Of a stretch of 64,000 nt of DNA, positions 1 through 64,000 are shown one piece after another. Position 1 is the first letter of the stretch. Every line of letters begins with the position of its first letter. Both the position numbers and the translations under genes were made by a program. The stretch comes from Alphaproteobacteria bacterium (lineage in GTDB: Bacteria; Pseudomonadota; Alphaproteobacteria; Rhizobiales; Rhizobiaceae): the NCBI GenBank assembly GCA_016861165.1, contig BOKV01000008.1, forward strand, positions 62,001 through 126,000. Direction: 5' to 3'. The notes beneath the pieces are model-generated. The model was not told the origin of the DNA, made no database searches, and saw only the letters and a list, made by a program, of their open reading frames with translations.

Positions 1-1380
1 GGATGCGAGGCGAGGCAGTCCTCGATCTCGCCGGGGCCGACGCGGTAGCCGGCCGAATTGATGATGTCGTCGTCGCGCCCGACGAAATGGAAATAGCCGT
101 CGGCGTCGACCACGCACTGGTCGCCGGTCAGCATCCAGTCGCCGACGAATTTGGCGGCCGTCGCCTCCGGGTCCTGCCAGTATTCGAGGAACATCACCGG
201 GTCGGGCCGGCGTACCGCCACCTGGCCGCGGGTGCCGGGCGCGCATTGGCGGCCCGCCTCGTCGACCACGGCGACGCGGTGCCCCGGCACCGGCTTGCCG
301 ATCGCCCCGGCCCGGCTCACCCCGAGCGCGGCGCACGAGCTCAGCACCAGATTGCATTCGGTCTGGCCGTAGAACTCGTTGACGGTGATGCCGAGCTCGC
401 GGCGCGCCCATTCGAACGTGTCGCGCCCGAGGCTCTCGCCGCCCGAGCCGATGGTACGGATCGCCAGGTCGAAGCGCTGGCGCGGCCGGTCGACCGTCTT
501 CATCAGCCGGAGCGCCGTCGGCGGGATGAAGGCGTTGGCGACCTTCATCTCGGCCATCAGGCGGAACGCCTTCTCCGGATCGAACCGTTCGAGCCCGCCA
601 TGGACTACCGGCACGCCGAAATGGAGGCAGGGCAGCAGGATGTTGAGGAGCCCGCCGGCCCAGGCCCAGTCGGCCGGCGTCCAGGCGACGTCGCCCGGTT
701 GCGGCATGAATTCGTGGTGGATCTCGACGCCGGGCAGGTGGCCGAGCAGCACCCGGTGGCCGTGCAGGGCCCCCTTGGGCGGACCGGTCGTGCCGGAGGT
801 GAAGATGATCAGCGCCGGCGTGTCCGGGGTGGTGTCGACCGGCGCGAAGGTGTCGGCGCAGTCGGCCAGCGCCTCGCCCAGGGCAAGTCCGCCCGCCGCC
901 GGATCGGCACCGGCCACCAGCACGTGGCGCAAAGCGGGCAGCCTTTCGCGCACGGCGCGCACCTTCGCCGCGCCGTCGCCATTGGTGATGACCGCGGCCA
1001 CGCCGGCCCGCCTGAGCCGAAACTCGATCGCGTCGGCGGCGAACAGCCGCGCCAGCGGCACGGCGATCATCCCCGCCTTGTAGATGGCGATGTGGGCCAC
1101 CGCCGCATCGGCGCTCTGCGGCAGGATGACGGCGACGCGGTCGCCCGGCCGCAATCCGCTTCGGGCAAACAGGTTGGCCAGCCGGTTCGACCGGCGCGCC
1201 AGCTCGCCATAGCTGACCGTCGATGCCGCCCCGTCCTCGCGCCAACGTATCAGCGCCACGCGGTCCGGTTGGCGCGCGGCATGAACATCGCAGACGGCGA
1301 CGCCCATGTTGAAGCGTTCAGGGATGTCCCAGGAGAACGCCGCCGCCACCGCTTCGAGACTGCCGGCCTGCTGGAGCATG
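1..1380 (-). CDS. AMP-dependent acyl-CoA synthetase/ligase (partial, runs off window start)
   Basis: Minus-strand translation from ATG at 1380: MLQQAGSLEAVAAAFSWDIPERFNMGV..., with IIFTSGTTGPPKGALHGH (AMP-binding motif) and NEFYGQTECN. The 498-aa plus ORF here is a shadow. Confidence 0.9.
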
Positions 1381-1383
1381 GGG

Positions 1384-3888
1384 TCAGCTTCCTTCTCTTC
1401 CCCGTCGCCGACGCGCCCCGCTGGCGGTCGGAGCGCCTTTCGCGGCCTTGTCGCCGGCGGCGCGGACCCGACCGGCCAGTGCCTCGAGCCCGCTTCTGAT
1501 GTGCAGGTCGCGCTGCGGGAACGGGATGGCAATGCCGGCAGCACGCAGCCGGCGCAGGATGTCGAAGCGCAGGTCGCTCCTCACCCCGAAGCCGAGGCCG
1601 ATGTCGCCCACCCAGGCACGCAACTCGAAGATCAGCGCGTCGGCGCCGAAATCCATGAAGAAGACCGCCGGCTCCGGCCGCTGCAGGATGGTCGGATGGT
1701 CGGCGGCGCATGCGAGCAGGATGGCGCGCACCTCGTCGGGATCGCTTTCATAGCCGACGCCGACGCGGACGCCGATGCGGCCGAGCTTGGTGCGGTGGGT
1801 CCAGTTGGTCAGCGAATCGGTGATCAGCGTCGAATTCGGCACGATCACCGTGGCGCGGTCGAAGGTCTCGATCTCGGTCGAGCGCACCGAAATGCGGCGC
1901 ACCGTGCCCTCGCCGGCGCTGGTGATGATCCAGTCGCCCGCCTTGATCGGCCGCTCCGCCAGCAGGATCAGCCCCGACACGAAGTTGTTGACGATGCTCT
2001 GCAGGCCGAGGCCGATGCCGACCGACAACGCGCCGGCGACCAACGCGATGTTGGTGAGGTCGAGCCCGGCCGAGCCGATGGCGAGCAGCGCCGCCAGCAC
2101 GAAGCCGACATAGCCGAGCACGGTGGTGATCGAATTCCTCAGGCCGGTGTCGAGATTGGTCGTCGGCAGATACTGGTTGGCGACCCACTGCTGGACTGTG
2201 CGCGTGGCGATGATGCCGATGACGAACAGCGTCAGCGCTGTCAGGATCGCCGAGAACGAGATGGTCAGCTCGCCGATCTGAAATCCGAAAAAGGCACGGT
2301 TGACGAAGACCAGCCAATCGGCGGTGCGCACGCCCCAAGGCAGCAGCAGCGCCATGATGGCGGCGATCACGACGACGACGCGCAGGAGGCCGAATCCCAG
2401 CACGGCGATCTGGCGCGCCGACGACGCGCCGATGCCGGTCGCCCGCGCCGCCCACATGTACACCGACCGGTCCGGGTCGAGTGCCGCCTGCCTCGCCTCG
2501 TCGATCCAGGCCATGACCAGCCACAGCATGCCGATGACGATCAAGCCGATGATGATCTGGTAGGCGACGAACTCGGCGAGCGCGATGAAGCCGAACAGCA
2601 GCGCGCCGACGGCGACGACGACGCCGAGCCACAGCAGCCACCGCACGTACTGCCAGCGGATCAGCCGCGCCACCGGCGCGGCGTCGATGTCGTCTTCCGG
2701 GCCGCCATAGGCGACGAGAAGCAGGGCGCGGGCCGTGGCGAGGATGCAGACGAGCGCGAACAGCCCGCTCAGGGCGAGCGAAATTTCGAACGGCGCCTGC
2801 AGCAGCACCGCCGCCACGCCGAGCACATGCAGCGTGCCGGCCAGCACCAGACCGGCGGTGACGACGCTCATCAGGTTGCGGGCGGCCGCGTCGGTCAGGT
2901 CGGCGATGCGCAGCTCGCGCCGGGCCGGGCGCGCGAAGACGCGCAGCAGCGCCAGCGCAACCACCACCACGCAGAGCGCATAGACCGAATTGGTCATCAG
3001 CCGGTCGATGCGCACGCCGAGCAGTGAGCTGCCCGAGACCATGCGCGCGGCGAACAGCAGCAGCAGCGCCGGCAGGACACCGCCGCGCAGGAAGTCGCCC
3101 AGATGGCGCGCACCGCTGCCGTCGGCTCCGGCTTCCCCGGCAACTGCGGGCGGCAGGCCGTCGAAGTGGCGGGCGATCCGGCGGGCAACATACCAGGCCA
3201 CCGCCAAGCCGGCGCCGATCTGCGCCAGCAGCAGGAGCAGGGCGGCGGGCGTGGCGGCGATGCGCTGGGCGGACGCGGTGGCCGATTCCGTCAGCACCAG
3301 CCTGAGGCTGCGCAGGAAGCGTGGCAGACCGGCCGTGCCGTCGCGCCACAGCACCGGATCGAGGATGGAGCGCGACCGCTCGGTCAGCGAACGGACGAAC
3401 CGGTCGCGCCGCTTCGACAGCGCGGCGCTGTTGATCTGGTCGGCGCGCACGATGGTGAGCCGGGCCTCGCGCAGCGGGCCATCGGCGGCCGCCAGTGCCG
3501 CCTGCAGCGCCTTGCGCCGCGCCGCCACCGCCTCGCCCTCGGGCGCGTCGCCGTTCGCCGGTGCCGGGCCGAGCTGATCGATCTGCTGCTGGATTTCGCG
3601 CACGCCGGGGCTGAGCCGGCCGACCAGCGCCGCTGCCTGGTGGCTGATGCGGCCGGCCTCCTCCGAGATCCTGGCGAGCTCGGCGTCCGTCACGCCCTCG
3701 CGGTTGAGCGCCTGCTGGAGCCCGTCGAGGACGCGGCTCCATCCCTCGACCGACTGCGCCTGGGCGGGGGCCTGCTCGCGCGGCGGCGCGGCGTCCTGCG
3801 CCGATGCCACCGCCGGCATCCAGGCGATCGCCGCGACGGCGAGCCAGAGCCAGACGGCGAGCGCGGCGGCCGTGCGTTTGATCGTCAT
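1384..3888 (-). CDS. MscS-family mechanosensitive ion channel with N-terminal DUF3772-like periplasmic domain
   Basis: MTIKRTAAALAVWLW signal peptide, multiple TM segments, MscS motif GALSVGIGLGLQSIVNNFVSGLILLAERPIKAGDWI. True start at 3888; the 1206-aa ORF is over-extended. Confidence 0.9.
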   Translation of the reverse strand: MTIKRTAAALAVWLWLAVAAIAWMPAVASAQDAAPPREQAPAQAQSVEGWSRVLDGLQQALNREGVTDAELARISEEAGRISHQAAALVGRLSPGVREIQQQIDQLGPAPANGDAPEGEAVAARRKALQAALAAADGPLREARLTIVRADQINSAALSKRRDRFVRSLTERSRSILDPVLWRDGTAGLPRFLRSLRLVLTESATASAQRIAATPAALLLLLAQIGAGLAVAWYVARRIARHFDGLPPAVAGEAGADGSGARHLGDFLRGGVLPALLLLFAARMVSGSSLLGVRIDRLMTNSVYALCVVVVALALLRVFARPARRELRIADLTDAAARNLMSVVTAGLVLAGTLHVLGVAAVLLQAPFEISLALSGLFALVCILATARALLLVAYGGPEDDIDAAPVARLIRWQYVRWLLWLGVVVAVGALLFGFIALAEFVAYQIIIGLIVIGMLWLVMAWIDEARQAALDPDRSVYMWAARATGIGASSARQIAVLGFGLLRVVVVIAAIMALLLPWGVRTADWLVFVNRAFFGFQIGELTISFSAILTALTLFVIGIIATRTVQQWVANQYLPTTNLDTGLRNSITTVLGYVGFVLAALLAIGSAGLDLTNIALVAGALSVGIGLGLQSIVNNFVSGLILLAERPIKAGDWIITSAGEGTVRRISVRSTEIETFDRATVIVPNSTLITDSLTNWTHRTKLGRIGVRVGVGYESDPDEVRAILLACAADHPTILQRPEPAVFFMDFGADALIFELRAWVGDIGLGFGVRSDLRFDILRRLRAAGIAIPFPQRDLHIRSGLEALAGRVRAAGDKAAKGAPTASGARRRRGREGS

Positions 3889-3983
3889 CGCGATGGTCCC
3901 GGTCTCCTCCCTCGGCGGGCTGGTCGTGCGTCGCCGGCGCGGCGCCCGGTTCGCCCGCCAGTGTAGGCGGCAAAACGCCGCCT

Positions 3984-4934
3984 TCAAGGCCGCCGTCTCC
4001 GGTCCGGCCGCAGCGGTTGGCACCGCAGGTCGGCCATGTCGATCAGGGCGCCCGGTCGGCGGACAACCCGGCTGGCGACGGCATGGGCCTGGCGCACCGC
4101 CTCCGTCCGGCCGTCGCCGGCCGCCCGCCGCGCCAGATAGGCGCCGTTGAACGAATCGCCGGCACCGGTGGTGTCGACCGGTTGTACCCGTTCGAGCCCA
4201 TCGACGACGCTGATGGCGTCGGGCGTGGCGAGCGTCACCGGCCCGCCGCCAGATTTTACCACCACCTCGTCGCAGCCGGCCGCCAGGTAGCGCCGTGCCG
4301 TGGCCTGGGGATCGGCATCGCCGAACGCGGCCTGCTCGTCGTCGGCGCTCGGCAGCACGATCGCGGCGGCGCCGGCTGCCGCGCTGATCGCCTCGCGCAG
4401 GGCGCCGGCGTCCTCCCACAGCCGCGGCCGGATGTTGGGATCGAAGACCGTCCGCTTGCCCGCCGCGCGGGCCGCCGCAATGCGCTCGACGAGAAGACTG
4501 CGCCGCTCCGCCGCCAGGATCGCCAGCGTGATGCCGGAGAAGTAGACCATGTCGGCGGCGGCGAGCGCCGCGGCGAGCGCCGCCTCGTCGTCGGCCAGCA
4601 GGCGGGCGGCCGACTGGCCGCGCCAGTAGGTGAACGAGCGCTCGCCGTCGTCGACATCGATGAGATAGAGGCCGGGCTGGCGCGCTGCGTCGCGCCCGAT
4701 GCGCGACGTGCCGAGGCCGGCGTCCTGGAGGAAGGCGACCATCCGGTCCGAATAGCGGTCGGTGCCGACGCGCGTGAAGAAGTCGACGTCCCATTGCTCG
4801 CGCGGCGCCAGGGCGCGGAAATACCAGGCGGTGTTGAGCGTGTCGCCGGCAAAGCCCATCCGCCACAGCCCGGCTGGGTCGCGGGCCAGTTCGATCATGC
4901 ACTCGCCGATGGCGAGGAAGTTGCCCCGCGCCAC
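3984..4934 (-). CDS. kdgK: PfkB-family sugar kinase, probable 2-dehydro-3-deoxygluconokinase
   Basis: MARGNFLAIGECMIEL...; PfkB signature DTTGAGDSFNGAYLA. Confidence 0.85.
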   Translation of the reverse strand: MARGNFLAIGECMIELARDPAGLWRMGFAGDTLNTAWYFRALAPREQWDVDFFTRVGTDRYSDRMVAFLQDAGLGTSRIGRDAARQPGLYLIDVDDGERSFTYWRGQSAARLLADDEAALAAALAAADMVYFSGITLAILAAERRSLLVERIAAARAAGKRTVFDPNIRPRLWEDAGALREAISAAAGAAAIVLPSADDEQAAFGDADPQATARRYLAAGCDEVVVKSGGGPVTLATPDAISVVDGLERVQPVDTTGAGDSFNGAYLARRAAGDGRTEAVRQAHAVASRVVRRPGALIDMADLRCQPLRPDRRRRP

Positions 4935-4960
4935 TGCCGCCCCTCCTCATGTCCGGGCAA

Positions 4961-5047
4961 TGGTGCCCCTGGCCGGACTCGAACCAGCACGCCCGCGAGG
5001 GCAACAGATTTTGAGTCTGCCGCGTCTACCAATTCCGCCACAGGGGC
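4961..5047 (-). tRNA. tRNA-Leu (CAA)
   Basis: Reverse complement gcccctgtggcggaattggtagacgcggcagactcaaaatctgttgccctcgcgggcgtgctggttcgagtccggccaggggcacca: acceptor stem, long variable arm, anticodon loop CTCAAAA, encoded CCA. Confidence 0.95.
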
Positions 5048-5269
5048 CCGCCGCTGCGACTATCGCTTCCGGCACTGGAGGTCAATCGCCGCCCGGCCCG
5101 TTCCCGGCCGTTGGCGCGCGCCGATCCGTGCCGGTCAGCTGGAATCTGGCCGCCTGCGGCTGCCCCCACGGCTGCCCAACAGCCGCCCTTGGCCCATGGA
5201 CGCGGCGGTCGATCCCGTCTAAAGGTCGCCGCGCCGAACCTGGCCAACTTGCGATTCGGAATCCCCCGC

Positions 5270-5851
5270 ATGATCCGATGGCTCTACGACTGGGTGTTCT
5301 CGCTCGCCCGCCACCGGCGCGCCAACTGGGCGCTGGCGGGCATCTCCTTCATCGAGAGTTCGGTGTTCCCGATCCCGCCCGACGCGCTGCTGATCCCGAT
5401 GGTTCTGGCCGAACGGCGCCGCTGGCTGATGATCGCCCTCATCTGCACCGTCGCCTCGGTCGCCGGCGCCTTCCTCGGCTATTTCATCGGCGCGGTGCTC
5501 TACGAGGCGATCGGCAAGCCGGTGCTGGCCTTCTACGGCATGCAGAACCGCTTCGACGACATCGCCAACTGGTACAATGAATGGGGCGGCTGGGGGGTGC
5601 TGTTTGCCGCTGTCACGCCGTTCCCCTACAAGGTGCTGACCATCTTCTCCGGCGCCACCGGGCTCAACCTCGTCGTCTTCACCGTGGTCAGCATCATCGG
5701 CCGCGGCGCGCGCTTCTTCATTGTCGCCGCACTTCTGTATTATTACGGCGAGCCTGTGCGCCTGTTCATCGAGCGGCGGCTGGGGCTCATGTTCACGCTT
5801 GGCCTTGTCCTGCTGATCGGCGGCTTCGTGATGGTCAAATACGTATTCTGA
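5270..5851 (+). CDS. YqaA/DedA (SNARE-associated) family membrane protein
   Basis: MIRWLYDWVFSLARHRRANWALAGISFIESSVFPIPPDALLIPMVLA..., TPFPYKVLTIFSGATGLNL. Confidence 0.8.
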   Translation: MIRWLYDWVFSLARHRRANWALAGISFIESSVFPIPPDALLIPMVLAERRRWLMIALICTVASVAGAFLGYFIGAVLYEAIGKPVLAFYGMQNRFDDIANWYNEWGGWGVLFAAVTPFPYKVLTIFSGATGLNLVVFTVVSIIGRGARFFIVAALLYYYGEPVRLFIERRLGLMFTLGLVLLIGGFVMVKYVF

Positions 5852-5859
5852 GAGGGACA

Positions 5860-6375
5860 ATGGCAAGCCTGTGGAACCTGGCGCGGGATCGCGGCGTGGT
5901 CGCTTTGGCGCTGTTTTTCGCCATGGCCGCGGTCATCGCCGCCGTGCAGGGCTTCGAGCATATCGGCGGCTACATCCCCTGCAAGCTGTGCCTGGGTCAG
6001 CGCGAGCCCTACTACGCGGCGATGCCGGTGGCGCTTCTCGCCGCCGTCGCGGCCTGGCGCGGCTGGCCGGCCTTCGTCGGCCGCGGCCTCCTCGCCATCG
6101 TCGGCCTGCTGCTCGTCTACACGCTGGCACTCGGTGTTCACCACGCCGGCGTTGAGTGGGCATGGTGGGCCGGCCCGAGCGATTGCGGCGCGGTCGCCGG
6201 CGGCATCTCGACCGATGTCCGCGATCTGCTCGGCGACCTCACCGCCAGGCGGCCGCCCTCATGCGACGAGGCGGCCGGCCGTTTCCTCGGGCTTTCGTTT
6301 GCCGGCTGGAACGTGGTCGCGGCGGCGGCGCTCGCGGTGGTCGCCTGGCGCGGCGCCCTCGCCAGTGGCGACTGA
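5860..6375 (+). CDS. dsbB: Disulfide bond formation protein DsbB family
   Basis: MASLWNLARDRG...GGYIPCKLCLGQREPYY: CxxC motif followed by QREPYY; second Cys pair in the C-terminal half. Confidence 0.85.
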   Translation: MASLWNLARDRGVVALALFFAMAAVIAAVQGFEHIGGYIPCKLCLGQREPYYAAMPVALLAAVAAWRGWPAFVGRGLLAIVGLLLVYTLALGVHHAGVEWAWWAGPSDCGAVAGGISTDVRDLLGDLTARRPPSCDEAAGRFLGLSFAGWNVVAAAALAVVAWRGALASGD

Positions 6376-6386
6376 CCGGAGCCCGC

Positions 6387-6950
6387 TCACGGCTCCAGTT
6401 CGGTGTCCCAGTAGAGGAAGTCCATCCAGCTGTCGTGCAAATAATTGGGCGGAAATTTCCGCCCGTTCCTGTGCAGGTCCTCGATCGACGGCATGTACGG
6501 TTTCTGCGTCGGCCACATGCCGGATTCGCGCGGCAGCAAATTGCCCTTCCTGAGATTGCAGGGCGAGCAGGCGGCGCAGACATTCTCCCAGGTGGTCTGC
6601 CCACCCTTCGAGCGGGGAACGACATGGTCGAAAGTCAGGTCCTCGCCACTGCCGCAATACTGGCACTGGAAGCGGTCGCGCAGGAACACGTTGAAGCGGG
6701 TGAAGGCCGGGTGGCGGCTCGGCCGCACGAACGTCTTCAGGCTGACGACACTCGGCAGGTTCATGGCGAATGAGGGACTGCGCACCGCCGCCTCGTATTC
6801 GGCGACGATGTTGACGCGATCCAGGAACACCGCCTTGATGGCATCCTGCCACGACCACAGCGACAGCGGATAGTAGCTGAGCGGCCGGTAGTCCGCGTTC
6901 AGCACCAGTGCGGGATGCGCATCCGGCGAAACAGCGATCGTCAACGCCAC
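6387..6950 (-). CDS. HNH endonuclease
   Basis: MALTIAVSPDAHPALVLNADYRPLSYYPLSLWSWQDAIKAVFLDRVNIV... FQCQYCGSGEDLTFDHVVPRSKGGQTTWENVCAACSPCN. Confidence 0.9.
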   Translation of the reverse strand: MALTIAVSPDAHPALVLNADYRPLSYYPLSLWSWQDAIKAVFLDRVNIVAEYEAAVRSPSFAMNLPSVVSLKTFVRPSRHPAFTRFNVFLRDRFQCQYCGSGEDLTFDHVVPRSKGGQTTWENVCAACSPCNLRKGNLLPRESGMWPTQKPYMPSIEDLHRNGRKFPPNYLHDSWMDFLYWDTELEP

Positions 6951-7089
6951 CTCCTTCCCGCAGCCGTTTCGTCCGCGCCACTATCTAAAGCCTCTGTGTC
7001 AGGCTTGTGAAGCCGGGCCGTCGCGATTTCCGCGCCAGCACGCGGGGCGGCGAGACGCGGCGGGCAGGTTGCTTGCGACAGCCAGGCTG

Positions 7090-7189
7090 GCTTCATCCCA
7101 CCGAGCGGCACCGCGAGCCGGACCAAGATGACGTGGCAGAACAGACAGACGGAGCAAGACCCCGGTTCATCTGGATCGGGTCTTGCCAT
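7090..7189 (+). repeat. Dispersed ~100-bp bipartite palindromic repeat, copy A
   Basis: gcttcatcccaccgagcggcaccgcgagccggaccaagatgacgtggcagaacagacagacggagcaagaccccggttcatctggatcgggtcttgcc; matches the family consensus (best copy 31400-31500). Confidence 0.85.
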
Positions 7190-7838
7190 GGAGCGGCGCC
7201 GGCATGGCGTCGCGGCCGCCCCTCACCGCCCGGTAGTATGCCCAGAACAGGCGCGCGGCGACCCCGCGCCATGGCGCCCAGCGGCACGCGATCTCACGCA
7301 GGCGGCGCTCGTCGGGCCGCGCCTCGAACTGGAAAGCGATGCGCACCGCCTCCTTCAGCGCGAGGTCGCCGGCCGGGAAGATGTCGGGATGGCCGCCGCA
7401 GAACAGCAGGAAGATTTCGGCAGTCCACGGGCCGATGCCGGGCACGGCGGTGAGCCGCGCCAGCGCCTCGTCGGGTGGCGACCGGCTGAGCCCGGCAAGA
7501 TCGAGCCGCCCGCCGATGACGGCCTGCGCGGCGGCGGTGAGCGCCGCCTGCTTGGGCCGCGACAGCCCGGCCTGGCGCATCACCGCCTCGCCGCGATCGA
7601 TCAGCGTCGGCGCGTCGAGCGGCTCGACCAGCGCGATCAGCCGGCGCAGGATCGCCTCGGCGCTCGCCCGCGACACCTGCTGACCGACGATGATGCCGGC
7701 AAGGCCGGCGAAATCCGGGCTTGACAGCCTGAGCGGCAGCGGCCCGGCCAGCGCCGCCACCGGCGCCAGCGCGGGGTCGGCGGCGATCAGCGCCGCCAGC
7801 CCGCGTTCCACATCACCCGCCGTCCGGATCGCCCTCAT
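7167..7838 (-). CDS. DNA-3-methyladenine glycosylase II (AlkA-like HhH-GPD)
   Basis: MRAIRTAGDVERGLAALIAADPALAP...GIIVGQQVSRASAEAI... LTAVPGIGPWTAEIFLLFCGGHPDIFPAGDLALKEAV (HhH-GPD). Stop codon lies inside repeat copy A. Confidence 0.9.
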   Translation of the reverse strand: MRAIRTAGDVERGLAALIAADPALAPVAALAGPLPLRLSSPDFAGLAGIIVGQQVSRASAEAILRRLIALVEPLDAPTLIDRGEAVMRQAGLSRPKQAALTAAAQAVIGGRLDLAGLSRSPPDEALARLTAVPGIGPWTAEIFLLFCGGHPDIFPAGDLALKEAVRIAFQFEARPDERRLREIACRWAPWRGVAARLFWAYYRAVRGGRDAMPAPLHGKTRSR

Positions 7839-7879
7839 GCCGCTTGCCGCAATTGCCGCAGCCCCGATAGTCTGCCGCG

Positions 7880-8779
7880 ATGAATAAGCCGGTCTTCCGC
7901 TTCGCGCCAAGTCCCAACGGACTGCTCCACCTCGGCCACGCCTATTCGGCCCTGCTGAACCTGCGCATGGCGCGCCGGGCGGGCGCCACGCTGCTCCTGC
8001 GCATTGAAGACATCGATACGGTCCGCTGCACACCCGAAAACGAGGCGATGATGCTCAAGGACCTCGAATGGCTCGGCTTCGAGTGGGACGCACCGCCGCG
8101 GCGCCAGTCGGAACATTTCGACGAATACCGCGCTGCCCTCGACGAACTGCTCGACGCCGGTCTCGCCTATCCGGCGCTGATGAGCCGCGCCGAAATCCGC
8201 CGCGCGGTCGAGGCGGCCACCGCCAGCGGCCGTTCGTGGCCGTGCGATCCTGACGGCGCGCCGCACTATCCGGGCCGTGAGCGCGATCTCGACCTGGCGC
8301 GACGGCGACAGATCGTCGCTGGCAGCGGCGACTACACGCTGAGGCTCGATGCCGCCGCCGCCGCCGCGCATATCGGGCGTGCGCTGCACTGGACCGAGGA
8401 AGGCTGCGGACCCGACGGCCAGTCGGGGCGCATCCGCGCTGATCTTGCCCCTTGGGGCGATCCGATCCTCGGCCGCCGCGACGTGCCGGCGAGCTATCAC
8501 CTAGCCTGCGTGATCGACGACGCCGCCCAGGGCGTTTCCGACGTGGTGCGCGGCCGCGACCTCTTCTTCGCCACGGCGATCCACCGGGCCCTGCAGGAGC
8601 TGTTCGGCCTGCCCGAGCCCGCCTATTTCCACCACGACCTCATCCTCGACGAGGACGGCCGCAAGCTGTCGAAGAGCCGATCTTCGACGGCGCTGCGCCA
8701 CCTGCGCGCCGCCGGGCTGACCGCCACCGACATCGCCCGCATGGTCGGGCTCGCCGACGAGCCGGTCAGGTGTGCGTGA
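7880..8779 (+). CDS. gluQ: Glutamyl-Q tRNA(Asp) synthetase
   Basis: MNKPVFRFAPSPNGLLHLGHAYSALLN (HIGH-type motif), RKLSKSRSSTAL (KMSKS-like); short, lacking the anticodon-binding domain. Confidence 0.92.
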   Translation: MNKPVFRFAPSPNGLLHLGHAYSALLNLRMARRAGATLLLRIEDIDTVRCTPENEAMMLKDLEWLGFEWDAPPRRQSEHFDEYRAALDELLDAGLAYPALMSRAEIRRAVEAATASGRSWPCDPDGAPHYPGRERDLDLARRRQIVAGSGDYTLRLDAAAAAAHIGRALHWTEEGCGPDGQSGRIRADLAPWGDPILGRRDVPASYHLACVIDDAAQGVSDVVRGRDLFFATAIHRALQELFGLPEPAYFHHDLILDEDGRKLSKSRSSTALRHLRAAGLTATDIARMVGLADEPVRCA

Positions 8780-9053
8780 CCGCCTTGATGCCCGCCAGCA
8801 TGACCAGCATGGCCGTGGCGCCGCCGAAAGCAACGAGGATCGTCGCCGCCGCGTCGCCGCCGAGGGCATAGCCGAGCCGGTTGTAGGCGAACAGGGCGAC
8901 ATAGGTGCCGGCCAGCAGCAGCAGCCAGTTGCCGATCACGCCGAACCCGGCGGCGCCCATGATGCGGTCGGCGATCCAGCCGCAGATGAAGCTCATCGCG
9001 CAGGCGAAGGAGAAGGTGACCACCAGTTGCTGGCCCGAGAGTTCCCAGATCAT
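8766..9053 (-). CDS. Small membrane protein, possibly GlsB/YeaQ/YmgE (transglycosylase-associated)-like
   Basis: MIWELSGQQLVVTFSFACAMSFICGWIADRIMGAAGFGVIGNWLLLLAGTYVALFAYNRLG...; three TM stretches; GWIADRIMG..GFGVIGNWLL resembles the family. Confidence 0.6.
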   Translation of the reverse strand: MIWELSGQQLVVTFSFACAMSFICGWIADRIMGAAGFGVIGNWLLLLAGTYVALFAYNRLGYALGGDAAATILVAFGGATAMLVMLAGIKAVTHT

Positions 9054-9074
9054 CGCGGCGCTCTCCGTAGCGTG

Positions 9075-9178
9075 AGCTTCATCCCGCCGAGCGGTACCGC
9101 GAGGCGGGTAAGATGACGCGACAAAACAAACAGATAGAGCAAAATCCCGATTCATCATCGGGGATCGGGTTTTGCCCT
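9075..9178 (+). repeat. Dispersed bipartite palindromic repeat, copy B
   Basis: agcttcatcccgccgagcggtaccgcgaggcgggtaagatgacgcgacaaaacaaacagatagagcaaaatcccgattcatcatcggggatcgggttttgccc; between the stop of the BrkB gene and the start of the next minus gene. Confidence 0.92.
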
Positions 9179-9218
9179 GGCGGCCGATTCTGCCGCCCCG
9201 CCGTCTCGATCGGATGAA

Positions 9219-10064
9219 TCATTTTCCCTCGTTTTTATCGAAGGCCATCAGCGCGGCGTTGTACTCGGCGCCGATCAGATAGATCGCCGACATCAGGTAG
9301 ACGAAAAGGACCGCGACGACGATGCCGGCAAGGCCTGCATAGGTGGCGCCATAATTGGCGAAGGTGCGCAGATAGGCGGCAAAGCCGAGCGAGGCGACGG
9401 CCCACAGCACCAGGGTCAGTGCCACGCCCGGCGCCAGGGCGCGGTAGCCGGCGTGCTCGCATGGCAGCCATCTGTGGCTGGCGAACAGGCCGAACACCAG
9501 GATCGCCACCGACGCGGCCAGGCGCCAGTCGCCGAGGTCGATCAGGTAGTCGTCGAGCCATGGCGCGAAGCGGGCGGCGGCCGCCTCGGCGAGCGGCACC
9601 ACCACCAGCAGGAAGCCGGCGGCCGCCAGCACAATCGACGCGAGCAGCACGAACAGGATGCTCTGCGCGCGCAAGCGCAGGATGCCGCGCGTCTCCCTGG
9701 TCCGGTAGGCGCGATTGAGGCCGAGGCGCAGGGCCTCGACGCCACTAGAGGCGAAGAACAGCGCCAGCACCGCGCCGAAGGTCAGCACGTCGCCGCGCGG
9801 CTGCGTGAGCACGTTGAGGAGCTCCCATGACAGCGGCTCGGCCACCGCCGGCGGCCACAGTTCGAACATCAGATCGAACGCCATTGGCGGAAATTCGCCG
9901 AGATCGAAGAAGGCGGCCAGCGAGGTGCAGAAGATCAGGAAGGGGAACAGCGCCATGATCCCCGACAGCGTGATGTGGCTGGCGATGGCCCAGCCGTCGT
10001 CGCGGTTGAACCGGATCACCGCCGCGACGGCGGCCCGTCCGTGACGGCGCATGGTCTCCAGCAT
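9219..10064 (-). CDS. YihY/BrkB family inner-membrane protein
   Basis: MLETMRRHGRAAVAAVIRFNRDDGWAIASHITLSGIMALFPFLIF...; six TM segments, typical BrkB N-terminus. Confidence 0.88.
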   Translation of the reverse strand: MLETMRRHGRAAVAAVIRFNRDDGWAIASHITLSGIMALFPFLIFCTSLAAFFDLGEFPPMAFDLMFELWPPAVAEPLSWELLNVLTQPRGDVLTFGAVLALFFASSGVEALRLGLNRAYRTRETRGILRLRAQSILFVLLASIVLAAAGFLLVVVPLAEAAAARFAPWLDDYLIDLGDWRLAASVAILVFGLFASHRWLPCEHAGYRALAPGVALTLVLWAVASLGFAAYLRTFANYGATYAGLAGIVVAVLFVYLMSAIYLIGAEYNAALMAFDKNEGK

Positions 10065-10297
10065 CGTTGCGGTCGTCCCCGTTCGGCGCTATGTCCCGGG
10101 CGACCATGGCGGTCGGCGACCGGACGCCCGGCCGGTCCTTTGTGAAAGCCAGGCGGCGCGATGTCCAGAACCATTCTCGCCGGCGGGCGTTCGACCGGCC
10201 CCGGCCGCCGTGGCCGCCGGCGCGACGCCGGCCGGGCCGCGCCGCCACGTTACCACGGCCGCCGCCCGACCCGCCCATCAGAGGGGAGTTGTCCGCC

Positions 10298-10489
10298 ATG
10301 AGCCTTGTCAACACATTGATCCCGCTGCTGCTGGCGGCGGTGCTGGTGGTGCTGGCGCTTGGCCTGTGGAACATGTTGCGCGGCGGCAGCGCCAGCCGCT
10401 CGCAGAACCTCATGCGCCTGCGCGTCCTGTTCCAGTTCATCGCGGTGGTGGTCGTGATGACGGCGCTCTATATTGCCACGCGCGGATAG
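10298..10489 (+). CDS. Twin-transmembrane HIG1-like small protein
   Basis: MSLVNTLIPLLLAAVLVVLALGLWNMLRGGSASRSQNLMRLRVLFQFIAVVVVMTALYIATRG; two TM helices around RSQNLMRLRV. Confidence 0.8.
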   Translation: MSLVNTLIPLLLAAVLVVLALGLWNMLRGGSASRSQNLMRLRVLFQFIAVVVVMTALYIATRG

Positions 10490-10528
10490 AAGGGGCGGGC
10501 TGCGGCGCGCGGGCATCGGAGATGCGAA

Positions 10529-11098
10529 TTGGTCGTCCTCAACAAGATCTACACCAGGACCGGCGACGACGGCTCGACCGCGCTGGTCGGCGGCGAGCGG
10601 CGGCGCAAGCACGATCCGCGCGTTGACGCCTACGGCACGGTCGACGAGGCCAATGCCGCCATCGGCCTTGCCCGCCTCCATGTCGCCGCGGCGAGCCCGC
10701 TGATCGACGCCATGCTTGCCCGCATCCAGAACGACCTGTTCGATCTCGGCGCCGACCTCGCCACCCCCGGCGGCGGCGATGACGATCGGGCCTTGCGCGT
10801 GAGCGACGCCCAGGTCCTGCGCCTCGAAGCCGAGATCGATGCGATCAATGCGGGTCTGGCGCCACTGCGCTCCTTCGTCCTGCCCGGCGGCTCGGCGGCG
10901 GCCGCCCATCTCCATCTCGCCCGCACGGTGGTGCGGCGCGCCGAGCGGCTGATGGTGGCGCTCGCCGGGGCCGAGGCCGTCAACGGCGCCGCGCTGCGCT
11001 ATGTCAACCGCCTGTCGGACTTACTGTTCGTCGCCGCCCGCGCCGTCAATGACAACGGCGCCCGCGACGTGCTATGGGTCCCCGGCGGGAACCGCTGA
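10529..11098 (+). CDS. PduO-type cob(I)alamin adenosyltransferase
   Basis: LNKIYTRTGDDGSTALVGGERRRKHDPRVDAYGTVDEANAAIGLA ... RRAERLMVAL ... YVNRLSDLLFVAAR; TTG start. Confidence 0.92.
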   Translation: MVVLNKIYTRTGDDGSTALVGGERRRKHDPRVDAYGTVDEANAAIGLARLHVAAASPLIDAMLARIQNDLFDLGADLATPGGGDDDRALRVSDAQVLRLEAEIDAINAGLAPLRSFVLPGGSAAAAHLHLARTVVRRAERLMVALAGAEAVNGAALRYVNRLSDLLFVAARAVNDNGARDVLWVPGGNR

Positions 11099-11242
11099 AT
11101 GCTGGGAAGGGGAGAAGGCGCCATGGCCGGCCTGCCGCGTCTAGTCGGCTACGGCGTCCCGGTCCGGCTCGTTTCTTTCGCGGTCGCCTTCGCCGCCTTC
11201 GCCCGCTCCGCGCGGCGACCGGCCTGACCGGGCGCCGGCGCC

Positions 11243-12091
11243 ATGTTCATCCCGCTGCACGACGCCAACGCGCTGCGCCACATCAGGCTCCAGTATGTGA
11301 CGTTGGTCATCATCGTGCTCAACTGCGCCATCTGGCTCGTCTTCGCCGCCGCCGGCGCCAACGATCCGCAGGCGACGCGCGCCGCCTTCTTCTCCTATGG
11401 CTTCGTGCCGGCGGTCGCCAACGGCTATGAGGCGCTGCCGCCCGAATGGGTGGTCCTGCCGGGGCCGGCCGCCTACGTCACCTACGCCTTCCTGCACGGC
11501 AGCTTCATGCATCTGGCCGGCAACATGCTGTTCCTCTGGGTGTTCGGCGACAATGTCGAGGACGCCATCGGCCATTTCCGCTTCGTCTTCTTCTATCTCG
11601 CCTGCGCCGCCGCCGGCGCCTTCGCCCATTCGCTGGCCGAGCCCGCGTCGGTGTCGCCGCTGATCGGCGCCTCCGGAGCGGCCGCCGGCATCATCGCCGC
11701 CTATCTGCTGCTGCACCCGCATGTGAAGGTGTGGATACTGGCGTTCGGCCGCTTTCCGCTGCGCATCCCGGCCATGTGGGTCATCGGCGCCTGGATCCTT
11801 TTCCAGATCGCCAATTTCATCTTCGGCTCCAGCGAGCAGGTGTCCTGGGCCGCCCATGTCGGCGGCATCGTGGCCGGCGCCGCGCTGCTGCCGATCCTGA
11901 AGCGCCCGGGCGTCGCGCTTTTCGACCGCCTGCCGGCCGGTGGGCCGCCGGTACCACCGCCGCCGCCGGCCGCGCCAGCGCAAACCGCCGCCCCGCCGGA
12001 CGATGGCCGTCTGCGGCCGATCGACGCCCCCCGCGACAGTGCCGTCGCACCGGCGCCGCCCACCCCGTGGGGCCGCCAGCGGCGCGACTGA
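11243..12091 (+). CDS. Rhomboid-family intramembrane serine protease with Pro-rich C-terminal tail
   Basis: [46 protein letters not shown] (GxSG), [14 protein letters not shown] (catalytic His). Confidence 0.9.
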
Positions 12092-12252
12092 GCCGCGGCC
12101 GGGCAGCTATCCGCCGGCCCTGCGGCCGGTGCTTCGACGCGATGTTGACGGCGCCGGTGATAGCGTTTATCGCCACGCCGACACTGCCGCCGATGGCGCG
12201 CTCGCCGGGCCCGGCGCCATTTTTCCGCTCCGCTGCAACGAGAGGGAGAGAC

Positions 12253-13002
12253 ATGAAGATACTGGTGCCCGTCAAGCGGGTGGTGGATTTCAATGTCAAG
12301 GTCCGCGTCAAGGCCGACGGTTCCGGCGTCGAGCTGGCCAATGTCAAGATGAGCATGAACCCGTTCGACGAGATCGCGGTGGAGGAGGCGTTGCGGCTGA
12401 AGGAGGCCGGCAAGGCCGAGGAGGTCATCGCCGTGTCGGTCGGCCCGGCCCAGGCGGCCGAGACCATCCGAACCGCACTTGCCATGGGTGCCGACCGCGG
12501 CATCCTGGTCAAGGTCGATGCTCCGGTCGAGCCGCTCGCCGTCGCCAAGCTGCTCAAGGGCGTCGCCGAGGCCGAGCAGCCGGGCCTTGTCATCCTTGGC
12601 AAGCAGGCCATCGACGATGACTGCAACCAGACCGGCCAGATGCTCGCCGCCCTGCTCGGCTGGAGCCAGGCGACGTTTGCCTCCAGGGTCGAGATCGACG
12701 GCGACAAGGCGAAGATCACCCGCGAGGTCGATGGCGGCCTGCAGACCATCGAGGCCGGCCTGCCGCTGATCGTGACCACCGATCTGCGCCTGAACGAACC
12801 GCGCTATGCGTCGCTGCCCAACATCATGAAGGCCAAGAAGAAGCCGCTCGACGAGAAGAGCCCGGCCGATTACGGCGTCGATGTCGCGCCGCGTCTGAAG
12901 GTGCTCAAGACCGTCGAGCCGCCGGCGCGCAAGGCCGGCGTCAAGGTCAAGACCGTCGCCGAGCTGGTCGACAAGCTGAAGAACGAAGCCGGCGTTCTTT
13001 AA
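12253..13002 (+). CDS. etfB: Electron transfer flavoprotein beta subunit
   Basis: [51 protein letters not shown]..., [43 protein letters not shown]. Confidence 0.97.
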
Positions 13003-13029
13003 GTTCGGCCGCACGAAAGGGACCACGAC

Positions 13030-13962
13030 ATGACCACGCTGCTGCTCGCCGACCATGACAACAAGGCGCTGTCGGATCAGACGGCCAAGGCGCTGACCGC
13101 CGCCCGCCAGCTCGGCGGGGATGTTCACATTCTCGTCGCCGGCAAGGGCTGCGGGCCGGTCGCCGAGGCCGCCGCCCGGCTCGACGGCGTCGCCAAGGTG
13201 CTGCTGGCCGACGCCGGCCACTACGAACACGCGCTCGCCGAACCGGTCGCCGCCCTGATCGTCTCGCTGGCCGCCGGCTATGACTGCTTCGTCGCCGCCG
13301 CCACGTCGTCGGGCAAGAACATCATGCCTCGCGTCGCCGCGCTCATCGACGTGATGCAGGTGTCCGACGTCACCGCCGTGGTGGCGCCAGACACCTTCGA
13401 GCGGCCGATCTATGCCGGCAACGCCATCCAGACGGTGCAGTCGACCGATGCCAGCAAGGTCATCACCGTGCGCACCGCCGGCTTCCAGGCCGCGGGCGCC
13501 GGCGGCTCGGCCTTGATCGAGACCGTGCCGGCAGCCGACGACCCCGGCCTGACCAGGTTCCTCGAGGCGGCCCTGTCGAAGACCGACCGGCCGGAACTGA
13601 CCTCGGCCCGCGTCATCATCTCCGGCGGCCGCGCGCTTGGCTCGAAGGAGAAGTTCATGGAGGTCATCCTGCCGGTTGCCGACAAGCTGGGCGCGGCGGT
13701 AGGCGCTTCGCGCGCCGCCGTCGACGCCGGCTACGCGCCGAACGACTGGCAGGTCGGCCAGACCGGCAAGGTGGTGGCGCCCGATCTCTACATCGCCTGC
13801 GGCATATCGGGGGCCATCCAGCATCTTGCCGGCATGAAGGACTCCAAGGTGATCGTCGCCATCAACAAGGACGAGGAAGCGCCGATCTTCCAGGTCGCCG
13901 ATTACGGTCTCGTCGCCGATCTGTTCCAGGTTCTGCCGGAGTTCCAGAAGGCGCTTTCCTGA
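13030..13962 (+). CDS. etfA: Electron transfer flavoprotein alpha subunit
   Basis: [38 protein letters not shown]..., [53 protein letters not shown]. Confidence 0.97.
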
Positions 13963-14059
13963 TCGCGGCGGCCGGTAGCAATCGGCGCCGGCTGCCGGTA
14001 TGCTCGCGGGCCGCGCCGGACCGAGGCTTCGGCCGGCGTCAGGGTGAACATTCGGTCGG

Positions 14060-14953
14060 GTGAAACCGGACATGACAGGTCAGGTGAGGAAAGTGGGCGT
14101 CGTCGGCGCCGGCCAGATGGGCAGCGGCATCGCGCATGTGTGCGCGCTCGCCGGCTATGACGTGCTGGTCAACGACCTGACCTTGGACAAGATCGAATCG
14201 GGTCTGGCCACCATCAACGGCAACCTGGCGCGCCAGGTCGCCTCCGGCAAGGTCTCCGAGGAGGAGCGGGCCGGGGCGGTCGCCCGGCTGGCGCCGGCCC
14301 CGGCCATGGATGACCTCGCCAGCTGCGACATCGTTATCGAGGCGGCCACCGAGAACGAGGCGATCAAGCGCAAGGTCTTCGCCGAGCTGTGCCCGCTGCT
14401 CAATCCGGAGGCGATGCTCGCCACCAATACCTCGTCGATCTCGATCACCCGGCTTGCCTCCTCGACCGACCGTCCGGAGCGCTTCATCGGCATCCATTTC
14501 ATGAACCCGGTGCCGGTGATGAAGCTGGTCGAGCTGGTGCGCGGCATCGCCACCGAGGACGAGACCTTCGAGCGGGCGCGCGCCTTCGTCACCTCGCTCG
14601 ACAAGACCATCGCGGTGTCGGAGGATTTCCCCGCCTTCATCGTCAACCGCATCCTGCTGCCGATGATCAACGAGGCGATCTACACGCTCTATGAGGGCGT
14701 CGGCTCGGTCGAGGCGATCGACACCGCCATGCGGCTCGGCGCCAACCACCCGATGGGGCCGCTGCAGCTTGCCGACTTCATCGGCCTCGACACCTGCCTG
14801 TCGATCATGCAGGTGCTGCATGACGGCCTGGCCGATTCCAAGTACCGGCCCTGCCCGCTGCTGGTGAAATATGTCGAGGCGGGCTGGCTTGGCCGCAAGT
14901 CGGGCCGCGGCTTCTACGACTACCGCGGCGAAACGCCGGTGCCGACGCGCTAG
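14060..14953 (+). CDS. 3-hydroxybutyryl-CoA dehydrogenase
   Basis: VRKVGVVGAGQMGSGIAHVCALAGYDVLVND ... FIGIHFMNPVPVMKLVELVRG ... GWLGRKSGRGFYDY. Confidence 0.95.
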   Translation: MKPDMTGQVRKVGVVGAGQMGSGIAHVCALAGYDVLVNDLTLDKIESGLATINGNLARQVASGKVSEEERAGAVARLAPAPAMDDLASCDIVIEAATENEAIKRKVFAELCPLLNPEAMLATNTSSISITRLASSTDRPERFIGIHFMNPVPVMKLVELVRGIATEDETFERARAFVTSLDKTIAVSEDFPAFIVNRILLPMINEAIYTLYEGVGSVEAIDTAMRLGANHPMGPLQLADFIGLDTCLSIMQVLHDGLADSKYRPCPLLVKYVEAGWLGRKSGRGFYDYRGETPVPTR

Positions 14954-15606
14954 TCGTCGGGACGGGACCGCAGCGCCGCTTCGATCAGCGCCCGGGCGTC
15001 GGCGCCGGCCCAGTCGGCCGGCCCGCTCATCGAGCCGAGCAGGCAGCCCTCGGCGTCGATCAGCAGGCTGGTCGGCATGCCGATGGCGAGGCTGCGCTTC
15101 TTCAGCGCGTTGAAGACGCCCATGCTGCCGTCGTGGAAGAAGGGCAGGTCGGTGAGCCCGGTCTCAACGTAGAACTGCCTGGGCTTGTCGGCTTCGCCGA
15201 GGTCGACGCTGACCGCCACCACGGCGAAATCGGCGCCGCCCATGGCTCGCTCCAGCGCCTCCAGCGCCGGCATCTCCTCCCGGCAAGGGGCGCACCACGT
15301 CGCCCACAGGTTGAGGAGCACGGTGCGGCCGCGCCATTCCTCGATCGCGCGGCTGGCGCCGTCCCCGTCCCGGAAGGTCAGCCCCTCGATCGGCACCGGC
15401 GTGTCGGCGACCTGGAACGCCGCCACGTCGCCCGTGGCGAAGGGCGCGATGGCCGACTGGCGCGCCTGCGCCGGAGCGCATTGGGCGGTCTCGACATTGC
15501 CAGGTCCGCGCGAGATCACGTATATCGCCGTCACCGCCGCTGCCGCGAGGAAGACGGCGGCGAGGATCGTCGCGCGCCGTGCCAGGGTGCTGTTGCGTTC
15601 GTTCAT
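14950..15606 (-). CDS. tlpA: TlpA-family thiol:disulfide interchange protein (membrane-anchored thioredoxin)
   Basis: N-terminal TM anchor; [27 protein letters not shown] (WCxPC). Confidence 0.9.
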
Positions 15607-15647
15607 GCGTGGTTCCGTACTCGCCAGACTATCCCGGAGAAGGGCCG

Positions 15648-17060
15648 ATGACCAAACCCGGCAACAAGATGTGGGGCGGCCGCTTCGCCGCCGGGCCCGA
15701 TGCCGTCATGGAAGCGATCAACGCCTCGATCGACTTCGACCGCAAGCTCTACACCCAGGACATCGCCGGCTCGAAGGCGCACGCCCGCATGCTGGCCCGT
15801 CAGGGCATCATCAGCGCTTCTGATGCCGAGGCGATCGTTCACGGTCTAGACACGATTGCGTCAGAAATCGAGTCCGGTCGCTTCGCCTTTTCCGCCGCGC
15901 TCGAGGACATCCACATGAATGTCGAAGCGCGGCTGGCCGAACTGATCGGCCCGGCCGCCGGCCGCCTGCACACCGCCCGCTCGCGCAACGACCAGGTCGC
16001 GGTCGACTTCCGCCTGTGGGTGAAGCAGACGGCGATCCGGTTCGATGCGCTGCTTCTTGCGCTCATCGCCGCCTTCCTCGACAAGGCCGAGGCCCATGCC
16101 GGCACCGTCATGCCGGGTTTCACCCATCTGCAGACCGCCCAGCCGGTCACCTTCGGCCATCACTGCCTGGCCTATGTCGAGATGTTCGCCCGCGACCGCG
16201 GCCGCCTCGCCGACGCGGTCCGCCGCATGGACGAGTGCCCGCTCGGCGCGGCCGCCCTCGCCGGCACCGGCTTTGCCATCGACCGCCACTTCACGGCGCG
16301 CGAACTCGGCTTCCGCGAGCCGACGCGCAACTCGCTCGATTCGGTCTCCGACCGCGATTTCGCCATGGAGTTCCTTTCAGCCGCCGCGATCTGCGCCACT
16401 CACCTTTCGCGACTCGCCGAGGAGATCGTCGTCTGGTCGACGCCGCAGTTCGGCTTCATCCGCCTGTCCGACCGGTTCTCGACCGGCTCCTCGATCATGC
16501 CGCAGAAGCGCAACCCCGACGCCGCCGAACTGGTGCGCGCCAAGACCGGCCGCGTCAACGGCGCGCTGATCACGCTTCTGACCGTCATGAAGGGCCTGCC
16601 GCTCAGCTACTCGAAGGACATGCAGGAGGACAAGGAAGCCGTGTTCGACGCCGCCGAGAACGTCGAGCTGGCAATCCTCGCCATGACCGGCATGGTCGCC
16701 GACATGGAGGTCCGCGCGGACGCCATGGCCGCGGCCGCCGGCGCCGGCTATTCGACCGCCACCGATCTGGCCGACTGGCTGGTGCGCGAGACCGGCATGG
16801 CCTTTCGCCAGGCCCACCACGTCACCGGCCGGGCGGTCGCGCTGGCCGAGCAGAAGGGCTGCGGGCTTGCGGAGCTGACGCTGGCCGAATTGCAGGCGAT
16901 CGACCCGGCCATCGACGGGCGCGCCCTTGCCGTGCTTTCGGTGGAGCAGTCGGTCGCCAGCCGCACCAGCTTCGGCGGCACCGCCCCGGACAATGTGCGC
17001 GCCCAGATCGCCTGGTGGCGCGCGCGCCGGGACGAGCCAACCGGCAGCGGCGGTGTTTGA
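15648..17060 (+). CDS. argH: Argininosuccinate lyase
   Basis: [35 protein letters not shown] ... [19 protein letters not shown] (fumarase/ASL signature). Confidence 0.98.
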
Positions 17061-17131
17061 CATTCCCGGCGCCTTGACGAATAAACGCCGGACCGGTCGA
17101 GACGGCCTGTGCTCGTATCGTGGAGTGCCTG

Positions 17132-17332
17132 ATGACGCCGAACCCGTGGCGGGTCGCCGCCAGCTTCGTTGTGGTGCTCGCCGCCGCGAGCCTGCTCGCC
17201 GGCTGCGGCCGGCGCGGACCGCTGGAGCCTCCGCCCTCCGCCGCCGTCCTGTCGACCGATGAACAGGGCAATGTGGTCGGCGCCAGCCCGCCTCGCGACC
17301 GGCCGTTCGTTCTCGACCCGTTGATCCAATAG
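17132..17332 (+). CDS. lptM: Small lipoprotein, LptM-like
   Basis: MTPNPWRVAASFVVVLAAASLLAGCGRRGPLEPPPSA...: lipobox LAGC followed by GRRGPLEPP; located argH-lptM-lysA. Confidence 0.8.
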   Translation: MTPNPWRVAASFVVVLAAASLLAGCGRRGPLEPPPSAAVLSTDEQGNVVGASPPRDRPFVLDPLIQ

Positions 17333-17359
17333 GGCGTCGGCGGCGCCGGGGAGCCGGGC

Positions 17360-18631
17360 ATGAACCATTTCGAGTACAGGAATGGCGTGCTCTGCGCCGA
17401 GGACGTGCCACTGCCGGTGATCGCGGCGGCCGTCGGCACGCCGTTCTACTGCTATTCGACCGCCACGCTGGAGCGCCACTACCGCGTCTTCTCGCGGGCC
17501 TTCGCCGACATCCCGTCGCTGGTCTGCTACGCGATGAAGGCCAATTCCAACCAGGCCGTGATCGCCACGCTCGCCCGCCTCGGCAGCGGTGCCGACGTCG
17601 TTTCCGGCGGCGAGCTCATGCGTGCGCTGAAGGCCGGCGTGGCGCCCGACCGCATCATGTTCTCCGGCGTCGGCAAGACCGCCGCCGAGCTCGATGCCGG
17701 CCTTGCCGCCGACATTCTGTGCTTCAACGTCGAATCGGTGCCCGAACTGCACGCCCTGTCGCAGCGGGCCAGCGCGCTCGGCCGCACCGCGCGCATCTCC
17801 TTCCGCATCAACCCGGATGTCGACGCCGGCGCCCACGCCAAGATCTCGACCGGCCGCAAGGAGAACAAGTTCGGCATTCCCTGGGCCGACGCGCTCGCCG
17901 TCTATGACCGCGCCAAGACGCTGCCCGGGATCGAGGTCACCGGCATCGACATGCACATCGGCAGCCAGATCACCGATCTCGGGCCGTTTGACCGCGCCTT
18001 CTCGCGGCTCGAGGGATTGATCCGCCAGCTTCGCGACCACGGCCATGCGATCGGGCATGTCGACCTCGGCGGCGGCCTCGGCATCCCCTACCGCAGGGAC
18101 AACATCCCGCCGCCCGACCCCGGCGCCTATGCCGACGTCGTCAAGCGCCACGTACGCGCGCTCGGCTGCCGCATCATCTTCGAGCCGGGCCGGCTGATCG
18201 CCGGCAATGCCGGCATCCTGGTCGGCAGCGTCATCTATGTGAAGGAGACCGGCCACCGCACCTTCGTCATCGCCGACGCGGCGATGAACGACCTCATCCG
18301 CCCGACGCTCTATGACGCCTGGCACGAGATCATTCCGGTCGCCGAGCCGGACCCGGCCGTGGAACATATCACCGCCGATCTGGTCGGCCCGGTCTGCGAG
18401 ACCGGCGACTACCTGGCGCTCGACCGCGCCATGGCGCCGATGCGCACCGGCGACCTGTTCGCCATCGGCTCGGCCGGGGCCTATGGCGCCGTCCAGGCCG
18501 GCACCTACAACACGCGGCCGCTGGTGGCCGAGGTGCTGGTCAATGGCGACCGCTTCCACGTGGTGCGGCCGCGCATCGATGTCGAGACGCTGATCGGCTT
18601 CGACAGCCTGCCCGACTGGCTGGGTGGCTGA
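17360..18631 (+). CDS. lysA: Diaminopimelate decarboxylase
   Basis: FEYRNGVLCAEDVPLPVIAAAVGTPFYCYSTATLERHYR, YAMKANSNQAVIATLARLGSGADVVSGGEL, GAYGAVQAGTYNTRPLVAEVLVNG. Confidence 0.97.
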   Translation: MNHFEYRNGVLCAEDVPLPVIAAAVGTPFYCYSTATLERHYRVFSRAFADIPSLVCYAMKANSNQAVIATLARLGSGADVVSGGELMRALKAGVAPDRIMFSGVGKTAAELDAGLAADILCFNVESVPELHALSQRASALGRTARISFRINPDVDAGAHAKISTGRKENKFGIPWADALAVYDRAKTLPGIEVTGIDMHIGSQITDLGPFDRAFSRLEGLIRQLRDHGHAIGHVDLGGGLGIPYRRDNIPPPDPGAYADVVKRHVRALGCRIIFEPGRLIAGNAGILVGSVIYVKETGHRTFVIADAAMNDLIRPTLYDAWHEIIPVAEPDPAVEHITADLVGPVCETGDYLALDRAMAPMRTGDLFAIGSAGAYGAVQAGTYNTRPLVAEVLVNGDRFHVVRPRIDVETLIGFDSLPDWLGG

Positions 18632-18740
18632 AGACGCTCACTTTTTCCTGATGGGCGGCAACGAACCTCGAAATCGCCGCTTTCTGTGATAGGCTTGCTT
18701 TCATGCGTCGCCGGGGGCCGGCGAACCTGCGCGAGGTGCA

Positions 18741-21308
18741 ATGACGGACCTGACGGGCCGCCCGGATCAACCCCTCGACATCTCGGTGCTTAGTCGCAGC
18801 GGCTGGCGCCGCGCGCGTCTGGTTGCCGCCGCGGTTCTGCTGTGGGAGCGTTTCTGGCCGCTGGCCGTTCCCGCCGTCTCCGTCGCCCTGCTGTTTGCCG
18901 CCGTCTCCTGGCTCGGCCTCTGGCAGGTCGTTCCGGCCGCCGCGCGCTACGTTCTGCTTGCCCTGTTCGCCGCCGGCTTTCTCTACGCGCTGGCGCGGCT
19001 GCGCCACCTGCGCCTGCCGGGCCGCGACGAGATGGTACGCCGGGTCGAACTGGCCTCGCGGCTCGAGGACCGGCCGATCACGGCGCTGTCCGACGAGATG
19101 GCGGTCGGCGCCGACGACCCGTTCTCGCGGGCGCTTTGGGTCGAGCACCGCCGCCGCATGGCCGCGCGCCTGCGCGATCTGGCCGCCGGCACGCCCGCCC
19201 CCGACGCCAATCGTGTCGACCCCTGGGCGCTGCGCGCCTTCGTCGCGCTCATCGCCTTCGCCGCTTTCGGCTTCTCGTTCGGGCCGCAGGGCGGCCGGGT
19301 CGCCGACGCCTTCCGCATCGCCCCCGACATCGCCGAACTGCGTACCCGGCTCGATGCCTGGATCAATCCGCCGCCCTACACCCGCAAGCCGCCGATCTTC
19401 CTGACCGGCCGCCACGCCGATGCCACCGGGGGCGCCGATCGGCTCGCCATCGAGGTGCCGCAGGGCAGCGACTTCTTCCTGCGCATCGTCGGCAGTGATG
19501 TCGCCGACCTCGCATTTGTCTCCGACGGTGGCAGCGAATCCATTGCCGCCACGACCGAGACCGGCGAGATGCCCGACGAGGCGGCGCCGCGGCCGGCGAC
19601 CGCCGCTGCCGCGCAGATCGAGTTCACCTTCCCGCTGCAGCGCTCCGGAATGGTTGTCCTGTCGAGTGGCGGCGCCACCGTGGCGCAGTGGCCGGTCACC
19701 GTGATGCCGGACACGCCTCCCTCGATCAGCTTCGCCGAGCTGCCGACCGCCGCGCTGTCCGGCTCGCTGCAGATGGCTTATTCGGTCGAGGACGATTACG
19801 GCGTCACCCGCGCCGAGGCCGCGATCGAATCGCTGGAGGCGCGCGATGCCGACGCCCGGCCGCTGGTCGAAGCGCCGGAGATGGCCCTGCCGCTGCCGCG
19901 CCAGCGCGCCCGATCGGGCACCGCCAAGGTCAATCGCGATCTCACCCAGCATCCCTGGGCGGGCGGCAGCGTGCGCATCACGCTGCTTGCCCATGACGAC
20001 GCCGGCCAGACCGGACGCAGCCGGCCGCACGAGATGGTGCTGCCGGGGCGGCGCTTCTCCAATCCGCTGGCGCTTGCCCTGGTCGAGCAGCGCCGCATCC
20101 TGGCGCTCGACGCCAACAAGGCGCTCCATGTCGCCAACATGCTCGACGCGCTGACCATCGCGCCCGAGGAGTTCACCCCCGACACCGCCGCCTTCATGGC
20201 CATGCGGGTCGCCTATCGCCGCATCATCGACGCCTACAGCGACGACCAGCTGCGCGACACGCTCGACCTGCTGTGGGAGACCGCGCTCGCCATCGAGTTC
20301 GGCGACATGAGCGAAGCCGAGCGCCGGCTGCGCGAGGCGCAGGAGAACCTGTCGAAAGCACTCGAGGAGGGTGCCAGCGACGAGGAGATCGCGCGCCTGA
20401 TGGACGAACTGCGCAAGGCGATGGACGAGTACATGCAGATGCTGGCGCGCGAGGCGCTGGAGAACCCGCTCGCCCGCAATCCGTTGCTTGAAAACGAGAT
20501 GCTGCGCACCCTGCGCCAGCGCGACCTCGACCGCATGCTCGACCAGATCGAGAACCTCGCCCGCTCGGGCTCGCGCGACGCCGCCCGCCAGATGCTGAGC
20601 GAACTGCAGCGCATGATGGACAATCTGCGCGCCGGCCGCCACATGCAGCAGCAACAGGCCGAGGGCAACCAGATGAACCAGGCCCTCGACAAGCTCTCGG
20701 AACTGATGCGGCGCCAGCAGGAACTGATGGACGAGACCTTCCGCATGGAGCAGAACAGCCCGGAAAACCGGGACGGGCAACAGCAGCAGGGCCAGATGAC
20801 GCCCGAGGAGTTCGCCGAGGCGATGAAGCGCCTGCAGGAGCAGCAGGGCCAGCTGCAGCAGGAACTGGGCGAGCTTGGCCGCCAGCTTGAGGGGATGGGT
20901 CTCGATCCCTCACGGGAATTCGGGCAGGCCCAAGGCGAAATGGGCGAGGCCGAGGGCAAACTCGGCCGCGGCCGGCCGGGAGACGCCACCGGCAACCAGG
21001 CACGTGCCCTGGAGGCCCTGCGCAATGGCGTTCAGACGATGATGCAGCAGATGGCCGGCGACCGCGGCCAGCAGGGCCAGCAGAACGGTCCCGGCCAGTT
21101 CGGCGGCCTCGACCGCGACCGCACCGATCCGCTCGGCCGCCGCCGCGACGCCAACGGCCTGGAGACCGGCGAGGACACGCGGGTCCCGGGCGAGATCGAG
21201 GCCCAGCGGGCGCGCGAGATCATGGAGGCGATTCGCAAGCGCCTGTCGCAGCCGGCCTCGCCGCGCATCGAGAAGGACTATCTGGAACGGCTGCTCGAGG
21301 CCGAATAG
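18741..21308 (+). CDS. TIGR02302-family (DUF4175) protein with Gln/Met-rich C-terminal region
   Basis: Two N-terminal TM stretches, then PPYTRKPPIFLTG...; C-terminus rich in QQQGQ/MMQQM; position after lysA is typical for Rhizobiales. Stop codon abuts repeat copy C. Confidence 0.85.
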   Translation: MTDLTGRPDQPLDISVLSRSGWRRARLVAAAVLLWERFWPLAVPAVSVALLFAAVSWLGLWQVVPAAARYVLLALFAAGFLYALARLRHLRLPGRDEMVRRVELASRLEDRPITALSDEMAVGADDPFSRALWVEHRRRMAARLRDLAAGTPAPDANRVDPWALRAFVALIAFAAFGFSFGPQGGRVADAFRIAPDIAELRTRLDAWINPPPYTRKPPIFLTGRHADATGGADRLAIEVPQGSDFFLRIVGSDVADLAFVSDGGSESIAATTETGEMPDEAAPRPATAAAAQIEFTFPLQRSGMVVLSSGGATVAQWPVTVMPDTPPSISFAELPTAALSGSLQMAYSVEDDYGVTRAEAAIESLEARDADARPLVEAPEMALPLPRQRARSGTAKVNRDLTQHPWAGGSVRITLLAHDDAGQTGRSRPHEMVLPGRRFSNPLALALVEQRRILALDANKALHVANMLDALTIAPEEFTPDTAAFMAMRVAYRRIIDAYSDDQLRDTLDLLWETALAIEFGDMSEAERRLREAQENLSKALEEGASDEEIARLMDELRKAMDEYMQMLAREALENPLARNPLLENEMLRTLRQRDLDRMLDQIENLARSGSRDAARQMLSELQRMMDNLRAGRHMQQQQAEGNQMNQALDKLSELMRRQQELMDETFRMEQNSPENRDGQQQQGQMTPEEFAEAMKRLQEQQGQLQQELGELGRQLEGMGLDPSREFGQAQGEMGEAEGKLGRGRPGDATGNQARALEALRNGVQTMMQQMAGDRGQQGQQNGPGQFGGLDRDRTDPLGRRRDANGLETGEDTRVPGEIEAQRAREIMEAIRKRLSQPASPRIEKDYLERLLEAE

Positions 21309-21416
21309 AGCCTCAACCCGCCGAGCAACGCGAGGCGGACCAGATCATGCGACAAAACAAATGGATGGAACGGCATTCCGATCCCGTTAGATCGGATCGT
21401 GCTCCGGGCCGGTTTT
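21309..21416 (+). repeat. Dispersed bipartite palindromic repeat, copy C (degenerate)
   Basis: agcctcaacccgccgagcaacgcgaggcggaccagatcatgcgacaaaacaaatggatggaacggcattccgatcccgttagatcggatcgtgctcc; starts immediately after the TAG stop at 21306-21308. Confidence 0.75.
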
Positions 21417-21421
21417 GCGCT

Positions 21422-21787
21422 TCAATGCCCGGCGAGTGCCGCGGCGACGCGGTCGCGGATCTGGGCGAGCGTGAACGGCTTGCGCACGACGCCGGCGATG
21501 ATCCGGTTGAGGTCGGCGGCGCGTTCGCGCTGCTCGGCATAGCCGGTCATCAGCAGGATCACCATGTCGGGCCGGACCTTTGCCGCCCATCGCGCCAGCG
21601 TGATGCCGTCCATCGCCGGCATGCGGATGTCGCTCAGCAGCAGGTCGAAGCGCGCGCCGCCCGAGATGAGTTCGAGCCCCTCCTCGCCGTCGCCGACCTC
21701 GACGGTCTGGTGGGCGTCCATCGCCAGCGCCCGCGCGACGAGCGAACGCACCGATGCGTCATCCTCGGCAATCAGGATCCTGGCCAT
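21422..21787 (-). CDS. Single-domain response regulator (CpdR-like receiver)
   Basis: MARILIAEDDASVRSLVARALAMDAHQTVEVGDGEEGLELISGGARFDLLLSDIRMPAMDGITLARWAA...VRKPFTLAQIRDRVAAALAGH. Confidence 0.88.
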   Translation of the reverse strand: MARILIAEDDASVRSLVARALAMDAHQTVEVGDGEEGLELISGGARFDLLLSDIRMPAMDGITLARWAAKVRPDMVILLMTGYAEQRERAADLNRIIAGVVRKPFTLAQIRDRVAAALAGH

Positions 21788-21800
21788 CCGCCGCTCCCCT

Positions 21801-22343
21801 TCATGCCTCGCCGGTGACCACGCCCACGAACGGCAGTTCGCGGAAGGCGTGGGCCACGTCCATGCCGTAGCCGACCACGAAATGGTCCGGGCACTGGAAG
21901 CCGACATAGTCGGCGGTTATGTCGACCTTGCGCTTCATCGTCTTGTCGAGCAGCACCGCGATGGCGACCCGGCGGGCGCCGCGTTCGAGCATCAGGTTGC
22001 GCACGAAGCGCAGCGTGTTGCCGGATTCGAGGATGTCGTCGATCAACAGGATGTCGCGGCCCTGCACATCGGTGTCGACGTCGCGCAGCAGCCGCAGCTT
22101 GCCGGCCGTGGTGCCGGTGCCGTAGGACGATACCGAGATGAATTCGACTTCCGGCGCCAGTCCGGCCGCGTGCAGGGCGCGGATGAGGTCGGCGGCGAAC
22201 ACGAACGATCCCTTCAGGATCGACAGGACCAGGATGTTGGAGAGATCGCCGAGCGCGATCGCCTCGGCGAGTTCGCGGTTGCGCCGGGCGATGTCCTCGG
22301 CGCTGAACAGGACCTCGATCTTCTTGTTGCGCACGATTGGCAT
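21801..22343 (-). CDS. hpt: Hypoxanthine phosphoribosyltransferase
   Basis: MPIVRNKKIEVLFSAEDIARRNRELAEAIA ... DILLIDDILESGNTLRFV (PRPP loop). Confidence 0.93.
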   Translation of the reverse strand: MPIVRNKKIEVLFSAEDIARRNRELAEAIALGDLSNILVLSILKGSFVFAADLIRALHAAGLAPEVEFISVSSYGTGTTAGKLRLLRDVDTDVQGRDILLIDDILESGNTLRFVRNLMLERGARRVAIAVLLDKTMKRKVDITADYVGFQCPDHFVVGYGMDVAHAFRELPFVGVVTGEA

Positions 22344-22431
22344 GCTAAGGCTTTCCTGCGCGGGGTGGTGCTGTCGGCATCGCGGCCGACGGCATCTGCC
22401 AAACCGTCCCCGACGACGTAGCGCAAATGTG

Positions 22432-22456
22432 TTAATGCATTGTTAACCATGCTTAA
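22432..22456 (+). promoter_or_regulatory. Candidate CtrA binding sites (TTAA-N7-TTAA overlapping TTAA-N6-TTAA)
   Basis: TTAAtgcattgTTAAccatgcTTAA upstream of ftsE; matches the CtrA consensus spacing TTAA-N7-TTAA. Confidence 0.5.
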
Positions 22457-22493
22457 CGCAGGGTGCGCGAGCCTTGACCGGAACGAGACGCCG

Positions 22494-23153
22494 TTGATAA
22501 GATTCGACAATGTCGGCCTGCGCTACGGGCTGGGCCCGGAGATCCTGAGCGATCTCACCTTCCGGATCGCGCCCAATTCGTTCCAGTTCCTCACCGGTCC
22601 GTCCGGCGCCGGCAAGACCTCGCTGCTGCGCCTGATGCTGCTGGCGCTGCGGCCGACGCGCGGCCTCATCCATCTGTTCGGCAAGGACGCCAACACCATC
22701 CGCCGCTCCGAAATGCCGGCGATCCGCCGCCGGATCGGCGTCGTCTTCCAGGAGTTCCGCCTGCTCGACCACCTGACCACCTACGAGAACGTCGCCCTGC
22801 CGCTGATGGTGCGCGGCAGGTCGGAGAGCGACTATCGCCGCGATGTCACCGACCTGCTCGAATGGGTGGGCCTGGGCGACCGCATGCATGTTCTGCCGCC
22901 GGTCCTGTCGGGCGGTGAGAAGCAGCGCGCGGCGATCGCCCGCGCCCTGATCGACCAGCCCGCCGTGCTGCTCGCCGACGAGCCGACCGGCAATGTCGAC
23001 CCGCCGCTTGCCCGCCGGCTGCTCAGGCTGTTCATCGAATTGCACCGTTCCGGCACCACCGTGGTCATCGCCACGCACGACCTCACCCTGATGGACCAGT
23101 ACGAAGCGCGCCGGCTGGTCCTGCACGACGGACGCCTGCTGATCTATGACTGA
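22494..23153 (+). CDS. ftsE: Cell division ATP-binding protein FtsE
   Basis: (M)IRFDNVGLRYGLGPEILSDLTFRIAPNSFQFLTGPSGAGKTSLLRLM, LSGGEKQRAAIARALIDQPAVLLADEPTGNVDP. TTG start at 22494 chosen over the upstream ORF start 22440, which falls inside the CtrA-like site. Confidence 0.93.
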   Translation: MIRFDNVGLRYGLGPEILSDLTFRIAPNSFQFLTGPSGAGKTSLLRLMLLALRPTRGLIHLFGKDANTIRRSEMPAIRRRIGVVFQEFRLLDHLTTYENVALPLMVRGRSESDYRRDVTDLLEWVGLGDRMHVLPPVLSGGEKQRAAIARALIDQPAVLLADEPTGNVDPPLARRLLRLFIELHRSGTTVVIATHDLTLMDQYEARRLVLHDGRLLIYD

Positions 23154-24171
23154 CAAGGCGACACCCGTCCGGCGCAAGGCGCCGCCGCGCAAGGGCAGGC
23201 CGGCGCCGCCGTCCGCCCCATCGGCGCCGCCGGCCCCGACCCAGCGCTACCGCCTGCGCAGCGGCAGTGCCATCGTTCCCCGTGAGAGCGTCTCCGGGCG
23301 GGCGCTGTCGATGGTGATCGCCATCATGGCTTTCCTCGCCTGCCTGGCGGTCGGCGCGGTCACCGTGGTCGCCGGCACCGCCGAGCGCTGGCAGAACGAC
23401 GTCGCCCGCGAGGTCACCATCCAGATCCGTCCGTCCGATCCGGCCGAGATGGACGAGGCGGTGCGCCAGGCGAGCCGGCTGGTCCTCGGCTTCGAGGGCG
23501 TCGCCCGCGTCACCGCGCTCGACGAGGCTTCCTCGGCCCGGCTGCTTGAACCATGGCTCGGCCAGGACCTCGACCTGTCGCAACTGCCCGTGCCGAAGCT
23601 GCTGATCGTGTCAATCGCCGAGGGTGCCCGGCCCGATTTTGGCGCCATCCGCGCGGCGCTGGCCGAACAGGTTCCCGGTGCCGTGCTCGACGATCACCGC
23701 GCCTGGCTCGAACGGCTCACGCGCATGGCCTGGGCCATGATCGGCTTCGGCGTCGGCATCCTCGCCCTCGTCCTCGGCGCCACCGTGCTCACCGTCGTCT
23801 TCGCCACTCGCGGCGCCATGGCCGGCAGCGGCGACATCATCGAGGTTCTGCATCTCGTCGGCGCCGAGCCTGGCTTCATCGCCCGGCAGTTCCAGCGCCA
23901 CTTCCTCGTGCTCGGGCTGCGCGGCGCCGTCGCCGGCGGACTGCTGGCGATCGTCATCTTCGCGACGCTCGGGGTGTGGACGACGTCGAGCCGCGCCACC
24001 CCCGAGGGCGACCAGATCGCCGCCCTGTTCGGCACCTTCGTGCTGGGCTGGCCGGGCTATGCCGGCATATTCGCCGTCGCCACCGCCGTCGCCTTCCTGA
24101 CGGCGGCGACCTCGCGCATCACCGTGCTTGCCCATATCGGCGAGCTGGAGGTCTATGCGCGCCGGCGCTAG
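23146..24171 (+). CDS. ftsX: Cell division protein FtsX (ABC permease)
   Basis: Overlaps the ftsE stop; Pro-rich cytoplasmic N-terminus, four TM helices. TAG stop is the first bases of repeat copy D. Confidence 0.9.
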   Translation: MTDKATPVRRKAPPRKGRPAPPSAPSAPPAPTQRYRLRSGSAIVPRESVSGRALSMVIAIMAFLACLAVGAVTVVAGTAERWQNDVAREVTIQIRPSDPAEMDEAVRQASRLVLGFEGVARVTALDEASSARLLEPWLGQDLDLSQLPVPKLLIVSIAEGARPDFGAIRAALAEQVPGAVLDDHRAWLERLTRMAWAMIGFGVGILALVLGATVLTVVFATRGAMAGSGDIIEVLHLVGAEPGFIARQFQRHFLVLGLRGAVAGGLLAIVIFATLGVWTTSSRATPEGDQIAALFGTFVLGWPGYAGIFAVATAVAFLTAATSRITVLAHIGELEVYARRR

Positions 24172-24273
24172 AGCAAGACCCGATCCGGATGAATCGGGAT
24201 CGATCTTGCTCTATCTGTTTGTTTTGTCGCGTCATCTTGTCCGCCTCGCGATCCCGCTCGGCGGGATGAAGCT
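24169..24273 (-). repeat. Dispersed bipartite palindromic repeat, copy D (inverted orientation)
   Basis: tagagcaagacccgatccggatgaatcgggatcgatcttgctctatctgtttgttttgtcgcgtcatcttgtccgcctcgcgatcccgctcggcgggatgaagct; reverse complement matches copies B and E. Confidence 0.92.
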
Positions 24274-24372
24274 CTGGGCGTCCCCCGGAAATGGCTTGCC
24301 ACCCGACCGCCTTATTCGCCAAATACCTCTCATGCGGCGACCGACTGCGCGGCGGGACCCGGGGCGGGAACG

Positions 24373-25068
24373 ATGGACCAGACCAGGCCTGCATCACCAG
24401 CCGAGGCGGACGCGCCGGTCAGCGGCCGCCGGCGGCGCTTGCTGCGCCGCCTGTCGCGTGCGGTGCTGCTCGCTGTCGTGCTGGTGATCGTCGCCGGGCT
24501 CGCCGGCTTTTTCCGTTTCGCCGCCGAAATCAGCGCGCTCAGAAGCGCCGATCCGGCCGCCGCCGCCGACGGCATCGTGGTGCTGACCGGCGGCAAGGCC
24601 CGCATCGAGACCGCCCTCGACCTCCTCGACCGGGGCAAGGGGCGCCGGCTGCTGATCAGCGGCGTCCACCCGCTCACATCGGCAGCCGCCATCCGCAGCG
24701 TGGTGGGGGGCAGCGCCGACCTGTTCGATTGCTGCGTCGACATCGACCATGTTGCGCTCGACACCTACGGCAACGCCGCCGAAGCCGGCAAATGGGCTGA
24801 GCGCCACGGCTTCGCCAGCCTGATCGTCGTCACCAGCGACTACCACATGCCGCGCAGCCTGATGGAGATGCGCCGCTCCAATCCCGATCTGCGCCTGCTG
24901 CCCCATCTGGTTTCCCCGCAGGCCTCCGCCGAGACCGACTGGGCGTCCGAGCCCGGACTTCTTCGCGTCGTAGCCGCCGAATACTTCAAGTACCTCGCCG
25001 CCGCCATCCGCGCCCGCCTGGAGAGCCGCCTGCAGCCGACCGCCATGGCCAGTGCCGGCGGGTCATAG
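24373..25068 (+). CDS. YdcF/SanA-family (DUF218) protein
   Basis: TM anchor then GIVVLTGGKARIETALDLLDRGKGRRLLISGVHP ... ALDTYGNAAEAGKWA ... LIVVTSDYHMPRSLMEM. Confidence 0.9.
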   Translation: MDQTRPASPAEADAPVSGRRRRLLRRLSRAVLLAVVLVIVAGLAGFFRFAAEISALRSADPAAAADGIVVLTGGKARIETALDLLDRGKGRRLLISGVHPLTSAAAIRSVVGGSADLFDCCVDIDHVALDTYGNAAEAGKWAERHGFASLIVVTSDYHMPRSLMEMRRSNPDLRLLPHLVSPQASAETDWASEPGLLRVVAAEYFKYLAAAIRARLESRLQPTAMASAGGS

Positions 25069-25098
25069 CCGAAGCGGCACGTTTGCCCGGCGATCGCT

Positions 25099-25947
25099 TT
25101 GCTCTATGTTGCGCCGCATCGGCGCATGGACCTGGGAGGGTGGGGCGACGTGATTCTGCTGCGTTCGCTCGTTTTCACGGTCGCCTTCTATGTGGCGACG
25201 CTGGCGCAGATGGTCTTCTGGACGCCGGTCTTCTTCCTGCTGCCGCGCAAATTCGCCTGGCACATCCCGCGGCTTTGGGCCAAGAGCCTGCTATGGCTGC
25301 AGCACGTCATCATCGGCTCGCGCTACGAGTTCCGCGGCCTGCACAACATTCCCAGGGGCCGCCCCTTCATCGTCGCCTCCAAGCACCAGTCGACCTGGGA
25401 GACCTATACCGGCCTGCTGTTTCTCGATGACCCGAGCTATGTGCTCAAGCGCGAGCTGATGTTCATCCCGCTGTGGGGCTGGTACGCGACCAAGATGAAG
25501 GTGGTACCGGTCGACCGCGGCCGCAGGGGCGTGGCGCTGGCCGCCATGGCGGCCACCGCCGGCAGGCAGTATCACGAGGGTCGTCAGATCATCATCTATC
25601 CGGAGGGCACGCGCACGGCTGCCGGAGCGGCGCCGCGCTACAAATACGGCATCACCCATCTCTACACGGCGATCGGCGCCACCGTGCTGCCGGTCGCCGT
25701 CAATTCCGGCCTCTACTGGCCGCGCCGGTCGTGGCGCCTCTATCCGGGCACCATCGTCATGGAGTTTCTCGAGCCGATCGAGCCCGGCCTCGCCCGCGAC
25801 GAGTTCGCCGCCGAGCTGGAGCGCCGCATCGAGGCGGCGACGGACGGGCTGATCGCCGAAGCCGCCAACTGCGACAATCCGCCGCCGCTCGCCCTCAAGC
25901 TGATGCGCCGGCGCCGCGCCCATGCCGGCGCCGCCGGTTCAGCCTGA
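25099..25947 (+). CDS. plsC: 1-acyl-sn-glycerol-3-phosphate acyltransferase family (PlsC); start may be 25127
   Basis: IVASKHQSTWETY (HX4D-like motif HQSTWE), IIIYPEGTRTAAGA. Confidence 0.9.
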   Translation: MLYVAPHRRMDLGGWGDVILLRSLVFTVAFYVATLAQMVFWTPVFFLLPRKFAWHIPRLWAKSLLWLQHVIIGSRYEFRGLHNIPRGRPFIVASKHQSTWETYTGLLFLDDPSYVLKRELMFIPLWGWYATKMKVVPVDRGRRGVALAAMAATAGRQYHEGRQIIIYPEGTRTAAGAAPRYKYGITHLYTAIGATVLPVAVNSGLYWPRRSWRLYPGTIVMEFLEPIEPGLARDEFAAELERRIEAATDGLIAEAANCDNPPPLALKLMRRRRAHAGAAGSA

Positions 25948-26475
25948 GGCCGCGACGTCGGCGCCGAGCAGCCGGCCGATCGCCTCCAGATGCGCGTCGA
26001 AAATGCCCTGCTCGCGCAGATGGGCGAGCGTGCTGAGCACGTAGTCGGCGTTGCGGCCCGAGCGTCCGTTGCCGCGCCGCACGATCGCCGCGATCTCTTC
26101 GTCGCTCAGCCGCCCGGCATATTGGCGGTGCGCGGGGTCGACGACATAGGTCAATGCCTCGACCCGCTCGCCACTGTCGAGGCGGACCGGTCGCCAGGTC
26201 TCGAAATAGACGTTGGTCACCAGTTCGCGGCCGCGCAGGTAGTCGATCACCGCGTCCCGCTCGGTGCCGCCTACCCGCATGGCGAGGCCCCGGCACGAGC
26301 CGCCGCGGTCGAGACCCAGCACCAGCCCAGGCTCCTCCTGCGTGCCGCGGTGCACCCAGGAGTGGACACACAGCGCGCGATGGAGGCCGTGCAGCACGGC
26401 GCCTCGCCGCTCGGCCACGGCAAAGCCCGGGTTCCACATCAGCGACCCGTAGCCAAACACCCAGAAATCCCGCAT
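25939..26475 (-). CDS. ChaC-family gamma-glutamylcyclotransferase
   Basis: MRDFWVFGYGSLMWNPGFAVAERRGAVLHGLHRALCVHSWVHRGT...; FGYGSLMW motif. Confidence 0.92.
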   Translation of the reverse strand: MRDFWVFGYGSLMWNPGFAVAERRGAVLHGLHRALCVHSWVHRGTQEEPGLVLGLDRGGSCRGLAMRVGGTERDAVIDYLRGRELVTNVYFETWRPVRLDSGERVEALTYVVDPAHRQYAGRLSDEEIAAIVRRGNGRSGRNADYVLSTLAHLREQGIFDAHLEAIGRLLGADVAASG

Positions 26476-26533
26476 AAGCCCTTGCCGCAGCTTGGCCGGC
26501 TGCCCCTAGCGATCGACGGAGGCGCTGCTTATC

Positions 26534-27550
26534 ATGCCGCCCGCAACGAGGCAAAACCCGCGTCGGCGCCGCTGGCGGCGCTGGTTGCTGCCGGTCGCCG
26601 CCATCCTCGTCGCGTTGGCGTGGAGCTGGGGCTGGCACGAGGGAGCGGCCGCCCTTGACGCCCGCATCGCCGCGCTCCTTGCCCGTTCCAATACGGGCGG
26701 TGGCCAGCTCGCCTGCCCGGGCCGACGCCTCGGCGGGTTCCCGGTCGGCTTCGATCTTGCCTGCGATTCCGTTGCGTTCGCTTCAGCCGGGCAGGGCATC
26801 GCCGTCGATGCCGGCGCGCTCGGCCTCGCCGTTCGCCTCTGGCATCCGACCTCGCTCGCCGCCCGCCTCGACGGGCCGCTGACGGCGACGGGGGCGACCG
26901 TCCTCTCAGGCGACTGGGACGATCTGGCCGCCACGCTGCGCTTCGGCCTCGACGGACCGACGCGGCTCTCCTTGCGTTCGTCCCGCCTCGTCCTGCGCCG
27001 CCAGGATGGCCGGGCGGCATCCTTCGCCGCGCTCGACCTCGCCGTCGAGCGCGCGCCCGGCGAGGCCGGTGCGCGGCCGCTCGATTTGAGCCTCTCGGGC
27101 CGCGGTATCGCGCTCGACCCGGACGGCGCCGGCGCGCTGCCGCCGCTGTCGCTGACCGCAGATCTGCGTCTCGACGATCTCAGCGCCGACTTCAACCGTC
27201 GGTTCGACCTCGTCCGGTACCTGCGCGAGAACGGGATTTCCGGTCTGTTGCGCAATGTCGATCTGGCCGCGTCCGGCACGCGCCTCAGCGCCTCCGGCCC
27301 GTTCAAGCTGGCGCGTGACGGGCTCGTCAGCGCCCGGCTCGACATCGCCGCGTCCGATCTTGGCGGGCTGCGTGAATTCGTCGTCCGTGTGGCCGGCGGC
27401 GATCCGGACGTCCTTGAGCGGTTCGGCCAGGCCTTCGCGCTGTTGTCGGCGGCCGGTTTCGGCGCCGGCAGCCGCTTGACGCTGGTGATCGACGAGGGTC
27501 AGGTCCGCGCCGGCATCCTGCCGCTCGGCCGCATTCCGCCGCTGTTCTGA
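26534..27550 (+). CDS. DUF2125 domain-containing protein
   Basis: WSWGWHEGAAALDARIAALLARSNTGGGQLACPGRRLGGFPVGFDLACDSVAF: typical DUF2125 N-terminus. Confidence 0.8.
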   Translation: MPPATRQNPRRRRWRRWLLPVAAILVALAWSWGWHEGAAALDARIAALLARSNTGGGQLACPGRRLGGFPVGFDLACDSVAFASAGQGIAVDAGALGLAVRLWHPTSLAARLDGPLTATGATVLSGDWDDLAATLRFGLDGPTRLSLRSSRLVLRRQDGRAASFAALDLAVERAPGEAGARPLDLSLSGRGIALDPDGAGALPPLSLTADLRLDDLSADFNRRFDLVRYLRENGISGLLRNVDLAASGTRLSASGPFKLARDGLVSARLDIAASDLGGLREFVVRVAGGDPDVLERFGQAFALLSAAGFGAGSRLTLVIDEGQVRAGILPLGRIPPLF

Positions 27551-27555
27551 TCGCT

Positions 27556-28509
27556 CTACCAGTCCGAGCTGTAGGGCCGGGCCAGCGGGTATTCGACCTG
27601 CTTTTCCTCCTCGCTCGGCTGCACCGAGATGTGCTCCTTCTCGATCACCTTGCGCCGCGTGCTGCGACTGAGCGAGAACAGCCGCTCCAGCTTCTCCCCG
27701 TCGCCGTCGTCGATCGCCTCGGCCAGGCGTTCCAGATCGCCGACGAACATCCTGAGCACCGCCAGCACCGGCTCGCGGTTCTTCAGGAAGATGTCGCGCC
27801 ACATGGTCGGGTTCGACGAGGCGATGCGGGTGAAGTCGCGGAAGCCGCCGGCCGAGAACTTGATGACTTCGGCTTCCGACATCTCCTCGTAGCGCAGTGC
27901 CGTCTGGAAGATCGAGAACGCCACCAGATGCGGCAGGTGGCTGGTATAGGCCAGCACGTAGTCGTGCCGCTTGGGGCTCATCACCTCGACCGTCGAGCCC
28001 AGCCCTTCCCAGAACCGGCGCACCAGCGCCACCGCCTGCGGGTCGCAGTCCTTTTCCGGCGTCAGGATGCACCAGCGCTTGACGAACAGGCGGGGCATGC
28101 CGGCGTCGGGGCCGGAAAATTCGGTGCCGGCCAGCGGATGCGCCGGCACCAGGTGGACGTTGTCCGGCAGGTGCGGGCGCACGTCCGCGACTACCTCCGC
28201 CTTCACCGAGCCGACATCGGAGACGATGGCGCCGGGCTTGAGGTGCGGGCAGATCTCGGTGATGACGCTGGCCGTCTGGCCGACGGGCACGCAGACGATG
28301 ACCAGGTCGGCATCCGCCACCGCCTCGGCGCTGCCGTGCACCACCCTGGCATGGCCGAGGCCGAGCTCGATCACCCGCTTGCGCACCTTCTTCGAGGCGT
28401 CGGTGACGGCGACATTGGCCACCAGCCGCCGCTCGTAAACGGCACGTGTGATCGACGAGCCGATCAGCCCCTGGCCGATGATCGCGAGCTTGCCGACGAT
28501 CGTTTCCAT
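27556..28509 (-). CDS. tyrC: Prephenate/arogenate dehydrogenase
   Basis: KLAIIGQGLIGSSITRAVYERRLVANVAVTDASKKV ... HLVPAHPLAGTEFSGPDAG ... SEAEVIKFSAGGFRDFTRIASSNPTMWRDIFLKN. Confidence 0.93.
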   Translation of the reverse strand: METIVGKLAIIGQGLIGSSITRAVYERRLVANVAVTDASKKVRKRVIELGLGHARVVHGSAEAVADADLVIVCVPVGQTASVITEICPHLKPGAIVSDVGSVKAEVVADVRPHLPDNVHLVPAHPLAGTEFSGPDAGMPRLFVKRWCILTPEKDCDPQAVALVRRFWEGLGSTVEVMSPKRHDYVLAYTSHLPHLVAFSIFQTALRYEEMSEAEVIKFSAGGFRDFTRIASSNPTMWRDIFLKNREPVLAVLRMFVGDLERLAEAIDDGDGEKLERLFSLSRSTRRKVIEKEHISVQPSEEEKQVEYPLARPYSSDW

Positions 28510-28518
28510 GCCGCCATC

Positions 28519-29619
28519 CTAGCCCAGAAATTCGGCGAGCGCCGCAACGACGCCGCGATTGGCCTCCTCGGTGCCGATCGTCATGCGCAGCGCGTTGGGA
28601 AAGCCGTAGGCGGCGACCGCCCGCAGCACATAGCCGCGCGCGGTCAGGAAGGCGTCGGCCTGCGGCGCCCGCCTGCCATCCTCGTCTGGGAAATGGATCA
28701 GGATGAAGTTGCCGACCGAAGGCGTGACCTCGAGACCGAGCGCGCGCACCGCCTGCGAGGTCCAGTCGAGCCACTGCCCGTTGTGGGCGACGGCGCGCTC
28801 GACGTGGGTCCGGTCGGCGAGCGCGGCGGCGCCGGCCGCTATCGCCGGAGCGTTGACGTTGAACGGCCCGCGCACGCGGTTCAGCGCGTCGACCACATGG
28901 GCCGGCGCGTAGCACCAGCCGATGCGCAGGCCGGCGAGCCCGTGGATTTTCGAGAAAGTGCGCGTCATCACCACGTTTTGCGAGGCCGACACCAGTTCGA
29001 TGCCCGCCTCGTAGTCGTTGCGCCGTACATATTCGGCATAGGCGGCGTCGAGCACCAGCACGACATTGGCCGGCAGGCCGGCATGCAGGCGGCGCACCTC
29101 GCCGATCGGCAGATAGGTGCCGGTCGGGTTGTTGGGATTGGCGAGGAACACCAGCCGCGTGCGGCCGGTCACCGCCCCGAGTATGGCGTCGACATCCGCC
29201 GTGCGGTCGGTCTCCGGCACGACCACCGGCCTGGCGCCGGCCGCCAGCGTGGCGATGTGGTAGACGAGGAAGCCGTGCTCGGTGTGGATCGCCTCGTCGC
29301 CCGGTGCCAGATAGGTCGAGGCCAGCAGGCCGAGCAGTTCGTCGGAGCCGTTGCCGCAGACGATGTTGGCCGGGTTGAGGCCGTGGGCGGCGCCGATCGC
29401 CTCGCGCAGCGCGGTTGCCGAGCCGTCGGGATAATCCTCGAGCCTGGCGGAGGCGGCGGCGAACGCCTGCCTGGCCAGCGGACTCGGCCCGAGCGGCGTT
29501 TCGTTCGACGACAGCTTGAACAACCGCACGCCCGGCGCCGCCTTGGAGCGGCCCGGCACATAGGCGGCGATGTCCATCACGCCGGGTTTGGGCTGCGGGA
29601 TGGCGGCGGCCTCGCCCAT
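28519..29619 (-). CDS. hisC: Histidinol-phosphate aminotransferase
   Basis: [68 protein letters not shown] (PLP Lys). Confidence 0.95.
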
Positions 29620-29732
29620 TGCACGTCTCCCCGAGAGAAGGCCGCCGGCCGGCGGCAACGCGGCTCCTCTTAGAGCGCGCAATCGGCAAAATCAAAGGAA
29701 AGATCGGGGCCGGCAGCCGTTGCCGGGTACTA

Positions 29733-30479
29733 TCACTGGCAGGCCTGCGGTTCGCCGTTGCGCGCCGTGCCCTGCGGCGCCAGCGCCGGCACGAACACCT
29801 GCCGGTGCTGGCGGGCGCCGGCCGGCAGCCCTTGATAGAGCCGCTTCGACGCCTCGACCATGATGACGCCTGAAAACACCGGCCACAGCCTGCGGCCGAT
29901 CCGTTCCAGGCTGGCATAGGCCCGGATCATCGCAGTCCGGCGTACCGGCGGAAAATGCAGCGCGTCCGACCAGGCGGTCGGAGCCAGCAGCGCCTCGCGC
30001 AGCAATTGCGACAGCTGTCCACGGCTGAACGGACGGCCGGTGCCGAACGGCGTCGTCTCCAGCCGGGCCCAAAGGCCGCGCCGGTTCGGCACCACGATCA
30101 GCAGCCGCCCGCCGGGGGTGAGCACCCGCCAGGCCTCCTTGAGCGTGTCGGCCGGGCTCTCGCAATGTTCGAGCAGATGCACCATCAGCATGCGGTCGAT
30201 CGAGGAATCGGGTAGCGGCAATTGCTCGTCGAAGACGAGCGCGGTCGCCGACGGGCCGCGCGGCGGCCATTCGACCGCCCCCTGCGCGGCCGGCATCAGC
30301 GCGATCACGCGCTCGGCCCGGTCGCGGTAGCGGTCGATCCACGGCACGCAATAGCCAAGGCCGACCACGCGCTCGTTGGCCGCCTCGTCCCACATCGCGC
30401 CGATCGCCCGTGCCAGCGAAATGCGCACGACGCGCCCCAGCGGTTGGGCATAGAATTCGCGCAGGTCAATTACGTCCAT
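29733..30479 (-). CDS. Class I SAM-dependent methyltransferase
   Basis: MDVIDLREFYAQPLGRVVRISLARAIG...VVGLGYCVPW..., LMVHLLEHCESPADTLKEAWRVLTPGGRLLIVVPNRRGLWARLETTPFGTGRPFS. Confidence 0.88.
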   Translation of the reverse strand: MDVIDLREFYAQPLGRVVRISLARAIGAMWDEAANERVVGLGYCVPWIDRYRDRAERVIALMPAAQGAVEWPPRGPSATALVFDEQLPLPDSSIDRMLMVHLLEHCESPADTLKEAWRVLTPGGRLLIVVPNRRGLWARLETTPFGTGRPFSRGQLSQLLREALLAPTAWSDALHFPPVRRTAMIRAYASLERIGRRLWPVFSGVIMVEASKRLYQGLPAGARQHRQVFVPALAPQGTARNGEPQACQ

Positions 30480-30640
30480 GTGCATTCCCGTCAGATAGCA
30501 TGCGAAGGGGGCGAGCTTAAGCTGGCGCGTGTCATCGCTCAAACCCCGCTCAAGCGGTTGATGCCTCGCGGCGCTGGCCATCGGCGGCCCCCGCCCCTAT
30601 GGTGCCCCAATTGCGCAGACTTGCGCAGACGAGGAACGCC

Positions 30641-40440: not shown

Positions 40441-40749
40441 ATGAGCAAGAAGACCGCTGCCACCGCGGCAATCCTTGCCGGCGCGATGACCGCGGCCATT
40501 TCGATGGCCGCGTCGACGGCTCCGGCCAATGCCGCCAAGCTGAAGTGCTATGGCGTGGCGCTCGCCGGCCAGAACGACTGCGCCGCCGGGCCCGGCACGA
40601 CCTGCGCCGGTACCTCCAAGGTCGACTACCAGGGCAACTCGTGGAAATATGTCGAGGCCAACAGCTGCGATGAAGTCGTCATCAAGGTCGACGGCCAGCC
40701 CGACCGCATGGGCTCGCCCGAGCCGATCGAGCGCGACCTGCCGTCCTGA
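40441..40749 (+). CDS. bufA1: Bufferin-type (BufA1/DUF2282) RiPP precursor, periplasmic metallophore
   Basis: Sec signal peptide (ANA cleavage region) then [48 protein letters not shown]: 4 conserved Cys, DUF2282 pattern; followed by an MNIO gene. Confidence 0.92.
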
Positions 40750-40781
40750 TCGGCGGCTCCGTCCCTGCGGGAACGAAGCTC

Positions 40782-41705
40782 ATGCAGACCATCCTTTCGG
40801 CCAATCTGCCACCCTCGCGCTTCGTTCCGCGGCCAATCCCGGCTCGTTCCGGGGTTGGCCTCAAGGCCCAGCATGTCGGCGACATCCTGGAGACGGCCGC
40901 CGATATCGGCTTCTTCGAGGTGCATGCCGAGAACTATATGGGCGCCGGCGGCCTGCCGCATGCCCAGTTGCGGGCGATCCGCGAGCGCTATCCGTTGAGC
41001 GTGCACGGCGTCGGCATGTCGATCGGCGGCGAGGGGCGCATCGATCCGCAACATCTGGCGCGGTTCAAGGCGGTCGTCGACCACTACCAGCCCGGCCTGG
41101 TCTCCGAGCACCTGGCCTGGTCGACCCATGACGACGTGTTCTACAACGACCTGCTGCCGCTGCCCTACACCGGCGCGACGCTGGCGCGCATCGTTGACCA
41201 TGTCGGCCAGGTGCAGGAGGCGATCGGCCGGCAGATCCTGATCGAGAACCCTTCGACCTATGTGACCTTCGCCGAATCGACGTGGAGCGAGGTCGACTTC
41301 ATGACCGAGATTGCCAGGCGGTCGGGTTGCGGGCTGCTGCTCGATGTCAACAACGTGTTCGTGTCGGCGGCCAATCACGGCTATGGCGCGCGCGACTACG
41401 TGGCGGCCTACCCGCTCGACCGCGTCCAGGAGATCCATCTCGGCGGCCACGCCAAGGACGCCGACGACGCCGGGCGGCCGCTGCTGATCGATGCCCATGA
41501 CCGCGAGGTCGCCGACGATGTGTGGGCGCTCTACCGCCTGGTGCTGGCGCGCACCGGACCGCTGCCGACCCTGATCGAGTGGGACAACGACGTTCCGGCC
41601 TGGCCGATGCTGGCGGCCGAGGCCGAGCGGGCCGACCGGCTGATCGGCCGCAACCGCCCGCCGGTCCATGTCGGTTTGGCCGGCGTGGCGCTGGTGGCGC
41701 AATGA
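40782..41705 (+). CDS. bufB: MNIO-family (DUF692) multinuclear iron peptide-modifying oxygenase
   Basis: GVGLKAQHVGDILETAADIGFFEVHAENYMGAGGLPHAQLRAIRERYPLSVHGVGMSIGG ... SEHLAWSTHDDVFYNDLLPLPYT ... LIENPSTYVTF ... HLGGHAKD ... LIEWDNDVPAWPML. Confidence 0.95.
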   Translation: MQTILSANLPPSRFVPRPIPARSGVGLKAQHVGDILETAADIGFFEVHAENYMGAGGLPHAQLRAIRERYPLSVHGVGMSIGGEGRIDPQHLARFKAVVDHYQPGLVSEHLAWSTHDDVFYNDLLPLPYTGATLARIVDHVGQVQEAIGRQILIENPSTYVTFAESTWSEVDFMTEIARRSGCGLLLDVNNVFVSAANHGYGARDYVAAYPLDRVQEIHLGGHAKDADDAGRPLLIDAHDREVADDVWALYRLVLARTGPLPTLIEWDNDVPAWPMLAAEAERADRLIGRNRPPVHVGLAGVALVAQ

Positions 41706-42484
41706 CCGGCGTGGCATCCGGCACCGAATCGGGTACTGCGGGCGCCGGCAATGGCGGCTTTGCCGCCGGCCTGCTCGACCCGGATGTCGAGGTGCCGGCC
41801 GAAATCAGCGGCCGCCGGGCGGCCACGCGGCGCTACGGCGTCTATCGCAACAACGTCGTCGTCGGCCTGATCGATGCGCTGAAGGCGGCCTATCCGTCGC
41901 TGCTCGTCATCATGGGCGAGATGAATTTCGCCCGCGTCGGCCGCCATTTTATTGCCGCCCATCCGCCGCGTTCGCCGATGATGCAGGACTTCGGCGCCGG
42001 CTTCGCCGAATTCCTGGCCGGCTTTGCGCCGCTGCGCGGTTCGCCGTTCCTGGCCGATGTCGCCAGGCTGGAGCGGGCCTGGCTCGAAGCCTATCACGCC
42101 GCCGACGCCGCGCCCCTGACCGGCGCCGATCTCGCGGGGCTGGCGCCGGAAGCGATGGCCGGGCTGGTGTTGCCGGCGCATCCGGCACTGGCCGTCATCT
42201 GCTCGGACCACCCGATCGGCGACCTGTTCGCCTATCGTTTCGGCCGGCCGGAGCGGGGGCCTGACCTCGCCGCCAGCCAATCGGCATTGGTGACGCGGCC
42301 CGAGCTGGAGGTGCGCGTGACGATGGTCACGCGGCCGCAGGCCCGCTTCCTCGGCTCGCTGGCGGCCGGGCAGCCGCTCGGCGAGGCAACCGAAGCGACG
42401 CTGGCGGCCGAACCCGAATTCGATCTGGCGACCGCGCTGGCGCTGGCGCTGCAAAGCGGCGCGTTTGTCCGGCCGCTTGCCTGA
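41702..42484 (+). CDS. bufC: BufC/HvfC-family (DUF2063) partner protein
   Basis: ATG overlaps the bufB stop (ATGA). RRAATRRYGVYRNNVVVGLIDALKAAYPSLLVIMGEMNFARVGRHFIAAHPPRSPMMQDFGAGFAEFLAGF. Confidence 0.92.
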   Translation: MTGVASGTESGTAGAGNGGFAAGLLDPDVEVPAEISGRRAATRRYGVYRNNVVVGLIDALKAAYPSLLVIMGEMNFARVGRHFIAAHPPRSPMMQDFGAGFAEFLAGFAPLRGSPFLADVARLERAWLEAYHAADAAPLTGADLAGLAPEAMAGLVLPAHPALAVICSDHPIGDLFAYRFGRPERGPDLAASQSALVTRPELEVRVTMVTRPQARFLGSLAAGQPLGEATEATLAAEPEFDLATALALALQSGAFVRPLA

Positions 42485-42516
42485 GCGGTCCGCGCGGACA
42501 GGAGAGGAACGCACAA

Positions 42517-43119
42517 ATGGTGCTGGTGGGCTGGGCGCGCGATCTCTATGTCGGCTTGTTCGCGTGGCTGGAGAGGCTGGCGGCCGACTGGCTGCTCGGC
42601 CTGGCGGCGCGGTTCGCCTTCCTGGCGGTGCTCTATTTCTATTTCCTCGCCTCGTGGAAGACCAAGACCGGCCCCGGCCTGCTCGGCGCCTTCCGCATTG
42701 AGGACAATGCCTATTACCAGATCGTGCCGTGGGCGGTGGAGGCGGCCGGCGGCGACATCGCTGAGCTGGGGCTGGCGAGCCATCTGATCGTCTTCGCCGG
42801 GACGATGGCCGAACTGATCCTTCCGGCGCTGATCGTCGCCGGGCTGTTCACCCGCGCCGCCGCGCTCGGCATGATCGTCTTCGTGATCGTGCAGTCATGG
42901 GTCGACATCCGCTTCCATGGAGTTGACGCCCAGACCGCCGGCGCATGGTTCGACCGGTTCTCCGATTCGCTGATCGCCGACCAGCGCCTGCTGTGGGGCT
43001 TTCTGCTGCTGTTCCTGGCGGTCAAGGGCGCCGGCGCCGTGTCGCTCGACCATCTGCTGAAGCTTAATCCCGCCGAGCGGCATGGCGAGGCGGACAAGAT
43101 GACGCGACACAACAAATAG
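42517..43119 (+). CDS. bufD: DoxX-family membrane protein of the bufferin operon (BufD-like)
   Basis: TM-rich; AALGMIVFVIVQSWVDIRFHGVDAQTAGAWFDRFSDSLIADQRLLWGFLLLFLAVKGAGAVSLDHLL. Last ~20 residues derive from repeat copy F. Confidence 0.85.
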   Translation: MVLVGWARDLYVGLFAWLERLAADWLLGLAARFAFLAVLYFYFLASWKTKTGPGLLGAFRIEDNAYYQIVPWAVEAAGGDIAELGLASHLIVFAGTMAELILPALIVAGLFTRAAALGMIVFVIVQSWVDIRFHGVDAQTAGAWFDRFSDSLIADQRLLWGFLLLFLAVKGAGAVSLDHLLKLNPAERHGEADKMTRHNK

Positions 43120-43139
43120 ATAGAGCAAAATCCGATTGA
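43061..43139 (+). repeat. Dispersed bipartite palindromic repeat, copy F (3' arm truncated)
   Basis: agcttaatcccgccgagcggcatggcgaggcggacaagatgacgcgacacaacaaatagatagagcaaaatccgattgat: matches the consensus, then loses the returning hairpin arm. Confidence 0.88.
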
Positions 43140-43165
43140 TGGTGGCGCGGCGGCGAGCCCGCGTG

Positions 43166-43193
43166 AAAAAGGGCGCCGGCCTCGGCGCCCTTT
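43166..43193 (-). terminator. Rho-independent terminator downstream of hsp20
   Basis: Minus strand GGGCGCCgaggccGGCGCCCttttt, 20 nt after the hsp20 stop. Confidence 0.8.
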
Positions 43194-43214
43194 CGGTTGA
43201 GGCTGGCGACCGGC

Positions 43215-43682
43215 TCAGGCGGCCGCCTTGCCCTCGATCTGCCTGGTCTTGCCGTTGGCCTTGCCGATCTCGATCTTGCGCGGCTTCATCGCCTCGGGAA
43301 TCTCGCGCACGAGATCGATGTGGAGCAGGCCGTTCTCGAGGCTGGCCGAGCGGACCTCGACATGGTCGGCGAGCTGGAAGCGGCGCTCGAAGCTGCGCGC
43401 GGCGATGCCGCGGAACAGCACCTCCTTGCCTTCCTCATCCTGGGACTCGGTCTTCTCGCCGCGCACGACCAGCGAGTTCTCGCGCGATTCGATGTTGAGC
43501 TCAGCCTCGCTGAAACCCGCCACCGCCATGGAGATGCGGTAGGCGTTGTCGCCGGTGCGCTCGATGTTGTAGGGCGGATAGGTCGGCGCCGCATCGGGCT
43601 GGGTCAGGCTGTCCAGCATCGAGAACAGGCGGTCGAAGCCGACGGTCGAACGATAGAGGGGGGCGAAATCGATGGCACGCAT
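43215..43682 (-). CDS. ibpA: Small heat-shock protein, Hsp20/IbpA family
   Basis: MRAIDFAPLYRSTVGFDRLFSMLDSLTQPDAAPTYPPYNIERTGDNAYRISMAVAGFSEAELNIESRENSLVVRGEK. Confidence 0.96.
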   Translation of the reverse strand: MRAIDFAPLYRSTVGFDRLFSMLDSLTQPDAAPTYPPYNIERTGDNAYRISMAVAGFSEAELNIESRENSLVVRGEKTESQDEEGKEVLFRGIAARSFERRFQLADHVEVRSASLENGLLHIDLVREIPEAMKPRKIEIGKANGKTRQIEGKAAA

Positions 43683-43683
43683 G

Positions 43684-43763
43684 TCAAGTCCTCCTTTGAA
43701 GCGACTCAAGCGTCGAGTTTGCGGTCTTCGCCGGGTATCCGCCCGCGTCGGGGCCGGACACCC
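43684..43763 (-). promoter_or_regulatory. ROSE-type RNA thermometer in the hsp20 5'UTR
   Basis: RNA UUGAGUC-g-CUUC-AAA-GGAG-GACUUGA directly before AUG: SD GGAGGA sequestered, single bulged G in a UCGCU (UYGCU-type) box; second upstream hairpin GGGUGUCCGgCCC...GGGCGGAUACCC. Confidence 0.75.
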
Positions 43764-43955
43764 ATGGTTGCGGACCCGCGATGGCGTCCGCGGCAATCGA
43801 TTTGGGATCGCGGGCGGTTAATTTCAAGGCCGGACACGGCCGCGATTGCGAGCGCCGCGCTGCTCGAACACTGCTTCAAGCCGGCGCTTGTCGGCGTACC
43901 GTCCTGCCTGTAGGAGAGTGCCGGTCATTGAGCAACGGGCGGCGGCGCCGAAACA

Positions 43956-44906
43956 ATGCAACTCTTCGAAAGTCCCGACAATCCGATGCCGCCCGATCCA
44001 CTGAGCGGCGCGGTGCGGACCCCTGACGGGATCAACCTGCGCTACGCGCGCTGGCGCACGCTGCGCCCGCCGGCCAAGGGAACGATCGTGCTGCTGCACG
44101 GGCGCACCGAATACATCGAGAAGATGTATGAGACGGTCAGCGATCTGCGCGGCATGGGTTTCGAGGTGCTCACCTTCGACTGGCGCGGCCAGGGCGGCTC
44201 CGACCGCCTGCTCGGCGACCGGCGCCGCGGCCATGTCGACAGCTTCCGCCAGTATGTCACCGACCTCGACACGGTCATGAACGAGGTGGTGCTGCCCGAC
44301 TGCCGGGCCCCGTTCTTCATCCTCGCCCATTCGACCGGCGGGCTGGTGGCGCTGCTCGCCGCGCCGGGCCTCGGCAACCGGATCGAGCGCATGGTGCTGA
44401 CATCCCCGCTCATCCGTTTCGGCGAAACCGCGCTGCCGCAGCCGGCGCTGAAAGTGCTGGCCGGCCTCATGTGCACCTTCGGGCTCGGCACGCTGCCGCT
44501 GTCGCGCCGGGCCAATCCCCATGCGGAGCAGCGCTTCGCCAACAATCGGCTGACCTCCGACACGCGCCGCTTCACGCGCAATGTCGACTTCGCCGCCGGC
44601 CATCCGGAGCTCGGCATCGCCGGTCCGACGGCGGCATGGATATTCGCCGCCTGCCAGGCGATGGACATCGTCGACGATCCCGACTTCATCGCGTCGATCG
44701 CGGTGCCGACGCTGCTGGTCGCCGCCGGCAACGACAAGGTCGTCTCCACCCGCGCCATCGAGGAACTCGGCCTGCGCATGCGGTCGGGGCGGACGGTGAC
44801 GGTTGCCGGCGCGCGCCACGAGCTCCTGCAGGAGCGCGATGTCTATCGCCAGCAGCTGCTGGCGGCGGTCGCCGCCTTCATACCCGGCACCAGCCCGGTC
44901 GCCTGA
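43956..44906 (+). CDS. Alpha/beta hydrolase (lysophospholipase-like)
   Basis: GTIVLLHGRTEYIEKMYETVSDLRGMGFEVLTFDWRGQGGSDRLLGDRRRGHVDSF ... ILAHSTGGLVALL (nucleophile elbow). Confidence 0.9.
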   Translation: MQLFESPDNPMPPDPLSGAVRTPDGINLRYARWRTLRPPAKGTIVLLHGRTEYIEKMYETVSDLRGMGFEVLTFDWRGQGGSDRLLGDRRRGHVDSFRQYVTDLDTVMNEVVLPDCRAPFFILAHSTGGLVALLAAPGLGNRIERMVLTSPLIRFGETALPQPALKVLAGLMCTFGLGTLPLSRRANPHAEQRFANNRLTSDTRRFTRNVDFAAGHPELGIAGPTAAWIFAACQAMDIVDDPDFIASIAVPTLLVAAGNDKVVSTRAIEELGLRMRSGRTVTVAGARHELLQERDVYRQQLLAAVAAFIPGTSPVA

Positions 44907-45683
44907 TCAGGCCAGGACCTCCAGCGCGCGGGCGTGGATGGCGCCGTTGGCGGCCGCGACGATCCGCCCGCCGTCGACCGCGCAGGCGCCTTCCCAGGTG
45001 GTGACGACGCCGCCGGCCTGTTCGATGAGCGGAATGAGCGGGGCGATGTCGTAGGATTTGAGGTCGCATTCGACCACCAGGTCGACATGGCCGGCCGCCA
45101 GCATGGCATAGGCATAGCAGTCGAAGCCGTAGCGGGCGAGCCGCACCTGCTCCTCGAGCCGGCGATAGCGCGCCAGATCGTCGCCGGCAAACAGCGCCGG
45201 CGTCGTCGTCATCAGCTTGGCCTGCGCCAGCGCGGCGACCGGGCTGGTGGAAAGCCGCGTGCGGCTCTGCCGGCGGCAGTGGAAGCTGCCGGCGCCGTCG
45301 GCGATGAACAGTTCGTCGGTGTAGGGCTGGTGCATGAGCCCGGCCACCGGCACGCCGTTGCGGGTGAGCCCGATGAGCGTGCCCCAGCTCGGCAGCCCGC
45401 AGATGAAGGCGCGCGTGCCGTCGACCGGATCGATGTGCCAGCAATATTCGGCGTCGGGGTTGGTCGCCGCCTCCTCCTCGCCGAGGATGCCGTGGTCGGG
45501 ATAGCGCTCGCCGATCAGGGCGCGGATCGCCTTTTCGGCGGCCCGGTCGGCCTCGGTGACCGGATCGAAGCCGCTTTCGAGCTTGTTGTCGACCGCCAGG
45601 CGCATGCGGAAGCGCGGCAGCGTCTCGCGCGCCGCCGCGTCACACAGCTCGCGCATGAAGGCTTCGATGTCACCTGGCAGCAT
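44907..45683 (-). CDS. hisN: Inositol-monophosphatase-family, probable histidinol-phosphatase
   Basis: DPVTEADRAAEKAIRALIGERYPDHGILGEEEA...WHIDPVDGTRAFICGLPSWGTLIGL...; IMPase metal motifs. Upstream in-frame start 45737 possible. Confidence 0.88.
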   Translation of the reverse strand: MLPGDIEAFMRELCDAAARETLPRFRMRLAVDNKLESGFDPVTEADRAAEKAIRALIGERYPDHGILGEEEAATNPDAEYCWHIDPVDGTRAFICGLPSWGTLIGLTRNGVPVAGLMHQPYTDELFIADGAGSFHCRRQSRTRLSTSPVAALAQAKLMTTTPALFAGDDLARYRRLEEQVRLARYGFDCYAYAMLAAGHVDLVVECDLKSYDIAPLIPLIEQAGGVVTTWEGACAVDGGRIVAAANGAIHARALEVLA

Positions 45684-45722
45684 CGCGTTCCCGATGTCTC
45701 GTTGGCGGTCCGAAATCGACGC

Positions 45723-45750
45723 TTGACTTTTTTGCAATGCAAAATAATTT
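45723..45750 (+). promoter_or_regulatory. Sigma-70-like promoter of the candidate sRNA
   Basis: TTGACT-N16-TAATTT on the plus strand, in an unusually AT-rich stretch. Confidence 0.6.
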
Positions 45751-45756
45751 GTGCAT

Positions 45757-45835
45757 TGCGATATGCGAATATCGCTGCCCTCCTAGGGCGTTTCCTCCCA
45801 GACTTCGGCCGCACTGCCAAGTGCGGTCTTTTTTT
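45757..45835 (+). ncRNA. Candidate trans-acting sRNA (~79 nt), MmgR/alpha-r8-like
   Basis: Promoter plus hairpin gcgatat-gcga-atatcgc, hairpin ccct-cct-aggg, single-stranded gUUUCCUCCCAgac, and terminator ccgcact-gcca-agtgcggTCTTTTTTT; no plus-strand CDS explains the terminator. Confidence 0.7.
45809..45835 (+). terminator. Rho-independent terminator of the sRNA
   Basis: CCGCACT GCCA AGTGCGG TCTTTTTTT. Confidence 0.85.
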
Positions 45836-45855
45836 GCCGCCCGGGTGCGACGGCG

Positions 45856-46743
45856 CTATTCGGCGGCCAGCGGCTGGCTGCCGGCAAGGCCCGCATCCGG
45901 TATCGACACCAGGCGCTGGACGAATCGGGCGATATCGGCGGCGAGCCGGGCGAAATGGTCGTTCCGTTCGAGCGTCGTCTCGTCCATGTACAGGCCGCGG
46001 TTGATTTCGATCTGGATGGCGTGGACGCCGTTGTCCGGTCGGCCGTAATGCTCGGTTATGAAGCCGCCGGCATAGGGCTTGTTGATCTCGACGGCATAGC
46101 CGAGATCGGTCAGGAATTCGCTGGCGGCCCAGGTGATCTGCGGGGCGCAGCTGGTGGCATAGCGATCGCCGAGCACGAAGTCCGGCCGGCCGCGGGTGCC
46201 CTGGCGGGCCGACGGCATCGAATGGCAATCGACCAGGACGGCAAAGCCGAAGGTGACGTGAGTGGCGGCCAGCAGGCGGCGCAGCGCCGCGTGATAGGGG
46301 CGGTAGAGCGCCTCGATGCGGTCGAAGGCCTCGGCCACCTGCAGTTTGGCCCCGTAGATGTCCTCGGTCTCCGAGACGATGCGCGCGATGGTGCCCAGTC
46401 CGCCGGCAACCCGCATGGAGCGCGCGTTGACGAAGGGCGGCAGCGGGCCGTCGAACATCTTGGGATCGAGTTCGTAGGGCTCGCGGTTGACGTCGAGATA
46501 GGCGCGCGGGAAGTTGGCCGCCAACAGCGGTGCCCCGCAGGGGACCGCGCAGGCGAACAGTTCGTCGACCAGGAAGTCCTCCGACTTGCGGATCGCCTGG
46601 CGACTCAGCCGCGAAGCGGCAAGGAAGTCCGCCGGATAGGTCCGGCCGCTGTGGGGGGAATCGAACACGAACGGCACCCGCTGCTCGGCCGGCTGCAGCA
46701 GGGTGAGGGGGCGGTCCCGCAAGGCCTCGTCGGTGGTCGTCAT
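45856..46743 (-). CDS. N-formylglutamate amidohydrolase family
   Basis: VPFVFDSPHSGRTYPADFLAASRL ... AVLVDCHSMPS ... GRPDNGVHAIQIEINRGLYMDE. Confidence 0.92.
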   Translation of the reverse strand: MTTTDEALRDRPLTLLQPAEQRVPFVFDSPHSGRTYPADFLAASRLSRQAIRKSEDFLVDELFACAVPCGAPLLAANFPRAYLDVNREPYELDPKMFDGPLPPFVNARSMRVAGGLGTIARIVSETEDIYGAKLQVAEAFDRIEALYRPYHAALRRLLAATHVTFGFAVLVDCHSMPSARQGTRGRPDFVLGDRYATSCAPQITWAASEFLTDLGYAVEINKPYAGGFITEHYGRPDNGVHAIQIEINRGLYMDETTLERNDHFARLAADIARFVQRLVSIPDAGLAGSQPLAAE

Positions 46744-46945
46744 CGCCTTCCGAAAGAATTGCCGGTGCCAGCCGGCGAGGCCGGCACCGGGTGGGATTGC
46801 GTTCAATCTGGCAGCTTGCGGAGCGGCTGTCCATTGCCGCCACGAAGGCGCCTTCACTTCGTGTTTACCCTGTTCATGGCTTAGATTAACTTGCGAATCG
46901 CGGCGGGGACGGCGGTCTCCGGTTGGGCACCGAGTTCGACGGGTC

Positions 46946-47308
46946 ATGAAGAAAATCCTGCTTGCCGAAGACGACAACGACATGCGCCGGTTCCTCGAAA
47001 AGGCGCTGATCAAGGCCGGCTATTCGGTGGTGGCGTTCGACAACGGGGCGAGCGCCTACGACCGGCTGCGCGAGGAGCCGTTCTCGCTGCTGCTGACCGA
47101 CATCGTCATGCCGGAGATGGACGGCATCGAGCTGGCCCGCCGCGCCACCGAGATCGACCCGGACCTCAAGGTGATGTTCATCACCGGCTTTGCCGCGGTG
47201 GCGCTCAACCCGGATTCGAATGCGCCGAAGGACGCCAAGGTCCTGTCGAAGCCGTTCCACCTGCGCGACCTCGTCAACGAGGTCGAGAAGATGCTGGCCG
47301 CCGCCTGA
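46946..47308 (+). CDS. cpdR: Single-domain response regulator CpdR
   Basis: MKKILLAEDDNDMRRFLEKALIKAGYSVVAFDNGASAYDRLREEPFSLLLTDIVMPEMDGIELARRATEIDPDLKVMFITGFAAVALNPDSNAPKDAKVLSKPFHLRDLVNEVEKMLAAA: matches the rhizobial CpdR1 pattern. Confidence 0.95.
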   Translation: MKKILLAEDDNDMRRFLEKALIKAGYSVVAFDNGASAYDRLREEPFSLLLTDIVMPEMDGIELARRATEIDPDLKVMFITGFAAVALNPDSNAPKDAKVLSKPFHLRDLVNEVEKMLAAA

Positions 47309-47444
47309 GACGCCGGCCGGCGTTTCGCGGCCTTGTTGCCCGGTATCTTGCGGGCGGCGCGACGACGCCATTGCGTCGCCCACCGCGCCCCCACTGCGCT
47401 ATTGACGGCCGGCGCGGTTCTGTGGTCTATCGCCCTCACATGAC

Positions 47445-47519
<75 letters not shown>

Positions 47520-47530
47520 TCTCCCAGGGC

Positions 47531-47610
47531 CGAATCCCGCCGCGCGGCAAGGTGGGACGCGACAAACAACAAGATGGAACAAGCCCCGCTCCCGCCGGAT
47601 CGGATTCCGC
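47531..47610 (+). repeat. Dispersed bipartite palindromic repeat, copy G (most degenerate)
   Basis: cgaatcccgccgcgcggcaaggtgggacgcgacaaacaacaagatggaacaagccccgctcccgccggatcggattccgcc; ordered motifs preserved. Lies between the tRNA-Val 3' end and the MFS stop. Confidence 0.6.
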
Positions 47611-47611
47611 C

Positions 47612-49054
47612 CTATGCCGGCAGCTCGTAGCGGCGGCTGCGCACCCAGGGCAGCAGCGCCAAGCCGATCACGAACAGCGCGATGATCGGCGTCACGCCGA
47701 TGCGCTGGGCGTCCTGCGGGCTCAGTCCGAAGGCCTCCTGCGCGAAGAAGGCGGTGACCAGCGCGATCGATATCGGTCCGATGAAGGTCGTCGCCTTGCC
47801 CGACAGCGCATAGAGGCCGAAGGCCTCGGTCACGCGCTCGCGGTCGACCTGGTCGACCAGGAGCGTGCGCGAGGCCGCCTGGATCGAGCCGCCCGCCGCC
47901 CCGATCACGCAGCCGGCGATGTAGAAGGTGATGTCGGGCAGGCTGCTCACCTCGCCCGCCGTCGCGATGGTGACGAACAGCACCTGCGTGTCGGTGGTCG
48001 AGATCACCAGGATGCAGCACGCCGTCAGCGTCAGCGCGCAGAAAGCGACCACCGCGCGCGGGCCGTAGCGCTGGTCGGCGATGCCGCCGAACCAGGCGCC
48101 GACGGCGCCGGTCAGGTTGGCGAGGATGCCGAATATGCCGATCTGGATGATCGACCAGCCGAGCACGCCGGCCGCGTAGATGCCGCCGAACGTGTAGAGC
48201 GCGTTGAGCGCGTCGCGGTAGAACATGGAGGAGATCAGGAAGGAGAAGTAGCTGCGCTCTGACGGCAGGTTGCGCAGCGTCCGGCCGAGCTGGGCGAGTC
48301 CCTTGCGGATCGCGCCGGCGATCGACGGCTTGCGCGCCACGTCGGGCGTGAACAGGAACATCGGCAGCACGAACACCGCGTACCACAGCGCCGTCAGCGG
48401 CCCGGCGGCGCGGTCGCCCTCGCGAAGGCCGGGATCGAGGCCGAGGATCGGCTGCAGCCCCAGCAAGGTGCGGCCCGTCTCCGGCGAGGCCGACATGAAG
48501 CCGAGCACCAGCACCAGCGAGATGAGCCCGCCGAGATAGCCGAGCCCCCAGGCCGAGCCCGACAGGCGCCCGAGCTCGGCGCGCGGCACCAGATGCGGCA
48601 TCATCGCGTTGTTGAAGACGGCGGCATATTCCATGCCGAACACGGCGAGCGCGATGACGACCATGAGCCAGCCGAGGCTCTCCATGCCCGGCGTGGCGAA
48701 CCACAGCGCCCAGCAGGCGGCGACGCCGACAATCGAAAAGGCGAGGACCCACGGCTTGCGCGGTCCGGTCAGGTCGGCGATGGCGCCGAGCACCGGCGAG
48801 GTCAGCGCGATCAGGAAGCCGCCGATCCCGGCCGCCCAGCCCCACATCTCCTGGCCGGTCGCCGAATCGGGCGCCACCGAGGCGGCGAAATAGGGCGCGA
48901 AGACGAAGGTGATGATCAGCGTGTGGAAGGGCTGCTGGGCCCAGTCGAACAGCATCCAGCCCCAGATGCCGCGCCGGCTCGCCCGCGCCTCGGCGGCCAC
49001 GCCCTGCGTCATTTCCCCGCTCGCCATCGTCTCGCTCCCGTGCCTGCCCGCCAC
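47612..49054 (-). CDS. MFS transporter, UMF1/Atg22-like family
   Basis: RRGIWGWMLFDWAQQPFHTLIITFVFAPYFAA..., SPVLGAIADLTGPRKPW; 12 TM segments. Confidence 0.9.
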   Translation of the reverse strand: MAGRHGSETMASGEMTQGVAAEARASRRGIWGWMLFDWAQQPFHTLIITFVFAPYFAASVAPDSATGQEMWGWAAGIGGFLIALTSPVLGAIADLTGPRKPWVLAFSIVGVAACWALWFATPGMESLGWLMVVIALAVFGMEYAAVFNNAMMPHLVPRAELGRLSGSAWGLGYLGGLISLVLVLGFMSASPETGRTLLGLQPILGLDPGLREGDRAAGPLTALWYAVFVLPMFLFTPDVARKPSIAGAIRKGLAQLGRTLRNLPSERSYFSFLISSMFYRDALNALYTFGGIYAAGVLGWSIIQIGIFGILANLTGAVGAWFGGIADQRYGPRAVVAFCALTLTACCILVISTTDTQVLFVTIATAGEVSSLPDITFYIAGCVIGAAGGSIQAASRTLLVDQVDRERVTEAFGLYALSGKATTFIGPISIALVTAFFAQEAFGLSPQDAQRIGVTPIIALFVIGLALLPWVRSRRYELPA

Positions 49055-49113
49055 CTGGCGCGCGGCGACTATGGCAGGCTTTTGTGACGGGTGCCACTAC
49101 GCCGGCAGCGCCT

Positions 49114-49743
49114 TCACAGCAGGACCAAGCGGTCCTCCAGTTCGTTGGTGTCGGCGCTGCCGGGCGGGAACTCGGCCGCCAGCCGCTCGCCGATCACGCC
49201 GATCACGGTGACGAAGCCGTCGACGATGTCGCCCTGGCGCGCGCGTTCGACCAGCATCGCCACCGCGTCGTCCCAGAACTGCTGGCCGAAGCGCTCGGCC
49301 ACGGCCCGGTCGGCGATGATCTCGGCGTAGTGCTCGGCCAACGAGGCGAACACGAGCACGCCGGTGCGGCCCCGTGTCGAGCCGATGCCGTGCGCCAGGA
49401 ACTGGCGCGCAGCATTGGCATGCGCCTGCTCGCGGCGCAGGCGCCGGGGCACCAGCCACAGGCCGAGCTGCGGAAACAGGCGCACCAGCGCCAGCCCGGT
49501 GGCCGCCAGCGCCAGCTGCGCCCCGGCGAAGTGCGGCGGCGGAACGTCGATCCAGCGCCACCAGGCTGCCATCGCCACGGCGAGTCCGGCCAGCATGGCA
49601 GCCATGACGACGAGAAAATAGCCGGCAAAGCGATAGTCGCCGCTTTGCCGCGCCAGCACGGCGAAGATTTCCGCGCCAGTCCGCCCTTCGGCGGCGGCGA
49701 TCGCCTGGCGAACCTTGTCGAACTCGGCCTGCGACAGTTCCAT
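49114..49743 (-). CDS. TPM-domain membrane protein
   Basis: MELSQAEFDKVRQAIAAAEGRTGAEIFAVLARQSGDYRF ... GIGSTRGRTGVLVFASLAEHYAEIIADRAVAERFGQQFWDDAV. Confidence 0.85.
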   Translation of the reverse strand: MELSQAEFDKVRQAIAAAEGRTGAEIFAVLARQSGDYRFAGYFLVVMAAMLAGLAVAMAAWWRWIDVPPPHFAGAQLALAATGLALVRLFPQLGLWLVPRRLRREQAHANAARQFLAHGIGSTRGRTGVLVFASLAEHYAEIIADRAVAERFGQQFWDDAVAMLVERARQGDIVDGFVTVIGVIGERLAAEFPPGSADTNELEDRLVLL

Positions 49744-49752
49744 TGCCGCCTC

Positions 49753-50610
49753 CTACCAGCTTCCCGAAGCGCCGCCACCGCCCGACGAGCCGCCGCCGCC
49801 GGAAAAGCCGCCGCTCGACGAGGACGCGCTCGACGAGCCGGTGGTGGTCATCTCTATGCCGAGCCATTCGTAGCGGCCCTTGCCGGTCTTCCGGCCGAAG
49901 ATCGGCGCCAGGATGGCGAAGGCGATGCCGGTGAAGACGATGCCGAACCACAGCGCCACGAAGATGATCACCGGCCAGCTCTGACCGCCGGTTGCGTTGC
50001 GGCGGGCGCGGGCCTCCAGTTCCGCCGTGTCGCCCGACAGCACCGCGATGATCTGGTCGGTGCCCTCGGCGATGCCGCGCGCGAACTCGCCCGCGCGGAA
50101 GGCCGGCACCAGCGTCTCCTCGATGATCAGCTTGGCAAGCGCGTCGGTGAGCGTGCCTTCGAGGCCGTAGCCGACCTCGATGCGCACCTTGCGGTCGTCC
50201 CTGGCGACGAGCAGCAGCACGCCGTTGTTCTCGCCCGCCTGCCCGAGCCCCCAGTGACGGAACAGCCGGTTGGCATAGTCCTCCAGCGGTTCGCCGCCGA
50301 GCGAGACGATGGTGGCGACGACCACCTGGTCGGAGGAACGCGCCTCGAAGGCGGCAAGCTTGTCGACGATCGCCTGCTCGGTCGCCGCGTCGATCAGATC
50401 GGCCTCATCGACCACCCGCCCGCTCAGCGTCGGCAGGCCTGTCTGCGCCGCCGCCTGCGGTGCCGTCCCTGCGTCGGGCGAGGTGCCGATGGTGCCGTTC
50501 AAGAAGAGGATGGCGGCGCCCATGACCGCGAAGAGGGCGACCGCCCAACCGAACATCCGCCGGGCGCGGCGAACCTCGAGAGCCTGCTTCGACACGCCGC
50601 GTCGAGCCAT
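49753..50610 (-). CDS. TPM-domain protein (YgcG-like) with Gly/Ser-rich tail
   Basis: LSGRVVDEADLIDAATEQAIVDKLAAFEARSSDQVVVATIVSLGGEPLEDYANRLFRHWGLGQAGENNGVLLLVARDDRKVRIEVGYGLEG...SSSGGFSGGGGSSGGGGASGSW. Confidence 0.93.
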   Translation of the reverse strand: MARRGVSKQALEVRRARRMFGWAVALFAVMGAAILFLNGTIGTSPDAGTAPQAAAQTGLPTLSGRVVDEADLIDAATEQAIVDKLAAFEARSSDQVVVATIVSLGGEPLEDYANRLFRHWGLGQAGENNGVLLLVARDDRKVRIEVGYGLEGTLTDALAKLIIEETLVPAFRAGEFARGIAEGTDQIIAVLSGDTAELEARARRNATGGQSWPVIIFVALWFGIVFTGIAFAILAPIFGRKTGKGRYEWLGIEMTTTGSSSASSSSGGFSGGGGSSGGGGASGSW

Positions 50611-50620
50611 CGGCCGCCTT

Positions 50621-51265
50621 TCAGCCGCCGGACCGGTTGAACTCGACTTTCGGCGTCTCGATCGTCTCGGCCTCGACTGAGAAGTTCTGCATCGGTTCGG
50701 TGTCGGCATAGAGCAGGCTGCGCCACCAGCGGCCGGGAATGGTGCGCAGCTCGGTGTTGTAGAGGCGCACCGCCTCGATGTAGTCGCGCCGCGCCACCGC
50801 GATGCGGTTCTCGGTGCCCTCGAGCTGCGATTGCAGGGCGAGGAAGTTCTGGCTCGATTTCAGCTCCGGGTAGCGCTCGACCACCACCAGCAGCCGCGAC
50901 AGCGCGCCGCTCAGCGCCGCCTGGTTGTCCTGGAACGCCTTGAACGCGTCCGGATTGGTCAGCACGTCGGCCGGCAACTGGGTGGCCGTCGCCCTTGACC
51001 GCGCCTCGACCACCGAAGTCAGCACGTCCTTTTCCTGCGCGGCGAAGCCCTCGACCGTCTCGACCAGGTTGGGAATCAGGTCGGCGCGCCGCTGGTACTG
51101 GTTGAGCACCTGGCTCCAGGCGGCCCTGGCCTGCTCCTCATAGGTCGGGATGTTGTTGATGCCGCAGCCGGCGAGCATCAGGCAGATGCCGGCAATGGCG
51201 GCGAGCCTCGCGCCAATGCCTGCCCGTCCGTGCGCCTGTCGCACGCTGGTGACGACGCTGTCCAT
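50621..51265 (-). CDS. lemA: LemA family protein
   Basis: GCGINNIPTYEEQARAAWSQVLNQYQRRADLIPNLVETVEGFAAQEKDVLTSVVEARSRA. Confidence 0.95.
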   Translation of the reverse strand: MDSVVTSVRQAHGRAGIGARLAAIAGICLMLAGCGINNIPTYEEQARAAWSQVLNQYQRRADLIPNLVETVEGFAAQEKDVLTSVVEARSRATATQLPADVLTNPDAFKAFQDNQAALSGALSRLLVVVERYPELKSSQNFLALQSQLEGTENRIAVARRDYIEAVRLYNTELRTIPGRWWRSLLYADTEPMQNFSVEAETIETPKVEFNRSGG

Positions 51266-51521
51266 CCCGCTCTCCTCGCTGGCCTCGATCGCTGCAGCAT
51301 TTGCCGCCAACCGCCGCCGCTTGGCAATAGCCATCCGTCGGCCGTGCTTGCGTCCCCGTCGCCGGGCAACGTGCGCCCGGCGGCGCTGGCTGGGACCTTG
51401 TCATCGGCGAGCGGCAGCGCCGGCGATGAGGCCCGAACCGCCGCCGAACCGCCGCCGAACTTGACCCGGCTGCCGGTTCGGCGCAGGTTCCGCCCGGTCT
51501 GCAAACGACGGAGGCGAAGCG

Positions 51522-52316
51522 ATGGCGCAGGGGATGCTCGACGGCAAGGTGGCGCTGATCACCGGCGGGGCGCAAGGCATCGGCTACGCCATCGCCGAGC
51601 GCTTCGCCCGCGAGAAGGCCAGGGTCGCCATCGCCGACATCGACGACGATGAGGGCGAGGCGGCCGAAAAGGAGCTGCGGCGCCTGTCGTCGGCCCGCTA
51701 CTGGCGCTGCAACGTCGCCAACAAGCTCGATGTCCACAATCTGGTCGCCCAGACGATCGACGAGTTCGGCGCCATCGACATCCTCGTCAACAATGCCGGC
51801 ATACTGGCGACCGGCGAATTCCTCGAAATCGCCGAGGAGGATTTCGACCGCGTGCTGGCCGTCAACCTCAAGGGCGCCTTCCTGTGCGGCCAGGCCGTCG
51901 CCCGTCACATGGTGGAGCGCGTCGGCCAGGGCGCCAGGCCCGGCACGATCATCAACATGTCATCGGTCAACGCAGTCTTCGCCATCGCCAACCAGGTGCC
52001 CTATTCGGTTTCGAAGGGCGGCATCAACCAGCTCACCAAGGTGATGGCGCTGTCGCTGGCGCCGCACGGCATCCGCGTCAACGCCATCGGTCCCGGCTCG
52101 ATCATGACGCGCATCCTCCAGTCCGTCGCCAGCGACGAGGAGGCGACCCGGCGCATCCTGTCGCGCACGCCGCTCGGCCGCATCGGCGAACCGGCCGAGA
52201 TCGCCGGCGTCGCCGCCTTCCTGGCATCCGACGACGCGAGCTACATCACCGGCCAGACCATCTATGCCGACGGCGGCCGCCTGCCGCTCAACTACACCGT
52301 GCCGGTCGGGAACTGA
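51522..52316 (+). CDS. SDR-family oxidoreductase
   Basis: GKVALITGGAQGIGYAIAERFAREKA, DILVNNAGIL, YSVSKGGINQLTK. Confidence 0.93.
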   Translation: MAQGMLDGKVALITGGAQGIGYAIAERFAREKARVAIADIDDDEGEAAEKELRRLSSARYWRCNVANKLDVHNLVAQTIDEFGAIDILVNNAGILATGEFLEIAEEDFDRVLAVNLKGAFLCGQAVARHMVERVGQGARPGTIINMSSVNAVFAIANQVPYSVSKGGINQLTKVMALSLAPHGIRVNAIGPGSIMTRILQSVASDEEATRRILSRTPLGRIGEPAEIAGVAAFLASDDASYITGQTIYADGGRLPLNYTVPVGN

Positions 52317-52328
52317 CCGGCCGGCCTC

Positions 52329-52350
52329 TCCTGACACAGGGCTGTCAGGA
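52329..52350. promoter_or_regulatory. Perfect inverted-repeat operator candidate for the YafY-family regulator
   Basis: TCCTGACA-cagggc-TGTCAGGA, 53 bp before the VOC gene start. Confidence 0.65.
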
Positions 52351-52402
52351 GCGGTGTGCGATAGAGCGATCGTTCGTTTCACTTGAACAGGAGACAGCGA
52401 TC

Positions 52403-52807
52403 ATGGACGCTCAGGCAATTGCACCCCAGACCCGGTTCAAGCCGCCGGTGAATGCCGCCGTGTGGTTTGAGATCCCGGTGACCGACATGGACCGGGCCAA
52501 GGCCTTCTATGCGCAGGTGCTGATGACCGAATTGCGTGATGACAACACCGGTCCCAATCCGATGGCGGTGTTCGCCTATGGCGGAGACGACCACGGCGTT
52601 TCGGGCCATCTCTATCCCGGCCGCCCGGCCCCGGCAGGCGCCGGGCCGACCATCCACCTGCCATTGCCCGATTCGGTGGAGAACGGCATGGAACGGCTCA
52701 AGGCGGCCGGCGGCCGCGTGCTGTCGCCGGTAATCGACATCCCGGCCGGCCGTTTCGCCTATTGCCTCGATCCCGACGGCAATTCCATCGGCCTGTTCTC
52801 CAAGTGA
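52403..52807 (+). CDS. VOC (glyoxalase/bleomycin-resistance) family protein
   Basis: VNAAVWFEIPVTDMDRAKAFYAQVLMTELRDDNTGPNPMAVFAYGGDDHGVSGHLYPG ... FAYCLDPDGNSIGLFSK. Confidence 0.92.
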   Translation: MDAQAIAPQTRFKPPVNAAVWFEIPVTDMDRAKAFYAQVLMTELRDDNTGPNPMAVFAYGGDDHGVSGHLYPGRPAPAGAGPTIHLPLPDSVENGMERLKAAGGRVLSPVIDIPAGRFAYCLDPDGNSIGLFSK

Positions 52808-52822
52808 CGACCGGCCGATGTC

Positions 52823-53551
52823 ATGAGGCGCGCCGACCGGCTGTTTCAGATCGTGCAGTATCTGCGGGCCGGCCGCCTGATGACCGCGCGCACGCTCGGC
52901 GAGCGCTTGGAGGTCTCCGAGCGCACCATCTACCGCGACATCGCCGACCTGCAGGCCTCGGGCGTCCCGATCGACGGCGAGGCCGGCATCGGCTACCTGA
53001 TGCGCGCCGGATACGACCTGCCGCCGCTGATGTTCACGCGTGAGGAGATGACGGCGCTCGTCGTCGGCGCCCGCATCGTGCGGGCCTGGGGCGGCGCGCA
53101 GATGGCGCTCGCCGCCGAGGAGGCGCTGGTCAAGATCGAGGCGGTGCTGCCCGAGGCAGAGCGGCGCCAGGCGGCCGACGTGCCGGTCTACGCCTTCGAC
53201 TACCAGATGCAGGAGGTCGACCGGCGCAATCTCGACCGCCTCAACGAGGCCATCGCCGGCCGCGTCCTGCTCGACATCGACTATGAGGACGTGAACGGCG
53301 ACGCCACGCGCCGCCATATCGAGCCGCTGAGCCTGTTCTTCTGGGGCAAGGTGTGGACGCTGGTCGCCTGGTGCCGGCTGCGCCAGGACTTCCGCATGTT
53401 CCGCGTCGACCGTATCCGCCGGCTCGAGGCGACCGGCGAAACGGTGCCGCGCGTCGCCGGGCGCACCTTGCAGGACTTCCTCGCCCGCATGGTGGCGACC
53501 GAGGGCATCCGGCTGCCGCCGGGCGCCGCGCTGGGCCGCTCTATTCCTTGA
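52823..53551 (+). CDS. YafY-family transcriptional regulator (HTH_11 + WYL)
   Basis: MRRADRLFQIVQYLRAGRLMTARTLGERLEVSERTIYRDIADLQASGVPIDGEAGIGYLMRAGYDLPPLMF. Confidence 0.95.
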   Translation: MRRADRLFQIVQYLRAGRLMTARTLGERLEVSERTIYRDIADLQASGVPIDGEAGIGYLMRAGYDLPPLMFTREEMTALVVGARIVRAWGGAQMALAAEEALVKIEAVLPEAERRQAADVPVYAFDYQMQEVDRRNLDRLNEAIAGRVLLDIDYEDVNGDATRRHIEPLSLFFWGKVWTLVAWCRLRQDFRMFRVDRIRRLEATGETVPRVAGRTLQDFLARMVATEGIRLPPGAALGRSIP

Positions 53552-54212
53552 GATTGGCGAACTTCGAGAAGACCGAGGCCGCGTCGACCGCCTTGTCGCG
53601 GCGCGGCTCCTCCTCCTCGGCAACCGCCTGCGTTTCGGCCGCCGGCAGCAGCGTGTCGCCGTGACGTTCGGCTTCAGCCGGCTGCGGCCGGTCGCGATTG
53701 GCCCGCTGCACCTCCATGTCGAGGGCGATCTGCGTGCACAGGCCGAGCGTCACCGGGTCCATTGGCGTCAGGTTGGCGGCGTTCCAGTGGGTGCCCTCGC
53801 GAATCGCCTCGATCGTCGCCTTGGTCGTGCCGACGAGGCGGATGACCTGCGAATCCTTCAGTTCGGGATGGTTGCGCAGCAGCCAGCGGATCGCGTTCGG
53901 CCTGTCCTGGCGCTTGGATACCGGCGTGTAGCGCGGGCCGCGCCGCTTCACCGTCGGCACCTTGACCTTGATTTCGGCGAGCCTGAGCTGGTGGCGCGGG
54001 TCCTTCTGCGCCTTTTCCAGTTCGTCGCGCGTCAATTGCCCGGTGGCGATCGGGTCCATGCCCTTGATGCCCTGCGCGCTCTCGCCGTCGGCGATCGCCT
54101 TGACCTCGAGCGGGTGCAGCTTGCAGAACGTGGCGATCTGCTCGAAGGTCAGCGACGTGTTGTCGACCAGCCATACGGCGGTCGCTTTTGGCATCAGGGG
54201 CGCTTCGGCCAT
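53541..54212 (-). CDS. DUF1013 protein, TrcR-like cell-cycle transcriptional regulator
   Basis: MPKATAVWLVDNTSLTFEQIATFCKLHPLEVKAIADGESAQGIKGMDPIATGQLTRDELEKAQKDPRHQLRL...; the 1175-aa ORF is a shadow extension. Confidence 0.92.
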   Translation of the reverse strand: MAEAPLMPKATAVWLVDNTSLTFEQIATFCKLHPLEVKAIADGESAQGIKGMDPIATGQLTRDELEKAQKDPRHQLRLAEIKVKVPTVKRRGPRYTPVSKRQDRPNAIRWLLRNHPELKDSQVIRLVGTTKATIEAIREGTHWNAANLTPMDPVTLGLCTQIALDMEVQRANRDRPQPAEAERHGDTLLPAAETQAVAEEEEPRRDKAVDAASVFSKFANLKE

Positions 54213-54509
54213 GGCGAAAACCCTTTCAGTTCGGCCCGCCGCGTCTTTCTCGCCGGGCCCCCTGTCCTTGCGGTTCCAGGGCATTTCATGACGATTGTCA
54301 GGAGATGATCCGCATATAGCGCCTCGCCGGGCGATGCGCAACCATATGTCCTGGCTCTGTGCCGGTAGCACATGAGTTGTCCGCGAGCACCGTTCGCGCG
54401 CCGGGGACCCGCCCCGGGGACCCTCAGGGGAACCGCCGGGACCGCCGAAGGCGGGATTCATTTCTGTCCCGATTTGACCTATCGTCGCGCCGGTCGAGGA
54501 GATTCGCCC

Positions 54510-56765
54510 ATGGCCTACGGATTCGGCTTGGTCAGGCTGGGCCTGCTGGCGCTGCGCTTTCCGCTCGTCGCCTCTGTGCTGGTGCTGGTCGTCACGCTGG
54601 CGGCCGGCCTCGGCCTGCCGCGGCTCGGCTTTTCCGGCGCCAATGTCGATATCCTGCGCGACGGCTCGCGGGAAATCGCCGACTACGACACGCTGCTGCA
54701 GACGTTCCGCAACTTCAACAACGACGCCGTCGTTCTCATCCGGGCCGACAATCTGGCCACGGTCGACGGTTTCGAGACCTATCGCGACCTGCATTTCGAG
54801 TTCCAGTTCGACGACCGCGTGCAGAGCGTGCTGTCGCTGTTCTCGCTGGTCCAGTACAGCGCCGAGCAGGGCGGCTGGCATTCGGCGGTGCCGGCCCGTT
54901 TCGACAGCGACGAGGAGGTCGCCGCCTTCCTCGACGCAATCGCGCGGGAAATCCCCAATTCGCAGTCGCTGCTCGGTCGCGGCCACGACTCGGCGGTCAT
55001 CGTCGTCTACGCCAAGCCGGAGGCGGTGACCGACGCCGCCGTGCGCGAGACGATGGCGCACCTGCAGTCGGTCGCCTCCCAGTTCGAGGGGGAGGGCATC
55101 ACCATCACCATCGCCGGCCAGCCGGCGATCCGTTCCGGCCTGATCACCGACATCATCGGCGATCTGGTGCGGCTCCTGCCGCTGGCGCTGATCTTCTGCG
55201 CGATCATCGCCTGGCTGATCTTCCGCTCGATCCCGGCGATGGCGATCACGGCGGTGGCGCCGCTCGGCTCGGTCGTCTGGCTGCTCGGCGGCATGGGGCT
55301 CGCCGGCGTCGAGGTGAGCTTCCTGACCAACGTGCTGCCGGTGCTGCTTACCGTGGTCGTCTTTGCCGACGCGCTGCACCTGTTCATCAAGTGGGAGCGG
55401 CTGGCGCGCGAGGGCGGCGACCCCGTCGCGGCAATCGGCGAGGCGATCGAGACGGTCGGGCCGGCCTGCATCGTCTCGGCGCTGACAACGGCGGTGGCGC
55501 TGTTCTCGCTGACGCTGTCGCGCAATTACGGCCTGATCGAACTCGGCATCATCGGCGGCCTGGCGGTGCTGGCGAGCCTCGTTGCTGTCATGGTCGCGCT
55601 GCCGCTCGTCATCCACTGGGCCGTGCGGGCCGGCTACCGGCCGCGCCAGCGCGGCGCCTCGCGGCTGGCTGTCGCCGCGGCGCCGGCGATCCGGCTGCTG
55701 TCGATGCCGCGGGCGGTCGCCGCCGCCGGGCTGTTGCTGTGCGTGGTGGGCGGTATTGCCCATTTCAACATCGGCAGCCGGTTCCAGCTGGTCGACTACC
55801 TGTCGAGCAGTTCGGCCGTGGCGGTGAGCGAGGGCTTCATCGACGCGCGCTACCCCGGCTCGACCCCGCTGTTTGTCATCCTCGAACGCGACATGAGCCG
55901 GCCGCTGCTCGACGGCGCCAACATCGAGCGCTTCGATTCGGCGCTCGAAGCGGTGGCGCAGGTCTTTCCCGCGTCTTCGTTCTATTCCCTGGCCGACTTC
56001 CGCAGCGAGATCGAGAAGGGCGGCGGCGAGATCAGCGAGGAAGCGCTCGATTCGCTGCCCGACTACATGACCAGCCGCTTCATCTCGCCCGCGCGCGACA
56101 AGGTGCTGATCACCATCTTCGCCTCGGCCAACCTGTCGGCCAACGAGATGCAGGTCAAACTGAAGGAGCTGGACCGGGCGCTCGATGCGCGCGGCATCGC
56201 CGCCCAGGCGACGGTGACCGGCTTCCCGGTGCTGTCGGCCATCGTCGCCCCGCGGCTGATGGACCGGCTGCGGCTCAGCCTCGTCGCCTCGATCGGCCTG
56301 TCGATCCTGCTGATCGCCTTCGCCGCGCGTTCGTGGCGCCACGGGCTCGCCTGCCTGCTGCCCAACCTGCTGCCGATCCTCACCGTCGAACTGGTGCTGT
56401 GGATCGCCGGCATCCCGCTCAACATGACGGTGGCGGTGTCGCTGACGGTCGCCTTCGGCCTTGCCGTCAACGATTCGATCCACCTGCTCAACCAGTACAT
56501 CCTCGACGAAAGGCGGGCCGAGCCGGCCGCCGCCATGCAAAGCGCGCTCGTGAGCGTGCTGCCGGCGATGGCGTCGACGACGCTGATCCTGTCCGGCGGG
56601 CTGGCGATCATGCTTGCCTCCAGCCTGCCGGCGATCGCGCTGTTTTCCGGCGTCATGATGCTGACGCTGGTCTTTGCGCTCGTCTTCGACGTGCTCCAGC
56701 TGCCGGCGCTCATATTGCTGCTTTCCGGCGAACGTGCGAAACTGACCGTCAGCGAACCCGCGTGA
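54510..56765 (+). CDS. RND/MMPL-family transporter (hopanoid-exporter-like architecture)
   Basis: MAYGFGLVRLGLLALRFPLVASVLVLVVTLAAGLGLPRLGFSGANVDILRDGSREIADYDTL...; two six-TM SSD/MMPL blocks with periplasmic loops. Confidence 0.88.
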   Translation: MAYGFGLVRLGLLALRFPLVASVLVLVVTLAAGLGLPRLGFSGANVDILRDGSREIADYDTLLQTFRNFNNDAVVLIRADNLATVDGFETYRDLHFEFQFDDRVQSVLSLFSLVQYSAEQGGWHSAVPARFDSDEEVAAFLDAIAREIPNSQSLLGRGHDSAVIVVYAKPEAVTDAAVRETMAHLQSVASQFEGEGITITIAGQPAIRSGLITDIIGDLVRLLPLALIFCAIIAWLIFRSIPAMAITAVAPLGSVVWLLGGMGLAGVEVSFLTNVLPVLLTVVVFADALHLFIKWERLAREGGDPVAAIGEAIETVGPACIVSALTTAVALFSLTLSRNYGLIELGIIGGLAVLASLVAVMVALPLVIHWAVRAGYRPRQRGASRLAVAAAPAIRLLSMPRAVAAAGLLLCVVGGIAHFNIGSRFQLVDYLSSSSAVAVSEGFIDARYPGSTPLFVILERDMSRPLLDGANIERFDSALEAVAQVFPASSFYSLADFRSEIEKGGGEISEEALDSLPDYMTSRFISPARDKVLITIFASANLSANEMQVKLKELDRALDARGIAAQATVTGFPVLSAIVAPRLMDRLRLSLVASIGLSILLIAFAARSWRHGLACLLPNLLPILTVELVLWIAGIPLNMTVAVSLTVAFGLAVNDSIHLLNQYILDERRAEPAAAMQSALVSVLPAMASTTLILSGGLAIMLASSLPAIALFSGVMMLTLVFALVFDVLQLPALILLLSGERAKLTVSEPA

Positions 56766-56784
56766 CGCCGATCCAGACGGAGGA

Positions 56785-57270
56785 ATGGATTTGCGCTTGC
56801 CGCCGCAACTGAAAATGGGCCTGGTCGCCGCCGTGCTGCTGTCGTTGGCCGGCGGCGAGGCGCGGGCCGACGCGTTCTTCGACGGGCTGACCGGCAGCTG
56901 GCGCGGCAACGGCTTCATCCGCGTCGCCGCCAATTCTCCGGAGGAGAACATCCGCTGCCGCATCAACAATGCGCTGCACCCCAACGGCCGCGAACTGGTC
57001 ATCCTGGGGAACTGCGTGATCGGCGGCTTCTTCCTGCCGGTCGACGGCTCGGTGGTCGCGCGTGGCAAGGCGGCCTATTCGGCCACCATCTTCCGGACGC
57101 TGGCGCGGCTGACGACGAGCGATTTCGTCGGCCGGCTCAAGGGCTCGCGGCTGGCGCTGAGCTTCCGCGGCAAGGATTCCGTCAGCCGCCAGGACATCCA
57201 GGCGACGTTGGTCATCCGCAAGCGCGGCAACGGGCAGTTCGACGTCAGCATGCAGCGCACCGATCCGTAG
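56785..57270 (+). CDS. Secreted hypothetical protein, possibly truncated by in-frame TAG
   Basis: Signal peptide then [76 protein letters not shown]; the frame continues after TAG as [15 protein letters not shown]. Confidence 0.8.
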
Positions 57271-57406
57271 ACGCAGGCGCTGTTCGACGTCGGCACGATC
57301 CGCTTCAGCGGCAAGTAGCGCACCGCGCGGCGCCGGCCCTCCGGGGCTGGCGATTCGGGCGCGACGGTCCTATATCGGCAGGCGAGCCGCTCACAGGAAC
57401 CAGCCC

Positions 57407-58483
57407 ATGAACATCCGCCCAGACGTGTCCGCCCGGCCGATCCCGGTGACGGTGATCACCGGCTATCTCGGCGCCGGCAAGACGACGCTGCTCAACCGCA
57501 TCCTCACCGGCGACCACGGCAAGCGCTACGCGGTGATCGTCAACGAGTTCGGCGAGATCGGCATCGACAACGACCTGATCGTCGAGTCCGACGAGGAAAT
57601 CTACGAGATGAACAATGGCTGCGTGTGCTGCACGGTGCGCGGCGACCTCATTCGCGTTGTCCAGGGCCTGATGAAGCGCAAGGGCCGTTTCGACGCCATC
57701 ATCGTCGAGACGACGGGGCTCGCCGATCCGGCGCCGGTGGCGCAGACCTTCTTCATGGACGAGGACGTGCGCGCGCGATCGCGCCTCGACGCGGTAGTGG
57801 CGCTGGTCGATGCCAAGCACCTGCTGGCGCGGCTCAAGGACAGCCCGGAGCCCGAGGAGCAGATCGCCTTCGCCGACGTGGTCCTGCTCAACAAGACCGA
57901 CCTGGTCGACGCCGACACGCTCGCCGAGGTCGAGGCGGTCGTGCGCCGGATCAACCCCACCGCCACCGTGCACCGCACCGAGCGGGCGGCGGTCGCGCTC
58001 GACCATATCCTCGACCGCGGCGCCTTCGATCTCGCCCGCATACTGGAGAACGATCCGCATTTCCTTGATGCCACCGATCACGACCACGATCACGAATGCG
58101 GGCCCGACTGCGACCACGACCACGACCACCATCATCATCACCACGGGCATGATCACCATCACCGTGGGCTCGACGGCAGGGTGCACGATACGACAGTCGG
58201 CACGGTGGCGCTGTCCGGCGGCGAACTCGACGCGGACATCTTCATGCGCTGGATCCAGCAGGTCACCCAGACCGACGGTCCCGACATCCTCCGGCTGAAG
58301 GGCATCCTTGCCTTCCGCGGCGACCCCGACCGCTTCGTCATCCAGGGCATCCACATGATCGTCGAGGGCGACCACCAGCGGCCGTGGCGCGACGGCGAGG
58401 AGCGGCGTAGCCGGCTGGTGTTCATCGGCCGCAAGCTCGATCGCGACAAGCTGGAGTCCGGATTCTCGGCCTGCGCCGCCTGA
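57407..58483 (+). CDS. CobW/COG0523-family GTPase metallochaperone with His-rich linker
   Basis: [32 protein letters not shown] (CxCC), [28 protein letters not shown]. Confidence 0.95.
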
Positions 58484-59454
58484 TGCCGACGATCGCCCAT
58501 GTCGAGGCCGGCAGCCATGTCGAATGGGCCGGTTTTCTCGACGACAAGCCGGCATTCGCCCTGTCCGAGGGCGTGGCCGTCATCGCCGAGGGCGGCGAAA
58601 AGCGGATCGTGTTGCACGACGGGCTGACGGCGGCGGCGCCCGGGCGCGACGGCGCCACGCTTACAACCGGTGGCGAGGACGGCGCGCTGAAGCGGCTCGG
58701 CGCCGACGGCGGTGTTGCGCTGCTGCGCGGGGCGACCGGCAAGTGGGTCGACGCCGTCGCCTGCGGGCCGGCCGGCGCCGCGGCGGCGGCCTCCGGCAGA
58801 TCAGCGACGGTGTTGGCCGGCGACGGCGGGCAGCGTCAGATCGCCTGCGAGCGCACGATCGAGGGGCTCGCCTTCGCGCCCAAGGGCCAGCGCCTGGCGC
58901 TGGCGCGCTACAACGGCGTTGAGCTCATTTGGGTGGCGGCGCAGGCGCCGGCCCAGATTCTGGAATGGAAAGGCGCCCATACCGGCGTTACCTTCTCTCC
59001 CGACGGGCGCTACGTGGTCACCACCATGCAGGAAAACGCGCTGCATGGCTGGCGACTCGCCGACGGCCGCCACATGCGCATGACCGGCTATCCGGCCAAG
59101 GTGCATTCGCTGTCGTGGTCGGCGCGTGGCGACTGGCTGGCGAGTTCCGGTGCTCCGGTGGCGATCGTCTGGCCGTTTTCGGGCAAGGACGGGCCGATGG
59201 GCAAGGCGCCGCTCGAACTGGGCTCGATGGGCCGCATCCTGGTCACTCGCGTCGCCTTCCATCCGCGCGAGGAGGTGGTGGCGATCGGCTACGAGAACGG
59301 CATGATCCTCGCCGCCAGGCTGGGCGACCGCCAGGAGGCCGTGCTGCGGCGCGAGGCGGCGGGCGCGATCTCGTCGCTCAACTGGGACCGTGCCGGCCGG
59401 CGCCTCGCATTCGGCTCGCGGGAGGGCGAGGCCGGGGTGATCGACATCGCATAG
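58483..59454 (+). CDS. WD40-repeat beta-propeller protein
   Basis: ATG overlaps the CobW stop (TGATG). HTGVTFSPDGRYVVTTMQENALHGWRLADGRHMRMTGYPAKVHSLSWSARGDWLASSG: WD40-like blades. Confidence 0.85.
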   Translation: MPTIAHVEAGSHVEWAGFLDDKPAFALSEGVAVIAEGGEKRIVLHDGLTAAAPGRDGATLTTGGEDGALKRLGADGGVALLRGATGKWVDAVACGPAGAAAAASGRSATVLAGDGGQRQIACERTIEGLAFAPKGQRLALARYNGVELIWVAAQAPAQILEWKGAHTGVTFSPDGRYVVTTMQENALHGWRLADGRHMRMTGYPAKVHSLSWSARGDWLASSGAPVAIVWPFSGKDGPMGKAPLELGSMGRILVTRVAFHPREEVVAIGYENGMILAARLGDRQEAVLRREAAGAISSLNWDRAGRRLAFGSREGEAGVIDIA

Positions 59455-59485
59455 CGGCTCTTCAGCGGCGACGGGAACGGCAGGA

Positions 59486-60397
59486 TTGGACACGCTCACC
59501 AGGATGCAGGCCTTTGTTGAGGTCGTCGACGCGGAGGGGTTCTCGGCGGCGGCGCGGCGGATGGGCCGGTCGAAGGCGCTGATGTCGAAATATGTGCGCG
59601 AGCTGGAGGACGAGCTCGGCGCGCTGCTGCTCAACCGCACCACCCGGCAGTTCTCGCTGACGGAGGCCGGCCAGATCTACTATCACTCGGCCAACGAGAT
59701 CATCGCGCGCATCAGGGAGGCGCAGGAGGCGGTGCGCGAGGCCGGGGCCGGCCTCAAGGGGCGGCTGCGCGTCTCGGCACCGCGCTCGCTGACCGATCTG
59801 GAAATCGGCCTGCCCATCGTCGAGTTCGCCGCCGCCTATCCGGAGATCACGCTCGAGGTCAATCTCGACGACCGCATCGTCGACATGATCGAGGATGGCT
59901 TCGACGTCGCCATCCGCGTGTCGCGGCTCGCCGATTCGACACTGATCGCCAGGAAGCTCGCCGACTTCCGCCTGGTGCTGTGCGCCTCGCCGGCCTTCGT
60001 CCGTCGCCACGGCGCGCCGGCCAGGCCGAGCGACATCTCGGCGCTTCCCGCCATCATCGACACCAATGGCCGCAGCCGCAGCAACTGGACCTTCGTCGAT
60101 GCGCAGGGCAGGGAGCAGGTCGTTCCGGTCAACGCGGTGATGGAGGTCAACAGCCCGGAGGTGGCCAAGCGGGCGGCGCTGGCCGGCCTCGGCATCGCCA
60201 TCTCGCCGGGGTTCTCCGTGGCCAAGGAAATCCGCGACGGCAGCCTGGTCAGCATGCTCGATGACTGGCTGCCGCGCGGCGGCGGCGTCTATGCCGTCTA
60301 TCCGCACCGCCGCCACGTCCCGGCCAAGGTGCGCGTCTTCGTCGACTTCATGGCCCAGTGGTTCCGGCGCAACGGCAGCCTGCTGTCGCATGAATGA
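59486..60397 (+). CDS. LysR-family transcriptional regulator
   Basis: MDTLTRMQAFVEVVDAEGFSAAARRMGRSKALMSKYVRELEDELGALLLNRTTRQFSLTEAGQIYY. Confidence 0.95.
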   Translation: MDTLTRMQAFVEVVDAEGFSAAARRMGRSKALMSKYVRELEDELGALLLNRTTRQFSLTEAGQIYYHSANEIIARIREAQEAVREAGAGLKGRLRVSAPRSLTDLEIGLPIVEFAAAYPEITLEVNLDDRIVDMIEDGFDVAIRVSRLADSTLIARKLADFRLVLCASPAFVRRHGAPARPSDISALPAIIDTNGRSRSNWTFVDAQGREQVVPVNAVMEVNSPEVAKRAALAGLGIAISPGFSVAKEIRDGSLVSMLDDWLPRGGGVYAVYPHRRHVPAKVRVFVDFMAQWFRRNGSLLSHE

Positions 60398-60503
60398 TTT
60401 TCCGGCCGACCCATAAAATCGCCGAAATCGTCGGTGCAATGGGATGGGACCGCGGCGAACGGATTCGCCGGCGGCCCTGAGGTCCGAACCGGGGGAGCGC
60501 GTC

Positions 60504-61154
60504 ATGCGCGGGCGAATTGCTGCGGGGTTGGCGGTCGTGGGGTTGACATTGGCGCCGTCGCTGGCGGTGGCGCACCCGCATGTCTTCGTCGAGGCCAATC
60601 TCGAAATCCTGCGCAACGCGCAGGGCGCGGTGACCGAGCTGCGCCATGTCTGGCGGTTCGACGAACTGTTCTCCTCCATGGTGCTGCTCGACTATGACGA
60701 GAACGGCGACGGCAAGCTCGACAGCGACGAGCTTGACGCGGTGTCGCAGACCGTCACCCAGTCGCTCAGCGAATACAATTTCTACACCGAGGTCCGTCTC
60801 GGCCGCGAGCCGCAGGCCTTTCAGGGGCCGGAGCGGATCATGGTCGACTACACCGACGGCCAGGTGCTGATGTTCTTCGCCGCGACCATGAAGGAACCGC
60901 TGGAGATCGCCGGCAAGCCGTTCCGCGTCGCCGTCAGCGACCCGACCTATTATGTCGCCATCGAGATCGCCGACGAGAGCGCCGTGCAGATCACCGGCAA
61001 TGGCACCGCCTGCAAGGCGGCGATCGAGCGGCCAGATTTCGACCAGCTCTACGCGCAGAACTCGCAGACCCTGACCGAGCAGTTCTTCAACGATCCGGCC
61101 AATGCCTCGCTCGGCGACGACTGGCTGACATGGGTCAATTTCCAGTGCGACTAG
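60504..61154 (+). CDS. DUF1007 family periplasmic protein
   Basis: Signal peptide, AHPHVFVEANLEILRNAQGAVTELRHVWRFDELFSSMVLLDYDENGDGKLDSDEL (N-terminal HPH, DxDxDG-like loop). Confidence 0.92.
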   Translation: MRGRIAAGLAVVGLTLAPSLAVAHPHVFVEANLEILRNAQGAVTELRHVWRFDELFSSMVLLDYDENGDGKLDSDELDAVSQTVTQSLSEYNFYTEVRLGREPQAFQGPERIMVDYTDGQVLMFFAATMKEPLEIAGKPFRVAVSDPTYYVAIEIADESAVQITGNGTACKAAIERPDFDQLYAQNSQTLTEQFFNDPANASLGDDWLTWVNFQCD

Positions 61155-62137
61155 GCGCAGGCCGCCTGGCGGCGTTCTTGGTGCTGGCCGGCCTTGCGCT
61201 GGCGCTTGCCGACGCGGCCGCGGCGCAGAACTCGCTCGGGCTCGGCCGGCCCGAACAGGCGATCCGCCCGGAAGGGCTGCTGGCGCCGTTCCTGCTGTGG
61301 GTGAAGGCCCAGCAGGAGAGCTTCTATACGGCGATGCGCCTGCATCTCCAGGCCATGCGAACCGACGCCACCCATCTGTGGGTGCTGATCGGGCTGAGTT
61401 TTGCCTACGGTGTCTTCCACGCCGCCGGCCCCGGTCACGGCAAGGCGGTGATTTCCTCCTACATGATCGCCAACGAGGTCGCCGCCCGTCGCGGCATCGT
61501 CCTGTCGATGGCGTCCGCACTGGCGCAGGCGCTGACCGCGATCGCGGTGGTCGCCGCCTTCGTGCTGGTGCTGCGCGGCATGGGCCTGAAGCAGAGCGAG
61601 GCCACCGGAGCGCTCGAGGTGGCGAGCTATGGCGCGGTGGCGGCGCTGGGCGCCTGGCTCTTGTGGTCGAAACTGTTCGGCGTCGGTCACCGCCACGCGG
61701 CCGGCAACCATGCCCACCGACATGGCGACGGCCACCACCATCAGCATCATCAGCACGATCACGGCCACGCCTGCGGCCACGCGCACGGCGCCGACCCGGG
61801 CACGCTGAAGGGCGAGGCGCTGAGCCTCAGGCAGGCCTGGTCGGCGATCGCCGCTGTCGGCCTGCGGCCCTGTTCGGGCGCGCTGATCGTGCTGACCTTC
61901 GCCTTCCTCAACGGGCTCTATGCCGCCGGCATCGCCTCGACCTTCGCCATGGCGTTTGGCACCGGCATGACGGTGGCCATCCTTGCCGCGCTGGCGGTTT
62001 GGGCCAAGGATCTTGCCATCGGCATCGGCGGCCTCAACGATCGGGCGGCGGTGATCCACCGCGGCATCGAGATCGCCGGGGCGGCGCTGGTGCTGATCCT
62101 CGGGCTGACGCTGCTCGGCGCCAGCCTCTACGTCTGA
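61130..62137 (+). CDS. NicO/RcnA-type nickel/cobalt (metal) transporter with His-rich loop
   Basis: FAYGVFHAAGPGHGKAVISSYMIANE, HRHAAGNHAHRHGDGHHHQHHQHDHGHACGHAHG, AAVGLRPCSGALIVLTFAF. Confidence 0.93.
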   Translation: MGQFPVRLGAGRLAAFLVLAGLALALADAAAAQNSLGLGRPEQAIRPEGLLAPFLLWVKAQQESFYTAMRLHLQAMRTDATHLWVLIGLSFAYGVFHAAGPGHGKAVISSYMIANEVAARRGIVLSMASALAQALTAIAVVAAFVLVLRGMGLKQSEATGALEVASYGAVAALGAWLLWSKLFGVGHRHAAGNHAHRHGDGHHHQHHQHDHGHACGHAHGADPGTLKGEALSLRQAWSAIAAVGLRPCSGALIVLTFAFLNGLYAAGIASTFAMAFGTGMTVAILAALAVWAKDLAIGIGGLNDRAAVIHRGIEIAGAALVLILGLTLLGASLYV

Positions 62138-62140
62138 GGA

Positions 62141-64000
62141 TCAGAAGCTCAGCGATATGTCGCGATGGTGGGCGACGCAGCCGGCGACCGCCAGCGCCTG
62201 CTCGCGCGGGAAGCGCGGCTGCTGGCGCAGGCCGATATTGTTGCGGATGGCTTCCTCCAGGCCTGACATCGCCGGCAGCAGCTCGGCGGCGGCCGGCACG
62301 CGCCAGGCGGCTTCCGCGTCGAGCGCCTGCCTTGCCTCGACGAGCCTTGCGGCCGCTTCGGCGCGGTCGGGTTCACCCTCGCTGAGCGCCCGGCGCGCCG
62401 CCGATAGCGGCGAGCGGATGTCGCCGGTATCGGCGAGCGCGTTGACGAGCGCCTCGATCTCGCCGATGCGGTCGGCGGCCTCCTGCGGCTCCAATCTGTC
62501 GAGCTCGCCGGTTACGGCTTGGAGCGCGCCACGCGCCTCGACCAGGCCGTCGGCCGACGCCAGCACGGCGCTCACGGCGGCAATGTCGCCATAGGCGCTG
62601 TCGGCGGCGCGCCGGTAGCTGTTGCGCGCCGTATCCTCTGCCTTCTGCAGACCGGCGAAGGTATCATGGATCTCGTCCCAGCCATCCGGAATCCGGGCGA
62701 GGCGCTGATCATGCTCGGTGGTCAATGCCTCGATCCGGACACGCAGGCGCTGCCGGCGCTCTTCGGCCTCCGCATCATCGCCGCGCACGCGGTCGAGCCG
62801 GGTCTGCAGTTCGCTGATTTCAACCTCGACCTTGCGGGCATCGCGCTCGATGGAGCGCACGCGGGAGTGGACCGGGCGATAGGCCGGCGTCGCCGCCTCG
62901 ACCGTGGCGTGGGCGAGGCGAACCTGCTCGACGAGGTCGAACACCTGCGCGGCCGCCTCGAATCCCTGGCCGGCGCGGCGGGCAAGCGCCTCGGGCAGCA
63001 GCGACAGGTCGCGCGCCCGCGCCTGCTCGATGGCCCGGCGGATGCCGTCGCCTTCGCTGGCAAGCGTGTCGAAGACATAGCGCTCGACGCAAAACTGCAG
63101 GCCCGGATTGCGCGGCGGCGGCGCCGTCTCCGCCTGCAGCGACATGCGCGCCGGCAGGTAATTGACCAGCGGCGGCGTCATGCCGACGATGGCCAGCGCG
63201 ACGAGCTGCAGGACGATGAACGCCACCACCCCCTTGTAGATGTCAAGCGTCCGCACGATCGCCGGCGCCACGCCCCTTAGATAGAACAGGGCGAAGCCGA
63301 AGGGCGGCGTCAGGAACGAGGTCTGGATGTTGAGCCCGACCATGACGCCGAACCAGACGGCGGTGACGTTGGCCTGCGGGTCGGCGAGCAGGATCGGCGC
63401 CACGATCGGCACCACCACGACGGCGATCTCGATGAAGTCGAGGAAGAAGCCGAGGATGAAGATCACCGCCATGACGATGACGAACTGGGTCCAGAAGCCG
63501 CCGGGCAGACCGGTCAGGAATTCGCGCACCAGCTCCTCGCCGCCGAAGGCACGGAAGGCCGCCGTCAGCATGGCGGCGCCGAGCAGGATGATGAACACCA
63601 GCGAGGTGGTCTTGGCCGTCTCGACCATGACGCCGTAGAGCGTGTCGCCGATACGCAGGGCGCGCCAGGCGCTCCAGACGAGCGCGGCGACCAGGCCGAG
63701 GAGCGCCGTCGACATCAGCGCCAGGCCAAGGACGTCCTCTACCGTGTCGACAGACCTGACGTTGATCTCGAACTGCGAGCGGACCAGCGCCATCGCCACC
63801 AGCGAGGCTATCGCCAGGATGGCCGGGTAGAAGGCGCTTCTGGCGCCGTCCTTGAGCTTGTAGCCGGCCATGATTAGGGCGCCGGCGGCGCCGATCGCAC
63901 CGGCCTGGTTGACCGTGGCGATGCCGGCGATGATCGAGCCGAGCACGATCAGGATGAGCGCGAGCGGCGGGATGAGCGCGATGAAGACGCGGCCGGCGAA
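62141..64000 (-). CDS. TRAP transporter large permease (DctM-like), partial, with long C-terminal coiled-coil-like extension
   Basis: Open to the window end on minus strand; FFLDFIEIAVVVVPIVAPILLADPQANVTAVWFGVMVGLNIQTSFLTPPFGFALFYLRGVAP; then ~325 hydrophilic Glu/Arg/Ala-rich residues. Confidence 0.88.
   Translation of the reverse strand, partial: FAGRVFIALIPPLALILIVLGSIIAGIATVNQAGAIGAAGALIMAGYKLKDGARSAFYPAILAIASLVAMALVRSQFEINVRSVDTVEDVLGLALMSTALLGLVAALVWSAWRALRIGDTLYGVMVETAKTTSLVFIILLGAAMLTAAFRAFGGEELVREFLTGLPGGFWTQFVIVMAVIFILGFFLDFIEIAVVVVPIVAPILLADPQANVTAVWFGVMVGLNIQTSFLTPPFGFALFYLRGVAPAIVRTLDIYKGVVAFIVLQLVALAIVGMTPPLVNYLPARMSLQAETAPPPRNPGLQFCVERYVFDTLASEGDGIRRAIEQARARDLSLLPEALARRAGQGFEAAAQVFDLVEQVRLAHATVEAATPAYRPVHSRVRSIERDARKVEVEISELQTRLDRVRGDDAEAEERRQRLRVRIEALTTEHDQRLARIPDGWDEIHDTFAGLQKAEDTARNSYRRAADSAYGDIAAVSAVLASADGLVEARGALQAVTGELDRLEPQEAADRIGEIEALVNALADTGDIRSPLSAARRALSEGEPDRAEAAARLVEARQALDAEAAWRVPAAAELLPAMSGLEEAIRNNIGLRQQPRFPREQALAVAGCVAHHRDISLSF

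Follow-up and report, generated by a model that had tools for sequence, protein, structure and literature searches.

A single-copy MmgR/alpha-r8 small RNA gene with a putative double PhaR operator in a Rhizobiales (Hyphomicrobiales) bacterium

The MmgR/alpha-r8 RNAs are a known alphaproteobacterial small RNA (sRNA) family that has been tied to carbon storage and nutrient uptake. In published accounts, MmgR (SmelC689) of Sinorhizobium meliloti is described as an RNA of ~77 nt with three stem-loops and an anti-Shine-Dalgarno motif (PMC7143759, PMC8401924, PMC12542648), as Hfq dependent and activated by NtrC, and as limiting polyhydroxybutyrate (PHB) and phasin levels via its core region (PMC8401924, PMC7143759). 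The S. meliloti regulator PhaR (AniA), which is titrated by PHB granules, binds the mmgR promoter in electrophoretic mobility shift assays (EMSA) and represses mmgR; binding depends on a palindrome and is lost on its mutation (PMC12542648). At its core, the PhaR motif of S. meliloti reads YGCRNYGCR, and the PhaR site in the mmgR promoter lies between the -35 and -10 elements (PMC12542648). In Caulobacter crescentus, the alpha-r8 RNA SisA carries the core UUUCCUCCC and a terminator, lies downstream of an N-formylglutamate amidohydrolase (FGase) gene, a linkage described for alpha-r8 RNAs, and base-pairs through its core with mRNAs as well as with a sponge RNA, CrfA (PMC12559287). The four Caulobacter siblings SisA to SisD share no promoter motif (PMC12559287), and PhaR control is therefore not universal in the family.

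An RNA gene resembling both MmgR and SisA was found on the plus strand of the window, the whole 64,000-nucleotide stretch of DNA analyzed here. It occupies a short intergenic gap (45684 to 45855) between two minus-strand genes, with the following features.

44907 to 45683, minus strand: histidinol-phosphatase HisN (inositol monophosphatase family), divergent, upstream of the sRNA gene (PF00459, 4.6e-48; TIGR02067, 299.9 bits against a cut-off of 275)
45723 to 45728, plus strand: -35 element TTGACT, read from the sequence, with conserved TTG-N8-GCRNYGC spacing
45733 to 45741, plus strand: first PhaR/AniA-type site TGCAATGCA, a YGCRNYGCR match between -35 and -10
45745 to 45750, plus strand: likely -10 element TAATTT, weak and of uncertain register, read from the sequence after a 16-bp spacer
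45752 to 45760, plus strand: second PhaR/AniA-type site TGCATTGCG, a YGCRNYGCR match overlapping the likely transcription start
45757 to 45835, plus strand: MmgR/alpha-r8 family sRNA, from its RF00519 match and fold, with a predicted start within 45757 to 45760
45758 to 45775, plus strand: 5' hairpin GCGATAT-gcga-ATATCGC, from the fold
45776 to 45790, plus strand: short second hairpin GCCCT-cct-AGGGC (CCCT/AGGG), from the fold and within the RF00519 consensus
45790 to 45799, plus strand: anti-Shine-Dalgarno core GTTTCCTCCC, unpaired in the centroid fold and aligned to the RF00519 core
45807 to 45835, plus strand: intrinsic terminator with a 9-bp stem and seven T, from a terminator search
45856 to 46743, minus strand: FGase family protein, convergent, downstream of the sRNA gene (PF05013, 5.7e-75, at 45859 to 46743)

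A sequence-only reading of this DNA had identified the locus as MmgR (alpha-r8)-like, proposed a search with the Rfam model, and pointed out that such genes adjoin an N-formylglutamate amidohydrolase gene. The search bears out the identity: RF00519 (suhB in Rfam, equivalent to mmgR) matches 45770 to 45843 with 55.6 bits against a gathering score of 41 and over its full length (model positions 1 to 77 of 77), whereas all other families in an Rfam search of the locus stay well short of their cut-offs. It is the only RF00519 match in the host assembly (3.49 Mb; 88% complete), and Rfam alone picks out the gene automatically. The covariance model match is accompanied by the unpaired core, the Rho-independent terminator, the adjacent FGase gene, and, in sequence, a PhaR/AniA site in the promoter. 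On all sequence evidence this is a real sRNA gene whose expression is predicted, and it is clearly another copy of the described MmgR/alpha-r8 family, not a different kind of RNA, and of low novelty. We consider it highly probable that the locus is this bacterium's single MmgR/alpha-r8 gene, with a mechanism of the S. meliloti and Caulobacter type.

The FGase neighbor is indeed present, and among 40 relatives selected by the RNA alone it lies beside the RNA in 38 and the phosphatase in 34. The FGase protein did not reach the cut-off set for the HutG deformylase equivalog. The Rfam name suhB is probably explained by the inositol monophosphatase family HisN neighbor. A gene for a CpdR-type cell-cycle response regulator (46943 to 47305; NCBIfam NF046022, over its cut-off) stands beside the FGase gene and is followed by tRNA-Val(gac) (47445 to 47519). 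Two plus-strand open reading frames that run across the sRNA (45737 to 46048 and 44934 to 46004) have no Pfam family match and were taken as chance frames.

Across 61 genomes, comprising the host's own and 60 relatives, RF00519 matched with an E value of at most 0.001 in 52 and above the cut-off in 41. Within the genus (n = 5), three genomes score above the cut-off, one gives weak hits only, and one, which is 97% complete, has no RF00519 match. The sequence-only reading had staked its proposal on close relatives conserving the core and the terminator, and the three same-genus genomes L031, L032, and L033 do retain both, together with the neighbors. Subthreshold hits in genomes of the same genus or family (L042 to L045) come without the core and the neighbors and were excluded from the counts.

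The predicted RNA is ~77 to 79 nt long; the interval 45757 to 45835 gives exactly the ~79 nt estimated earlier. An 81-nt stretch folds at -33.8 kcal/mol, compared with -20.8 kcal/mol (standard deviation, 2.7) for shuffled sequences (z = -4.8). Because the RF00519 model starts within the 5' hairpin, in its 3' arm, it omits a hairpin that the sRNA here possesses. Despite lying outside the model, a hairpin with other arm sequences is present in most homologues; the region ahead of the second hairpin reaches a folding energy of -5 kcal/mol or below in 102 of 111, with differing arms, in a count made without a shuffle control. In the window, the 5' arm of the hairpin shares bases with the second PhaR site, so that the sequences of operator and hairpin are mutually constrained.

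The CU-rich core GUUUCCUCCC sits exposed between the short hairpin and the intrinsic terminator, and the anti-Shine-Dalgarno-type seed proposed earlier proved to be unpaired in the centroid fold and aligned to the RF00519 core. Compared with the 10-nt core of the family, UUUCCUCCCU, which follows a weak hairpin, the core here, UUUCCUCCCA, is identical at 9 of 10 positions. After the core comes an A (CCCAGAC) in place of the U of the RF00519 consensus (CCCUAGAC), and this A is common to three same-genus relatives. The terminator consists of a stem at 45807 to 45828 and seven T at 45829 to 45835, against a mean of 0.3 terminators in shuffled versions of the region; read on the minus strand, the stem has no T tract after it. 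The earlier remark that no coding sequence explains the terminator holds, since it is oriented along the plus strand, both neighbors are on the minus strand, and there is no plus-strand gene that needs it.

The elements listed from sequence inspection (TTGACT-N16-TAATTT, the two hairpins, the GUUUCCUCCCAGAC stretch, and the terminator) are all located where they had been placed. The -10 hexamer TAATTT shares only 3 of its 6 positions with TATAAT, and because of this weak -10 a consensus promoter scan of the locus did not report the sRNA promoter. In place of that scan, the promoter is upheld by the spacing TTG-N8-GCRNYGC, which recurs at one distance in 86 of 111 homologues (shuffle mean, 1.07). 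What the sequence-only reading overlooked is, by motif match, a PhaR-type double operator overlapping the sRNA promoter. The second site follows the first by 19 bp, and together they form an inverted repeat at 45733 to 45760, GCAATGCA-N10-TGCATTGC, each half of which matches YGCRNYGCR exactly. In its strict form, TTGACNNTTNTGCRNYGC, the promoter occurs once in the whole assembly, at the sRNA.

The same arrangement recurs among the 111 distinct homologous genes, a set that leans to the FGase neighborhood, many loci having been found via the FGase protein, and in the choice of which promoter sequence played no part. At least one YGCRNYGCR was present in 96 of these promoters (80 bases examined; shuffle mean, 12.3) and two GCRNYGC motifs 19 to 22 bp apart in 52 (shuffle mean, 0.26), counts that do not fully correct for shared ancestry; a reversed control pattern was not enriched in the same promoters. 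When upstream regions at least 70% alike were removed, 65 of the remaining 79 had a site (shuffle, 8.6), 56 had the fixed spacing, and 32 had pairs. About half of the homologues have two such sites, and many loci of Rhizobium and Mesorhizobium have one. Five loci (L006, L008, L041, L090, and L093) contain two alpha-r8 genes each, some without a PhaR-type site, which suggests siblings under different control.

Weak subthreshold hits without synteny, such as those in L042 to L045, could be taken to mean that the sRNA belongs to the AbcR/alpha-r15 group, whose members are partly homologous to RF00519 (PMC7143759) and likewise have CU-rich anti-Shine-Dalgarno loops. Membership in that group is extremely unlikely in view of the full-length RF00519 match far over the cut-off, and it is largely refuted by length, core, and neighborhood: S. 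meliloti AbcR1/2 are 114 to 120 nt long with two CU-rich loops and lie beside lsrB (PMC7143759), whereas the RNA here is ~79 nt long with one core and lies between HisN and FGase genes. The shortness of the intergenic region would also suit a 5' or 3' untranslated region or a terminator of a neighboring gene in place of an independent RNA. We judge this very unlikely, as the neighbors are on the opposite strand, the RNA is enclosed by its own conserved promoter and terminator, and its S. meliloti and Caulobacter homologues are independent Hfq-associated RNAs.

With the MmgR/alpha-r8 assignment retained, it might still be that the promoter dyad serves a regulator other than PhaR, since the putative sites are matches to a motif and each is, by eye, one position off the PhaR-type 12-mer TGCRNYGCASMA from Bradyrhizobium (PMC6201568). 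We regard another regulator as improbable, because both sites match YGCRNYGCR exactly, the orthologous S. meliloti site is bound by PhaR in a mutation-sensitive manner (PMC12542648), and the host's own phasin genes bear the same sites. The host genome encodes PhaR (G000:C2), Hfq, phasins, and class I PHB synthases, and exact TGCRNYGCASMA sites occur in pairs ahead of two phasin genes (C26:31298 and 31325; C17:72064 and 72085), from which it follows that the same operator marks PHB genes in this organism. Further exact PhaR-type sites in the host genome (G000:C9:58591-58605, G000:C29:16889-16903, and similar), some of them overlapping on both strands, mark other candidate PhaR targets.

In the proposed circuit, free PhaR would occupy the operator and repress sRNA transcription when little PHB is stored, and PHB accumulation would titrate PhaR off the operator so that the ~77- to 79-nt RNA is transcribed. 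Together with Hfq, the unpaired UUUCCUCCC core would then base-pair to mRNAs at their purine-rich Shine-Dalgarno regions and block ribosome binding, so that functions in uptake and storage would be translated less. Among the candidate targets are components of TRAP and sugar transport whose start codons carry perfect complements of the core. This PHB-PhaR-MmgR-Hfq scheme most likely applies here, with transcription, PhaR binding, Hfq binding, and target repression carried over by analogy from S. meliloti and Caulobacter.

The host target search used one exact pattern, GGGAGGAAA, which occurs in eight start-codon regions before proteins of at least 90 amino acids. Three of the eight genes encode DctP, DctM, and a periplasmic sugar-binding protein, which is in keeping with a predicted control of uptake; as GGGAGGAAA is also a plain strong Shine-Dalgarno sequence, the list proves nothing. 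With the start regions of the host phasin genes the core paired no better than with shuffled sequences. Direct phasin control is thus unsupported here, and control of phasins may be indirect.

The locus differs from Caulobacter, with its four siblings, unrelated promoters, and sponge RNA, in having one copy with a PhaR-type operator, and from S. meliloti mmgR, for which the published table gives one PhaR site, in having two sites 19 bp apart. The doubled operator is a modest addition to the published work found. We give even chances to the idea that a double PhaR operator astride the -10 element and the start, with sites 19 to 22 bp apart, is the usual mmgR arrangement outside the Rhizobiaceae and that the single S. 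meliloti site is reduced.

The carbon-storage sRNA MmgR is now known in one more Rhizobiales genome, and knowledge of the MmgR/alpha-r8 family itself is unchanged. In relatives the PhaR operator demonstrated in S. meliloti is kept, frequently in doubled form, and the PHB-PhaR-MmgR link can thereby be tested in further species. If the double operator is indeed the usual arrangement, PHB-titrated control of MmgR would be a general Rhizobiales circuit.
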